Position numbers and translations under genes: made by a program
The notes under the pieces: model-generated
The model's database searches: none
What the model was told of the DNA's origin: nothing
The model's input: the letters and a program-made list of their open reading frames with translations, nothing else
Shown: piece after piece, positions 1-64,000 of the stretch
Position numbering within the stretch: position 1 is the stretch's first letter
Layout of the letters: every line of letters begins with the position of its first letter
DNA from: Daphnia pulex
Lineage: Eukaryota; Arthropoda; Branchiopoda; Diplostraca; Daphniidae
Length of the DNA stretch: 64,000 bases
Direction of reading: 5' to 3'
NCBI RefSeq assembly: GCF_021134715.1
Contig: NC_060028.1
Span: 8,221,482-8,285,481 of the forward strand

Positions 1-1650
1 CTGTTGCTTTTAAACGGTCGTGAAAAAACCCCCTTTCTCCACCATTAGTCTACTAGAAATCAACAAACAGCTAGAAATGGTATCCAATTTTTTGTTTTAA
101 TGTGGGAAACTAAATGTTTGCGTTTCTTTTTCTAAATTATATAGCGATAAATTCCCTTTGATAGGGTCTTGCCCACATTTCAAACATTTATGGAGTATGT
201 AGTTTCAACAGGAGAGAGGTGCGCAAAAGAAAAAAGCATGTCAGCACTGTTGCTGTGCGTACACAGTCTAACTTGATCATGTAAATCGTAATGCACTCAA
301 AAGTATCTAGTCCATTGGCTATTTCAATCCAATTAAGAAATGCCAGGCGCACTGCGTTTGTGTACGCGTTACATTCGTTTCTACCCCTCAAGGTGGTATT
401 GCGGAATAGTTGCCGATCGACGCTTACATGATCTCACCAGAGATGAAAAATAAAATCCCTGTGAAAATGTATAGAATCGAATTTTGTTTTACCTTCAAGA
501 CAAAGGGAATCGTAAAAAAATCTCAATTTTTATTGCTATTTTTTGTCCTTGAGGTTATCTAAGGTGTTATTTGAAGCGAGCCATTTCTTCCCATCATCCG
601 CAACTTTTTTTTATTCGTGGTACCATTGTTCCAACGTCTTGGAACCAAATCTTCTGTTGTTCATCAAGCGACACCTTCTTTGTAGTTTCCTTTTACGATA
701 TGATGAGTGTGCAGTTCTCACGATTCACGATTTCTCACCACTGTTACGTAACATGTGGAAAATCCCATTTTATACGACATCATGTCTATTTGATTTATGT
801 CGACAGCAAAAGCGGTATGAAAGGTTTGATGTTCTTCTGGTGATGTGAGCACAGGTTAATCGGGGTTAATCACTTTGTGTGCACCTGTCGTATAAACTTT
901 TATTCCTGTAGTCAGCCAACAAAGAATAAAGCTTAATCTTTCGTTTCATGGAGGTTTGCGGTCTTACGGGACGTCTATTTTTAATCCGCATTTCGCTAAG
1001 TAAATGCTATTTAAAACCAGTTTTACCTGTACATTCGGCCATGAACTACCCCAATTACCACATCTAAATTACCTTGAGACATTTCAAATGGAAAACCCCG
1101 TTCACTGGTTGTTAGGGAGTTTGCCAATCGTGTGCAGGCTTGGTTAGACGGTTTTATTTGGTTAGAAATGTATTCCGGTTTTTCCCCAAATAATTGACAG
1201 AATGACTCATTCGAATCGATGTCTTTCAAACGTCTACATGTTACAGAGCGCCTCTGGTGGACAATACTTTTAAATGCGCATGGCAACAAAATTGAATGCA
1301 CTGTAGTGGGCCTGTCTGTCAATATAGGGCTTGGTTTTAATCCGAACAAAAGGAGAAATTACGTTTTCCTAATCAGTTTACTGCGTATTTTTGTTTCCAA
1401 GGGACAGTGTAAAAGCAATATTGAAAGTCAGCAATAGTCAAGTTTGTAGCTTGCGACGCCCATAGTGGAATTGAAGGTAACAGGGATTGTCATCTCTTTT
1501 CTCAGTTTAGTTTCCATTAAATCAAATTATTTGTGTCATGAGGGTTAAGATGTTGTTGAGTTATTTTGCATTACCTAGAATTCTAGAAATCAAGTGACGC
1601 CCCTCACTTTCTTTAGTTTGCAAAAATGTTATCGTCTTGAATCCTCCCCC
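1..1650. other. Intergenic, no supported gene
   Basis: I see no gene here. Open frames are short, unsupported by splice structure and of biased composition (for example one overlapping pair at about 543-848). The stretch lies upstream of the cathepsin B gene and may hold its distal promoter. No tRNA-like or repeat structure stands out. Confidence 0.5.
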
Positions 1651-1681
1651 CTGGTACACGCGTTTCTTGGTTGTAAAGAAA

Positions 1682-1689
1682 ATATATAG
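1682..1689 (+). promoter_or_regulatory. TATA-like box, candidate cathepsin B promoter
   Basis: An ATATATAG motif lies about 150 bp before the cathepsin B start codon. A good acceptor (pyrimidine tract then CAG, ending at 1826) sits 9 bp before the ATG, so a short non-coding first exon probably starts around 1710-1720 and is spliced to it. The TATA call rests on sequence and position only. Confidence 0.25.
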
Positions 1690-1835
1690 TCAGTGTGTCT
1701 AAGACTCACACGAAGTCATTTGGAAGCTCTGAAAGTTCTGAATATGTTTATATTTGTAATAATTGATATATATGTTTTATTACATCACAAATTGATTTTA
1801 AAGTGAAATTTTCTTTTTCTTTCCAGAGTTTCACC

Positions 1836-3171
1836 ATGAAGACAGTTTTGTCTATTATCTTTGCTGTTGTACTGGTTACAAGCCAGGCCAAGAAGTTGAA
1901 GTCAAACAAGTATTTTAATCCTTTGTCAGATGAGTTTATCAATCACATAAATTCCATGAAATCAACATGGAAGGTAATATGACCCTTGTTTACTTACACT
2001 GTGTTTTGATGAATTACTTATGTTTCATCCTCCTAGGCTGGACGTAATTTTGGTAAAAACTTCCCGATGGGAGCCCTGACTCAAATGATGGGTGTACACC
2101 CAGATTCAAACTTGTACATGCCTCCATTGAAGAATGTCAGCCAGATGTTTAGTAACCAGGCTATTCCAGAGGCTTTTGATGCTCGGGAACAATGGCCAGA
2201 TTGCCCCACCATTCAAGAAATTAGAGATCAAGGCTCTTGTGGATCTTGCTGGGTAATTTTTTTTAATTTGCTGATTTTAATGTCTCTTAATTTTTCTATT
2301 TATATTGGTTTCAGGCCTTTGGAGCTGTAGAGGCCATGTCAGATCGTATTTGCATTCACTCAAAGGGAGAAGTAAATGCTCATCTCTCAGCCGAAAACTT
2401 GGTCAGCTGCTGCTACACATGTGGCTTTGGATGCAATGGTGGCTTCCCTGGTGCTGCTTGGAGCCACTGGGTTAAGAAGGGTATTGTCACTGGAGGCAAT
2501 TACAACTCAAGTCAAGTAAGTCGATATACTTAATTTTTAGGTGTGAATAATTACTGTTTTTCTGGCCATATATAGGGATGCCAACCGTACATTATTCCCG
2601 CATGTGAGCATCATACAACAGGTGATCGTCCACCTTGCTCAGAGGGAGGCGGTACCCCGAAATGCCTCAAGACTTGTGAAGATGGTTATACAGTCGATTA
2701 TACGCAAGATCTTCACTATGGTATGTCCGGTTTTATTCTCGTTCTCAATTCAAATTAACTAACAGAGCTTGTTTCCTAAAAATTAGGTGCTTCTTCTTAC
2801 TCTGTTCACAAACGTATGGAAGACATTCAGTTAGAGATTATGAACAATGGTCCAGTTGAAGGAGCTTTAACCGTTTACGAAGATTTTCCTACTTACAAAT
2901 CAGGTATGAAAGAATTAGGCCTTTTTTATAATCATTTTTTATCGCTATTCTGATCTCTCAATTAGGCGTTTACCAACACGTACATGGAAAAGCACTCGGC
3001 GGTCACGCCATCCGAATTCTTGGATGGGGCGTCGAGGAAGGTGTTCCATACTGGCTTATTGCCAACAGCTGGAATACCGACTGGGGTGATAATGGTTATA
3101 TCAAACTTCTTCGTGGGAAAGATCATTGTGGCATTGAAAGTCAGATCACAGCTGGTCTACCGAAACTCTGA
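1836..3171 (+). CDS. Cathepsin B-like cysteine protease (lysosomal/digestive)
   Basis: Papain-family (C1A) cysteine protease of the cathepsin B type, acting in lysosomes or secreted into the gut. Six exons: 1836-1973, 2037-2252, 2315-2515, 2576-2720, 2787-2903, 2966-3171; they sum to 1023 nt, 340 residues, the usual cathepsin B length. Residues 1-18 form a hydrophobic signal peptide ending near SQA. The propeptide follows and mature enzyme begins near [14 protein letters not shown]. The catalytic Cys is in QGSCGSCW, split from AFGAVEA by intron 2; the catalytic His is in [11 protein letters not shown] and the Asn in [13 protein letters not shown]. The occluding loop that gives cathepsin B its dipeptidyl-carboxypeptidase activity is present, with the His pair in [13 protein letters not shown]. 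All key residues are kept, so the enzyme should be active. Arthropods often have several cathepsin B paralogues, so one-to-one orthology is not claimed. Confidence 0.96.
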
Positions 3172-3306
3172 TTTTCTCTCAATATTACCTAAACGTTTAC
3201 AGTTTAAACATTCTTTCTGTTCACCTGTCTGCCTTATTTTTCCTTCCTTTTATTATTTCTTTTTTCCAATCGAAAATTAACTAGACTGTTTAGGTTTTTG
3301 AACAAA

Positions 3307-3312
3307 AATAAA
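3307..3312 (+). terminator. Polyadenylation signal of cathepsin B
   Basis: A canonical AATAAA lies 136 bp after the cathepsin B stop codon, in AT-rich sequence, the expected place for its 3' end. Confidence 0.6.
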
Positions 3313-4070
3313 TCGGTTTAGTTAAAATGATATCCTCCTAATCTTTATTGTTGCATTCCAACAATTGAAACTTAATTGGAAGTCCTTTTGGAATGAAAAG
3401 TAGCGTACTCGAATTATGTTGCACTGCAGTTTTACCATGTCTCTTCCGTTCTTTGTTATTGTTTCACAACAAAAATTTTTTTCTAATTCAAATTTCAAAT
3501 CTTTGGGAATTTGAATAAGATTGTCCTTTGTGACGCTAGATGGTGGTGGTACTATTATTGTTCTTAATAAAATGGCGAAAGGGGTGTGAAATTAAATTGT
3601 GAATGTCTTTTCTGCGCAAAATCAATCAATTATTAACATGTAAGCTCATTTTTATCATTCTAACTTCAAAGCAATATTTTTTATCTCTCACTGTGTACTT
3701 GATTAATTGTCTACTGTACTTGAAACTCTTTATAATTTATAATAAATTGGATCTGGGGAAGGCATCAATAATCAATATCTTGAAGATTTACCACAGGAAG
3801 TTAACCTGAAATATTATAATTAGCCTAAAAATTAAATGACAGAAGAAACTATTATGCTTTGAAAGACATAGCTTGCATTATTACCTTGATTTCTATTGTC
3901 ACAAGCACCTAGGTGCTAGGTCACACAAAAACTTCAGCTGAAACATTAAGTCTGAAAGCAACAAGAACCATTAGCTATAGGTTGTGTTATCTATTAATTA
4001 AAAACGGTCCAATAACTTACCTAAAAAATCTTAATCTAAATTTGTTTAGATCCTGTGTTCTGTTTGGTGT
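3313..4070. other. AT-rich intergenic, nothing supported
   Basis: AT-rich sequence between cathepsin B and the next coding-like segment. The few open frames are short and made of low-complexity AT codons. I see no gene or repeat. Confidence 0.5.
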
Positions 4071-4073
4071 AAC

Positions 4074-4613
4074 TTAGGACCAGACGAAGCCAGACAAGCT
4101 ATTGCATTCCAAAGCTGCTCTCCAATTATCAATGGCCATCGAACCTACAGAAAAAAAGAAATTGTTATTACAAGCTAAAATGTTCATACAGGTAAATATT
4201 AATTTAATTAGATGCCCAGTCCCTGGAGTGAGGATCAAATGAGCCAGGAACATGCTGCTGTTGTGAGACAGGGTAGTGTGGAACGGATTTGTCATCATCA
4301 TCATTTGTGATTGACTTAATGCTTGTTGTTGCCTTGTAGTATACGTAGCCTAGTAGTGTCCACAATGAATAGAACACATTCTGAATAACTGGCAGGTTGT
4401 CCTTACCAGCTGAGGGTGTTTTCCCTTTCAGCAATCCACTGTCCAGCACTGTTGCCCAGGTGCTGAAACGTCTGGAATCACTTGCAGACAACGGATATCT
4501 GTCTCGAGTGCCTTCTCCTTTAGTGGCGTTCAATATCACCTTGGGGATTTCGTCTTTAGTGATGTGTGATGCTGCATGGTGGCTTTTTGATGAAATTTTG
4601 CATGGAGAATATT
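4074..4613 (-). CDS. Unresolved coding-like minus-strand segment, partial
   Basis: I do not recognise this. The minus strand is open from about 4613 to a TAA at 4204. The translation looks protein-like: a polar stretch containing DEIPKVILNATKGEGTRDRY, one hydrophobic segment (VIQNVFYSLWTLLGYVYY), an acidic run NDDDDK and a hydrophilic tail ending RDWASN. No ATG opens this frame, so an upstream exon would be needed. A good donor-like GTAAGG lies inside it near 4413. A strong acceptor (long T tract then TGTAG) at about 4150 precedes a second short open segment ending at 4074, so alternative ends are possible. The plus strand of the same DNA is also open (4397-4615) and ends in a GTGAGT donor at 4616. 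Which strand is coding is not settled. Confidence 0.35.
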
Positions 4614-4842
4614 ACGTGAGTACCAAAGTTATTTGTTACCTTTGTTTGCCAGTTCTTTCAATTGAATGTCAACGAGCTAGATCGGACATTGTTTTCATGT
4701 TACTGTTGAACGTTTCTTCTTTCTGACGCTAGACAGCATAGCAGCATAGCTTTTGATCATTTTCCACTCAGTTTAAATACCCTTGCGCAATGCTACTTCA
4801 AAAAAATTTTTGGTGATAACTGTCAGTTTCTGTTTCAGCAAC

Positions 4843-5227
4843 AAAGCTCACTTGTTAGATTTTTAATTATGTGTATTTTTTTCTACTTCCGGTTTTCTCT
4901 TTTCAGTCAATAGTTCAGTAAATATTCATTCGACGTACAAAATAACCACATATTCGTGATCCTCGTCAAATTTGTGGTAAAGTTCATGTTTTGTTTTGTA
5001 CGTTTTCGTACTTCCGGTTTTGAAAGTTTTCCTGAACTATATAGTTCAGGAAAATTCTCGATTTTGGCCAAAATCTGGATTTCGTTTAAATCACATCTAA
5101 TCGACCCCAAATTTCATGGAGATCACGAATATCTGGTTTATTTTGTCGGCAGCCCGATGGTTGAGGCGCTATCGTCTACTTCCGGTATACTTCCGGAAAA
5201 TTTGCATAAAACTAGCAAGTGAGCTTT
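4843..5227. mobile_element. MITE-like hairpin element with terminal inverted repeats
   Basis: A 385-bp non-coding element that is one large imperfect inverted repeat. The outer ends pair over 16 bp with one mismatch (AAAGCTCACTTGTTAG at 4843-4858 against CTAGCAAGTGAGCTTT at 5212-5227). A second pair of arms, about 43 bp, lies at 4934-4977 and 5104-5146 (shared core ATATTCGTGAT). The centre is a perfect palindrome at 5027-5054. This is the structure of a foldback MITE moved by a DNA transposase in trans. I found no clear target-site duplication, so the family is unknown and the exact ends may be off by a few bases. Confidence 0.6.
5027..5054. repeat. 28-bp perfect palindrome at the hairpin centre
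   Basis: The sequence reads the same on both strands over 28 bp (half-site TTTTCCTGAACTAT, no spacer). It sits almost exactly midway between the terminal repeats of the surrounding element. Confidence 0.9.
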
Positions 5228-5554
5228 ATTCTCTGTGCAATTCTTAAGACTCCATGCCAAGTTAAGTAAACAGAAATGGTCTTTTTGATTACTTTTGTGA
5301 CTTTTTTGACTATCTAAGACCGGTCCTTTAGATAGTGGGTTTTGGACGTGTCAAATAGATGGCGTGAAAGAAGAATCTTGTGTTGATATGTGCTTATGGC
5401 GGCTCGTTGTCAACAGTTCAGCTACAGCTATTTTCTTCAAAAATTACCAATGAATTCGTTGGTAAATTGTATATATTTCGTGTGCAGTTTGTTGGGCATG
5501 TGTTCTTCTCCGTACATGGGTTTAATAACCTTAATATTTCTCATTCATTTCCAG

Positions 5555-6300
5555 GAGAAAATGTGAAAGGGGCATGCAGCCTAGAGCCTACTGTCAACTA
5601 TATTGTGTTGTAAATCCTGGGATCCTACTGAATGTGTCATCCAAATGTCAGAGGTAACACATCCAACACTAGCTTAATCAAGTATTGCTGAACTATATAT
5701 TGTTCTCATTTTTTATTAGGATTCATCATAATTATCGACTGATTCTATTAGACTTGCTAGATCACCAACCCCAGCATGGACCAATCTCTAATTCCATCTT
5801 CTAGAGAACCTTGGATAACTGATTGGTAGTTTAGTGTGTAAGTTTACTTGTCATGTCACCAAACTTTCTTTGTTGCCGTCTAATATGTATTTAAAGTATT
5901 TTTCTGCACTAACATCTATCTAATAGCACATTGATGACACAAATTCTAAACAAGGTGACTTAATTTAATATTTTTTATTTCTTAGGTTTCAAATTTTGCA
6001 TGACAGACTTTATGAGAAGTCTTTGAAGAAAAAGGACAATATTACAGTCAACAAGGTCCTTGGTTTGGTAACCCGTTGGCTACTACCCTTGAATATCCCT
6101 TTTTACTTCCTTAAACAGGCCCTCTTGATTTGAGGTATTGCTTTCTTTCACTGAAATCTAATTTAAAGTTATTGTCATCCTAATAAATGTTCATTCTGCC
6201 AACAGGGTAACTCCTTCGCTACTTATCATGGACTTCATCCATTGGTGAAAACTGATAAGAGAAAGCTGTAGCTACTTCAAGACTGATAGTTGTCAGATGT
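5555..6300 (+). ncRNA. Possible spliced non-coding transcript
   Basis: Four exon-like blocks with good plus-strand splice sites: 5555-5653 (CCAG before, GTAACA after), 5720-5837 (TTATTAG before, GTAAGT after), 5986-6067 (TTCTTAG before, GTAACC after) and from 6206 (AACAG before). They carry stops in all frames when joined, so no protein is indicated. The donor at 4616 could be an upstream exon of the same transcript, with the hairpin element in its intron. No C/D or H/ACA snoRNA could be recognised in the introns. Evidence is splice-site consensus alone. Confidence 0.28.
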
Positions 6301-6309
6301 CTAAGCTGG

Positions 6310-6990
6310 AAGCCTACTATGGTTAATCGCTCTCGTAATAACTGTTCCTCTCCCTGTCTTTATTGACTGTATGTGTGAGTTTCAAAAGCAGTTTATCACC
6401 CCAATGAGACAAAAGGAGTTTGTTTTATTTGGGTATAAATTGCTTTGAAATTTGCACAGAACAACATTTGTCTTGTACCGGACGCTTTGTTTATTAAATT
6501 TCTTTCATTTTGACTGAAAACACGAGTTAATTCAATTAAGTTTAATTACTTTAACTTAATTGATTTAAATTAAATGTTATTTAATTAACTTACATGACTA
6601 AATTTACGTTATTTAATTAATTTGATTTTAAATATAGGAATATTTCTTTTTCTTCTATTTCATTAAATAAAATATTTGGTTTTATAAAATTGGATGTGTT
6701 TGTATTTATTATAACATTTCACATATAATTGTGAAAAATATCAAGTATAACCTTCCAACGCACATCGAAATATTGCAAGTTAACTTTGACACACCATTAT
6801 TTAAGATATATACGGGTGAGGATGATATCAGGAAGCACAACTGCTGTTTTAACAAACATCGGATTGCAACATGCCACAATGGATAACGAAACAGCTTAAG
6901 GTTACTACAATCACATACTATATGGATATAATATTTTTTTATCAACCCGAATTGCACTGCCACAGTAACTTGATAAAACCAACAACAGCT
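6310..6990. other. Very AT-rich spacer
   Basis: Strongly AT-rich, with many TTAATTAA-like runs around 6520-6640. I see no gene. Confidence 0.5.
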
Positions 6991-7057
6991 ATTTCAGGAT
7001 AACACCAGCATCATAACTTCAGGTTCAGCTACTACAACGATCGCAGCAAAATTCAGG

Positions 7058-7117
7058 AAAGCAACAGCTTGAACAGGAGTCGGACTGCAAAACCGCTGCA
7101 CATTTCCGTCGAAACCT
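7058..7117 (-). repeat. Exon-like repeat family A, copy 1
   Basis: Minus-strand segment that follows a TTCTTATAG acceptor, begins GTTTCGACGG and contains TGTGCAGCGGTTTTGCAG. The last motif recurs in three further copies upstream on the minus strand. Confidence 0.55.
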
Positions 7118-8220
7118 ATAAGAAAAAACAGGGATATTATACTAGATAGACAGAAACACCATAAATTTTCTTTTAACGTTTTCTTAGTAAAATAGACGAG
7201 GATCTGCTCGTAAAGCAAGGTACTATCACTAATTTCCTGAGTCAGTTTGAAGTTAATCTTTTGACAGAACACAACATTTCAATAAAAAACTAGACACTTC
7301 CCAAGTCGCAAATAATATCTCAGGCAAATTACCATTTCTTTTTCTGGCAGCTTTGCTACAAGTCTTACTTCTCCAATTCTTGATAACAAAAACGGCATGC
7401 AGAAGATTGATGATCACGTCGTCACCAAGACCTGTTGGTAAAAAGAAAAATCATTATTTTAAACCTAAACCAGCTGAAAAAACAACATGTAATAAAAAGA
7501 AGTCAAATTTAAATTATATCCGAGCAGCAACAAATGTTTAAAATATTAAGAAAAAGTTGCATCAGAAGTTTTGGAAAAGGGAATACAATGTTCTAGTTAG
7601 ATGAAAATAATTACAATTCAGCGACAGCTAGTTGAGCAAGCAAGTATCTTTTCAGAAAAACTCTTAACCCACTAGGATATTTTAATTAGACTTGGTGATA
7701 CTTCCCCTGTTACAACCCAATATAACAACCAAATTACCTTTTCAAGATGTCTTCATTGATGTTTCATTTCAGAATAACCACCCTTGTTGACTGCTTCAAG
7801 GACATGCAGCTCAACTCAACTTGGACTCACTTTCACCAGCTGGCTGCAACAAACCAACTACATGACAGCAATGAAGCTCAGACTGACAAATATTCTATCG
7901 CTGTTCTTCTCCATCTTCTACAGCATTTAAACAAAGGTGTATGTTAATCACTTGTACATTCAGTAATCCTTATGAACTAAAAACTAAATTACCTTTGAGA
8001 AGTAGAATGTTGAAGTCGACCGCATTGATCACGAACAATGTGACACTGTCCAGAGAAAATGAAGTCAGGTCAGTGGCATAAATTTCAATGTTGCCAACAT
8101 CAGGCACTTGGTCCATGAAAAAAAAAGTAAAGCCAACATGACTACTACAAAAAAAAACAATTATTTCTTCAATTAAAAATAATTAATTTCCCATTGCATG
8201 CCAGTCGGCACAAGCACATT

Positions 8221-8308
8221 ATTAACACATCTGTCCTGGAAAACCACTGCACACAAACAGCCACAACAAGACAGCTCAAACATCAAACTGACCATGGAAA
8301 CCATAAGT
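8221..8308 (-). repeat. Exon-like repeat family A, copy 2
   Basis: Minus-strand segment beginning GTTTCCATGGTCAG and containing GTGTGCAGTGGTTTTCCAG. The core lies about 1.15 kb from copy 1. Confidence 0.55.
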
Positions 8309-8790
8309 AGAACAAAATATTAAAGTTTAACCTTCTTACAATCATAAAATAAATGGTTCGAACTTCAAATACTCAAAAATTGAGGCAATTTTACACTTAA
8401 GATAAAATGGTTTAACTTGAGGGAAATATAAAGATGGCCTAAGATCATCACATCATGACTACTTCATTTAAGCTTAAAGAATGAAGGGAATTTCAATTTC
8501 TGTTTGGTTAAAAAAAGTGACAAATCTGTACGGGCCTGGGCCGGTATGTCCCACATCCCATTATGGCATTATTACTATTTCAGATTTCCTACTTCCATCA
8601 CAATGTTGTCTTGCAATGTAGTTGAGACCCTCTATAAGAAAACCTTCATTAAACGGCAGCGATCACTTAACGCAATGAAAAGCTAGGACTTCCCCAGGCT
8701 GTTAATAGAACTATGAAAACTCAATTAGAAATTACTATCAAAGAACCGTTATTAAAGAACTATTAGAAATTTAACCATGCAAGTACAAGT

Positions 8791-8942
8791 GAAAAGCCAT
8801 AATACCCAAAAGTTTACCACACAAAATATTCAATTTTAATAACCTTAAGGAATAAAGGCAGTAATTATTACCATTTATAAGACACAATGTCAGAAAGTTG
8901 CCTGCAATGGCCTTCTCGAACAGCGTCTCCATAGAAAAAGAT
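8791..8942 (-). repeat. Repeat family B, copy 1
   Basis: Contains, on the + strand, TACCATTTATAAGACACAAT and CGAACAGCGTCTCCATAGAA. Both the exon-like part and the AT-rich flank match a second copy at 10280-10465. Confidence 0.55.
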
Positions 8943-8991
8943 TATGATGTGAGAGAAGTCTCAGGCGTTCATCATCCATCTCAGGGCATCT

Positions 8992-9053
8992 CAACTGAAT
9001 TACTGCAAAACCACTGCACACCAGGCAACACCATTAAGCTCAAACTGAACAAG
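8992..9053 (-). repeat. Exon-like repeat family A, copy 3
   Basis: Minus-strand segment after a TTTTGTAG acceptor, beginning GGTTTCTTGTTCAG and containing GGTGTGCAGTGGTTTTGCAG. Its intronic flank (AAACAAATAGAAATTAATAA on the + strand at about 9063) is also shared with copy 4. Confidence 0.6.
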
Positions 9054-9464
9054 AAACCCTACAAAACAAATAGAAATTAATAAACCAATGATTTTTTTTA
9101 AATATTAAAAGAAAAACAAAGGAATGTTCTACTTAATAAGAATTTTTTTCATCTCTTCACAAGCTGACTTTTTTCACAAGTTGTCTCATTTAGAAGCAGA
9201 GTATACAACAAACCTATATTAAAAGTTAAGTGTACTGGTTAGGTTAGCTACCAAAATTTAGTTACAAGACAAAAATTAAATTAAACTTTCCATCCAGCAT
9301 TACCTCAACATGGGTACAGGTAGCAAGAGAACACACAAACAAGATGCCAGGCAACACCAACTATTTTGCACAACAGCTCAACTCTGCATGGACACCAACA
9401 TGGTAAATTGAAGTCTGATGTTGAACTGACTCTGCAAGTCTACTTAAGATCCATTTCAGCACAA

Positions 9465-9550
9465 CTCTATCAGAAAATGACTGCCACACCATTGCACACC
9501 AGACATCAACACCATTTTCAGCTCTAACACCAGACTGACTAAGGAATCTT
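9465..9550 (-). repeat. Exon-like repeat family A, copy 4
   Basis: Minus-strand segment containing GGTGTGCAATGGTGTGGCAG, with an intronic flank matching copy 3 (ACAAAACAAAAGAAAATTAA on the + strand near 9551). It lies about 480 bp from copy 3. Confidence 0.55.
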
Positions 9551-10279
9551 ACAAAACAAAAGAAAATTAATAAACCAAGAACATTTTAAAACAAATCGAT
9601 AGAGATTTAGTGTTAAAAAAATTACTACTTTTCACAAGCTGATAAAAATAATTCCACAAAGGCTCTTATTTTAAGCAGTTGGTAGTTGTAGATCAAGAAT
9701 TTTATGCCCAACTCAAGTAAATTCTAAGCGAAGAACAAATGCAGACTACAATTTAAGCGAAGAACAAATACAGACTACAATTTAAGCAAAATACTAACAC
9801 TGAAGTAATCTCTTAAGAAAATTTTTACCATTTCAGATTTCCCAATTTCTTCACATTTTCATCTCACAAGACGATACATCACAGGCATCTTGTTGACTTG
9901 GCACTGCACATTGAGATAAATCTCCATCAACCTGTAACAAAATAAATTAGATTAGTAAAGAATAATAGACTTTTCAAATCATTAATAACTAAAATGCATG
10001 TCTTCACAAGCTCAGTTCAAATGCAGCTCATTGAAAAATTTACAAATCGAATAGCACAAAATAGGTCATGCAACTGACGTGCTGCTTTGAATTACCAATG
10101 TAAGAAATGAAAATCACAGAATTTTGATGTGGAAACAAAGTCTTAGTATTATTAACTTATTCAAAATTATTACTTGTACTGTTCTAAAGAACTTTACCAT
10201 GTGAGGAAACGTGCAACATGCAGCAAGAGACGACATTTTGAACAAGTGGGCAACAGGCATGGCCACATGGAATTAGCTA

Positions 10280-10465
10280 GTATAAATTTAAGGCCATGTT
10301 ACCCAAAAATGTATGCCAAAACCCAAAAATGCCCCCCCTAAAAAAACATTAACATTAAGAATAAAAGCAGGAATTACCTTTTTTATGAAGAACAATGTCA
10401 GGAAAGAAAGTACCCCGCAACGACTAACGTGACCACCCTCGAACAGCGTCTCGATAGAAAAGAAC
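10280..10465 (-). repeat. Repeat family B, copy 2
   Basis: Contains, on the + strand, ATTACCTTTTTTATGAAGAA and CGAACAGCGTCTCGATAGAA, clearly related to 8791-8942 and about 1.5 kb from it. The shared part includes a minus-strand donor site. Confidence 0.55.
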
Positions 10466-10950
10466 TTTAGAGGTTAGTCGCCCCAACACCTTTGATGACC
10501 CCTCCCCTAATACCAACACACTGTGGCTAAATAGTTCGATCCCTAAACACACTGAAATATTTAGCCACCTAGTGACAGCCCTTAGCGTCCACGGACGACT
10601 AGAGTCCCTCTGATGGTCAAATGCCAAACTTCTTCAACCTTTGGTTCTCGACCGCGATCGACAGATTGTCAACAAAACTTTCTTATCAGAAATTCAGAAT
10701 GTATGTGTTTTAAAAAAAGAAAAATTCCTACAATTGACATTTATTTCTCAATTTCTGCGGTCTCATATTCCCATGGTTATTTTTACCTAAAAAAATTAAT
10801 GGTTGTAGTACGCGGCATCACCTAGACCAGAATAAATTTCTCTAACCTCTTTGATGGCTTCCCTGACAGACGATTTTTTAAAAAGTAGTCCAACAACAAT
10901 TAACATGAGCAAACAAGACAATATATTTTGAGAGTAGCTGCAGTGACGAT

Positions 10951-10956
10951 TTTATT
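10951..10956 (-). terminator. Polyadenylation signal of NAA25
   Basis: AATAAA on the minus strand only 5 bp after the NAA25 stop codon, implying a very short 3' untranslated region if it is used. Confidence 0.5.
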
Positions 10957-10961
10957 TTGTA

Positions 10962-13900
10962 TTACAACTTGCAGGTCTCTAATAATTTCAACTTGTCCGC
11001 CAAAAGACTTTTCATTTCCGACACGGGAGATTGACTCAGTTTCTTTTGTATTTCAGCCGTGATGGCCTCTGCTCCTTGGGCGATTTCCGAATCCGTTAGC
11101 TTCATCTGGCTGAAGAAGACTTGGACATTCAATTCTTCAAAGAGCACTTCCATTTTGCCAATGCTCGACGTCATACAGCGTACCAGTGTGGAAAACTGCT
11201 CCACCTGAACCGATAACTTTGATATTACCGATTCGACATTTAAATGAATTTAGCGATACCCACCCCGCTATTTGCATCGTCATTCTTGGCTTCTCCCTTC
11301 TTCTTTTTCTTCTTGATCAAGGCGTTGCTGGTCTTGATTATCGCGTGCATCGTGGAGACGATCAACACACACAAACAAAGCGTCTGTCAATCCAAGAACA
11401 CAAATCATTAGCAATCGACACGAGGACCACCCAGAAATGTACATATCTACCTCGACGGCGTTGTAAACTCGCTCGAGTCTGATGTAATTCCTCCAGAAAC
11501 CTTCGCTAGGGACGCAGAGTTGAGCAGACTCGATAACTTGACTAAGAGCGCGTTCAAATCCCAGGATGTCATCGCTGCCAATGACATACTGACCTTTGGC
11601 AACGACATCCATCAGGATCAAAAGCGGTTCAAGAGCGCCGTTTTCCACGTACGTATAAAGCCTGGGAGGAGGAGGACTTTGTACTGAAAACTGCAAACGA
11701 GAAAGAAACAATTCAGCATCAAAACAAAAGTTTCCAACGATTATTCATTCTTTTACCTGATTATGGCTCATAAAAGTCTCTGATTTCAATTCAGTTAGCA
11801 AATGGCGAATTTCACTGAGAAGTCGCTGTAAAACAATTTGATTGGTCGGCTCCTCAACTGTCTGACCATTGACCGAGTTGTCCGTTCGATTTTTCGTTTC
11901 TGGCACTTGGCTCTAAGGAACGTGAAATTTGTCAGCACAAACCAAATCAAATCAAAAATTCTACAACTAGATCCAACCTGCCAGCTGGGCGAAAGCGAAA
12001 CCGTGGCAATGAGTGAGTGGACGAGTCGATTTCGCAGTTGCGCAAATTTCACCTCATCTTTAAATGTTGTCTTGACCATATCTTCGCGAGAATTCCTAAC
12101 ACAACAGAGTAAGATAAATGTGATCCTTTTTTTAAAAATAGAATTGATTGGTTTTCGTTACTTGGCAGGTGGATCCCAAGATACAAAGACGCCGCAGTCA
12201 CGATTATCGACACACGTTTTCCAATCTGGCTGATCTTTGTCGGGATCGGCAAACATACCTGCCGCAGATTGAACTAATTTCGTATGGGAGTTGCCGTCCA
12301 GAAGCAGATCCAGCAGCATGCGCTCGGTCGTGGACGAGGCAAAGTGAGCAGAGCTATCCAGCCGTTGGCAGAATTGAGTAAACTCGGGAATCTTCCCGAA
12401 AGAGCCAAATTTATAGGCCGAAATTAAACACTCGGATGTCTGTTGAAGAAATGATTAAAACCAAATCAGATGAGAAGATTCCTGAAACATTGCGAATGAA
12501 TAGAGTACTTCTCTTGCGTGCGTGGTGTAAAAACGTAACGTGTTGGAGAGTAGTGGCGAAGCTGTGTACGGCAATCCCATCGAAATCAGTGGACGGCAGA
12601 GCAAATGGCCAAGCGAATCCAATTGAATGTATTTAACATCCAACGATTCGTAACGCTGGAAGGCTGCACGGCCGTGACCTATTGAAAAATGGGGGGCGAA
12701 ATAACTATTAAATTGATCTGTACTGTTACTAATTTATTTGTTACCAGCTAGTGTATATACTCTGGTGACGAGCAACTTTAGGTGGTAATTAGCTGGACTG
12801 TTGGCTAGGGCCGTTTCCAGCAATAACAGGCACTTGTCGAGAACAACGGGATCGTTATTCCACGTATCTAACAAAAGGTGGGCAGCCAACAAGGCATAGC
12901 CATCGTTCGGTCTATCCCATTCAAAAAGAAAAGCATTGCTTGGTCATCTGTGAATAAATTAAAAAAGAACAGCATAGACTGGATACCTAAAATCCGTTGC
13001 CAACAGACCAGCATTCAGAGATTTCGTTTGCAAATAATGGCCCCACAATTTCTGAGAGAGCTCAATTTTTTCTTCTTTATTCAACAGATCATGTTGACCG
13101 AGGAACCTATTCAACTGGATGTGCAACAAGTGCCGGCATATTTGCTTCACCTTAAAAAGAAAAAAGAGAAACTTTTAGTTGGCTCCTAGGCCTTGGACCT
13201 AGATATAAAATATTACCGTAGTAGGAGATTGGGAACTTGATTGATCCAAGCCAACGGATTGGGTAACACAACCAAGAAATTCGTTCACCTGTTCGGCCGG
13301 CAAACTGCTGACGAACGGCCGAAGATCTTGGAAAGCGCAAGGTTTGTCTCCCATTACTTCCACGTATTCTTGGGCAAATTCCCTGAAATTGCCTAAACAA
13401 CAACGGCAAAGTTACAATTGGACCAAGGAGGCAACTTGCGATGGCAAATTAAGATTACCGAAAACGGTGGAAGCGTCAAAGTTTCGTTGTTGGAGTTGCT
13501 GCCAGAAAAAGAGCATCGCCAAATAAGGGCCCCGCAACTTGTTTTCTGACTTGAGTCTTTCTTGCTCCATCAAAGAGAGGAGGAAGGTTTTCGCTCGGCC
13601 AATCACATCGGCGTTGGTAGTGCTGGTCAACTCAAACAAGGCTTCCATGTAAAGGCTGTAATAGCTCCACTGGTCCGGGTTTGAACGCAAAAGTTCCTCG
13701 GTGTAATCCAACATCTGATCCCAGCGTTTCATTTGCCTAAGATATTCGCCCTTTTTGTTTTCAATCATGCCATTCGCCAGCTTTTCCGATAGCGATCCTT
13801 GCAGCACTTGTAAGGCCTCCTGGTATTTTTTCTGTTGATAGATATTGGCCCTTGGTTATGGATGCAATAACAAAAAAACAATATTGTATACTCTCGATGA

Positions 13901-14903
13901 ATATACCTGTTTCTCCAGAACCATCAAGTACAATTGCACTTCAGCTTCTGCTTCAATCTTCTTCTCTTCCACAAACTTTTTGATCATTCTTTCGGCCAAC
14001 GGCAACGTTATCGTAAGGCATACGGTATCGTCGTTGACGTAGGCCTACGAAAGCGGGAAAAAAAATCAACATCAACATTCCAAGGCAAGTTTTTCTTAAA
14101 GGTGAACTTTACTTGCATAAGGATACTCATGACAGCCCAAAAATAGTATGGGTTTTTGGGCTTGACTTTGAAGAGGGCCATGGCTGTCAGCTGCTGCTTT
14201 CGGTAGTCACCAATGCGAACATAGCCCATGAAGAGATGGGACAGAAATTCCTCGTTCAAAGGGTCTTTCCTGACTGCCGCTTCATAAATCTGGCACGTCA
14301 GTTCAGCTGTGTAAAAGAAGATCACATTATTTAAAAAGAAGTTATCCAAGTGTAAGAACTTTGCTTTTACGTCTGTGAGTTTCCCGATAGCAAATGGCCA
14401 TGGCTTGAAGTGTGGCATCTTCGCAAGGCTCCTCCAATTGCACCTCCTGCAAGATGGTCTGGGCCTCCTCTGATTTCCCTAGCCTCACCATGGCCAGGGC
14501 CTTGAGAACCTAAACAAACAAAATATCTCTCACATTTTGACACTTTCCTCACTTGAGAGCCAATGTTTACAACAAGCAGCGTACCCTGGCACATTGTAGG
14601 TTTGGCTGCTTCTTCAAGACCTTTTCCGCCTCCTGCAGAGCCTTCTTGTTGTTTCCATTATCCAGCCAATCTGTTATGATTATGGAAATCAAGACAGGTG
14701 AAGAGAACAAATTAACTCGGAGCAAATCGTGTGTGGTGGGGTGAACCCCCGAAACATAATGATATTTATTTTTTGGTCACGGGTGAGGTTTATATTTGGG
14801 GGATGAATTTTCCGTACAATCATTTACCGTAAATTGGCCGCAAACGTCTCTCGTTGACTGAATTATCAACCGGCTTCATTTTTGTAGCCATCTTCGAGAC
14901 CAT
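10962..14903 (-). CDS. NAA25: N-alpha-acetyltransferase 25, NatB auxiliary subunit
   Basis: Orthologue of human NAA25 and Drosophila psidin, the TPR-rich auxiliary subunit that anchors NAA20 to ribosomes for co-translational N-terminal acetylation of Met-Asp/Glu/Asn/Gln proteins. Seventeen exons: 14828-14903, 14585-14670, 14371-14510, 14113-14306, 13917-14044, 13459-13831, 13217-13392, 12987-13150, 12745-12911, 12509-12678, 12259-12439, 12162-12225, 11978-12095, 11757-11912, 11451-11690, 11264-11383, 10962-11204. They sum to 2796 nt, 931 residues (human 972). Family landmarks: ERRLRPIYDWLDNGNNKKAL at the N terminus, PKNPYYFWAVMSILMQ in the TPR part, SAYKFGSFGKIPEF, DNRDCGVFVSWDPP, and a lysine-rich run (KKKKKKGEAK) near the C terminus, as in the human protein. 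Two in-frame ATGs open it (14903 and 14891); the second gives MATKM, closer to human. The donor after exon 10 (GTACTC) is weak but the frame requires it. Confidence 0.95.
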
Positions 14904-17224
14904 GTCTTTTGGGAAAAAATAAATTAAAGAAACTCTGTGGGGCCTTGTGCAGATGGCGCGGACTAGTGTTCCGCGCAACGTTTCAGGAAACGCGCCAAAT
15001 TTGATCGGTAATATCCTAAATTGCATTGCATCTATATAGGAAATAGTTGTAGAGTCGGGCCAAAGAAGAAGATTCTCTTTTCATGCAATACCGTTGGAGA
15101 AATCGATAAAGTGTAGCCATTCGTCCTTGTATAAAGAAAAACACATGGTCCTTTTTATTTCTCAATGGCTGTGACGACAAGAGCAGTTTCCAACATCAAA
15201 GTTTGATTAGTCTGATTATTTATTTTTCTTTTTTGGGGAGAAAATGAATCAAAGTCTTTGACGTCAGACGTTTCTCTGCCACCTGAAATGTGTTACGTCA
15301 ACAAAGCGCCGTGATGAAAATGGAGCTAGCTCTTATTTCTTCGTGAATATATTAAGTATCAAGGGAAAAGTTGAACAATAGAAGTAGCAATAACAAAGTG
15401 AACTAGTTTCTTATTAACTTTCAAGTGCTGCTGTAGACTCTCTATACACACACACATCTCCATATGTCTATGTGTATCTCATTTCGAATTGCCTAAACAA
15501 AAGAGAAGCCGATATCGATCGGTCATTCGGCTTCCTTTAGTATATATATGTAGATATTAGATATGACGACGGTATAGAAATAGCGATGTTGTACACAGAC
15601 GTGGAGAAGGCCTTTTATAGCGAAACAAAAAAGAGCTAGAGAATTGATTTATTTTCTACTGCTACTGACGTCGTCGTTCTATTTGGTCGCCGCCCCTCTA
15701 TCATTGGCCGGCGTCGTGAAAGATGTGGCGACATTTTGATGCGATTGGCGCAGGCGCTTTCAATATGACAGCGACGTCACACGCGATGAAAAACTAAATA
15801 AATAAATAAATAATAATAACATTCTATTGATATTTGGATATCGTATTATTTGTGTGTGTTTGGGGGAATCTGTGACGCGTGACGTGGCAATCTCTCTCGT
15901 GAATGAGGACGAGCGGGATCCGGAAGGAGGTAGGGATCAGACTATATAGGAGCTATATAGGAGCCTCTGCACTAGGAGCTCAAGGGCCATCAAGAGGATA
16001 GAGACTGTGTGTGTATAGTAGTGTGTGTATGGATTTTCTTCTCAGTTCCATGTGCATGGCGCACATCGATCGATTGGGGCCAAAGAGACTCTGGTCCCGA
16101 CTCGTCTCATTCGTCGACCGACTATATAGCACGCCGTCGCCCACAGTCTATATCGCCTGTGTGTACAAGGGTCTGTCCGGGTTGGCTGTCAGCTGCAGGA
16201 TTGACGATTGGGCCGCTGTATCATTTCGATTGTCACCGTCGTCACGAAAACAACGGCACGGATCGATTTCCAAACGGATAAGTCCAACACAATGCCACCA
16301 CACACTAGTACATGTATCCCGCACAAGAACTGCACCACCATTTTCGTTGGTTGGTGGGCAGCAGCGATCATATATGAATATTGCACAACTGGCTGGACCC
16401 ACCCATATTTCTATGGCTTGTTGTTTTGATTCGCAGGGGCTTTCCTTATGGTCTCCGAGGGAGGGTTTCATTTGATCTTTTTTACGTTGACAATTTGACA
16501 TGAACGGACAGCGCGGGACAAATATTTGTCCTAATGGTATAAATGAAAGAATCAGCGTAGACAAGATGTAAAACAAAACGCTAATAATCAAAAGGGACAT
16601 ACTGTACAGGTGAAAGATGAGGCAGATATGACGAGAGTTGATGATGTCATAATACAAATTCAGACGTGATTATAATTCTTTTTTTTTTGTTATTATTATT
16701 ATATTTTGTTTAATACCACACACACAGAGCAGGAGAATGGATCAAGTGGCGAAAAATCAAAAAACAACAATAAAAATGAAAAAATAATTCAAAAGAGGAG
16801 AACAATAATTAATTAGATAATAATAACTGGGGGGGAATCCACAATATGTGGCAGCAGTAGCAGAGAGTTATATAGGAAGTCAATTGATGTGGGATTTGAG
16901 TTTTCGAAAAAAGAAATAAACGACCTAAGTTTTTAAATAGGGACGACTTTTTTATTTGTTTTACAAAGTGAATGATTAACCGTTTAGAAGAGTTATAGTA
17001 ATGCGCTAAGTAAAATCGTCTACTGATGATGGAAAAACAATCAAAAAGAAAATTTTTGGTTTAGCCCTAATAAAAAAATGTTTGGTGTTTATCATCAACT
17101 TGTAGCTTTCTTATTTTTTGGTTTTTGACTCGGCAAATCAAAAAATGTTTTGGTTTGAAACGTAACAAACCCCCAGACCTTCCAGTTGGCGGGGGAAATG
17201 CATAGATACATCGTCATCATATTT

Positions 17225-17243
17225 ATAATAATAATAATAATAA
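17225..17243. repeat. (TAA)n microsatellite
   Basis: About six TAA units in the syntaxin 1A downstream region. Confidence 0.9.
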
Positions 17244-17287
17244 GTACCGAGCTGATTCAATAACAACATCTGACTGGGTTCACATGC

Positions 17288-17301
17288 GTGTGTGTGTGTG
17301 T
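17288..17301. repeat. (GT)n microsatellite
   Basis: Seven GT units; a second run of seven lies at 17518-17531. Confidence 0.85.
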
Positions 17302-17911
17302 CAAACATTATAATACTTACAGAGAAAGGGAAGTTAAAGAGATAATAAAGAAAAAACAATGGAAAATCGAGGCTACTGCATATGACGAGGAAAATGTCCA
17401 TTAAACATCAGTTTTTTTCTTTTTTAATAGCAGCTTCAGGGACATTCAACTATAATTCATTTCGTTACTTTTTTATTAATTTTTTTTTGTTGTCTTCTTT
17501 TGAATTTTTTCTCTTAAGTGTGTGTGTGTGTAAAAGTAAGAAAAGGGTTCGTGTGTTCAAACCGAATAAAAAGCAAAAACTGGCTTCTCTACAAATTATT
17601 TCGTCAGCCAACCGATAAAAATTCACACACAAATTTGAGGAATTCAAAATGAGAATTATATATCGAAATGAAAAACGAAACATATATTTTTTGGGGTTTT
17701 TTTTAAGTTGGGAGAGGCCCTTTTTTGGTTGTTTTTTTTCTGGCTACAAACAGATTGAATTTTTTGAAGGAAACAAAGAAGACATTTTTAGGTTCTTTAC
17801 TTGGTTGCCTCGGCGTTGTTTGATTCAGGCTGGCGGACACACAAAAGCCTTTTGTGAAGCTTTTGATTGGGCAGTTGGTTGGTTAATTTTTTCTTTTTTA
17901 ATAAAAACGAA

Positions 17912-17992
17912 TTACAATCCAAAGTATCCTCCAATGGTAGAGGCCAAGATGACTCCCAATATGGCCAAACAAATCATGATCATAATCTTCTT
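17912..17992 (-). CDS. Syx1A: Syntaxin 1A alternative last exon b (membrane anchor)
   Basis: An 81-bp exon coding 26 residues and a stop, preceded by a good acceptor (TTCTTTGCAG type, at 17993-17994). It starts KKIMIMICLAILGVIL and ends GGYFGL, a typical syntaxin tail anchor closely resembling vertebrate STX1A and Drosophila Syx1A. It is in the same phase as exon 9a at 19026-19106, so both can be spliced to exon 8 (ending at 19493). It lies 1 kb beyond the exon 9a stop and would be used when 9a is skipped. Confidence 0.85.
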   Translation of the reverse strand, partial: KKIMIMICLAILGVILASTIGGYFGL

Positions 17993-19025
17993 CTGCAAAT
18001 AGCCGCAACACAGGTAACAACCAAAACAACAAACGACACACCCCAAAAGTGTTGTTGTTGTGCCACAGAGAGGAAGGCAATCAAGGAGAGACAGAAAAGA
18101 GAGACAGAGAGAGAAGATTGGTTAGCTCTTTTTTTCCTTTCCTTCATCAACTAATTCAAATGCTGGAAGCCAAAAAGCTACACAAAAGTTCTTTTGTTGT
18201 TCAATTCCAGTCACAACAAAAAGGAAAGAAAAAAAAATTGTCCAACAGAAAAGGCAGCTGCAATCCCACGAGAGACTCAAAATAGGAGCGTCGTTTTATT
18301 CAAAAATTGAAAGAAAAATCAAATTAATAGAAAAGTCCATTCCACTACTGTGTTTGGTTGTCGTCAATTGGTTGTTGTTTTTATACTTGAATGTACAGCA
18401 AATTATGTACACGGGGCAACACAAGAAGGAAAAAATTAAACAACAGCCAAATGTGTAAAGAGTTTGAAAAAAAGGAAAAAAAGATGATTTTATCATTCCA
18501 CCCACCCCATTCTCCTATTTTACACACACACACATACGACACATGCGCACTAATCAACTCGTTCCAGAGGGTGGCACCAATCAAATAATCTTCGAGGGGA
18601 AAAAATAAACCAAAAATGACAAAAAAAAACTAAACAATAAAATAGCACACACACAAAGGTTAATTGCAATTCAATTATAGCGAAGGAATCAAAGAAACAA
18701 AAGAAAAAAATTTAGAAGGGAAAATTTCTATTTCTCTTGGTAAGTCTTGTTCTCCCGGTATTTTGTTTTAGACGCGTGTGTTATTTTCAAATGCTTTTAA
18801 GTAAATTTTCTAAAGAAAAAGAGAGGCAGACAGCGGAGGCGGTTCTCATCGATTCCTGTAGGCCGTTGCGCATTCACACACAATCATCAAAATGTTGTCT
18901 CTCCTCTTTTCGTAAATGTTTAAATACAATTGATTTTGTTATCTCTTTGTATGTTTTTTTTCAATGGAAAACGTAACGTGTTCTTGTGTGTGTTGCGATT
19001 ATTTTATGTACAACAAATTCGACTA

Positions 19026-22000
19026 CTAAGGAACTGTAAATCCGATGATGAGGGCCAAGACGATGACCAGCGTGATGCTGACGCAGATGATAATAAATAT
19101 CTTTTTCTACACGGGAAATAAAAAATAAACGAATAAACAAACCAAACAAATAATTTGACCAAATAATAATAAATGAATAAAAAATAATAAGCATTCAGCC
19201 AAATTTTGCAGCATAGCCCATCTACTGGCTGCTATAAAAAAATTTTTAAGATAAAATTCTATTTCAACTTGTCCGTGACTCGTATATATAAAAATAAATG
19301 TGAAAAAATGTAGAATAAAAAGTTTTTTTCATAGACATGCCAGCTATAGAAACGTCAACAATAAAAAAGAGCAAAGTAAAATAAAAAATGAATCCTCCCC
19401 CTTTTTTTATATCAACTACGATCGACGTCTACTATTCTATCGAGTGGAAATTCCAAAAAAGAAGAAAAGAGGATCAAAAACTGAAAACTTACCCGTCGAG
19501 CTTTGCTTTGATACTTCAGTGCCTTTTTCGTGTCTTGAGTGGCGGTCTGAACGTAGTCGACGGCGTGTTCCACATTGTACTCGATCCGATCGATCATTTC
19601 ACCCTATTCAGCAGCAGCCAAAGACACATCAAAGATAATCGTTACGTTTTATATCAAATCGGCGTGTGTTGTTTAAATGCGTACCTGGTTCTCGACCAGC
19701 ATGGCCATGTCCATAAACATGTCATGCAGTTCGCGGATCGAGTTCTCCAATTTCATAATGTCGGCGTGACGAGCCTCAATGTCCGCCAGCGTCTGCCTGG
19801 CCTGCTGCGTCTCCATAATGATCTGCAAAAACGAACAGAACAATGTAAGTTGTGGCCTAATTGAAAGAGCAAACAGCCAGCAAATGTCTTACGCCTTGAG
19901 TGAAAACGGCCGGATTGCCTTGTTCCAACATTTCCTCAAGCTCTTCGTTGGTAGTCGTGCGCCCGGCTGATGTTTGCACATGAAAGAAACAAAGTTGAAA
20001 GTCAATTTGAATAATTTCCAAATGGGCTGGCAAGAAAGAAATAAAGTCGTACTGATTTCGAGTTGGCGCTGGATGCGACCCTTGCATCGCTCACGGTAGT
20101 CGGTCTGCGTGCGGTTGTATTCGGTCATGACCTCGACGAATTTACGGGAAAGTGTCGAGTGCTGAGTTTTACGTATCCGCAAATCAGCCGACGATTTATT
20201 CGTTTGCTCCTCATGTTCGATATTTTGTTCGATGACTGCAAATCGAATCAGTGCAAATGTCATTATCGTTAATCGAACAACAAAAGGTCAATCCAACCGT
20301 TACCTTTCAGCTTCGATCGAACTTTATTGGCCGTTTTCTTGATGTCGGCCATCAGATCCTCGAGCTCCTGCTTCACCTCTGCAAATAAAAAGGGAAATCA
20401 AATTTAGATCCGCTGACGGTAATGGCACAAATGGTATAACTATATATTTACTTTCGTCCGTTTGCGGGGCCGACAGGATGGCGCTGTGTTTCTTCTTGAC
20501 CTCTTCTACATTGGCCTGTATCTTGTCTATATTCTCCCGTATCTCGTTCACCTGTCATCCAATCAAAACAGCGAATATAAATGACCTGATTTGAGTTAAA
20601 TCCAAAAGTTACAAAAAAATGGCCGCCCCTTCTTGTAGCCTGGCTCAATGTAATCCTCATCCATCCATCCCCTGCTGGCCTCTTTTTATATATTCCCTAA
20701 TCCTGTGGTGGTAGAGACTATCGATTATCGATTACATCATCATCATCGTTCTTTTCCCCCAGATATTGTGGCCATTCGGCCGAGAAAACTCCGTCCATGG
20801 CCAGCCAAAAAGAAAAGAAAGTTGCCTTTTTTTAAAAGATGGAAGAAGATGGCAACTCCTCCTATATACTTGGTTTATTTCATTTTTGCGTCTATACTTT
20901 TCATCCCTTTGGAGAGCGAGAGGGTTACTCTTCCATTACCACCACCACGGCTGCTAGTTTTCTCTTTTCCCTTTGCCATCGATCGATGTATGTGACTTTG
21001 AGTCCCGAACGCACACACCCTGTCCGCCCGGGCGGCGCACGCATTACTCCACACACATTGAGAATCGGGAGGGAGGGGGTTTGGGTTTGAGACTATTGTA
21101 TATGCACGGTACTAGTAATGATCGCCTCCTAATAATAAAAAAAAAAACGTGGGAGGGTCCAACGTTTCCCTGCCGACGAAAAAAAGTTTGAATGAACAAT
21201 CGGCGGAGAGTTAAATGGCTCGAAAATAAATCAGTACAAAGGTATTGATTAGGCCTTTAAACTTCTTTCCCCCCTGGTGACGGGAGAGTGGCGCATTGTG
21301 GAAGGAGGGGGGCATTATTGAAATTCGGCCCGATTCCAAATTGTCCGCGGGAAGGTTACGAGTTGGCAGGGACGGTTCGTGCGTGTGGGCGTCACAATTC
21401 CGAGCAAACAAAAAGAAAAAAAAAACCACTCGAGAAGAAAAGGAGGATAGTCGCCTCCTTTTGGAAATAAAAAGGAGCTTTAAAATAAAAAAGAAGATTT
21501 GATACAGTGACGTTGCATAAGCTCGACGAGGTGGCAAGGATTTGGTCGGGGTGGGGATGCTGACGCATAAAAAGATTGGGTAAAGGCAGTTGCGGAACTG
21601 ATCAATGAGGGTACGTAGTTTAATGTGATGGAGCGCCCACTCGAGTGCAAAGACTTTAACTCGGTGCTCCTGAAATGTGCAAAATTGGCATGATAAAATG
21701 AGAGCACACACATATGAAATCGAATCCATCTCTCACGCAAAAAAGATCGCTGACCTCCTCTGACATTTTTCTTTCATTTTCCACACAAATAGAAAAGCGA
21801 TTCCAATCGTCCATCACATGTCCAGCAGCTTTTCACGCCCGGCCGCATCTTCCGTTCGATTACCGCACGCCTAGGCTACTCTACCATGTCTTCATGCCAG
21901 TCAACCAACAAACAAAGCCCTTCCTTCTCAATGGTGGTTGTGTCCCTGTGTGTGTGCCGTTCATCATTACAACTTAGCAAACTTTTTCCCCCCCTCGTTC

Positions 22001-22791
22001 ACGAGATTCTTTAAGTGATGGACTATTTCTTAGCTCGAGAGGGGATTGCGCAGTCGTAGATGAAAGGAAGCCTCACTCTGATGGGGTGGATATAGTTTTA
22101 CTTTGAAACAAACAACGAGAGAAAGAAAGAAACAAGATTTTAATGCTCAAGACTAGAAGCCTAGTGCTTCTCTCTCTCTTCTACAGCGTTCTGCTGATGC
22201 AATTCCCCCTGCAATTCATCAGGGGCTCCTGATGCTACCGCGCCTCTTGTCATTACGCTACTATTGGCCACGCTATCAAAAGCAGACTACCAACATGAAT
22301 GAGAGCCAATCGCAAACACAATTATGGCTAATGAATTCCACCCTCTGCTATCTCTCTCTCTCTCATCGGAAAAGAACACCATCAGCCAAATTGCTCCACG
22401 TTCCAACCTGAACACTCTTGTGCTATCTATTCAGGTGCATGTCCCTCATCTCTTTCGAGTCTTGTCTATGCAAATGCTCGGACCATGATTACGCTATGGC
22501 CAACTGCTGAAAGATGTAATGGGATTAAATAAACAAGTCAACGGAAGGGTAGTTACCTCTGCAAAGAAGGCCTCCATGTATCCATCCTGGGCCTCAACAG
22601 TAACGGCCACATCATCTGGCCCTGTGTCGTCATCCTCGCTTTGTGCCTGAATCGGCAGGAATGCAAAAAGAGGAGTAAATGAGTGTTGCACTACGAGGCA
22701 TTAATTTCAAGCGACAAGAGCTGTGCACAACAAAGAGAACATGGTTACGTATACTCACAGCTTTGAGGGCTGCTAATCTGTCCTTGGTCAT
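19026..22791 (-). CDS. Syx1A: Syntaxin 1A, plasma-membrane Qa-SNARE
   Basis: Neuronal t-SNARE that pairs with SNAP-25 and synaptobrevin to drive synaptic-vesicle fusion and binds Unc18 through its Habc domain. Exons: 22759-22791, 22557-22646, 20452-20551, 20304-20378, 20053-20235, 19893-19966, 19685-19822, 19493-19603, then last exon 9a at 19026-19106. Sum 885 nt, 294 residues. N-terminal [11 protein letters not shown] is the Unc18-binding peptide. The Habc region follows, and landmarks [18 protein letters not shown] and [16 protein letters not shown] are nearly identical to human STX1A. The SNARE motif includes [18 protein letters not shown] (zero-layer Gln in the next stretch) and [18 protein letters not shown], ending KYQSKARR. 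Exon 9a gives a 26-residue anchor beginning [17 protein letters not shown] second anchor exon (9b) lies at 17912-17992. Intron 2 (20552-22556) is the longest and holds nothing I can recognise. Confidence 0.95.
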
Positions 22792-24740
22792 TTTGAGGGT
22801 TGGCCTACAATCCCACCGACAGCTTCAAAGAGAGAATTGCACCCAAAAAAGCACCAAATAGTTAGTGGTAGACGGCGTCGGCTACACACACGCACTGGGC
22901 TCTCACACTCTCAGACACACATACACCGAAAATCAATACTCCCTTCGGATGGCAAAGACAGACAAACTGGGCACACACACACACACAATTTCAACGAGGA
23001 AAAAGGACACGAGAACAGCTCTTTCTTCCTTCTGCAAACCAAGACACGGACACAAAATTAGCACGACAGATAATTATTGCTGAATGAATTGTGTCTTTTT
23101 CGATTCCCGATAAAAAAAAATTTCGGGGGTCTTGTGCCGGGCGTCACAGGAGAAACCGACACGGCCGTCGACAGGGCAGTGGGCGACTCGGATAGTCAGC
23201 TTTCCCTTCTCTTCTGTCAAAACCACCAATATGGCCGCACTGTCGCAACGTTGCCAACTCGACAGAAATCCACCTACAAATCCCCCAACAAAACCGAATT
23301 GATTTTATCATTCATCCTTCTCTACATCGAATTCAATCCATTAAAAAAAGAAAACTTCTCAAATATTCATTCATAATGCAGAGGGGTTTTGCCCAAGTAC
23401 AGATATATAGATTTATTATGAAAGAAAAACGTATGTGACATGGAAGAGCGATTCCATTTCTAATCGTACCGAACGAACTCCCCCAGGTTCCTATGAGCAA
23501 TGATACGACATGACACGTACAAATATATATCAATGATGTACCACACAACAATTTGAATGGAATTCAAGTAACGGGTTTGGCTTGATTTGTTGGTTCTGGA
23601 ACGTGGCAGCGGAAACAAAATGGTGACAAAGAAACGTTGGTGGAAACGTGATGCAACAAAAAAATCCAAGTCATATTTTTCCTGTCTGCATTTTGCATAC
23701 GTAATCGTTACAAGACACACAGTAAAGGTCACACCAAAATTTAATTCTATCGCCGACCGCCGTTTTCCTCTTGATCGCTTCCAACCAACAACCATATCCA
23801 TACATTTCCGCCTGCCAACATCCGACGTCTATTTCATGTATCATTTCTCCACCCAGCCGAATTCTTTGATCGAACGAAGTTGTTTTTTGTGAATGCCCTT
23901 CTTGTGTTTTGTTATCTCTTCATGGTTTGTAATAATAAGCAGCACGTCATCGAATATGACTCACGACCAGCGATAATCTAAACTCCCTAGACTCTGCAAC
24001 TCTGAGTGTGTGCACAAGTGCTTATCGACAAAATGATGCATTCGGCACTCCCCCCAGCCAAAAATTCATGAAAAGGACATTTTTCAGTCAAAGATTTGCA
24101 AGAAAATTGCGTGGGCTGCTTGCAAATAATAAATACCATGCGGATCGTGACTGGTCTGTCGCAGCAGGCGGTCCTTTCTACAAGGTCTACACGGGATCTT
24201 GTATAGTTACCCTGTGCACACACGAAGATTTCAGCTCCTACAGAAAATGATACAGAGCATGTTCATAAAATATTGGACTAGTTTGCAACGTTCAGACCGT
24301 GCACGATGATGTGTGTGTGACTGTGTGGGGACGGGGACTGCCAACTGATAAAAAGCCGTTTAAAGAATCTGACTGCATTCAGCTTAGCAACTCATCTTTT
24401 TGAAAAAGGTCGTACATTAAAAGCGGATGCTTTCATCTGGATTAAAATAATAATTTCACGGTGGTCTGATGGAGTCAGGGCTAGACACTTTGACTAAATG
24501 ATGGAAAATTAGATACCTCGTTTTCTGGAGGTTGGAAAACCCCGCCTACTTCTTGCAGAGCCATCTGTGTTTTAGGAAAAAAGAACGAGTCTAAATAATC
24601 CAATTTATAGTCTGCACTTTGTTTTCAACAGGAAAATAAGGCTCCACGTGGTATTTATTTAAAAAAGAATGAATACTTGATAAGTTGATATTTATTTAAA
24701 AAAAAAGAATGATTAAATAAATACAAGAACTGGCAACAAC
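22792..24740. other. Divergent spacer between syntaxin 1A and the FBXO47-like gene
   Basis: No gene is supported here. The two genes are transcribed away from each other, so this 2-kb stretch should hold both promoters and the syntaxin 5' untranslated exon(s). A splice acceptor or TATA box could not be placed with confidence. Confidence 0.5.
22972..22987. repeat. (CA)n microsatellite
   Basis: Eight CA units just upstream of the syntaxin 1A start, in its probable 5' untranslated or promoter region. Confidence 0.85.
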
Positions 24741-24890
24741 GTCGATCACGTGTGCAGATTTTTGGGCGCGAATTTTAGGGTTAGGGGAAGGGATTATCGA
24801 AAACGAAAACTCATTAGTCTTTCCTCGGCTCGATGTGGTGGGCCTACCAATTTTACTCCCGAGTGCACCAACACAATTAATCTAAAGAAA

Positions 24891-26889
24891 ATGACCGACA
24901 AGAAGCAATCAACCTCGACTAGAGGCTTTAAACATACCTTAGAGTCCATAATGTCTAAATTCGGCCACAAGAAAAGAAAAGTTATGGAAATGTCGATTGA
25001 CCAACATCTGGCTCCGGACTTGAAAGATTCCCTGTTCGGCAAACTCACAGAAGACCTCATGTTCTACATTTTTCGTTGTCTTACACGTAACTATATCCCT
25101 TTTTATTAGTGTGGCAATTGTATTGATTAACTCTGTAAATACGTTGGCTATTCAGTGGATGAATTGAGTCAAATGGCAATCTCCTCCAAGGCCATGGGAA
25201 AAGTCATTTACATCTACATCATGGGAGAGGATTTCGCACAAAGAGTCGCTCGCCTATTGACTACCTCGAATCATCACATTTTTCGTCACGTAATTATCAC
25301 CTAAATGAAATAACATGAATCAATTTGTGCCTCACATTTAACGTTGTTCTGAATCGACAGAGTTTCCACGTTGGTCAACTATTGAAACGCACCAGTTTCC
25401 TCTTCACCGTTGATTCCAGACTCAAATTCTTCTACCACCACATTGAAACGGTTACACAAAAACTCTCTCACGTTGCTTTAGATTGCCTATTTCAAAAAGT
25501 TGACTCCACTTGCAGGTCCAACGTTTGGTGGAAAAGAAAGAATCTGCCAACTCAATCGATACACTCCCTTTCGTTGGCGCTGTGTTGCAATCATTCATCG
25601 CCGGATGGGACGAGGGAGAATGTTTCAAGGTGCAAATTTATACGTGTGTGTGTTACAAGGAGTGGTTTTATTTTTGATTTCCTTTTTTGGCACAGGTTTT
25701 TACATTCCTGAGCGATCGTCTGTTCCTGTATCGTTCGGTATTTTATAAAACTTTCTAGTTTACTCGTTTCAAATATCTTTATACGTCTAACGACTGAACG
25801 CAAATTAGATTTCACGGTTCGTCTGCGATCCACCGGGCACCGACCTCGACAATGAGCTGTTTCTACGCCGAAATTTACGTTTCCTTTTTCTGGATCGATC
25901 GGTGACTGATTACGATCGTGCCATCTGGATTGGTTTCATTTCCAATCAAATTGGCACCGCACAATTGGCGAACGTTCTCCTTCTCCTCTACGCTCCTATC
26001 GATGCACAAGGTATTAGACACACTTCGCAATCTGCCCGACCACTAACGACAAAACTTTTTCCAAGGCAAAATCGATTGGCATTTCGCTTTTCACGTCCGC
26101 GCTTTTGAGCAGCACACGTACGTTTTCGTCAAACTTGCGAAAACCATCGGGATCCTTCAATTGATTCCCAATTGGTCACCTTACTTTTCACTGGAAGTCC
26201 TCGTCTGGATCTCAAGTAAAGTCATCGTGCAGGAGACAATTGTCTGGCCTTTGTGTGTGTCCATTAATTGATGTCTTTGTCCCGGATGACAGACGTGCCA
26301 AACTGTTGGTTGCTGCGCTCCTTCTCATCCATTTTGTTGCCCCTCAGCTGTATCGACATGAACTTGGTCGTCGATTATTTTGCTGTCCTCTACAAAAGTG
26401 AGCGGGCCTCAACAGCATCACTCCTCATGGCCCTGACTCTTATGATTTCGCCTCATTTCGCTACCCACAACGCAGGAGCCAGAGTACGTATACAATATCC
26501 CTAATTAACAACACACACAGGTACTTCTAAGGAACAATTAAAAGCAATTTATCTCTTTTAAGAATGGAATGGTCATCGATAAAACCTGCGTCCATCAGCT
26601 GATTTCCAAAATCATCAACAACCCGAAATTGTCTACCGAACGTTACGTCGTCATTTCCGAACTTTGGAAAGCAGTTCTTACTCTGGCCGATGATTTCGCC
26701 AATGCCGTCGTTCAAGGTAATCCTTGCGTGAATATTCTTAGTGCCTTTGGTTGCCAAATCTCTATTTTTATTCAAGATGAAAACGCAGGAGCGGATCTCG
26801 AAGACGTCAACAACTCGGAAACCATGGAAGATTTCAACGATGTGATGGATGCCTGGAAAGATTTGACCGTTATTCTCATGTCCGACTGA
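24891..26889 (+). CDS. FBXO47: F-box only protein 47-like
   Basis: Resembles animal FBXO47, an F-box protein with a meiotic role in vertebrates. Exons: 24891-25086, 25156-25289, 25361-25450 (end uncertain), 25516-25629, 25696-25737, 25809-26010, 26066-26215, 26293-26483, 26563-26716, 26777-26889. With these ends the sum is 1386 nt, 461 residues (human 452). The F-box is near residues 45-85 (LTEDLMFYIFRCLTLDELSQ). Best family matches are VGQLLKRTSFLFTVDSRLKF and LQSFIAGWDEGECFKVFTFL, the latter close to the human TLTAGWDELECHRVYNFL. The donor of exon 3 is ambiguous: GTTACA at 25451 or GTTGCT at 25472, both in phase and both weak. The last 60-bp intron is itself open in frame, so retention would add 20 residues. 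An in-frame upstream ATG at 24750 would lengthen the N terminus by 47 residues; I chose 24891 because the extra part has no family match. Confidence 0.85.
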
Positions 26890-27878
26890 CATTCTTTATG
26901 TTCGTCCGTCCGCCTCACTAGGCTAAGATATTTTGTCCGCTTGGACGCGATTCTATAGATTGACATGTTCGTTAAAAAAAAAAAAATGTTTATCAACCCG
27001 TATAAGTTAACGTTTTTTAAGTTGTAAGAAAACCTCAATATATACGTTCTCTCCCAACTAATTGATATTATCAATGCAGACCAGATGGTGAAGCGGCGGC
27101 ATTCTTGTCAAAACACTGAATTGAAAACTAGAAAAAGAGCCATGACCTAATCATTTTCTCTTACAATTTCTTCGAACTAGGAGGTTTACGTCAATTCGTT
27201 CGCCAGTTGTTGCTGAGCACATGGATGTATCGAATTCATATATCGCCTGCAGAGAAAAAGGACACCCAAAAACAAATGTTGATCTGCGACTACCAGCAGA
27301 TCTTACATAAACCTCTCCTTAAACTTTGGTAATCATCTCCATTTCCGAAACAGATTTGACAGACTTGTGGCAACCTCCCAAACATCAACCGGACGTCTAC
27401 TTTCCGGTTTGAAATTCAACTTAATTATTATAACCCTATAGCGATATACTTTAACCATTATTAACTTTTTGGTAGGTATTTGAATCCTGGCCAATGAACT
27501 TTAAACCGACCAATGGATTATTCGAAAACTCAAAATGGAATTTATTTACATTTCTGTTTGGAAATGTTCGGATTGAGTAAAGGGGTGATGAACAAGAGAT
27601 AGTAAAATCCCTTGCTGAAAGAAAAAAAAAAAATGATCCAGCTGCGCTGCGACTGAGGTCAAAGGTAACTTGAAATACAAGAAGCCATCTTATCATAGTT
27701 TACAAATGAACGAAAAAACGCGGAGTATAGGATATGCCAGCCAGCAGTCAGTAACAAACATCACCAAACGCCAAGGCCGATTTAATATAAATTCTGAAAC
27801 TGCCTTGCTTTCAACCTCCAGTAAGCCAACACACTCGTTGGTAATAAGCGACAGTGCTTTTCCAACCGTCGGACAACC
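26890..27878. other. Spacer between FBXO47-like gene and lipid transfer protein gene
   Basis: Mostly non-coding. It contains the 3' end of the FBXO47-like gene, one unexplained open segment (27181-27332, listed separately) and the promoter of the lipid transfer protein gene. Confidence 0.5.
27181..27332 (+). other. Unassigned open exon-like segment
   Basis: A 152-bp segment that follows a good acceptor (TTCTTCGAACTAG) and is open to a TAA at 27330-27332. The peptide includes LRQFVRQLLLSTWMYRIHIS and ends LHKPLLKLW. I do not recognise it. It could be an alternative last exon of the FBXO47-like gene, a gene remnant, or chance; a second frame over the same DNA is also open, which weakens the case. 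Confidence 0.25.
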
Positions 27879-30800
27879 ATGCGTCTCTTCTGTTACTGTC
27901 TACTGCTGCTCGGTAAGTAACTGAAAAAGGAAGCTTCCCTCAATCAATTTGCTAATATTTAAATCTGATTAGGTTTGGCAACGAACCAAGTTTTGACAGA
28001 CTCGACAAGTAAACCTCCATTTCGCGAAGGTATCGAGTATCGATACGAATGGGAGGCGTCGATGGAGAGCGACTCGGGGGTAAACAATCAGGTAGCCACA
28101 TCGACTTGGCTCAGGGGACAACTTTACGTCATCACCAAAGTTGAAGACACCAAATGGCGATCACTTTTAAAAGTTAGTTTTTTTTTCTAAATCATTTAAA
28201 AAGCCATTTAACTTGATGTTTTTGTACAGATTAAGAATGTTTCTCTGGCGATGAAGCATGGGGAAAAATCTTCTCAGACTGGCAATTCATTTATCGAATT
28301 GACGGAACTTAACGAACAGTTGAGCAAACCGTTTCATCTTCTCTACTCGGGATCCAAAGTTTGTTTCCAAAAAATCAAAAAGTGGAAAGATCATTTGAAT
28401 CATATTGATTCTCTTTTGCAACAAAAGGTCGAAGGAGCTGCTTTCCCGGATGACAAAGAGCCACTTTGGTCGACCAACTTTAAGCGTTCCATTGCATCGA
28501 TACTGCAAGTCGATCTATCCGGCATCAACAATTACATTTATAGCGACAAAGAGGTAGTACTTTCTTTCCTTCCTATTATAGGACCAAGTTTTTATCTTTT
28601 TTCCTTTGGAAATGTTTTCAGTTATCGCTGTACGGAAAATGCGAAGTCAACTACTACTCCTCGCCTATGGGTGAGAACCAGCACAGTGTGACAAAGCATC
28701 GGGACTTGGATTCGTGCCCAGAGTTGCCACTGGGTCGATGGAGGACTTTTATCGATATGCCCTCGTGTCCCGGAGGAGGACAGCAGGTATAATGAATTAA
28801 TTATCTCTCTCTTTTCCCCCCTCATTCTACTCATCTGCTGCTGATGGAAATATATAGAATGGCTTTTTTTCTGTGTGTTTTTGTTCTATTACACGGATAG
28901 ACTGTCGCAGGGTTGACTAGCACGGCTACGTACGTCGTAGCAATCAATCGCGGTTACCCAGAGCTCTTGAAAATCGAATCTTCCGGTGTCGTATGGCTCG
29001 ATCCCTTTGGCGTCGACAAGTCATCCATGAAGAGCAAAACAAAGTACGTAATTACATGGCATCCATCATTTATAGTCTAATCCCCAACAACTTTTTTGCC
29101 CTCTTTTTAATCGATATACAAAAACTTGGCTTGATCCTTTTTTTTTTGACAGTGTTACGCTGCATCTGGAAAAAACGCGACGTTCGACCGAGTCAATCAC
29201 TCCGGCCAAGTTGGCATTCAAAGACCATTTAAAGTTTGTCTTTCAACGCGAGGAAAAGACATTGGACCTGAAAGCGGCACAGAATCTCATGCTGCACCCA
29301 GAGTCATTGATCTACGGCCAAGAAAATCTTCGTCGCAGGAGCCAACTCGATCTCATTAATGCCGTCGAGTTTCTATCGGCCGAATCGTACACTTCGGAAC
29401 AACGGATTAGCATGGACGTCCTACCTCTTTCAGCCATCTCATATCAACTGGGATCCTTGGATTATGCTAATGCCAAGGCCCTTTACAAGGAATTAGCCAT
29501 TGCTCCCAAAAATGAAAAACTCCACTCGGCCAGGTATACTCAATTGAATTTCATTATATTCCAACAAAGGAAATAATCGAAACTTTGCATTTTGTTTAAA
29601 ACAGAAACATTTTTTTGGATCTGATTCTGCATTCTGGAAGCAACGTTGGTGTCATTCTCATCAGAGATTTGATCCTCGAAGGATCGCTGGATGTATGGAG
29701 TGCTGCTCGCCTCGTTGCTTACGCTGGAATTTACGTCAAAGAACCGTCAGAGAAGCTACTGCTGGAATTCCAGCAAATCACCGAAGCCAAAATTTCGGGC
29801 GAAGGCGATCAATTGAACGTTTTTAAAAATGCGGCTATTCTGGCCGTTGCCAGTTTGGTCGGAAGAACTTGCTCCGCACCCAGAGTCTGTCGAACCGTCA
29901 AAATCGACGAATGGCAAAAGAAATACTACGGCATTATTGCATGTAAGTGGTAATAAGGATTAAAGCAATTTCCCCCCCCATACTCATTTCCATTCATAAA
30001 TATTCAGCAAGTTCAAATTCGTTTGCCGATCGAGCTCTTTACGTCCACGCCCTGCAAAATGTCGGTTATGGCCACACACTGGATTCCATGTTGGAAATGG
30101 CAATTAAGAGAGCTCCCCTCGATGACGAGAGTGCCAATGACCTGAGGGTCTATATTATCAAAGGTTTAGCTCCGTACAAGACACAAGCCAAAGTAAAAAA
30201 ATGCACATAATTTCAAAATGATGAAATTGTAATCTACCAAACATTTTGGGTGGGGTTTCTAGGTTTGGAATATTTTAGTTCGACTACTCAGAGATGTCAA
30301 GGATAGTTTCCGAGTGAGGATCGCTTCTGCTCAAGTGATCCTCGATGAACACGTTACTACAGAAATGTTACAACTGATGCAGCAGTTGCTGTCTAGAGAA
30401 AATAACAGCCAAGTGCGTCATTACGTTATTTCGGCTATCAAAACCATCGCCAACAATCACAACCCCTGCAACACTCATGTGTAAGTGACACCGACGTAAC
30501 TTAATACTATTAACGAGCATTAGTATAACGATATCAATCAACGAATAGGAGGGCAAGGGCTAAGCAAATTCTTAATGCGTTTGCTGACGAAAAAATGGCC
30601 GCTTCGAGTAGTTCGGCCGAATACGCTTTCGATTTCCTCGACAGCCGTTCCTCGTTTGGCAGCCAACTCAATTTGAAGACTACCAATTCAGAATTTGACG
30701 ATCTTACCGGTTTTGTGGCCGGTAAAGTTCTCTACTTTGTCAAAGGAGTGACTGTTCAGCCCTTTTCGGTAAACATGAAACTTAAAAGTACAAAAGGGGA

Positions 30801-33800
30801 AATAATTAATGATTTTTATGAATCAATTAACAAGTTCACAGTTCGGATGTCTGGTATGAGAAAATACATCACCAGTGTATTCAGTTCGACCCTACAAAAG
30901 GAAGATTTGGTTATGTCCCGTATTGCCGCAACGATGGACGATTTCAATTTTGCACCCAGGAAAGAACTGGGAGTCAGCAGTTTGGACATTGCCTTTAAAT
31001 TACACGGAGCGACAATCATGTTTTACAATTTCGACAAAAACTTTTTAGCATCGGCGTTAGCATGTAAGAAAAATTATTCGAACCAAAAAAGAAATAATAA
31101 TTAACTTTAATTGAATTCAATTTTAGCTGCTACGAATCTGGAATTTCTTCACGATTTATCTTTTAATATTCAACGCTACGCTACAACGGGTGCTCTACTT
31201 TACACTCAGCCCAATGGATTAGGTATCCCGGTTTCGTTCATCTTCAGTGCTCCGATCCTCATCTCTTTGAAAGGATCGATAGCGAAAACCAAACAAGCCG
31301 GAACAGTTGGTCGCAACATCAACCTCAATTTATAGTATGGATTTCTTTTTTCCCCCATTCTTTCTACGAGATTTTTAATAACCTTTTGATGGTTGTACCA
31401 CTCAATAGCGGAGAGATATACGGGGATCATGGAATCCTGACTCATTTTACACCGTTGAACGTTACCCAGGGAGTAGTCCGTAACCGCAAGGCCATTTTCA
31501 ACGTGCCGCTCAGTTTCGAAGTGATTGTCGACCCTAAAAAAATGCAAACTGACGTCACCATTGTCAACCCTAAAGGTTCTTTTAATTCGAATACTCGTTG
31601 TTGGAATAACATTTTTAAATTGCTTTCCTTTCATTCACAGCCACCAATGCCATAGAAATCAGCTCGTTTGGTCGCACGATCCTTACGCTTAGACCGTCCG
31701 AGTCTTCCTACGAAAAAGTCAAACGAGCTTGTCCGCAGTGTCTACCGGTGTTTGTAATTTCAAGAAAAGACACAGTTTTAAAAACGGTGAGTTTAGTTGT
31801 TATTGAATTCCAAAGAAATCGCTGTTCAAATGCATTATTAAAAAATAGGAAACTATTGCCAATTTGAGTTCTACCCTTATGGGCACGGAAGCGCATGCTC
31901 AAGTGTTCAATTGCGATGGAGGTCGTTCGGTTGGCAAACAAATTCAAACGGTCCTCGAGGCCCTGAATCCACTCAGTATGAACTTCCGGTAAGTTTTCAA
32001 TCAGGGTCTGCTTCTAAAAGGTTCTTTGTATTATTTAAACAGAAAATGTTTGATATAGTGGAAGCCTAGCTGGATGGGCATATTTGAGTTTTCTCCAACT
32101 GCAGCATCACATGTTTATCCAGCCGGAAGCCCGCCATTGCGGATTTAGGGGTAGGATTTTCAGATCAAGCCATCTTCCCGTCAAGGAGGTATTCAATGAA
32201 TCATTCATTTGGAAATGAAATAGAACTCTAAAATAAAAGCCTTTGAATGAAAGATGAGCTTCCGCTTTAAAATGAAATCGAATGTAAGCGACGATGCGGA
32301 AGTGTCTTGGCAGTCGGGAAAAATGTCAGTCAAAATCGAAGTCAACTGGAAAGGAGAAACGGCAACTACGGATCGCAAAGGAGAACTTGACATGACCTAC
32401 GAATATCGGGTAAGTTATTATTTACTTTTTTCGATCTCGATATTGATCGATATGGATCGATATTTTATCTAAAAGTAACGTTTGAATAAATTACAGAATG
32501 CAGGATCACGAAACAACGTCAACGTTCGCGCCTTTGTGGCTCGTTCGCCACAGCTCAACATCCCCAAGGATTTCTTGATATGTCTGAAGGCGGAATCAAC
32601 ATTTCAACCGACGCCTGTCGACGTCATTGACATTTCCAGTTACACCCAACCCCCCGTTGCGCAAGGATCGATTGAATACGTCATGGGAGACGTCTCTTCG
32701 TCTACCCAAGTTGGTGAAAAAGTTTTTATTTTCCCATTGGTTCTCTAATTGGTTGACTCATTACCTTAAATAGGGTTAAATTAAAGTTGCAATCAAATGT
32801 GCATCTTAACAGGTTTATTGGTCTAGTGAACTACATGTATTCGATGTTTTGCCGGGAAAAACATTACAGCTACAATTTAACGATTTTCCTTTTTTTAACT
32901 CTATTCAGTGCCCAACCGATCAATTTCGGTTTAAAATGGGAATCAAGGCCTCAGCTGGTAGCTGGGTGATGCAAAGGAGAAGTGCAGCCAACATTTGGCC
33001 GTACAAAGAATGCGAAAGAGAAAAGAAAAATCAAAACTGGGCCCCAGGAATCGTTCCTCAAACGGAAGCCTGCTACCGTGCCGCACTCGACTTTACTACG
33101 CTTTCAAACTACAATTTCGAGTTTAGATTCGCAGCTGTTCCATTCCAGCTGGAGAAAATGATGGGGAAAGTAGGAGACCTCATCAGTCTGTCCCTTTTGC
33201 CTTACTGGAAGGCCGAACCCAACGCCAATTCAGAACAAGTTGGACAGAGCAAGGAAGTCGGACGTATGCAAGTCAACGTAACTTTTCTACCGGATAAAGT
33301 AGAAGAGGGTCATCAGATGGTCAACTTGCACTGGGCTACTAACAACGTCATCGAACGATACGACCATATCAATATACCCGTTGGCCAATTCCTATTGCCA
33401 TCGACAAGTATTTCGCAGACGGCTAGGATCGCTTACGAGGGCGACGTCATCCGTAAATGATTTCATCATTACAAATGTAATTTATAACGTCATTCAAATT
33501 TCTTCTCCTTTTATTTTAGCCTCGTGCCTTGTGACGTCACAGTATATCCGAACATTGGACAAATTCAAATTCAACAACACCTTTTCTCCTTGTTACACAC
33601 TAGTCACGAGTGACTGCGGATCAAATCCCCTCTTTGGTGTTTTTGTTCGGCGTACGACCGGACTCTACCCACTGGTAAAAATATTCCTCTTTTTCCCTTT
33701 CTTTCAATGCGATTAACGTTTAAAAAAAAATTAGGCAACAAAAGTACAAGTAGGTGGACATACGATTGAAATTATGCCAGACGAAAGCGGTCGACGAAAG

Positions 33801-34233
33801 CAATTTACCGTCAGGGCAAACGACCTCGAAATAGATGTATCAAATAATTCATACACTCTACCAGAGGGAAGAGACAATTTCTACGTTTTAAAGTAAGTTG
33901 AAAATAAAAGAGAAAAACAGATTTCGACAGTCATTAACCTTTAAAAATCATAGGGTACGATATCAAGCGCCTATTTACATCATCTCTTCACCTGGAGCTG
34001 GACTTTTAGTGCACTACAGCGGGAGTCACGTTGCCGTGTTTCCCACTTGGTTTCACAAAAATCAACACTGTGGTTTGTGCGGCAACTTCGACGGGGAGAC
34101 TGACAGGGAGTGGATCAGCCCACAGGGATGTCCAGTTAACAACGCTACTGTACTGATTGCCTCCTACACTTTGGGACAAACATGCTACCCAAATCAGGAA
34201 AAACTTACTTGTCCAGATAGTAACTTACAATAA
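27879..34233 (+). CDS. Vitellogenin/clotting-protein-like large lipid transfer protein
   Basis: Secreted lipoprotein of the large lipid transfer family (vitellogenin, apolipophorin, crustacean clotting protein). Twenty-one exons: 27879-27912, 27973-28172, 28230-28553, 28622-28786, 28901-29043, 29153-29533, 29605-29942, 30008-30192, 30263-30480, 30549-31063, 31127-31334, 31409-31575, 31641-31786, 31849-31988, 32059-32188, 32254-32409, 32497-32709, 32813-33452, 33520-33674, 33735-33892, 33954-34233. Sum 4896 nt, 1631 residues. It opens with a signal peptide (MRLFCYCLLLLGLATN). The N-terminal lipid-binding module (LPD_N) starts at FREGIEYRYEWEA; the helical part spans exons 6-10. A VWD domain covers about residues 1436-1620, with the hallmark CGLCGNFDG near 1578 and paired cysteines. 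A basic RRRS near residue 353 could be a processing site. No poly-serine phosvitin stretch and no SOD-like domain are present, and it is shorter than typical yolk vitellogenin. A vitellogenin-like or clotting-protein role is more likely than bulk yolk; this is inference. Confidence 0.9.
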
Positions 34234-34234
34234 A
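34229..34234 (+). terminator. AATAAA overlapping the stop codon of the lipid transfer protein
   Basis: The TAA stop at 34231-34233 is inside an AATAAA hexamer. If used, the 3' untranslated region is only about 15-25 nt. The convergent ashwin gene ends 166 bp away, which would favour a compact end. Confidence 0.5.
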
Positions 34235-34398
34235 TCAATTGCCTATCATTCAAGTCAGATATCTTTTAGACATTAATCCAAAGATTGTGAACATTTTATT
34301 GCAAAAAGTCCTCTGGAAACCCTACAAAAATGCCTATTCATATGTCAATGCTCCCAAATGAGGCAGTGGTTTAAAAGACATCCAATACATTATTCAAG

Positions 34399-34974
34399 TT
34401 AAGGCCATGTTATCTTTTCCCTTTTCTTAGTAGGACTTGCTCCATCTGTAGAAGTACACTCACTCATTTCAGATGCATTGCGCTTGAGTTTGACTTTATT
34501 TAGCTGGCTTGCAATGTTGCTGTGCGATATGCTGGATGTTGTGGAACCAGAACTTTGTTTCAACTGATATCCTCTTGAAAGTGAGTTTCTGTAGCCACAC
34601 AAAGAGTAGTGCACTTCAGAAAATTGCCAATCTATCAAAATATTGAAGAAGAAAAATAAACTTACAGTTTGACTGGTGAAGATGGCAGGTCTACTTCCAT
34701 TTTGCTTGTCTTGTCTTGAAAACAAGATCGCTGTGACTGGGGCATTGCTACTCTTTTAAACAGTTCCACTAGTTGAGCTTTATTTTGAGATGTTTCCTCA
34801 TCTAGTTTTACATTTCTCTGTGGATATTTATGTGTAAAATTTAATGTAAATTCTGAAATTTCTTTGAAATTGTTTTTTGTTTGTTACCTCTCTAAGAATA
34901 CAGAGAAGCTCCTCTTGTGACAACAATTCGGGGTGTAGCAATTTCCAAGTATTTTCATGGTCCGAAGCTGACAT
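34399..34974 (-). CDS. Ashwin homologue
   Basis: Homologue of vertebrate ashwin (human C2orf49), a small nuclear protein associated with the tRNA-ligase complex and first described in Xenopus neural patterning. Three exons: 34888-34974, 34666-34817, 34588-34399. Sum 429 nt, 142 residues, shorter than human (232). The N-terminal family signature is clear: [20 protein letters not shown] matches human [21 protein letters not shown]. The extreme C terminus, KKREKITWP, matches the human KRKIQHVTWP end. The middle is serine-rich and low complexity, as in other members. It is head to head with GLRX3 and tail to tail with the lipid transfer protein gene. Confidence 0.85.
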
Positions 34975-35504
34975 GACGAAATAATCATTCAGTATGATCA
35001 GATAAGGTAAATTTCAAGATTTTTTCTAGTTTGTGAGTAAAATTATTGTAAATTCTCGTTTTAAAAAATCGTGCACAGCAAACGCTTCACGTCTTTAAAA
35101 TCTCACACACACTGATTTGAACATACCCGTCGTCTGCTACGGTTGTTTGTTATTGTTTTGTTTTCAGAATGCAGCAAGAATTTTTTTTTTATTGTTTCAT
35201 TTTTTGAATCCTTCTCGACGGAGATGCTTTTCCGAAGAATTTTGAAATACTATAAGCAACAACAGCCGCCTCCTTTTTAAATTTTCTAGAAGAATCGAGT
35301 TTCGAAAACACGAAGTAGGGTAGGTTTACTATAATCTCCTAAATGTGAGGACAATAACCGAAAGCGCGCTTTTCGTCCGTCGTCTGCTTGATTTCCTCTC
35401 TGAGCTCTGACCTGACTGAGTCCCGAAGACCAAAAAGTCGCGCGCTTTGATAATCGCGAATCTTGTTTGAAGCAGTCAAGCAGTCCCAAGATAACGAATT
35501 AACG
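34975..35504. promoter_or_regulatory. 530-bp head-to-head spacer, candidate bidirectional promoter
   Basis: The start codons of ashwin (minus) and GLRX3 (plus) lie 530 bp apart and point away from each other. The spacer contains a T-rich run at about 35185-35205 and an otherwise mixed sequence with no clear TATA box. Shared regulation is an inference from arrangement only. Confidence 0.4.
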
Positions 35505-36985
35505 ATGGCTGAAACTGGAGTTCTGGAACTGACTTCGCAAGAGCACTTTGAGACTTTTGTGTAAATATTAACTACAGTAACAGTCAAATTTTTATTCATA
35601 ATGATTATTTCTATAGAAAAAGTCCTAAACTTGTGGTGATTCACTTCTTTGCTGAATGGGCCTCAGAATGCCAACCTATGAATGAAGTGCTCGATACCTT
35701 GTCAAAAGAAGATGAATTAAAGGTTGAATTTCACATTTTAATTTCTTAAAAGTTGTAACAGCTATAATTTTTCTTGTAGGGAGTGATGTTTGCTAAAATC
35801 CCAGCTGAAAATTTTCCCAAGATTTCTATGCAGTGTAAGATATCTGCAGTCCCCACCTTCCTTTTCTACTTGGCGGGGAAGCAAGTTGATCGTCTAGATG
35901 GTGCCAATGCAGCTAAGCTCACACAAATGGTCAAAAACAATGTAAGCCAAACTTCTTTATCAACAGGAATATTGTTTTATTTCGGAATTTGGTAATGTGT
36001 TTTCATAGAATGCCAAAGCACAAACTCTGGAAGCTGCTTCTGCCCCTGTTTTGTCTGGAGATGTGAAACCAGTTGAAGCTGTTATAAATACCAAGTCAAC
36101 TGCTGGAAATTCAGATGAAATCCTGAAAAAGTTAATTAATCAAGCACCTGTTATGTTGTTTATGAAAGGGAATGCTGAAAATCCTCAATGTGGTAATATT
36201 AAATAATTATCATTTAGTATGTGTAGGATTCTTATTTAATATTTTCTTAATTTGATTATAAGGATTTAGCAGGCAAGCAGTAGCTATTTTGAAAGAACTA
36301 AAAGCAGAATTCGGCACCTTTGACATCTTCACCGATGAGAAAGTGAGGCAAGATTTGAAGATCTACTCAAAGTGGCCAACATATCCTCAGGTAAGATACT
36401 TTTCAACAAGATTTGATGAATGTTTCAACATTTTTGATGATCATTCACAGCTTTACATCAAAGGAGAACTAATTGGTGGGCTAGACATCATGAAAGAAAT
36501 GGTTGCAAGTGGAGATCTGGCTGAAATGTTACCCAAGACTGGCACTTTGGAAGAACGGTAATCGAGCTAAAATGTTACGAGTTACAGCTCGATGAATCAA
36601 TAACCATGTGAATGAATTGCAGATTGAAACAGCTGACAAACAAGGCTCCTCTGATGGCCTTCATTAAAGGCGACCGTCACGTCCCCAAATGTGGATTCAC
36701 CCGCCAGTTAATTGAAATTCTGAACGATACCAAGTAGGTTCCTTAAAAATATCTCTTTTTGTCTCGATCTCGAATATACCAACCGTCTGTGGTGTATGGT
36801 GTAGGTTGCCGTATGAAACTTTTGACATCTTGACTGACGAAGAGGTGAGGCAGGGCTTAAAAACGTTTTCCAACTGGCCCACGTATCCTCAAGTCTACGT
36901 CAAGGGCAATCTCGCCGGTGGCTTGGATATTATCAAAGAATTGCGGGAGGGTGGCGAGCTACTGTCAACTTTAAAGGGCGAGTAG
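35505..36985 (+). CDS. GLRX3: Glutaredoxin 3 (PICOT), monothiol Grx with Trx domain
   Basis: Cytosolic/nuclear multidomain monothiol glutaredoxin that carries a bridging [2Fe-2S] cluster and works with BOLA2 in iron-sulfur delivery. Eight exons: 35505-35560, 35617-35722, 35780-35941, 36009-36192, 36263-36390, 36451-36557, 36623-36733, 36805-36985. Sum 1035 nt, 344 residues (human 335). Residues 1-110 form the thioredoxin-like domain, with the active-site region reading [13 protein letters not shown]; the CxxC pair is not present, as usual for this family. Two glutaredoxin domains follow (about 138-235 and 240-344). Each has the monothiol CGFS-type site: PQCGFSRQ, and PKCGFTRQ where Ser is replaced by Thr. 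Each also has the WPTYPQ and GGLDI glutathione-binding motifs. Nothing is missing. Confidence 0.95.
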
Positions 36986-37276
36986 AATATTTCACTGCCA
37001 CATTAAAAGGCACACTTTTTGATCGTTTGTTCGTTCTTTATCTCAATATAAGTTCTTTTGCGAACATCGAACATGCGAGTGTGAGTTGTTTTTCAGATAA
37101 CATTTACGTTCATCTCGGATAGGCTTCTTGGCGACACGAACACCTTTGAGGTTGGTGAATCTTTTTTACACGCTATTTACACGCAACACTATCAGGTGGC
37201 TTTTGTTGATAGAAGTAAGCGAAACACAATTTGAAGTTTCTTTTTGTATTGGATACTAATCAATGCGGGATGACAA

Positions 37277-38428
37277 CTATTCCATCTGGTTTCGGATCTT
37301 TCCTAATAGTTCAATTTCGCATTCCACGACGTCTCCTTCCTTTGAATTTTTTGTTGTCGAAAGAAAGTCTTAGGAATGTTTCTTAATGGGTAACAAAAAT
37401 ACGAAATGTACCTGTAAGAATTGAGGAGGTTTTGCAAATCCACCAGATCCTGGGGGTGTTCCAGTTAAAATTATATCACCAGGAAGCAGTGTGCAAAACC
37501 TGGTGGTTATTGTCAACGTATTAACATGAGATTGGTGACATCAAATTAATAATGTTACATACTTTGACAAAAAGGAAATGCAGTCAAAGACTCCGTGAAT
37601 GAGCTGATTGGTGTTGCTTGTTTGTTTGATTTTGCCATTCACGCTACATGAAATTTTCAAGTTGTGTGGGTCGGGAACTTTGTCAGATGTCAGGATGTTT
37701 GGCCCTATGGGACAGAAGCCGTCCATTGTTTTCCCGAGTAGCCACTGACCACCGTTTTTCTTGTGCCAGTCGAGTGCAGTCAAGTCGTTCGCAACTGTGT
37801 AGCCGAAAACGTAATCTTTTGCTTCGCTAGCTTCAATATTCTTTCCTTTTTTCCCCAAAACAACGGCCAGTTCGGCTTCCCAAAATACTTCCTGTCAGGA
37901 TAAACGAAACATTTAAATTATTAAAATTCTTGAAAGACTGAGTGCAGAGATGAAATTTGTGTACATTTTAACCTTTGAAATGTCAGGATTCTTTATTTTG
38001 TCAAAAGGTCCAGTAATTGAATTAGAAAACTTTGAGAAAACAAGAGGCTCATCTGGTGGTGCAAATCCCAGTTCTTTACAAGTGTCTCTGTAGTTTAATC
38101 CAATACAAAAAATTTTGTCTGGGGATGTTATGGGAGCTAGTAGTTGAACTTTGCTGCAACTTGTTTCTTTATTTGCCAAACTGTAAATTAATTTTCAAGA
38201 TCTTGTTAACTCTTTGATTGGGATAAATTAATTATTCAGATGAAAAACATACTTCATTTGAGCTATTTTAATAAGACCATTTCCTCCTAGTTTCCCCAGG
38301 GCTTCAACTATTGAGTGACAATTCGGTAACACATCACTGAGGTCAACAATACCTCCACTCTTTTTTTGAAGTCCAATTCGTGTGGCTTTGATCGTGTCCT
38401 TGAGTAATCTGAACTGAACAAAACGCAT
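37277..38428 (-). CDS. FAHD2-like protein, copy A, catalytic residues altered
   Basis: Member of the fumarylacetoacetate hydrolase-domain family, FAHD2 type (predicted metal-dependent hydrolase or decarboxylase, probably mitochondrial or cytosolic). Exons: 38253-38428, 37973-38180, 37563-37891, 37412-37499, 37277-37339. Sum 864 nt, 287 residues (human FAHD2A 314, which has an N-terminal extension). The fold motifs are kept: [45 protein letters not shown] and [12 protein letters not shown]. Two normally conserved positions differ from copies B, C and human: NYRDHC reads NYRDTC (His to Thr), and AHDVTARDW reads ANDLTALDW (His to Asn and Arg to Leu). No frame break is seen, so it is a real expressed-looking gene but may be catalytically changed. 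It is the most diverged of the three tandem copies and the furthest downstream. Confidence 0.92.
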
Positions 38429-38812
38429 TTTTACAAACCTTCAACGATTTTTCTTAATCGAATCTTTGAATGTTTGTTTTTACTGAGTCCTAGTTTAAAC
38501 TGGGATCGTCTTTTTAAATTGCGAAAACTGAGGACAAACTACTTCTTCATACGTTGTGGTGGAAGTGGAGTAGTGACTATTTTGGCTGCAGACGACTCGT
38601 TTGTTTTTCTTTGTTTTTGAATTAGCGAGCAATAGATGGCGTTTATTTTGCGTAAATTTCAAAATGACAATTTTCTATTTCGCTCGATTTCATCTACAGC
38701 AAGTTTCTGTTTTAAGCTTTGTTGATTGTTGTCTAAATTTCGTAGCAATGCTTGGTAATTTATAGAAACTGAAACTACGAAATTTTTATTTAACATAGCG
38801 GATCTAAAGGCA

Positions 38813-38818
38813 TTTATT
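38813..38818 (-). terminator. Polyadenylation signal of FAHD2 copy B
   Basis: AATAAA on the minus strand 33 bp after the copy B stop codon. Confidence 0.45.
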
Positions 38819-38851
38819 TCATTTTTCGACTTCTTCACACTTGAATAGAAA

Positions 38852-39996
38852 TCACATGATTTGGTTACGAATGATTCCGATTTTTTCCACTTCGCATTCC
38901 ACGACGTCACCTTTCTGGAAAAAATATGGAAAATTTCGATTGACAAGCTGAATTTTTTTATTTTTGATGGATAGTAAGACCTTGAGAAACAGGGGAGGCT
39001 TGGCAAAAGCTCCAACTCCAGGAGGGGTCCCAGTAAGAATAATATCACCGGGCAGCAATGTGCAAAACCTTAGAAAAGATTTGAAATTGTCTAATAAAAT
39101 ATTCTTTTAAAAATAATTTTTGTGATGGATGTGAGAATACTTTGATAGCCAAGCAACGCAATCGTAAACTCCGTGAACAAGTTGAGATGTTGAGCTGTTC
39201 TGTTTGAGCTCTCCATTGACACGACATGAAATGGCGAGTTTGTGAGGATCCGGGATCTCGTCAGCTGTTACAATGCAAGGCCCCAAAGGACAGAAACCGT
39301 CCATGGCTTTTCCAAGAAGCCACTGCCCTCCATTTTTGTTGAACTGCCAATCTCGAGCTGTCACGTCGTGAGCCACTGTGAACCCAAATATGTGGGCCTT
39401 TGCCTCAGTTGGATCAATGTTTTTACCTTGCTTTCCAATGATGACAGCCAACTCAGCTTCCCAGTCCAATTCCTTTTTTTACCATGCCAAGTTCACAAAT
39501 TTGAATGATGGATAACTGACTGACTGATGAAAAAAGAGTTTACCTTGGTCACTTCTGGGTAAGGGATGCCATCAAAAGGGCCCACAATACAGCTGGGGAA
39601 TTTGCTGAAGAAAATGGGTTCTGCTGGTACAGGCTTCCCTGTTTCTTCGCAGTGATCTCTGTAATTCAATCCAACACAAGCCACTTTGCTGGGTGATGTG
39701 ATGGGAGCCATTATCTCACATTGGTCGTAGTCTCTTTCATCACCATTCAAACTTGGAAGGCAAACTTTTGTTATTCTCTAAAACTGGCTGTTGTAAATTT
39801 CATTTTGAATAATTCATTACTTTTGTGTAGCTCTGTCCACCAAGCCCTTGGATCCCAATTTGGTCAAGGCATCGATCAGAGAGCGACTACTGGGCAAGGC
39901 TTTGCTAAGGTCCACTATTTTACCGTTCGTTTTTTGCAGTCCAACTCGGGTGACCTTTGTCAAATCGTTCAACAGTCTGAACTGTATGAACCGCAT
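38852..39996 (-). CDS. FAHD2-like protein, copy B
   Basis: Second of three tandem FAHD2-type genes. Exons: 39821-39996, 39544-39751, 39141-39472, 38981-39068, 38852-38914. Sum 867 nt, 288 residues. Intron positions and phases match copies A and C exactly, showing descent by duplication. Conserved catalytic-site motifs are intact: [10 protein letters not shown], the metal-site Glu pair in [45 protein letters not shown] and [20 protein letters not shown]. The acceptor of exon 3 (GGTAAAAAAAG) lacks a pyrimidine tract, which is odd, but the frame supports it. Exon 3 shares a nearly identical block with copy C (see findings). Confidence 0.92.
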
Positions 39997-40330
39997 TCTG
40001 TTTTTCTTGGAAGGTGAAACTAAGAAAAGAAACTTTTTTGGCAGAGATTGTACTACTTTTTCTCTGCTGTAAATGAGAGAGGTTGTCGCAGCAGACGACG
40101 AATGGAAACGAATGTTTTGATTGTAGCTTTGGTTTGAACCCAGGAGATGGAAGCACTGCTCTTTTGATTATTACTGGCGATTTTTCTTGTTTGTTTTTAT
40201 ATGTTCGCGGAAAGTGTGTCTGGATCGTTCGACAGCCATCAATCGACAGCCGAGAATCGTTAACACTTATTTATTTGATTTCCGTCCTTAATGAAAAACC
40301 GAAATGCGTTTGCAGTAGTAAACAAGTTTC

Positions 40331-40336
40331 TTTATT
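40331..40336 (-). terminator. Polyadenylation signal of FAHD2 copy C
   Basis: AATAAA on the minus strand about 40 bp after the copy C stop codon. Confidence 0.45.
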
Positions 40337-40376
40337 ACTCTTTATATCTATCAAGAATGTTGCGCACGTTCTCTCT

Positions 40377-41624
40377 TCATATCACTGCGTTTCGGATGAT
40401 TCCAATGCTCTCCACTTCGCACTCGACCACGTCGCCTTTCTATAATAAAAGAGTAAAGTTTTATGACGACGGATTTATTGGCAAATAAATAAAAGAAACG
40501 GACGAAATATGTGCATACTTTTAAGAATTGAGGGCTTGGCTTGGCAAACACTCCGACTCCGGGAGGTGTTCCAGTTAGAATAATATCACCGGGCAGTAAC
40601 GTGCAAAACCTTTTAGGAGAGAACAAAAGATTTGCATCAAATTGTCTCGTTTCCGCGATCGAGAGAGGCTGAGAATTTTACTTTGAAAGCCAAGCGACGC
40701 AATCGTAAACTCCGTGAACAAGTTGAGATGTTGAGCTGTTTTGTTTGAGCTCTCCATTGACACGACATGAAATGGCGAGTTTGTGTGGATCGCGGATTTC
40801 GTCAGCTGTTACAATGCAAGGTCCGATCGGACAGAAGCCATCCATGGCTTTTCCCAGGAGCCACTGGCCTCCGTTTTTCTTGAGTTGCCAATCTCTCGCC
40901 GTCACGTCGTGGGCCACTGTGAATCCGAAAATATAGTCCTTGGCCATGGAGGCTTGAATGTTTTTCCCCTTTTTGCCTATGACGACAGCCAGTTCTGCTT
41001 CCCAATCCAGCTCCTATTTGAACGTAATAACAGTAAATATGTCGTCAGCACTCTCGGCTGGATATCGATCTTGGCATCTTCACACATAGTATAATAGATA
41101 TACCGTAGACATGTCGGTTGGGTAGGGAATGTCGTCAAAAGGGCCGATAATGCAGCTGGGGAATTTGCAGAAAACGAGTGGCTCCAGAGGAATGGGCGCT
41201 CCTTGTTCCTCGCAGTGATCCTTGTAATTCATTCCAATACAGGCGACCTTATCTGGAGACGTGATGGGAGCCATAAGTTGATATTTCGACTGCTCCAACT
41301 CCAGCACTTTTCGATTTTCCAAACTGGGCAATGGCATTCGTTATTTGTGTTTTTATTATGATGATTATTGTTGTCGAAATGATTATTTCAAAAGGGAGTA
41401 GAGAGAAACTTTTTGTCTGAGAAATGTTGATGATACCTGGCTGCTGCTGTGGCTGCTGCATCAATGACACCCTGACTGCCCAATTTGGCCAGAGCATTCG
41501 CCAAGTTGATGGGTTGGTCCAATGCCTCGGTCAGGTCCAGCACGGTGCCATTGTCGACATTCTGAATGCCAACTCGAATTGTTTCTTGTGAGTCATCCAA
41601 CGAACGAAATTGAACGAACCGCAT
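40377..41624 (-). CDS. FAHD2-like protein, copy C
   Basis: First (most upstream) of the three tandem FAHD2-type genes. Exons: 41437-41624, 41104-41323, 40682-41013, 40519-40609, 40377-40439. Sum 894 nt, 297 residues. Exons 1 and 2 are each 12 bp longer than in A and B, exon 4 is 3 bp longer, and all keep frame. Active-site motifs are intact: [58 protein letters not shown] and [18 protein letters not shown]. With the canonical residues and the closest likeness to human FAHD2A (GMNYVDHCKEQ, VAHDVSARDW), this copy probably keeps the ancestral function, which is itself not well defined in animals. Confidence 0.93.
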
Positions 41625-42464
41625 TCTTTCTTTCTTCTTTTCGAGCTGCTAGTCAAATCACTCGTCAAACGATGATGATGATGATGATGGCCAGTTGCGA
41701 AGGGGAAAAAGTGTCTCGAGAGACGAAAGGAAGAAGCACCTCACTGACTGTGCAAATGTACTGATGACTTTCAACTCGATTTAGGTCACACTGGATACTC
41801 TTTCGTGTCTAATGGTAATATCCAGAACACAACCAAAATACTTTTTCGGTTGTGTGTTGTTGTTGACTGCTAGAGTCAAAGTTTGTTACGTGACGTGAAT
41901 GGTAGGCTTGTTTATTTATCCCGATTCGTTTTCATCGCCGTCGACTAGATGGCACTTTGAATTGAATTTTGGACTGATGGGCTTTTTTTTTTTCACGACC
42001 GAGCAGGGCAAAACTGTTTGTACTTTTTGAGAGATCGAATGAATAGCTTTTTGCTACGCTGTACCGATCACACAAGTCGAAAAACAGTTTTCGACCGGTC
42101 ATTGAAGTCAAAGTTATGAGCTGCTGGGCTCATCCAACGCGCGGTAGCTGTTGATGGTTGGTTCCGTTTAACTGCCCCTTGCACGCTCAGCATTTGTAAA
42201 CGACAAGTTTGACTCATCCAGTTCAGTCTAGTCGTTTGCATTCACCGTTAGACAGTTAACAGCCAACTCTTGTATCTTTCCACCTTTTTATTTTATTTAT
42301 TTTATTTCCCCTTTTTACAGAAATAGCTTAGACATCGCCCATGTCGTAACTGTAAGGATACAGACCCAGCTCTTTTTTCTTTTTTTTGTGTGCATACAGA
42401 TTATGTATAAATAGGAGGAGGGATCAACAGCAGGACAAATTAACGATAATTACTGCAGTGGTCG
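41625..42464. other. Upstream region of FAHD2 copy C
   Basis: No gene is supported. Both neighbours are on the minus strand, so this holds the copy C promoter and the 3' untranslated region of the two-exon membrane protein gene. Confidence 0.5.
41671..41689. repeat. (GAT)n microsatellite
   Basis: Six GAT units about 50 bp upstream of the FAHD2 copy C start codon. Confidence 0.85.
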
Positions 42465-44271
42465 TCATTTTGCGGACTTGTAGTAGTACTTTTTCTTCCT
42501 CTTTTTCCGATTGGAATGGTTGGTGCCATTATTCCTCCTGTTACTGGCGACCATGTCTGACATGTCGCGAAGGCGCCGTCGCCACGGCCACCAGAGCAGC
42601 TTCTTGGCCAGCGAGTCACGTATGTCGCGCCAGGCTCTGCGCAACATGAGATTTCCGTCGACGTAGCCCATTTCACTGTAAAGGCTCTGCTGGTCTTGCT
42701 GGACTTTGTCAATTAAACGCTCCAGTGGACCGTTGGTTTTTGAATAGGATTTGCCCTGGCCAAAGCCGGTTTTGCCCACCGTCAACGGGATCAGGAAGAT
42801 AAAGGCCAGGTAAATGGTTCCGCCCGGCGTCAACGGGTTGAATGTGCTCAATCCTCGTCCGACTGAACCCTGGCGATGTTGGTGGCGGCGGCTCTGCTTC
42901 TCCGACTGCGATCTCCCGATCAATTCGTTGCTCTCGTCGTCATCGTCGTCATCAATCCTGGAGATGATTGGTTTTTATGATTAGACACTCAGACAGCACG
43001 CAAATCGTATTAGGACGAGTACAAAAAACTCCCGCCAACAACGGTCTGAAACATTTGATTGAACGCCGACGTCCAAGTGGACCGTTAAATGAAGATGGAG
43101 CAGACAAGGAAGTGTCACAAGTGTGTAGGGTCGTTAACATTGGTATGCTATAGTGGTCGTAGGGAGCAGACGAATATACTAGGAAAAAGAAGTGTTGCTG
43201 CATGCATATACATCAGCGGATTCAATCAAACGACCCATCAGAGTGGAAACGGATTTTCGTAATGAATACGTCATACATTACAGAACAAGTGCTGTTGTAT
43301 ATGTAGTTGTTGTTCCGCTCGCATCCTAACTTTTCGTTCACGCTTCGACTCATCTACTTTACTTGAAATCTAAAGCCAATTGCACTAATTCCTTTGTACA
43401 ATTGATTTACGCACATTTGAAATTAGAACTCGCGTGTTCAAACTGGGAATGGAACTCGATTTCTTTGAATTTCTTGGAAATTGCAACATCCATCGACAGA
43501 CTGCATAGGCTGTCGCAATTAAGAACTGACTGGGTTTTTTTTTGTGTGTGTGATGGTGATTGGTGAGCCATCATCACGCGGCGAGGTTAATCCGAGTGTC
43601 AAATACCGCATCAGTGGGAGGATATCATTGGCGGCGCATAGCACTGGTATTAGGAGCTATTCTATAGCCAAACCGGAATGTCGGTCAAGGATGTTGTGGT
43701 TCTCTCTTTGATGGCGCGTGTTTGCATGCGGTTTTTTTATTCCGAGTAGCGAAAAAGACGGAAAGAAAAACCGATTCGTCATATTCGCGCTTCTTCTTTT
43801 TATTTTTTAATATTTTTCAAATGAATTGAACTACTGAACGGAATTTAATGGAAACCCCCAAATGGCGACATGAAACTGTTCTTTATTTACTTTTCTTTGG
43901 CGTGTTCGTATTCACCAACGAGAATGTTTTTATCATAACAAATTCTTTTGATATTAGACGACCCATGTAGACATTTTTCCCCCCTCTTGGTCACTAACTA
44001 CTTGATGGCGTTTTGATGTTTTGGCCAACTTAAAAAAAGGAACATTTCTGACTTACCCTCCACCGCTGTCGTCGTTCATGTTGTACGGACGAAATACTGG
44101 ATGTGTCTCTTTCACTTTATTCCGAGCGGAATGATCGGCAAACGTTTGATATTCTCCGATGTAAAACTCTGCCGTGACCCCTGGGAGGATGTAGGACTTT
44201 GAGACGATGAATGTCAAGAGCACAAAGGCCGTCACCATCACTGCTGGGTGGGAATATCGGATGGTCGTCAT
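42465..44271 (-). CDS. Unrecognised two-segment membrane protein
   Basis: I do not recognise this family. Two exons, 44057-44271 and 42465-42957, separated by a 1.1-kb intron with good GTAAGT donor and CTCCAG acceptor; they sum to 708 nt, 235 residues. Residues 10-30 form a first hydrophobic segment (HPAVMVTAFVLLTFIVSKSY), which could be a signal anchor. A linker follows with FYIGEYQTFADHSARN, then a run of six Asp with two Glu nearby (IDDDDDDESNE). A second hydrophobic segment lies near residues 115-132 (GGTIYLAFIFLIPLTVG). The C-terminal half is charged, with RAWRDIRDSLAKKLLWWPWR and a Lys/Asn-rich, low-complexity tail ending KKRKKKYYYKSAK. I chose the ATG at 44271; the frame stays open upstream to an ATG at 44415, but that part looks like a pyrimidine-rich leader. 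It could be specific to arthropods or crustaceans; no function is claimed. Confidence 0.65.
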
Positions 44272-47200
44272 GATGTTCCATCCATCAGGCCGAAGCTGTT
44301 GCAACTTGCTGCAGCGAATTTCAATGAGCGAAGACTGCACGATGAAATATGGAAAAAAAAAGGTCTCGACGATCCTTTGTCTGAACATGGACTGCAACTG
44401 GTTACACATTTCCATTGGGTTTCTATTGGATCATCCGAGCGATGAGTGCGGTGGGTGGTGGTGTAACTACTCCCCCACCTGCTCTTCTTCCGTCCTCTTG
44501 TTTCGTTCTTCCTCTTGTCTTTTTTCTTTGCTTTGGATCCAGCTTCGTTTCCATCCGATTGCCGTTGGGCCAACAGAATTTTGATCTCGTGAACTTTATT
44601 CGTCCCCGGAAATGTTCAGCGATTCGGGTTGCTGCTTATTGCTTTTACACGATTGAATTATGTAGATTTCTGCTTGTTGTTATCGATTTCTCTGTTCCTC
44701 CTCTTTCGTCTCGTCTTTGCTGCTTATGGCCGTTTCCAAGACGACAAGAAAAAGAATAAAAGAACCCACCCGTTCTTTACCCCCCGCTGATGCAGTGGTG
44801 GTGGTGGTTGGGTGGGTGGGTAGGAAGAAGGTTGAGCTCGAGTGATCAGCGCCAAGCCCATCGTCATGTCGTCTAGTGTTGTAGAATTATCCATGTCGGT
44901 TAAATCGGGCAAGAGATAGGGAACAGCAGAAGAAAGAAAAAGAAGGTTCGGTGTGGCTGACGTTCGTTCACGGCCACTGATCGGCCTAATAGTGAGTCAT
45001 ACACACACAGTGCGCGGTTAGACGAATCTAACGGGAAACTGTTCACGGGCAGAAGAGAACCAGGCAGCAGAATAAGTCACTAAATAATAACCGAAAAAGA
45101 AAAAGAGGAAAATAATAAAAGATGATGATGAGCCAGCTAGACATGACAGTCGAAGTCTGTAGCCAGTACTTATACAAAGAATAAGAGAGAGAGATGACGA
45201 CGAGTGAGATTGAGACGAGGTAAAAAAAGGAAATAATAATAATAACTGTGATAGTACACCGACTGACGCCATACTGTGAGATGCGACTATTGTTGCAGTG
45301 TGTTTGCTATCAGTCGCGCAACCGACGACACTGGGCACCACCATCTTTCCACTTGTTCGTTTCCCTTTTCTTCTTTTCAAGTTTTCCTCCAGCCCAATTG
45401 TTGCAACAAGAATTTCCGCTTCATCTTCTTGTTCTCTTGTCTTGGATGCTCGACCAATCACTTAGGATCGGCTAAATTTCATCGACGACAACGACCCTAT
45501 CTGTCCATGGGCGCGTACAGAAAGAAACCGAGAAAAACGGGGTAGAAATGCGCAGCGAGAGGGAGGCAACGGGACGTACAGTACAGCAGTACACAATGGT
45601 TTCATTATGCTAAAAGTAGCTATCCGTTTCCGGCCTTGGCCCTCCTCAAAACTTAAATTCTATGGACCAAACGATCTAGTGGCCGGGAATAAGAGACTTT
45701 TATTGTTATGATTATTATTATTCTCTATTATAGTATTATGTATTTCGTTCGCCGGAGATGGCCAATCTCCGTCGAACGTTATTGGAGGTTTTTCTCGTTG
45801 AATTGTTTAAACATTTTGAAACTTTTTTCGGAGAATAACAAATTGTCGTGGCCAGTAGATTTCAATTGGATTTTGTTTCCATTCAAAGCGCCCCGTGATG
45901 AAAAATTCAATGAAAATCGACTCGATGGTTCATTGGGTTTGAGCCATTTGTTTCAGTTGACGGTGCCAAGTGTGTTTGCGTTATTATTTTTCGACGTCTA
46001 AATAAATATATGGAAGTGGAGGGGTGGGTGGCGTCATTCCCTCCATTTGCCAGCGGGCAAACGGCTGCTGCCGGATGATAAGCTTCTTTTTTGTTGTTAT
46101 TTTGGAGGGGGGAATTTTTCTTTTTGTCTTTGATGGTTGATGAAATGTAACCAATAACTCGGGCGGCTATCGTCGCCGAGGCGTTGCTCTTTTGTTTCTG
46201 CTTGTTGGCTGGCAAAGAGGCTCAGCCCATCGGAAGGATCGAATGACACGGCAATTCATCAATTGCAATCCAACAGCGAATCCTCTTCCAAGAGAGTGTT
46301 GCTGCCGTCTTCCTTTTCTCTGCCGGCTGATAATGGCGAATTGTGCCATTTCCGAATCGATTTCAATGGAAACTACCCAGCACAGTTTTATTATCCTTCG
46401 AGCGATGATTGTTTTTTCCCCTTTTTCGCCAGTCGAAAACACAAAAGAGAGCTCCTTCTTCTATTCGTGCCACCCAATGCGTCTCTCATATAGCCACTGT
46501 CATCCATCACGCTGGCCCGTTCGCCAAAAGCTTTGAGCTCCCACCAAGTTGGGAGATAACGGCGCGTGCGGGAGAAGGGGCAGGGTGCTCTGCGCTTTGC
46601 TTTTGGCACACACAAGTTTTCTGTTTTTTTTATGATTTGCTTCATATCATTGAGGGTCGATCCGATTATGTGGTGTCGGCCAGACTCTCCCCTCGCCGAT
46701 ATCAACCCAAAAAGCGCCACACACATTTTGTGCAAACGTTAATGGAAGACAAACAATTGACGTAATAGACAGAGAGAGGAGAGAGAGACCAATTATCTGG
46801 CCGTTTTATCCTTTTGTGTGTCTGTGTATTTGTGTCTATTACACAACGCCAGATGGAGCTGTTCCTTTTTTGTTGTCTTTTCTCTGAGCCAGAGAAGTAA
46901 AAGAGACGACAAGTGCAATCGATGGCATGTGAAGAGAGCTGCATGGGAAAATCCGATTCTATAAATACCTCGGCCTATCACCGTAATAATGGTTGGTACA
47001 AAGTGAGTGTCTTGCTGGATGTTTAGGCAATAGACGACAGGAGTAGGGAAGCCCCAGCTTTTATTTTTATTTTTCTTCTTCTTTTAAAGAAAAACGAACT
47101 GCACTTTGTGAACAAGAAAATCTGTTGAAGGCGCCATCTTTCCAACCGTGGTGGCAGTGGCGTAGATTTGTGTTTGTTTTGACAGGTGCCGTCGTTTCTT

Positions 47201-50000
47201 TTTCCCCCTTTTTTTATGTGTTAACACATTGCTGCCCCGCTGGTGAAAGACTTGGGCCGGCCGATTGTTGTAGCTCGGCGTGTGGACTAAAAGGAAGGAA
47301 GGAAGTCTCCACATTGTTGATTCAGTTGCCGCCAGTTCTCTTCTTCTTTCCAACTTACTTATTCAATTTGTGTTTGTCTTGAAATTCTCATTCTTCTCCT
47401 ATCCTTTTTGTTCTGAAATGATCCCCTCCCATCGACAAGCCCAACATGAAAGAAAAAGTAAAGACGTTTTTCCTCTTCGGCTGGGTTCTTTTTTGTGTCG
47501 CGCCCTTACTGCCAATCGATCACATGGCGCAATGGAGATGATGACGACGACGTGACAAATGGATTTCTATTTGCTTTCTCTCTCTCTCTAAATTCCTTCC
47601 TTCCTTACTCCCTTCTTCTTCTTTCTTATTTCTTTTGTATTTCTTTACCCCGTTGGTTCATCCATCAAAATAGAATAGGGGCAAGTCGTCGTCTTAATAA
47701 AGAGAGGCCTATGCAACACAGCAGTCTCAGGATGGCGTATATGTAATGGGCTGTATACTAGACACGCATAGGGGTGGTTTGTTTCTCGTCGGACCATCAG
47801 CCTCCGCTCAACGGCACACCGGATGTGCTCCGCTATTTGTTAGCCCACGCCCTTCTAACATCTCAGCCCAGCCGAGGCGGACAAGGGAGATGGGACTGAA
47901 CTTTATGTGAAATACTACCAGCGCTGCTGCTGCTGCTGCTGCTGCTGCTGGGGGTGGATAGATAGTAGTAGCAAGGAAAGAGTCTTAAGATTGATATTCA
48001 TAAGAAGAAGAAGCAAGGGAAAGTTGTGGTGGTGGTGGTTGTCTAAGCGCTATATTTATATATTAGATATGAACTTTAATAACTGGCTGCATGCTGGGCT
48101 GCGGGTGGGACGTGTATAAAAGGGCGATGAATCACGGGGCGGGAAATTTGAATCCGCTGAGCTTATTTGATGTATGCAAACACACGCAGAGTTAAGTGGC
48201 GCTCGTCGGATGGGAGACGAAGGAGCCAGCCGCCAGCGGCGAGGCTATTACACTCGCCAAAGTGCCTCACTCTGCTGTCCTATATTGTAGCACGTCAAGA
48301 TTTGCCTGGCCTTTTTGTCGCATCACACGCCAGACATGAAAGAGTTGCCCTGGAGTTGCCGGGAGTTGTTGCGGCGGCGGCAGCAGGGCTCCCTCGGTGG
48401 CCGTTGCCTCCCGCCGACAATCAAACACGAGAAGAGATAGAGAAAAAGAAAAGACGGGACTTGTGTGGCAGCTGGGTCAACAATTGCCAACTCTTTTCAA
48501 CCCTCCACACACGGACACTCGGACACTGTAGTGTGTGTGTGCGTATCTCATATTTCTGCTGAATGCATTTCATCTCCTCCCTTTTCCGTGATGTGACCCA
48601 TATTTGATAATAGAGGCAGACCAACCTCACGGAAGCCGGAGCAGATGCCACGATTGCCACGGCGTAAATGTACACACGCCGTGGCAATTGTCGGACTGCT
48701 CTCGTTTTGTTATGCAGTTATCGTTTTATTTGACCGTGGTGGGGTGGACACTTTGATTAAGAAAAGATTTCAGTTTTTGAGTTTTTTTAATTTGGAAAAA
48801 TTGCGCAGTAAAGAAGAAGAATGCGCCGGATCGAAGTGAGTTGGGCATATTGGGAAATGAGTCAAATACGCAACGAGACAAGAGTCCAAAAGTCCGACGA
48901 CGACGACGTCGACTGGCGCCTCTTTTTATTCTTTCTTGAAATGAGAAATGGCCTTTTGCTGGAACATGAACTTGGTGGTTTCGACAATGGCTCTCGCTCG
49001 GTCGCCACCAGATAAGCAACAATGCACAGAAATCTGTTTCTTCTTCTTCTTTTTATTTTCCTATACAACCCGACGCCAAAATAGTGGCGAGTCTTTTAGG
49101 AATAGCCGAATTGGAGAAGTCCCGAAAAAAGCCCAGGGAAAAAGCAAAACAAGTGGAGCGGATTTCTATTTTTTTTGGCGGGGGGGCTACTACTACTATC
49201 TCAGTGGCGGAAAAAAAGGATCGATTGCACAATGCGATTCACTTTAATGGGTTTGAGAGGATCTCAGCTACTTAGCGATTCGCTCACGCTACTCTCGGTT
49301 TTCCAAAGTACCTCTTCTCACTAGAACATCCGTTTCGGGGATGAATAATAATAACTCTCTCTTTTTCTCCTTTTCACTAGATGCTTTAGGTTGCGTCATT
49401 TCATCCAATATCGCATTGGCAGTTTGCACTACTGCGTCGCTTCTCTCAGCTCTGCTGATGGCTGCCATTATCAGACACACATCCGCTCCAAATCTCGGAG
49501 CCCCTTCGCCATTGGCCCCACCACGTCGCAACAAGCAGCAGCAGCACCGAAACAGCGCACAGGTAATTCACAACTCTTTTCGACGCTGCAATATCCGATT
49601 GCCCAACCGAGAAAGAAAAAAAGGGGAAGACGCTCTTGTTGCCCCCCTTTTGCCCAGGCTCCCACCCAAAAAGTATTTTTATCAATTTCCGAGGCAACCA
49701 AAATGAGAAGGGCGACTGATAATCGGAACCCCCAAGGATAGAAACGGATATCGAATATCACAAAAAGGTGTCCAGTGTGGAACACCGAAAACAGTTTAGT
49801 GGCGACTTTTGGAAAAAAGATTCCCAATTTGTTTTGGCGTGTGACCTTTTTTTCTTTTCTTTTTTCACGGGTATGTGTATTTTGGTTTGGCTGATGCACA
49901 CAGCACAGCCAAAATGAAAAGAAAAGACTTTCTCTTGGGCATTGGTGCTGCTCATTTGTTATTTGGTTTGGTTTGGCTTAGACTTTTGTGATTCTTTGGG
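44272..50000. other. Gene-free region, part 1
   Basis: Upstream of the membrane protein gene. Open frames are many but short, of low-complexity composition (poly-Ser, poly-Phe, poly-Arg) and lack linked splice sites or family motifs on either strand. Pyrimidine tracts are frequent on the + strand. I see no RNA gene. Confidence 0.4.
47923..47950. repeat. (CTG)n microsatellite
   Basis: Nine consecutive CTG/GCT units. Confidence 0.9.
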
Positions 50001-53000
50001 TGGAGGTGGACTGGACTGGCGGGCGGCTGTGTGGAGTAACCGGAGACGTTTTCATTTCTCTTTTTTTGCTGGCCATTTTTCACAATCATCAGCACAAGGC
50101 TAGTGTACATAGAAGAGGCGACATTGAAATGTCCGTCCCCCCTCCGTCCGATTGTGAAAATCTGTTTTCCATCCATCGACGAAAGAATAATCGGCTGGCC
50201 AGTCGAAACAACAACAACAAATCGAAAAGATCTTGATGTTGTCCCTTATTTGTTTGTTTGTCGACTGCACTCGGATGTTGCCAATCGATTAGAGAGTGGC
50301 TTATGCCGAGTGCCTTTCCAGCTACCGGATTTTGCTGCTGACGACACAATAGCACCGAGGACGAATTTTTTCGTTTTTTATTCTGATCTCTTGTTGGGTC
50401 GGGCGAGCCAACATTATTACGTAAGCGAGTGGGGGAAAACAGGCCAAGTTGTTTTGGTGAAGGCGGCAACAGCGTCGGAGAGCTTTGCGAATGCGGATGC
50501 GGAGGAGAGAATCCAGGGCAAACTTCTTTTTTCCCATTTTAAAATTCCCGGTTTTTTGTTTTTTTGTTTCACCTTTTTTGTTTCGCTCTCGGATTGTTGC
50601 CGGTCTGTCTGTATTGTTTCCACAGCAACGATCCTGCGGTCCGGATGACATGAGGTAAATGAGGAATATGTCAAATCCAGCAGCTGGGCCACGCACAGAG
50701 ACAGGCAGGCAATGCTGCGCTTTAGATCTGTTTGCTGCTGTTCATAGCCCGATATAGTTTATGGGCGAGATGTGCTGCGGAATTTTTCTCCCCCCTTAAG
50801 CCGAAATGAGGAAATAAATTGCTGTCGCCAAATTGTGGCTTGCTGGCATTTGCGCGTTGCTCATCCAGCGAGCGCCCACAAGTCGCCATTGTTTTCTCTC
50901 TTCTCTCTTTGAAGAGGCCAGCAGGAGCAGGAGGTGACTGACTAAGTGTTTTGGCTTCATCGAGAGACAAGGGCCCATTCGTCTCTGTTAACTGCTCCCC
51001 ACCACCAATTTCGTCGTCTTCTTTTCTTTGGCTGCCCCTTTTTTTTCTATTATTTTAGTTATTATTATTATTTTGAAAAGGCCATGGGCACGAAATTGGA
51101 CAACAGATTGTTTTTTTCATTTGGCTAGGGCGAAGCGGGGGTGGTCAATAAACGTCCAACATGAGCGATGACACTAATGAATCAAATGGAAATGATAATG
51201 GGTTGAAATGTGCATATATACGTACGGCCAATCAAAATGTGATTTATCGCCTTGGGTTAAACAGAATGTTGTGGGCGCACCGAGGAGAGACAATGGCCGG
51301 CTATTGTTGGCTTTTAGGGGTCCCATTCCGACCGATAGGATCGCGGGCGATTGGCAGGCGCTGGCGGCCATCATCGTCCACTCACGAGACAATAAAGAGC
51401 AACAACAACAATGCGCTCTCTTGTTGTTTGTTTGTTTGTTGTATTATAATACAGGCAGCAGCAAAGTCTTGATTGGCGTCTGATTGAAAGAGAATAAGAA
51501 GGAATGAAATTGATGATGAGAAATGGGCGGCCGTTGTCAAGTTGGCATATCTTTTTGACGTCGTTTGTTTTGCGTCGCTCGGGGATTTTTATTTACTAAT
51601 TCGTTAGCCTCTCCCCTCCTCGTCGTCGTTTCAAACTTGGCGTGTCTTGTCAAATTGGAAGTGACGGACCCGAAACGAAAAGGAAAACGTCTCTGCCGCT
51701 AGCCATAAAATGATGATGAAACGATGTCAAACGGCACGGACAATGGCCAAGTCGAAAGCTTTGGGCTGTGCAGTGCAGTGCTCCTCTCTTGTCAGTTGGG
51801 CGGTCGGCGACGCCAAATTCTTTGGCAACGAAAAACCTAACGGGCCAGCGACTTGTTATTGGCCCGCCATTGCTCCAGCTCCCATCTCTCTTCGCTTCCA
51901 TTTCCAATTGGAAATTTGTTTGGAAATTCAATCAAATTCAAATTTTGGCGACATGGGGGGGCCATTCGTGGAATGGCTTTGACGACGGACAAACGGACGG
52001 TCGAACATGCATATAATGGGGGGAGAGAGATGGCTCAACTATTTCGGTGTTGGGCTCATACAAACGGACCACCACCACCACCGTCCTACTCTGTTTTGCC
52101 AATTTCGAAATGGCGTCGTTGGGTCGGCCCGTTGCAACATTTTCTCATCTCCAATTCTCCTTTTTTTTCGCCTCCTCCTCCCGCCCCTCTTGTCCCGGAC
52201 ACGACAAGTTCAGATACGCAACGACGGCACAAACATTTTCGGCTGATGGTTATGGCGTAACCTGTTTTATTTTCAGAACCGCGTGACTTTTTTGCAGGGC
52301 CGCAATAAACCAAACGAGGAGTCGAGGAGACTTGGTTATTGTCGGCGGGAAAAAATAAATCGGCACGGCCCGAACCCTCCGCTGTGTCCGTCGCGGATCG
52401 TTTCGCTTTGAGCCGCGTGAATCAAAGATGACGGCGACGCTATTACCGTCGCAAAGTTTATCCTTTTTTATTTCTCCCTTCCCGCGTGTTGCCCTCATGT
52501 ATTTATGCAAAGGGGCGGACGGGTGGCGGCGGGACGGCCCGGCGTCGACGTCGGTTCGTTTTTTCTTTTTTATTTGGACGAAATTTGTTTGTTCAGAATT
52601 TTCTCACCGAAAATGGGCACGTCATTAATCCTTTTTTTCTGCTTTTCTGCTTTCGGTGAGTCGTTAGTCGAACGTGGCAAACTGGTCGCTCGGTTGGCCG
52701 TCGAGCCGACGCCATGGACGCTGAATGGTCGGCACTGGTGCGGCTGGGGCCGATGAGATAGGCGCGCGTGAAAACTGAAAGGGCCCGCCAATTTTCAAAA
52801 CAACAAACAAACGGCCGAGACTAAAGCATCTGGCTTAAATTCTATACTCCTGTCCTGTCAAGTGCTTAACGTTTGGGAATTTTGGGGGACTTTGGAAAGT
52901 TCACCGGGTTCTTCCTTTTTGTCGAAAGTTATTTTTTGATCGGACCGGCGAAGGATCGCCAGGCGAAAAAGCTCTAGTAGTGGAGCTATGTTTAGACGAT

Positions 53001-54642
53001 CATCTATTAAGTTTACGCAAGCCAAAGTGATAAAAGTAAATAAAGAAAAAGAAAAAGAGGAAAAAATGAAAATGCAAAGCGGATGGAAATCTTGTCAAGT
53101 TTGTGATGGTGGCGCCATTGTCTCTTTCGCTTGGTGGGACTCTGTGTGGCTGTGCTCAACTGCTGTGCCGTCATTTGAGAGCCATGCGGATTATTTATAT
53201 CTTGTACACAGCACGGTCGTCTTCGTCTTCTTTCTTTCTTTCTTCTCCTCTTGTTGTGTACATTCGCCGCTTAAAAATACAACGGCGCACGCGTGCGGCC
53301 GTCCAGCAGTTCGTCGTCGTCGCATTGGCTTCTTCTTCTTCTTTGACTTATTTGGGGGTCTTGTTCTTCAACATCTTTTTAAAACTTGTCGGACGGACTG
53401 GGGGGGTTCGAGGTTATTTGTTTTCCTTTTAGGGGTTGCTTTGTCCTTGTTTTGCTTTTCCCCTTTTTTTCTTTCTGTTTTTTCTTTCCCATTTTATGAT
53501 TATTATTATTTCTCGGCTGCTGTCATATGCCCAGCACTGTACTGCTGCTGCTGCTCAATCTCAAACGACCTAGTCCGTTCGTCTTGTCTCTTTTTTTCCT
53601 CGGCTGCTTCTCCTCTTTTTTTGCGATGACGGGCTCCTGTCAAACGTCCAACACGACGCACAAAAAAGCTCCTCCTGCTGCTCCTGCTGCTGCTGGACAA
53701 TTTCGCAATTCCGCAGGTGAATCGCATTTTTCTCCCCTTTTGACTGATGGCCGCCTGTCCATCTGGGCACATCCACAACACACGCCAATTGAATAAAAGG
53801 AGAAGGAAAAACATTCCCCGTCAAGAGTCTCTGCGACGTTTTACATTTAATCACCGCGACCAGTAAAGTTTCTTTCTTTCTTTCATTGGATTCCTAAGAT
53901 GACGCCGAGTCAAATAAATTTGTTTGCCACGCCATTCCACATCAACAACACCAGCAACAACTTCAACAACTACAACGACAACTCTCGTGTCGTTGCAGCA
54001 GCAGCAGCGTACGTAGTTTCAGTAGTGGTGGCAGTCGTAAAAGAAGAAGAAAAGTCAAACGAGACAAAAGGGCAAAATTGCAAACTCAACCGGAATCAAA
54101 TCACGTCGGCGACAAAACGGGGACACACAAGATTCGAAACGTTTGATTCAATTTTTCCCCAAAAAAGCCAAAAGCGAAAGAGTTTTTAGTCTTTTTTATT
54201 TGTGCCTCTCGCCGATGCCTGTAGAGGGCGCTCAACATCCACTCTATGGGCTTTTTTCTTCCTCTCGTGAGCGTGCGTGAGTGAGGCCGGCGTCTATACA
54301 GTGCACGATGGCATGGGCCGGGCATGCCACCACCAGTGCTGCTGCTATGGTTATAGGTGTTGTACACAGAGAGAGGAAAGCTCAGTCAGCTCCGGCCAGT
54401 CTCCGACGTCTGACCTGCTCTCTGCTCTGCTCTGCTCTCCTTTGGCTATTTTTCTGGCTCGATCCTTTCGGTTGTTTTCTTGGCCGATCCATCCACGCCT
54501 TGCGGACGTGGGCGACCGAATGTAACGGCCACATTCAAATTGATTCAATCCCAACATTCATCTCAAAAGAGAAACAGAAAGCCGCTGATGCGTCGTCGTG
54601 TGCCCGCTGTTTGTGTGTGAAAACCCTTTCCAACAGAAGATA

Positions 54643-54666
54643 ATCATCATCATTATTATTATTATT
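54643..54666. repeat. (ATC)n/(ATT)n compound microsatellite
   Basis: Three ATC units running into five ATT units. Confidence 0.8.
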
Positions 54667-55491
54667 GTCATAATCATTATCACTGGCTCAAGTCTGTTTG
54701 TGCCGGCAGCAACGAAGAGACTCCTTTGGTGGGCGGCAATGGATCAGACACAGTGAAAGTTGATGATTGACCGAGCGGTGGTGATTGGGGCACCGCAACG
54801 CATTTGACAGACTTGATTTTTCTCTCTCTTTTCTCTCTCTCACGAGAAGGCCGTTTCTGTTTTTCTTTTCTTTTTTTCCAGCTGGAAAATTGAAAAGTCT
54901 GGCCGCCGTGTGCGTGGGAAATCGAGCGAAACTAGTCGATAGATTGATGGAGAAGAGATCGAAAGATTGATCTACAACTCGGCGATCCAACTCGTGTGCG
55001 CTGTGTGGCAGTGCTTAGAGTGAGCGAGAACTGTAGATGCAACCTTATATAGACCTTTTATACTATCGAGTCTCATTGGTTCTACCAACAGCGTGTGGGC
55101 ATCAAAGGCCAAAACAAACCAAACACACACAACTCATTCCCATCGTTCAAGTGTTTTTTAATCGGTTTCTAATGATTGCCACATTGTCATTGTCGTCGTC
55201 CGCTTTTGGCGAGTCCTAAACGACCGGCTTTTTACAATCGTTTGAATTTGGCGCTCACCAATCAAATCGTCGAATTTCTTCATCAACCGTTTGATTCTTC
55301 GTCTTCTGCACAATAAAAGGAGAACCGCCGGTTTTTCTTTTGACACAAGAGGCCACAGCCAAGTCTACCGCCCAACTTGACTTTTGGGTCCCTTCATTCC
55401 GTCTGGGTACGTATACGTGCGCGCCAATTCTTTTTTTCAAAAATAATGGGACGACGAGAAAAACCAATTTTTCTTTTTTTTTTTTTTGCTA

Positions 55492-55512
55492 TTGTTGTTG
55501 TTGTTGTTGCTG
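55492..55512. repeat. (TTG)n microsatellite
   Basis: Six TTG units after a 15-base T run. Confidence 0.85.
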
Positions 55513-58500
55513 TAAAATGCGACCACCTCTGTTTGGCATTGGAATGTTCCTTTTTGAGAGTATCACGCCATCGGTCCATCTATCGTTCAATCCCGTTTTG
55601 ATCGACTCTCTTTGTATTTTTATCTCAACTTCCAACTGGATCCGATGACGACGACGGTGGTGGTCATTACGACGGCCACCCCTCCTGGCCCCACCCCTTT
55701 TTTGCTCTTTATTTTGCTCTTTCCCAGGGACCGTGATGACGTCAAAGGTGAGCCACCACAATTCCGACTGTGTGACATGAAAGAAGACGATGAACGTGAC
55801 ACGAAAATGAAAAAGTTGTGAATGAAATTCTGATGGATCTGAAATCGTGCGTCTATTTTGATATTCACGCCGCCCGGCAGTGGCAACCTTATTTTTCCCA
55901 TGGCAATCGAATGATGGAAAACGGCTGGCCATCGCCATGGTTACGTCAATCGCCATTGGATGGCCAGTCATGGATGATGGGTCGTTGGCGGATTAAATCT
56001 GAACAACTTGATTCCTCTTCTCGGCCAGTTATGCACGCGTGTGCATTCAAGGGGTCGCTATTGACCCCAATAATCCCAGTCGTGGGTCCAAAACGAGAAA
56101 TAATAGCAATCAGATTCAAAGTTAATTTGACCGTAAGAGACGACTACGATATAATTGCCATCGTGACATTGTCTGCGTCCTTTGATTTGTTTTTCGGGAC
56201 ATTTCTCGACTCCCGTTTTTTCCTTTTTCTTTTCCCTTTTTTCTCATTTCATCGTCAAAGATGATGAAAGACGCGACCAGAGATCCCAGTGCCTTGTCGT
56301 GTCTTACACGCAATAATCTTGCGCTGCTGATATGAAAAGAAATTTCTTTCCATCCCCTCCTTTTTTTCCCCATCGCAGTGATGAACGATTCCCTTCCCCC
56401 CTCTCCACATTTTTCATTAAAAAATTGAGCCCTAGTGAATCGCAAATCTTTTTTGACTCGATTGAATGTTGCTTTTGATTCCTTTTTGAATTTCCCCCAA
56501 AAAATATGGCCGAGATAGAGAAACGGCCAATTGATGGAATGCTCTAGGCAGCAGCTGATAATGAAGAGCGAAGTGTCAGGGAATGAGTCGACCTCTTAGC
56601 GGTGGGTGCCAATCCATCGATGCTGGATGCATCCGTCACAAGTGTAAATATTTCCTTTCTGAAGAGAGTTGCTGGATGGAGGTCTGATGATGGAGACGGG
56701 AATGCTGGGACGCCATCAGTCATCCAATCTGTGGTCCGTTGGGACGGGCACGTTATTGGCTTCATCGAGGCGAATCTTGACACTATTGGGAGATTTTCAA
56801 ATGTGTCAATAATAGTGACGTCAGTTGCGTTTATTTCCTTTTGCGAGAAAAGATTTGATTTATCCTCTCATCGTCTTGACTCACTTGAGATATGTGTGTC
56901 GTCCATCCATTTTTCTTGGCTGTTTGTTTTTCTTCTATTTGATGGGGACTCTCCGGGAGCTTGTGCGGGAACGTGTACCGTATAGCGAGGGTTTACATAG
57001 GGTCCCGTTTCCGTCTGTGTTTGCACACCGTCCCGGTTTGTTCTACACAAACGGGCGCCTGTGGACTCACCTACCATACAGTTTACTAGTTTAGGGATAT
57101 GGGAGAGTCTCACGTCATATGTTTGGCCAACAAGGAGCCAATGCTAATAGACAAGGAGCGGGGCCAAAGCAAGACTCTGGGGTCTCTCTACATCCACGTC
57201 TGTCCTACCGCTGCTGCTGCTGCTGGTAGACTGTCTGGCGCTCGGGCGATACTCTTTTTGGGTAGGGACTAGAAGAGAAAATGGGGACCTGGTTCGATTT
57301 TTGTTGTTTTCTGTCTGGGCACATTTTTCCTGCTTTTATGATGTTGTCTTTGCCTGTCTCTGTATGGGTGGCAACTCGATAGGCTCGCCTTTTCTCGTGC
57401 CGGCGAAATCTGGCGCAAAAGACGACCAGGGAGAAATTGGGTAATGTTTGTGATTTCGTCTGGGGGCTGTAGATTCTGAGAGGTAACATCTGGAGCGGCT
57501 AGACGGAGTAGTAGTAGGACACGTTACGCGGCGGAGGCCATCCGGTTCTCGTCTCACGTCAAACATCCGTCGAATATATAAGAGCGTCGACTTGTGCCGC
57601 TGCTCCTGCTGCTGCATACAGAGTCAGGAGGGAGGGAATCGTCGAACTTATTGACATAACCCCGTGACCGAGATTGGCCGCCGTCCTTTTCATTTTCTTT
57701 AAGCCGGTCGGAGGGGAAAGACGACGACAAAACCACCGACGCACGCGCCACTACACATTTTTGACGCTCCCCCCTCAAAAGAAATGAAGATGAAATATTC
57801 GCCGCCAAATGATTGACTGATGATTTCACTTTTCATTTGCTTTTTGGGCCGTAACCGCGGCGTCTCGTGATGTGTCGGCGGATATTTTCTCGTATGCAAA
57901 TGGCGACGGGCGGGCGTCATATTATCGCCCTGGTCCGGCGGTAGCCCAGGAGAAGGAACCGTCCAGTTTGACAGAAAGAAAATTCTCATTTTTGCCTGGC
58001 TGTCTGATCGCGTCAATGACATCGTCAGGTGAAGGAGACGGAAGGGCGGGCTGCTGGAAGCCCCAAAAAGAGCCAATCGACGGAGAAGGGCTATCACAGA
58101 CGACGATGGACGGGTGATGGATGGACGGGTGTCGGTTGCCATTGGCCTCGTGATTGGCCGGCCAATATTCTTGGCCAGTCATCCGAATGAAGAAATGGAC
58201 CATTAACCGGCCATTATCTCGAATTATGAGTCGAGTCGAGTGCTATAGTCCGGTCGCCCGCGCTAGTCGACGGCCAACAGCTGCAGCAGACGACAGTCTC
58301 CTCCTCGCGCTGTACGGTCGCATCATCATCACATTTTTCTGCAGTTTTTTTGAATTGACAATCGCATCAACGTCACGGCGACTGACACAAGTGAAAAGCC
58401 AATTTCGCCATTCTCTCTCCAGTGTGTCTCCTTTTATGGGTCGAATCAGAATCAAACCGAGGACAGTGATAATAATTCCCTTGACGCTTAACATGTATAG

Positions 58501-59145
58501 ATGAAAATGCCGTCGAGTTGAGCAGCCGAGTTTCTCACGCAGCCATCGGTTGTCTGCTCATCTCTCTCCACTGTGAGTCTATCGAATGCAAATGAAATCG
58601 GATGATCTTGCCTTTCCATCTCTTTCTTTTTTCTCTTCTGTTTCTCGACGATGGAATCAAAGCGTTTCTGGTCGATTGCCAAATAGTCCCCGGCTGAATT
58701 CGAGACAAGTCAAGTCCCAGACGTTTTGCTGGGAAGAGAAAAAGACGCCGAAGCCGCTGAGAAAACGCTGGATGTCACATGCAACTTTCGGCGATAGAGG
58801 ATCAAACGAACAGTCTGTGTGCCGAATAGCAAAGAGTCTGTGGATGGGGGGGACCCCCAAAAAAAAGAGAAAACGATGAACCAAAAGGTGCTAGTTTGAA
58901 TCTATATGGTAATCGGATTGAATGGATGGATGGCAACTAGGGAGAGAGAGAGACATCCGGCCCCTCTTCGTTCACTGTAGAAAAGAGAAAAGACGGTGAC
59001 TGGGACAATTATCGACTCTTGTCTATTTGTTCACGTTTGAAACTCTTTGCGGGTTAAGGTCAGGTGGCGAGTCATTTTGGCGGGGGGGATATCGTTGGTT
59101 GCTGATTCATCGATCCTTGTACACATCCGCCGCATTCGACGTCAT

Positions 59146-59168
59146 CCAGCAGCAGCAGCAGCAGCAGT
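59146..59168. repeat. (CAG)n microsatellite
   Basis: Seven CAG units, on the + strand. Confidence 0.9.
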
Positions 59169-62100
59169 GCCTTAATAGGTTTTCCTTCTTTTCTTTTTGC
59201 CCAGTTGATTTTATTTTGACTTTTTCCTCCCTAGTAGCGTAGTTGTTGTCTCGACAACTGATGTTTTCTTTTTCTTCTCTTTCCTGTTGTTTGTTTTGCT
59301 ACATAAATAATTCAGTCAAAAAACAAGGCGGGCACAACCAAACAAAAAGGAGAACATGGTGGCGTATACCGATATGGATCCTCTGCTGGCTACTGTTTCC
59401 TTGTGTGTGTGACTCGTAAAAAAAGAAGAAGAGAAAAGAGACAAGGCTAGTAGTGGATCTGGCAAGATGGGCCTACTAATAATACCCGAAAGAATAAATA
59501 TAAAAAGTGCAACCCCAAACCTTTGCGGGCGATAGTAAAACGAGCGCCTCTTTCATCAGAGCCCAGTAGCGTCGGAGGGACTCGGTGACGTCTCTCCTTT
59601 TTGTTTTGTATTTTCAGACTGTCGCCGCTGTTTTATATCGGCCTCTCTATTTCCCCTCCGAGACTATGGCAACCCAACGAGATTGAAACCCAAAAGACCC
59701 CCCTCTCTCTTCTTTTCTCTGTTGTAGTTTTCAAATGAAATATTCAACCGGGCACATCTTTTGCCTACATCTCCTTGATGTGTAAAAAAAGATGGCCACA
59801 ATTTCCTTTCTCTTTCAAATATTTTTTTTTAGTTTTTACTGTGGATATTTGTTTTAATTTGGGTTGCAGTCGGTTCATCATCATCTCCGTTGAGTTGACT
59901 TGACGTGATCTCATTTTTTGGAGGTTTTTTTTTTTCCTTTTTGGCGTTGTGTTTTGGGCCTGCTGTCATTCACAGGAGTTGTTGCCGCTGCCAACTTTTC
60001 AGCCCGTGGGGAGGAGGAAATGCGCAAGACAGAAGAGCCCAGCTCGAAAAGAATATCACAGGTCCCGTCGTGGCTATAAGCAAAGAATCGGCTCTGCCTG
60101 TCCGTCCGATTGTTGTTGGTCGGACTCTACCAGCATCGACAATCTCTTGGCTATCCATCGTCTCTCTCTACCCCCATGTTTCCTGTTTGGCTCTTTTTTT
60201 ATTATTCGACAAGATGCGATTGCATTAACTCTCCAAGCTCTGCTCCCGGATATGCTCTGGCGTGTTTTTGCAACATTAAACCGACCGATGTCACGACACA
60301 CGACCACGGGTAAAAACATGACGAATGCGGTCGGCCCCTTTTTTTCTTTTTAATATATTGCGTCGTCGGGGGTATATCGACACCCACTCCATTCACTACC
60401 CACCTTACACCATCGTTAATTCCTTCTTTGTCCTTGGACGGAATGCCCGTGAATGAATCATTTCCCATCGCCATCCCGCGACCGCACGCATCATTAAGTC
60501 ACCCTGACTCTGCAATATCGAATAGTCGAATAGTATAGAGACTAGCTCAGTCGTTGGAACTTGGGATGTTGGTGATTATTGAGGTCAGTCGGCGGCCCAT
60601 CGTTATTCAGTTTCTCACTCAGCACTCGCTGGGCCGGTTTTTTCTTCTTGTTTTGTTTTTTATCTGTTTATTTATATCGAGAGCTGGCTGTTTCGAGTCT
60701 GTTCTCTGAACGATTTGTATGCAGAAGCAAAAGTCGGGGAAACAACAAACAAACAACAGTTGAACGATCATAGTGAAACAACCAGCCGTTTGCGTCCGGC
60801 AGCTGAGGAATTTTTTTTTTTTTTCGCCTGTCGGAGATTTGAGTTGGAAATTTGCATTTGAATTTGTCGTCGATTTATTTATTTTGTTTGTTTGTTTCTT
60901 CTGCGGTTGTATACACCGCACACGCGCGTCTAGACTCTCGTTAGATTATGACGGGCCTCTGAGCTGATGTAAAGACCCCACCATCTCCTTATGAAGCCTC
61001 GGGACCTCTTGGCCGTTAAAAAAGAATAAGGAGGTGCTGCTGCTGCTGCCTGGACTTGGACGTGTTTGTGCTCACGCCTCGACCCGGTAACGTTAACAAC
61101 CAAATCGGCTTTGATTTGAGATGTGCGAGTCTAGTTCCCAACACCATTTTTCGTATGGCTGTGTACACTCTCCCTCCAACCACCACCCCTTGGCCGGTTA
61201 GGGCCAAGTTCGCCTTTAGACGTACTGCAAAAAGCCAGTGAACGTGTACAGCTACTCCTGATTTATGATGATGGATTCCCCTTGTGTTGTTTCTCTCTGG
61301 GCGCCGTAAAAAAATCCGAGAAGAAGAAGAGGCTTAGTCCTTTCTGTGTTGTAGATATGCAAGAAGATGAAGAAGAAAAAGGTTTTTTGGCTTGCATTGG
61401 CAACGCGCGCCGACAGTCCATTTTGGCTGGCGTGTTTCTATGAACCCTATAGCGCCGTTTGACCGTTATCTCTTTTGACTGACTCTCTCTTATTCTCTTT
61501 CTGATATTTCTTTTTGTGTTTTTCTTCTTCTTTTTTTTTTACCCCGCTTTTGATACTTTTTGAATTATTTTCCAGCACTGACCGATCGCTCGCACACTCG
61601 CACTCGCATACCAATGACTTTTTTGGCCTATCCTTTTTTTTATTTTTCCACTGGCAAAAATGTTAAATAGCCACTCGAAGGAAAGGACGTGAAATGTTTT
61701 CTCTCTCAAAGTCTCGGAATTCAAATTCGTCACAGTAGCCACGGTATTATACTCCTTCTTCTTTTTATTTTATTTTATTTTTCTGCAAACAAAAAACTGA
61801 AGAAGAACTGAGATGGCTACTGATTCTTCTTCTTTTTCCTTGTTTCGACTCCTTGACACTATTTTGGCCATTTGAAAAAGTGGCGCGGACGGAGAAGATG
61901 ATCGTGTTGCAAAAGTCGAAAACGGCAGCAGCATTCGCCAATGAATATTTATGATTGATATTGGTCTCTCAAACGTCGAGAGTGTGAACTCTATAAGGCT
62001 GGCTGACTGGAATCAAGCAGAGCAGAATAAGACTGGCCCATTTTGGGCTGCCGGTCCATGAAATGGTCGTCGCCCATATACATGCGCCAGGCTACTGCTG

Positions 62101-62241
62101 GGCCGGCTGACTGACTGGCTGGCCAGTCTTGTCAAGGCTTTCGCCTCTCGTCTCTCTACAACAGTTTGGGCTTCTCTTTTTTGACTCTCGTAACTCGATG
62201 GCCTGCTGATGCTGTTACGTATGGCCGTAGTTGTCGTTGCT

Positions 62242-62257
62242 GTTGTTGTTGTTGTTG
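62242..62257. repeat. (GTT)n microsatellite
   Basis: Five GTT units next to imperfect GTCGTTGCT units. Confidence 0.85.
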
Positions 62258-63636
62258 CCGTCTTGCCCAGCATTTGACCTTATTCAGAGAAGAGAAGAAA
62301 AGAAACGGGTCTCTCTCTTATTTTCTCTCTCTCCGTATATAGGCTACCCTACCCTAACTCACTCGAGTCACTACCCAATCAGCTGATTGGAAAGAATGGC
62401 GAGCTTTAAGCAACAGCATTAGCATTAAACATCGCAGCTCTAGTCTACTTTATTAGACTCTTGGGCTCTACACGCTGCAACTAATATAGGTATGGCGCGC
62501 TGTACACAACACCAAGGGGACCCAGACTTGAATGAAACTAAAGACCAACCCAAAATAACCAAATAGAATTAACACTCGGAAAGAGAAAAAGAAAGAAAAA
62601 TTCAGCTTTTGGCGAATAGGAAAAGAAAAAATAGTTAAACAGCTGGTCCTGCGGCCACGTCAAAGATGGATGAGTTTGCGTCCGACTCTTTTGGCCTTTC
62701 GTTGATCCGTCTTCGTTTGTCTTTCAACTGAATTGTGTGGCACTCGCATTAAATATTTAGACTGTTTAGACAGAAAAAGGAAGAAAACATTGTATAGAAA
62801 CATTTGCAACTACAAGACGAAAAAGTCAACAAAAAGCGAAGGTTTGATAATAAGGTTGTTACTTAATATCCCGGCTAATAGCCTCAGAGTCCCCCGACAG
62901 CTCCGTTCATATTTATCTCCACACCAAAACGCTAAACACTGGCAACAGTATTTAATATTTAAGTGTTTTCTCTTCGTCTTTGCTTTCATGTATTTCGCTC
63001 ATGTTATATTATCGCCTTTGACCATCTTTTTCTCTCTCCCTTGGCCCAAGCCTCTGAGCTATTTGGTTATTATTACGATTATTATCCGGCCGTCTAGTGA
63101 ATCCAAGATGGGATGAGACTGTAATCGTTCACAGTGATTATTATGCAAGTTTAAGCAGCTCTGCTTTCATTTGTTGGTTTATTTCTTCTTCCCGGCACAG
63201 TCGAGATGATGTCCAATGCATCAGCAATGTGTTGGATGGCTGGCCCGATCTTAGCCGGGCAGCAGCAGAGCTGCAGACGTGTTTTTCAGGTTCCAGTCAT
63301 TGCCTTATTCCATTTTTCCGTCCATTTTTGGCGGGCGGAAGGTTTCCCCCCCTTTTATCTCGTCGTCGTTGGACGGCCAGTGCGAGAAGAGACGAAGGCA
63401 ACGAGGCGCGAATGGTTAAGAAAATTTCATCAGACAAGATTGAAGAATAGGATAATAAGGAAAGAAGAAAACAACCGAAATCCGTCGCGTTCATCACCGG
63501 TACCTTTTAAAAAAGAACACGACCGATGGCAATCACCACAAGGAAATCAGCCGACGCTCATCAACTCGCGATTTGATTTTTCATCCAAGTTGGCCAAATT
63601 TCAAGCGGAATTTTCTCGATGGCGTTTTTCTGACTT

Positions 63637-63653
63637 TGTTGTTGTTGTTGTTG
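63637..63653. repeat. (GTT)n microsatellite, inverted partner of 63821-63841
   Basis: About six GTT units; a CAA run of seven units follows 170 bp downstream, so the two could pair as an inverted repeat. Confidence 0.85.
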
Positions 63654-63820
63654 TCGCTGGCTGTTTCGCCGGCCGGGCCGAAAGGGAATAATAAGGAAAA
63701 AAAGCGAGAGGGAGACGACGAAAACCAAAAGGGAAAAACAATGGGCCATTTCGTCTGTTTGTTGATTGCGCCGAGTGGTTGGCAAGAAGAAACAAAAAAA
63801 GAGAGATCCAATCAAGCCCA

Positions 63821-63841
63821 CAACAACAACAACAACAACAA
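63821..63841. repeat. (CAA)n microsatellite
   Basis: Seven CAA units, complementary to the GTT run at 63637-63653. Confidence 0.85.
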
Positions 63842-64000
63842 GACTCATTTTTTTTCTTTTTATTTTTTGGGGTACTCGGATGATATTATTCATACGGTCC
63901 CTCGTTTCCCTTTTGGTTAATTCGAAAAACTGCTCAAGTTGTTTGTGGGTTGCCATTGTCAAAAGGAAAAACAAAAGAAATTTATTTCATTTATTTTTCT

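Follow-up and report, generated by a model that had tools for sequence, protein, structure and literature searches.

Two alternative last exons of Daphnia pulex syntaxin 1A predicted to encode different membrane anchors

The syntaxin 1A gene (Syx1A) of Daphnia pulex carries two intact possible last exons that encode different membrane anchors, and a choice between these terminal exons probably allows this one syntaxin-1 gene to make two proteins. The exons, P (proximal) and D (distal), lie on the minus strand of the window, namely, the whole stretch of 64,000 nucleotides from contig NC_060028.1 that was analysed; all features of this gene located below are on the same strand and are given in window coordinates. 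The mechanism that we consider probable is as follows. Splicing to P together with use of the proximal poly(A) site would give a protein with anchor P, and skipping of both would join exon 8 to D, thereby giving an STX1A-type anchor. We further infer that D would be the choice of neurons, reached by an ELAV-type bypass of the proximal end, and that P would be the default or general-secretion form. The change of anchor would affect how the protein is sorted laterally in the plasma membrane and how it behaves in fusion, and not how it pairs with other SNAREs.

The Syx1A gene is complete in the window: eight common coding exons run from 22791 to 19493 and are followed by the two possible last exons. 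Coding exon 1 (22759..22791) was placed from the ATG, the GT donor and the reading frame. Every internal exon boundary is AG/GT, and these boundaries define exon 2 (22557..22646), exon 3 (20452..20551), exon 4 (20304..20378), exon 5 (20053..20235), exon 6 (19893..19966) and exon 7 (19685..19822), which ends in ...MAMLVENQ. Exon 8 (19493..19603), the last common exon, ends in KYQSKARR and has the donor CGG/gtaagt in phase 0. Joined to P or to D, it leads to a protein of 294 aa either way, each tail contributing 26 residues and a stop. Both products match the Pfam family Syntaxin (PF00804, E 1.5e-42), so the Habc domain is present, and both match Syntaxin_2 (PF14523) more weakly; the SNARE domain (PF05739) was found with E 2.5e-20 and 6.1e-20 in the two products, and the anchor is directly C-terminal to it. 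The closest solved syntaxins (E up to 1e-8) comprise 17 sequences, of which 16 bear the name syntaxin 1A and one the name S-syntaxin; the alignment extends through the anchor in 2m8r/3hd7/3ipd only. A separate list of 38 solved sequences contains no syntaxin 2, 3 or 4 by name, hence the comparison provides no contrast with those. None of the pattern matches in prokaryote and viral contigs (262 and 6, respectively) was confirmed as a relative of the protein, as one would expect of a gene from an animal.

The coding part of P occupies 19026..19106, and that of D, KKIMIMICLAILGVILASTIGGYFGL followed by a stop, occupies 17912..17992. Each opens in phase 0 behind a YAG acceptor. The sequence before 19106 ends in ...tttatttcccgtgtag, with 13 pyrimidines in a tract of 17, and the sequence before 17992 ends in ...cggctatttgcag, with an average tract (10/17, the seven acceptors of the common exons having 9 to 14). 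One common donor, two acceptors of the same phase and a stop in each exon were thus found, which is the arrangement of an alternative last exon pair. In register, 39 of 81 bases are identical between P and D, as are 11 of 26 residues. The original prediction had placed both stretches here, directly after KYQSKARR, with good acceptors and 26 residues before the stop, and in these points it was borne out. The 81 bp that it gave for each exon is correct as a coding length including the stop, but it is not the exon length, since both terminal exons run into their own 3′UTR. It had also termed the pair mutually exclusive last exons; the two intact in-phase ends stand, but the exons appear to be alternative last exons whose choice is tied to polyadenylation, each with a poly(A) signal of its own, and not mutually exclusive cassettes, which in the strict sense are internal exons.

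This view of the exon type follows from the lack of a strong donor word after P and the presence of AATAAA after each exon. Neither GTAAG nor GTGAG occurs in 19025-17993, that is, from P to D, where weaker donors are possible. The sole AATAAA between P and D, at 18295..18300, is the putative poly(A) signal of P; variant signals behind P are CATAAA at 19008, GATAAA at 18494 and TATAAA at 18385. The nearest AATAAA after D, at 17472..17477, is its putative signal, and ATTAAA at 17902 and 17428 and AATAAA at 16956 are other candidates. Both signals were assigned from the sequence only. As a terminal exon, P would have a 3′UTR of about 0.7 kb, and the alternatives would be two transcript ends. P as an internal exon was rejected, no strong donor word being found downstream of it.

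Both strands of the window were scanned for a phase-0 frame of 20-40 codons that ends in a stop, includes a hydrophobic 18-mer and is preceded by a pyrimidine tract and YAG; the full rule adds a basic start, with at least two basic residues in the first four. Three matches to the full rule were found, namely, P (KD 3.39), D (2.81) and a weaker one at 23031 (2.50), and 11 matches were found when the basic start was dropped (8 on the plus strand and 3 on the minus strand). Dinucleotide shuffles of the 2,493-base stretch 19492-17000 contained any full-rule match in 1 of 500 cases, and P as a chance frame was rejected on this basis. A reading of P as a relic or a cryptic terminal exon, left by an early duplication of the anchor exon and now used barely or not at all, with D in all functional Syx1A, is also improbable. 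Fly Syx1A is not known to have a second anchor, and this speaks for such a relic, as does the GC content of P, which is not distinct from its flanks (186 of 1,264 overlapping nearby noncoding windows are as high). The Syx1A of a psyllid has likewise been described with one transmembrane region (PMC12470858). However, the frame, acceptor, stop, phase, length and strongly hydrophobic span of P are all intact, and its third-position GC (0.65) is as in the common exons (0.65). Since P shares so few residues with D, a relic should have lost some of these intact features. Both last exons are probably used.

By its sequence, D is the classical neuronal (STX1A-type) anchor. The D product aligned to rat STX1A (PDB 2m8r/3hd7) with 103 bits over 25 of the 26 anchor residues, and 19 of 25 anchor residues are identical (z 9.2, reached in 0 of 2000 shuffles), in agreement with the resemblance to the usual STX1A anchor that had been predicted. 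With the same chain the P product scored 81.7 bits, its anchor having 11 aligned identities; the z value of 2.65, with 21 of 2000 shuffles as high, points to some likeness of P to the neuronal class as well. Provisional sequences of the STX1B, STX2, STX3A, STX4, fly Syx1A and worm anchors were used for the further comparison. Among these, P was nearest to STX4 (17 identities, with ICVSIT in common, z 6.9) and then to STX2 (15 identities, z 6.4); it gave a z value of 4.2 with both STX1B and STX3A and of 3.0 with fly Syx1A. D was nearest to fly Syx1A, a close match (z 8.5, with 14 aligned identities), and to STX1B (z 8.4), and gave z values of 3.5 with STX4 and 0.7 with STX2. The STX3A anchor shares 13 identities with P and 14 with D, though the z value of D is lower (2.3 vs 4.2), and the worm anchor is unlike both P and D (z -0.5 and 0.1, respectively). 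A text search of the literature with fragments of the STX1 to STX4 anchors yielded one paper, which contains the STX1A anchor only; an inexact fragment would also miss its target. Because these three anchors were neither in the solved structures compared nor in the papers found by fragments, the assignment of P to an STX4/STX2-like class is a lead.

P and D diverge from residue 4 on, and the switch is mainly in the outer half of the span, which is small and glycine-rich in D and bulky and beta-branched in P. There are four glycines in D and one in P (26 residues each), and the mean hydropathy of residues 3-25 is 2.21 and 3.11, respectively. P had been expected to be the more beta-branched, and I, V and T indeed make up 14 of its 26 residues vs 8 of 26 in D. 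Both anchors have one cysteine at position 8 and KARRKK in front. The STX1A anchor has two cysteines, which are palmitoylated (PMC9183232); P and D would therefore retain the same basic stretch and one possible palmitoylation site, the first of the two in STX1A.

The origin of the pair was considered in the light of the other syntaxins of the genome, which was searched in 13 contigs (133,188,837 bases). Nine SNARE-domain matches (one of them Syx1A) and 11 protein matches (three of them Syx1A) were obtained. A second syntaxin-1-like gene, with exon limits matched by eye, is located on contig C12 at about 7.775-7.777 Mb, and two of its SNARE-region exons show 63% and 45% identity to Syx1A. It has one last exon, NRIIIVSIVVIILIIIIGSVVGSLKK followed by a stop, which is closer to neither anchor (z 2.0 to P and 1.8 to D). 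On contig C2, a gene that we judged to be Syx4-like encodes its anchor and the last part of the SNARE motif in a single exon. A recent origin of P by copying of another syntaxin anchor was rejected for the three that were compared (C12:7775k, C2:3713k and C10:14666k; z 2.0, 1.1 and 0.9 vs P). Within 3 kb of the 8 other SNARE loci, inspection by eye found no clear second anchor; a loose hydrophobic-tail rule was used, candidates with at least 9 of 15 pyrimidines were inspected, and beyond the evident last exons these were long or had no two-residue basic start.

Both exons may be in use and the pair may have arisen in this lineage by exon duplication, with the likeness of P to STX2 and STX4 reflecting convergence of hydrophobic segments; this is a real possibility, though not our expectation. 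The residues shared in register by P and D (alignment z 4.1, 2 of 2000 shuffles) favour a duplication, as does their identity at 30 of 69 bases, and a common origin of the two exons is plausible because codon shuffles of P were as high in 203 of 5000 cases. The duplication is also favoured by the worm anchor, which is unlike both, and by the provisional character of the vertebrate anchor sequences behind the STX2/STX4 likeness. The same holds for the Syx4-like anchor on C2, which is nearer to D (12 identities, z 2.2) than to P (8 identities, z 1.1) and thus argues against a simple equation of P with the Syx4 class. By contrast, the identical bases of the whole coding parts are too few for a young duplication, and P is nearer to the provisional STX4 and STX2 anchors than to D or STX1A. 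A far older pair may also be envisaged, in which the syntaxin-1 gene of the bilaterian ancestor had a neuronal-type anchor (as in STX1/STX3B) and a general-secretion-type anchor (as in STX2/STX3A/STX4). Both would have been kept here, vertebrates would have split them among paralogues with a trace left in STX3, and a neuron-specific bypass of the proximal 3′ end would make the choice. We hold this reading to be unlikely, and its odds were lowered slightly by the Syx4-like anchor being nearer to D than to P. If it is true, the secretory identity of a cell sets the anchor of its main fusion protein.

Irrespective of origin, the principle of a syntaxin anchor switch is already known from unc-64, Stx2 and STX3. 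Exons 8a and 8b of C. elegans unc-64 give UNC-64A, which is mainly neuronal with some expression in other tissue, and the non-neuronal UNC-64B, under the control of UNC-75/CELF (PMC4946901); the parallel with unc-64 drawn in the original prediction is thus real and published. The first 11 of 25 residues of the two worm anchors are identical and the last 14 differ, the neuronal exon 8a is apparently the proximal one and is promoted by CELF, and the roles of the two forms are disputed (PMC4946901). At the sequence level, the Daphnia gene is similar in that a single syntaxin-1 gene has alternative last exons with different anchors and the protein is otherwise the same. Two differences speak against a simple equivalence with unc-64: P and D, unlike the worm anchors, already differ from residue 4 on, and the exon whose anchor resembles that of STX1A lies distally, which would be the reverse of the apparent unc-64 order if this exon is the neuronal one. 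Mouse Stx2 also has two anchors and a CELF2 site (PMC4946901); STX2 (epimorphin), for which splice forms are likewise known, is a separate paralogue, and its anchor sequence as used here is provisional.

The vertebrate STX3 gene shows the same combination of an STX1A-like anchor and another anchor. STX3B, the neuronal (retinal) form, has an anchor two residues off that of STX1A, and the non-neuronal STX3A has a different one (PMC11476516, PMC9183232). In STX3, the second half of the SNARE motif is exchanged along with the anchor (exons 9-10), whereas exon 8 of Syx1A is common and only the anchor would change. STX3A is without anchor cysteines, and P and D each keep one. Synchronous release was rescued by STX3A that had been given the STX1A anchor (PMC9183232), and whether the anchor serves in membrane holding or in steering of sorting and fusion is still argued (PMC9183232, PMC4946901). 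Three points appear to set the Daphnia gene apart: the exons seem to come in another order, the anchors diverge to a different extent, and the switch would be confined to the anchor. A switch of the anchor only, mostly in its outer half, with the basic stretch, one cysteine and the SNARE motif constant, would be a clean natural experiment on this question. A limited search of the open literature found no report of an anchor switch in arthropods (insect Syx1A), and an unpublished annotation would escape such a search; in the portions of PMC11976915 that concern it, Syx1A serves only as a marker, and PMC2831892, retrieved for Daphnia and syntaxin, does not bear on the question. If P-type exons prove widespread in arthropods, switching of the anchor would date far back in the history of the secretion machinery and would not be peculiar to worms and vertebrates.

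With regard to the regulator, members of the ELAV family drive the use of distal last exons in fly neurons, and the proximal poly(A) sites that are bypassed have U-rich sites behind them (PMC8055025). The Daphnia pair resembles these ELAV-controlled last exons (nrg, ewg and others in Drosophila; PMC8055025) in its proximal and distal alternatives and, as a candidate feature, in the U-rich RNA downstream of the proximal signal, and ELAV may likewise control Syx1A; the word 'Syx' is absent from the main text of that paper. The U-rich, ELAV-site-like stretch is at 18215..18237, its limits being set by eye. The 80 nt behind the AATAAA at 18300 contain 39 T; of the 160 AATAAA sites in the window, this site and one other reach that count. 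The number of T per 100 nt behind the signal is 43 at 18300, 29 at 17477 and 37 at 16956. The 386-base intron that precedes P holds four copies of the ELAV-like word TTTATTT (as many in 16 of 2546 equal segments), and its count of the looser TTT[TA]TTT is equalled in 104 of 2546. The U-rich stretch weakly suggests an ELAV-type skipping that would give D in neurons.

It is rather unlikely that CELF (UNC-75 type), and not ELAV, decides through GU-rich RNA between P and D, as in unc-64 and Stx2. This alternative draws on the published control of those two genes, with the mouse motif UGUGUGUG (PMC4946901), and on GU-rich words between P and D. Nine TGTGTG (CELF-like) words form a weak zone at 18523..18882 (as many in 22 of 2520 equally long, overlapping segments), and six TGTGTGTG (30 of 2520) and seven TTGTTG/TGTTGT (88 of 2520) were counted as well. 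However, GT repeats are common in the window, with 63 and 57 TGTGTG on the two strands, and the exon order is seemingly reversed relative to unc-64. RBFOX words (TGCATG) and paired NOVA words were absent from the intron before P and from the region between P and D. U-rich or GU-rich RNA is also bound by other factors. All of this motif evidence is weak, because eight word patterns were counted in three stretches, with windows chosen after looking, and the segments compared overlap. For the preferred ELAV-type bypass, candidate genes are at hand: ELAV/Hu-like exons were found in the genome as five matches to TIGR01661 at C4:3288379-3291929, each of which is a single exon and therefore lies below the family cut-off, the best with E 1.6e-44.

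A second, diverged syntaxin-1-like gene was located on the minus strand of the contig that carries Syx1A, contig 12 of the genome (G000:C12 7,775,368-7,776,934, corresponding to 4869-6435 in the numbering of the extracted stretch L020). Its exon limits, compared by eye, match those of Syx1A, and its last exon is single, with 81 coding bases that encode NRIIIVSIVVIILIIIIGSVVGSLKK followed by a stop. The SNARE part of this gene matched PF05739 in Pfam (E 7.9e-15), the first 84 joined residues matched no Pfam family, and the acceptor of exon 8 is poor in appearance. The start of another gene, which we take to resemble NDUFB5, lies approximately 220 bases downstream. Among the introns separating the shared exons of Syx1A, intron 2 (window 22556-20552, minus strand; 2,005 bases) is by far the longest.

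Seven pieces of the window were searched against Pfam, and six of them were without any match. The minus-strand frames at 14342-14509, presumably TPR-like and resembling NAA25, had no Pfam match, nor did a frame at 29076-29576. In the same region as the latter, a plus-strand frame (33892-34233) matched PF00094, the von Willebrand type D domain, with E 1.1e-8. This frame may belong to a large gene of several exons, beginning approximately 28 kb into the window, that seems to resemble a large lipid-transfer protein.
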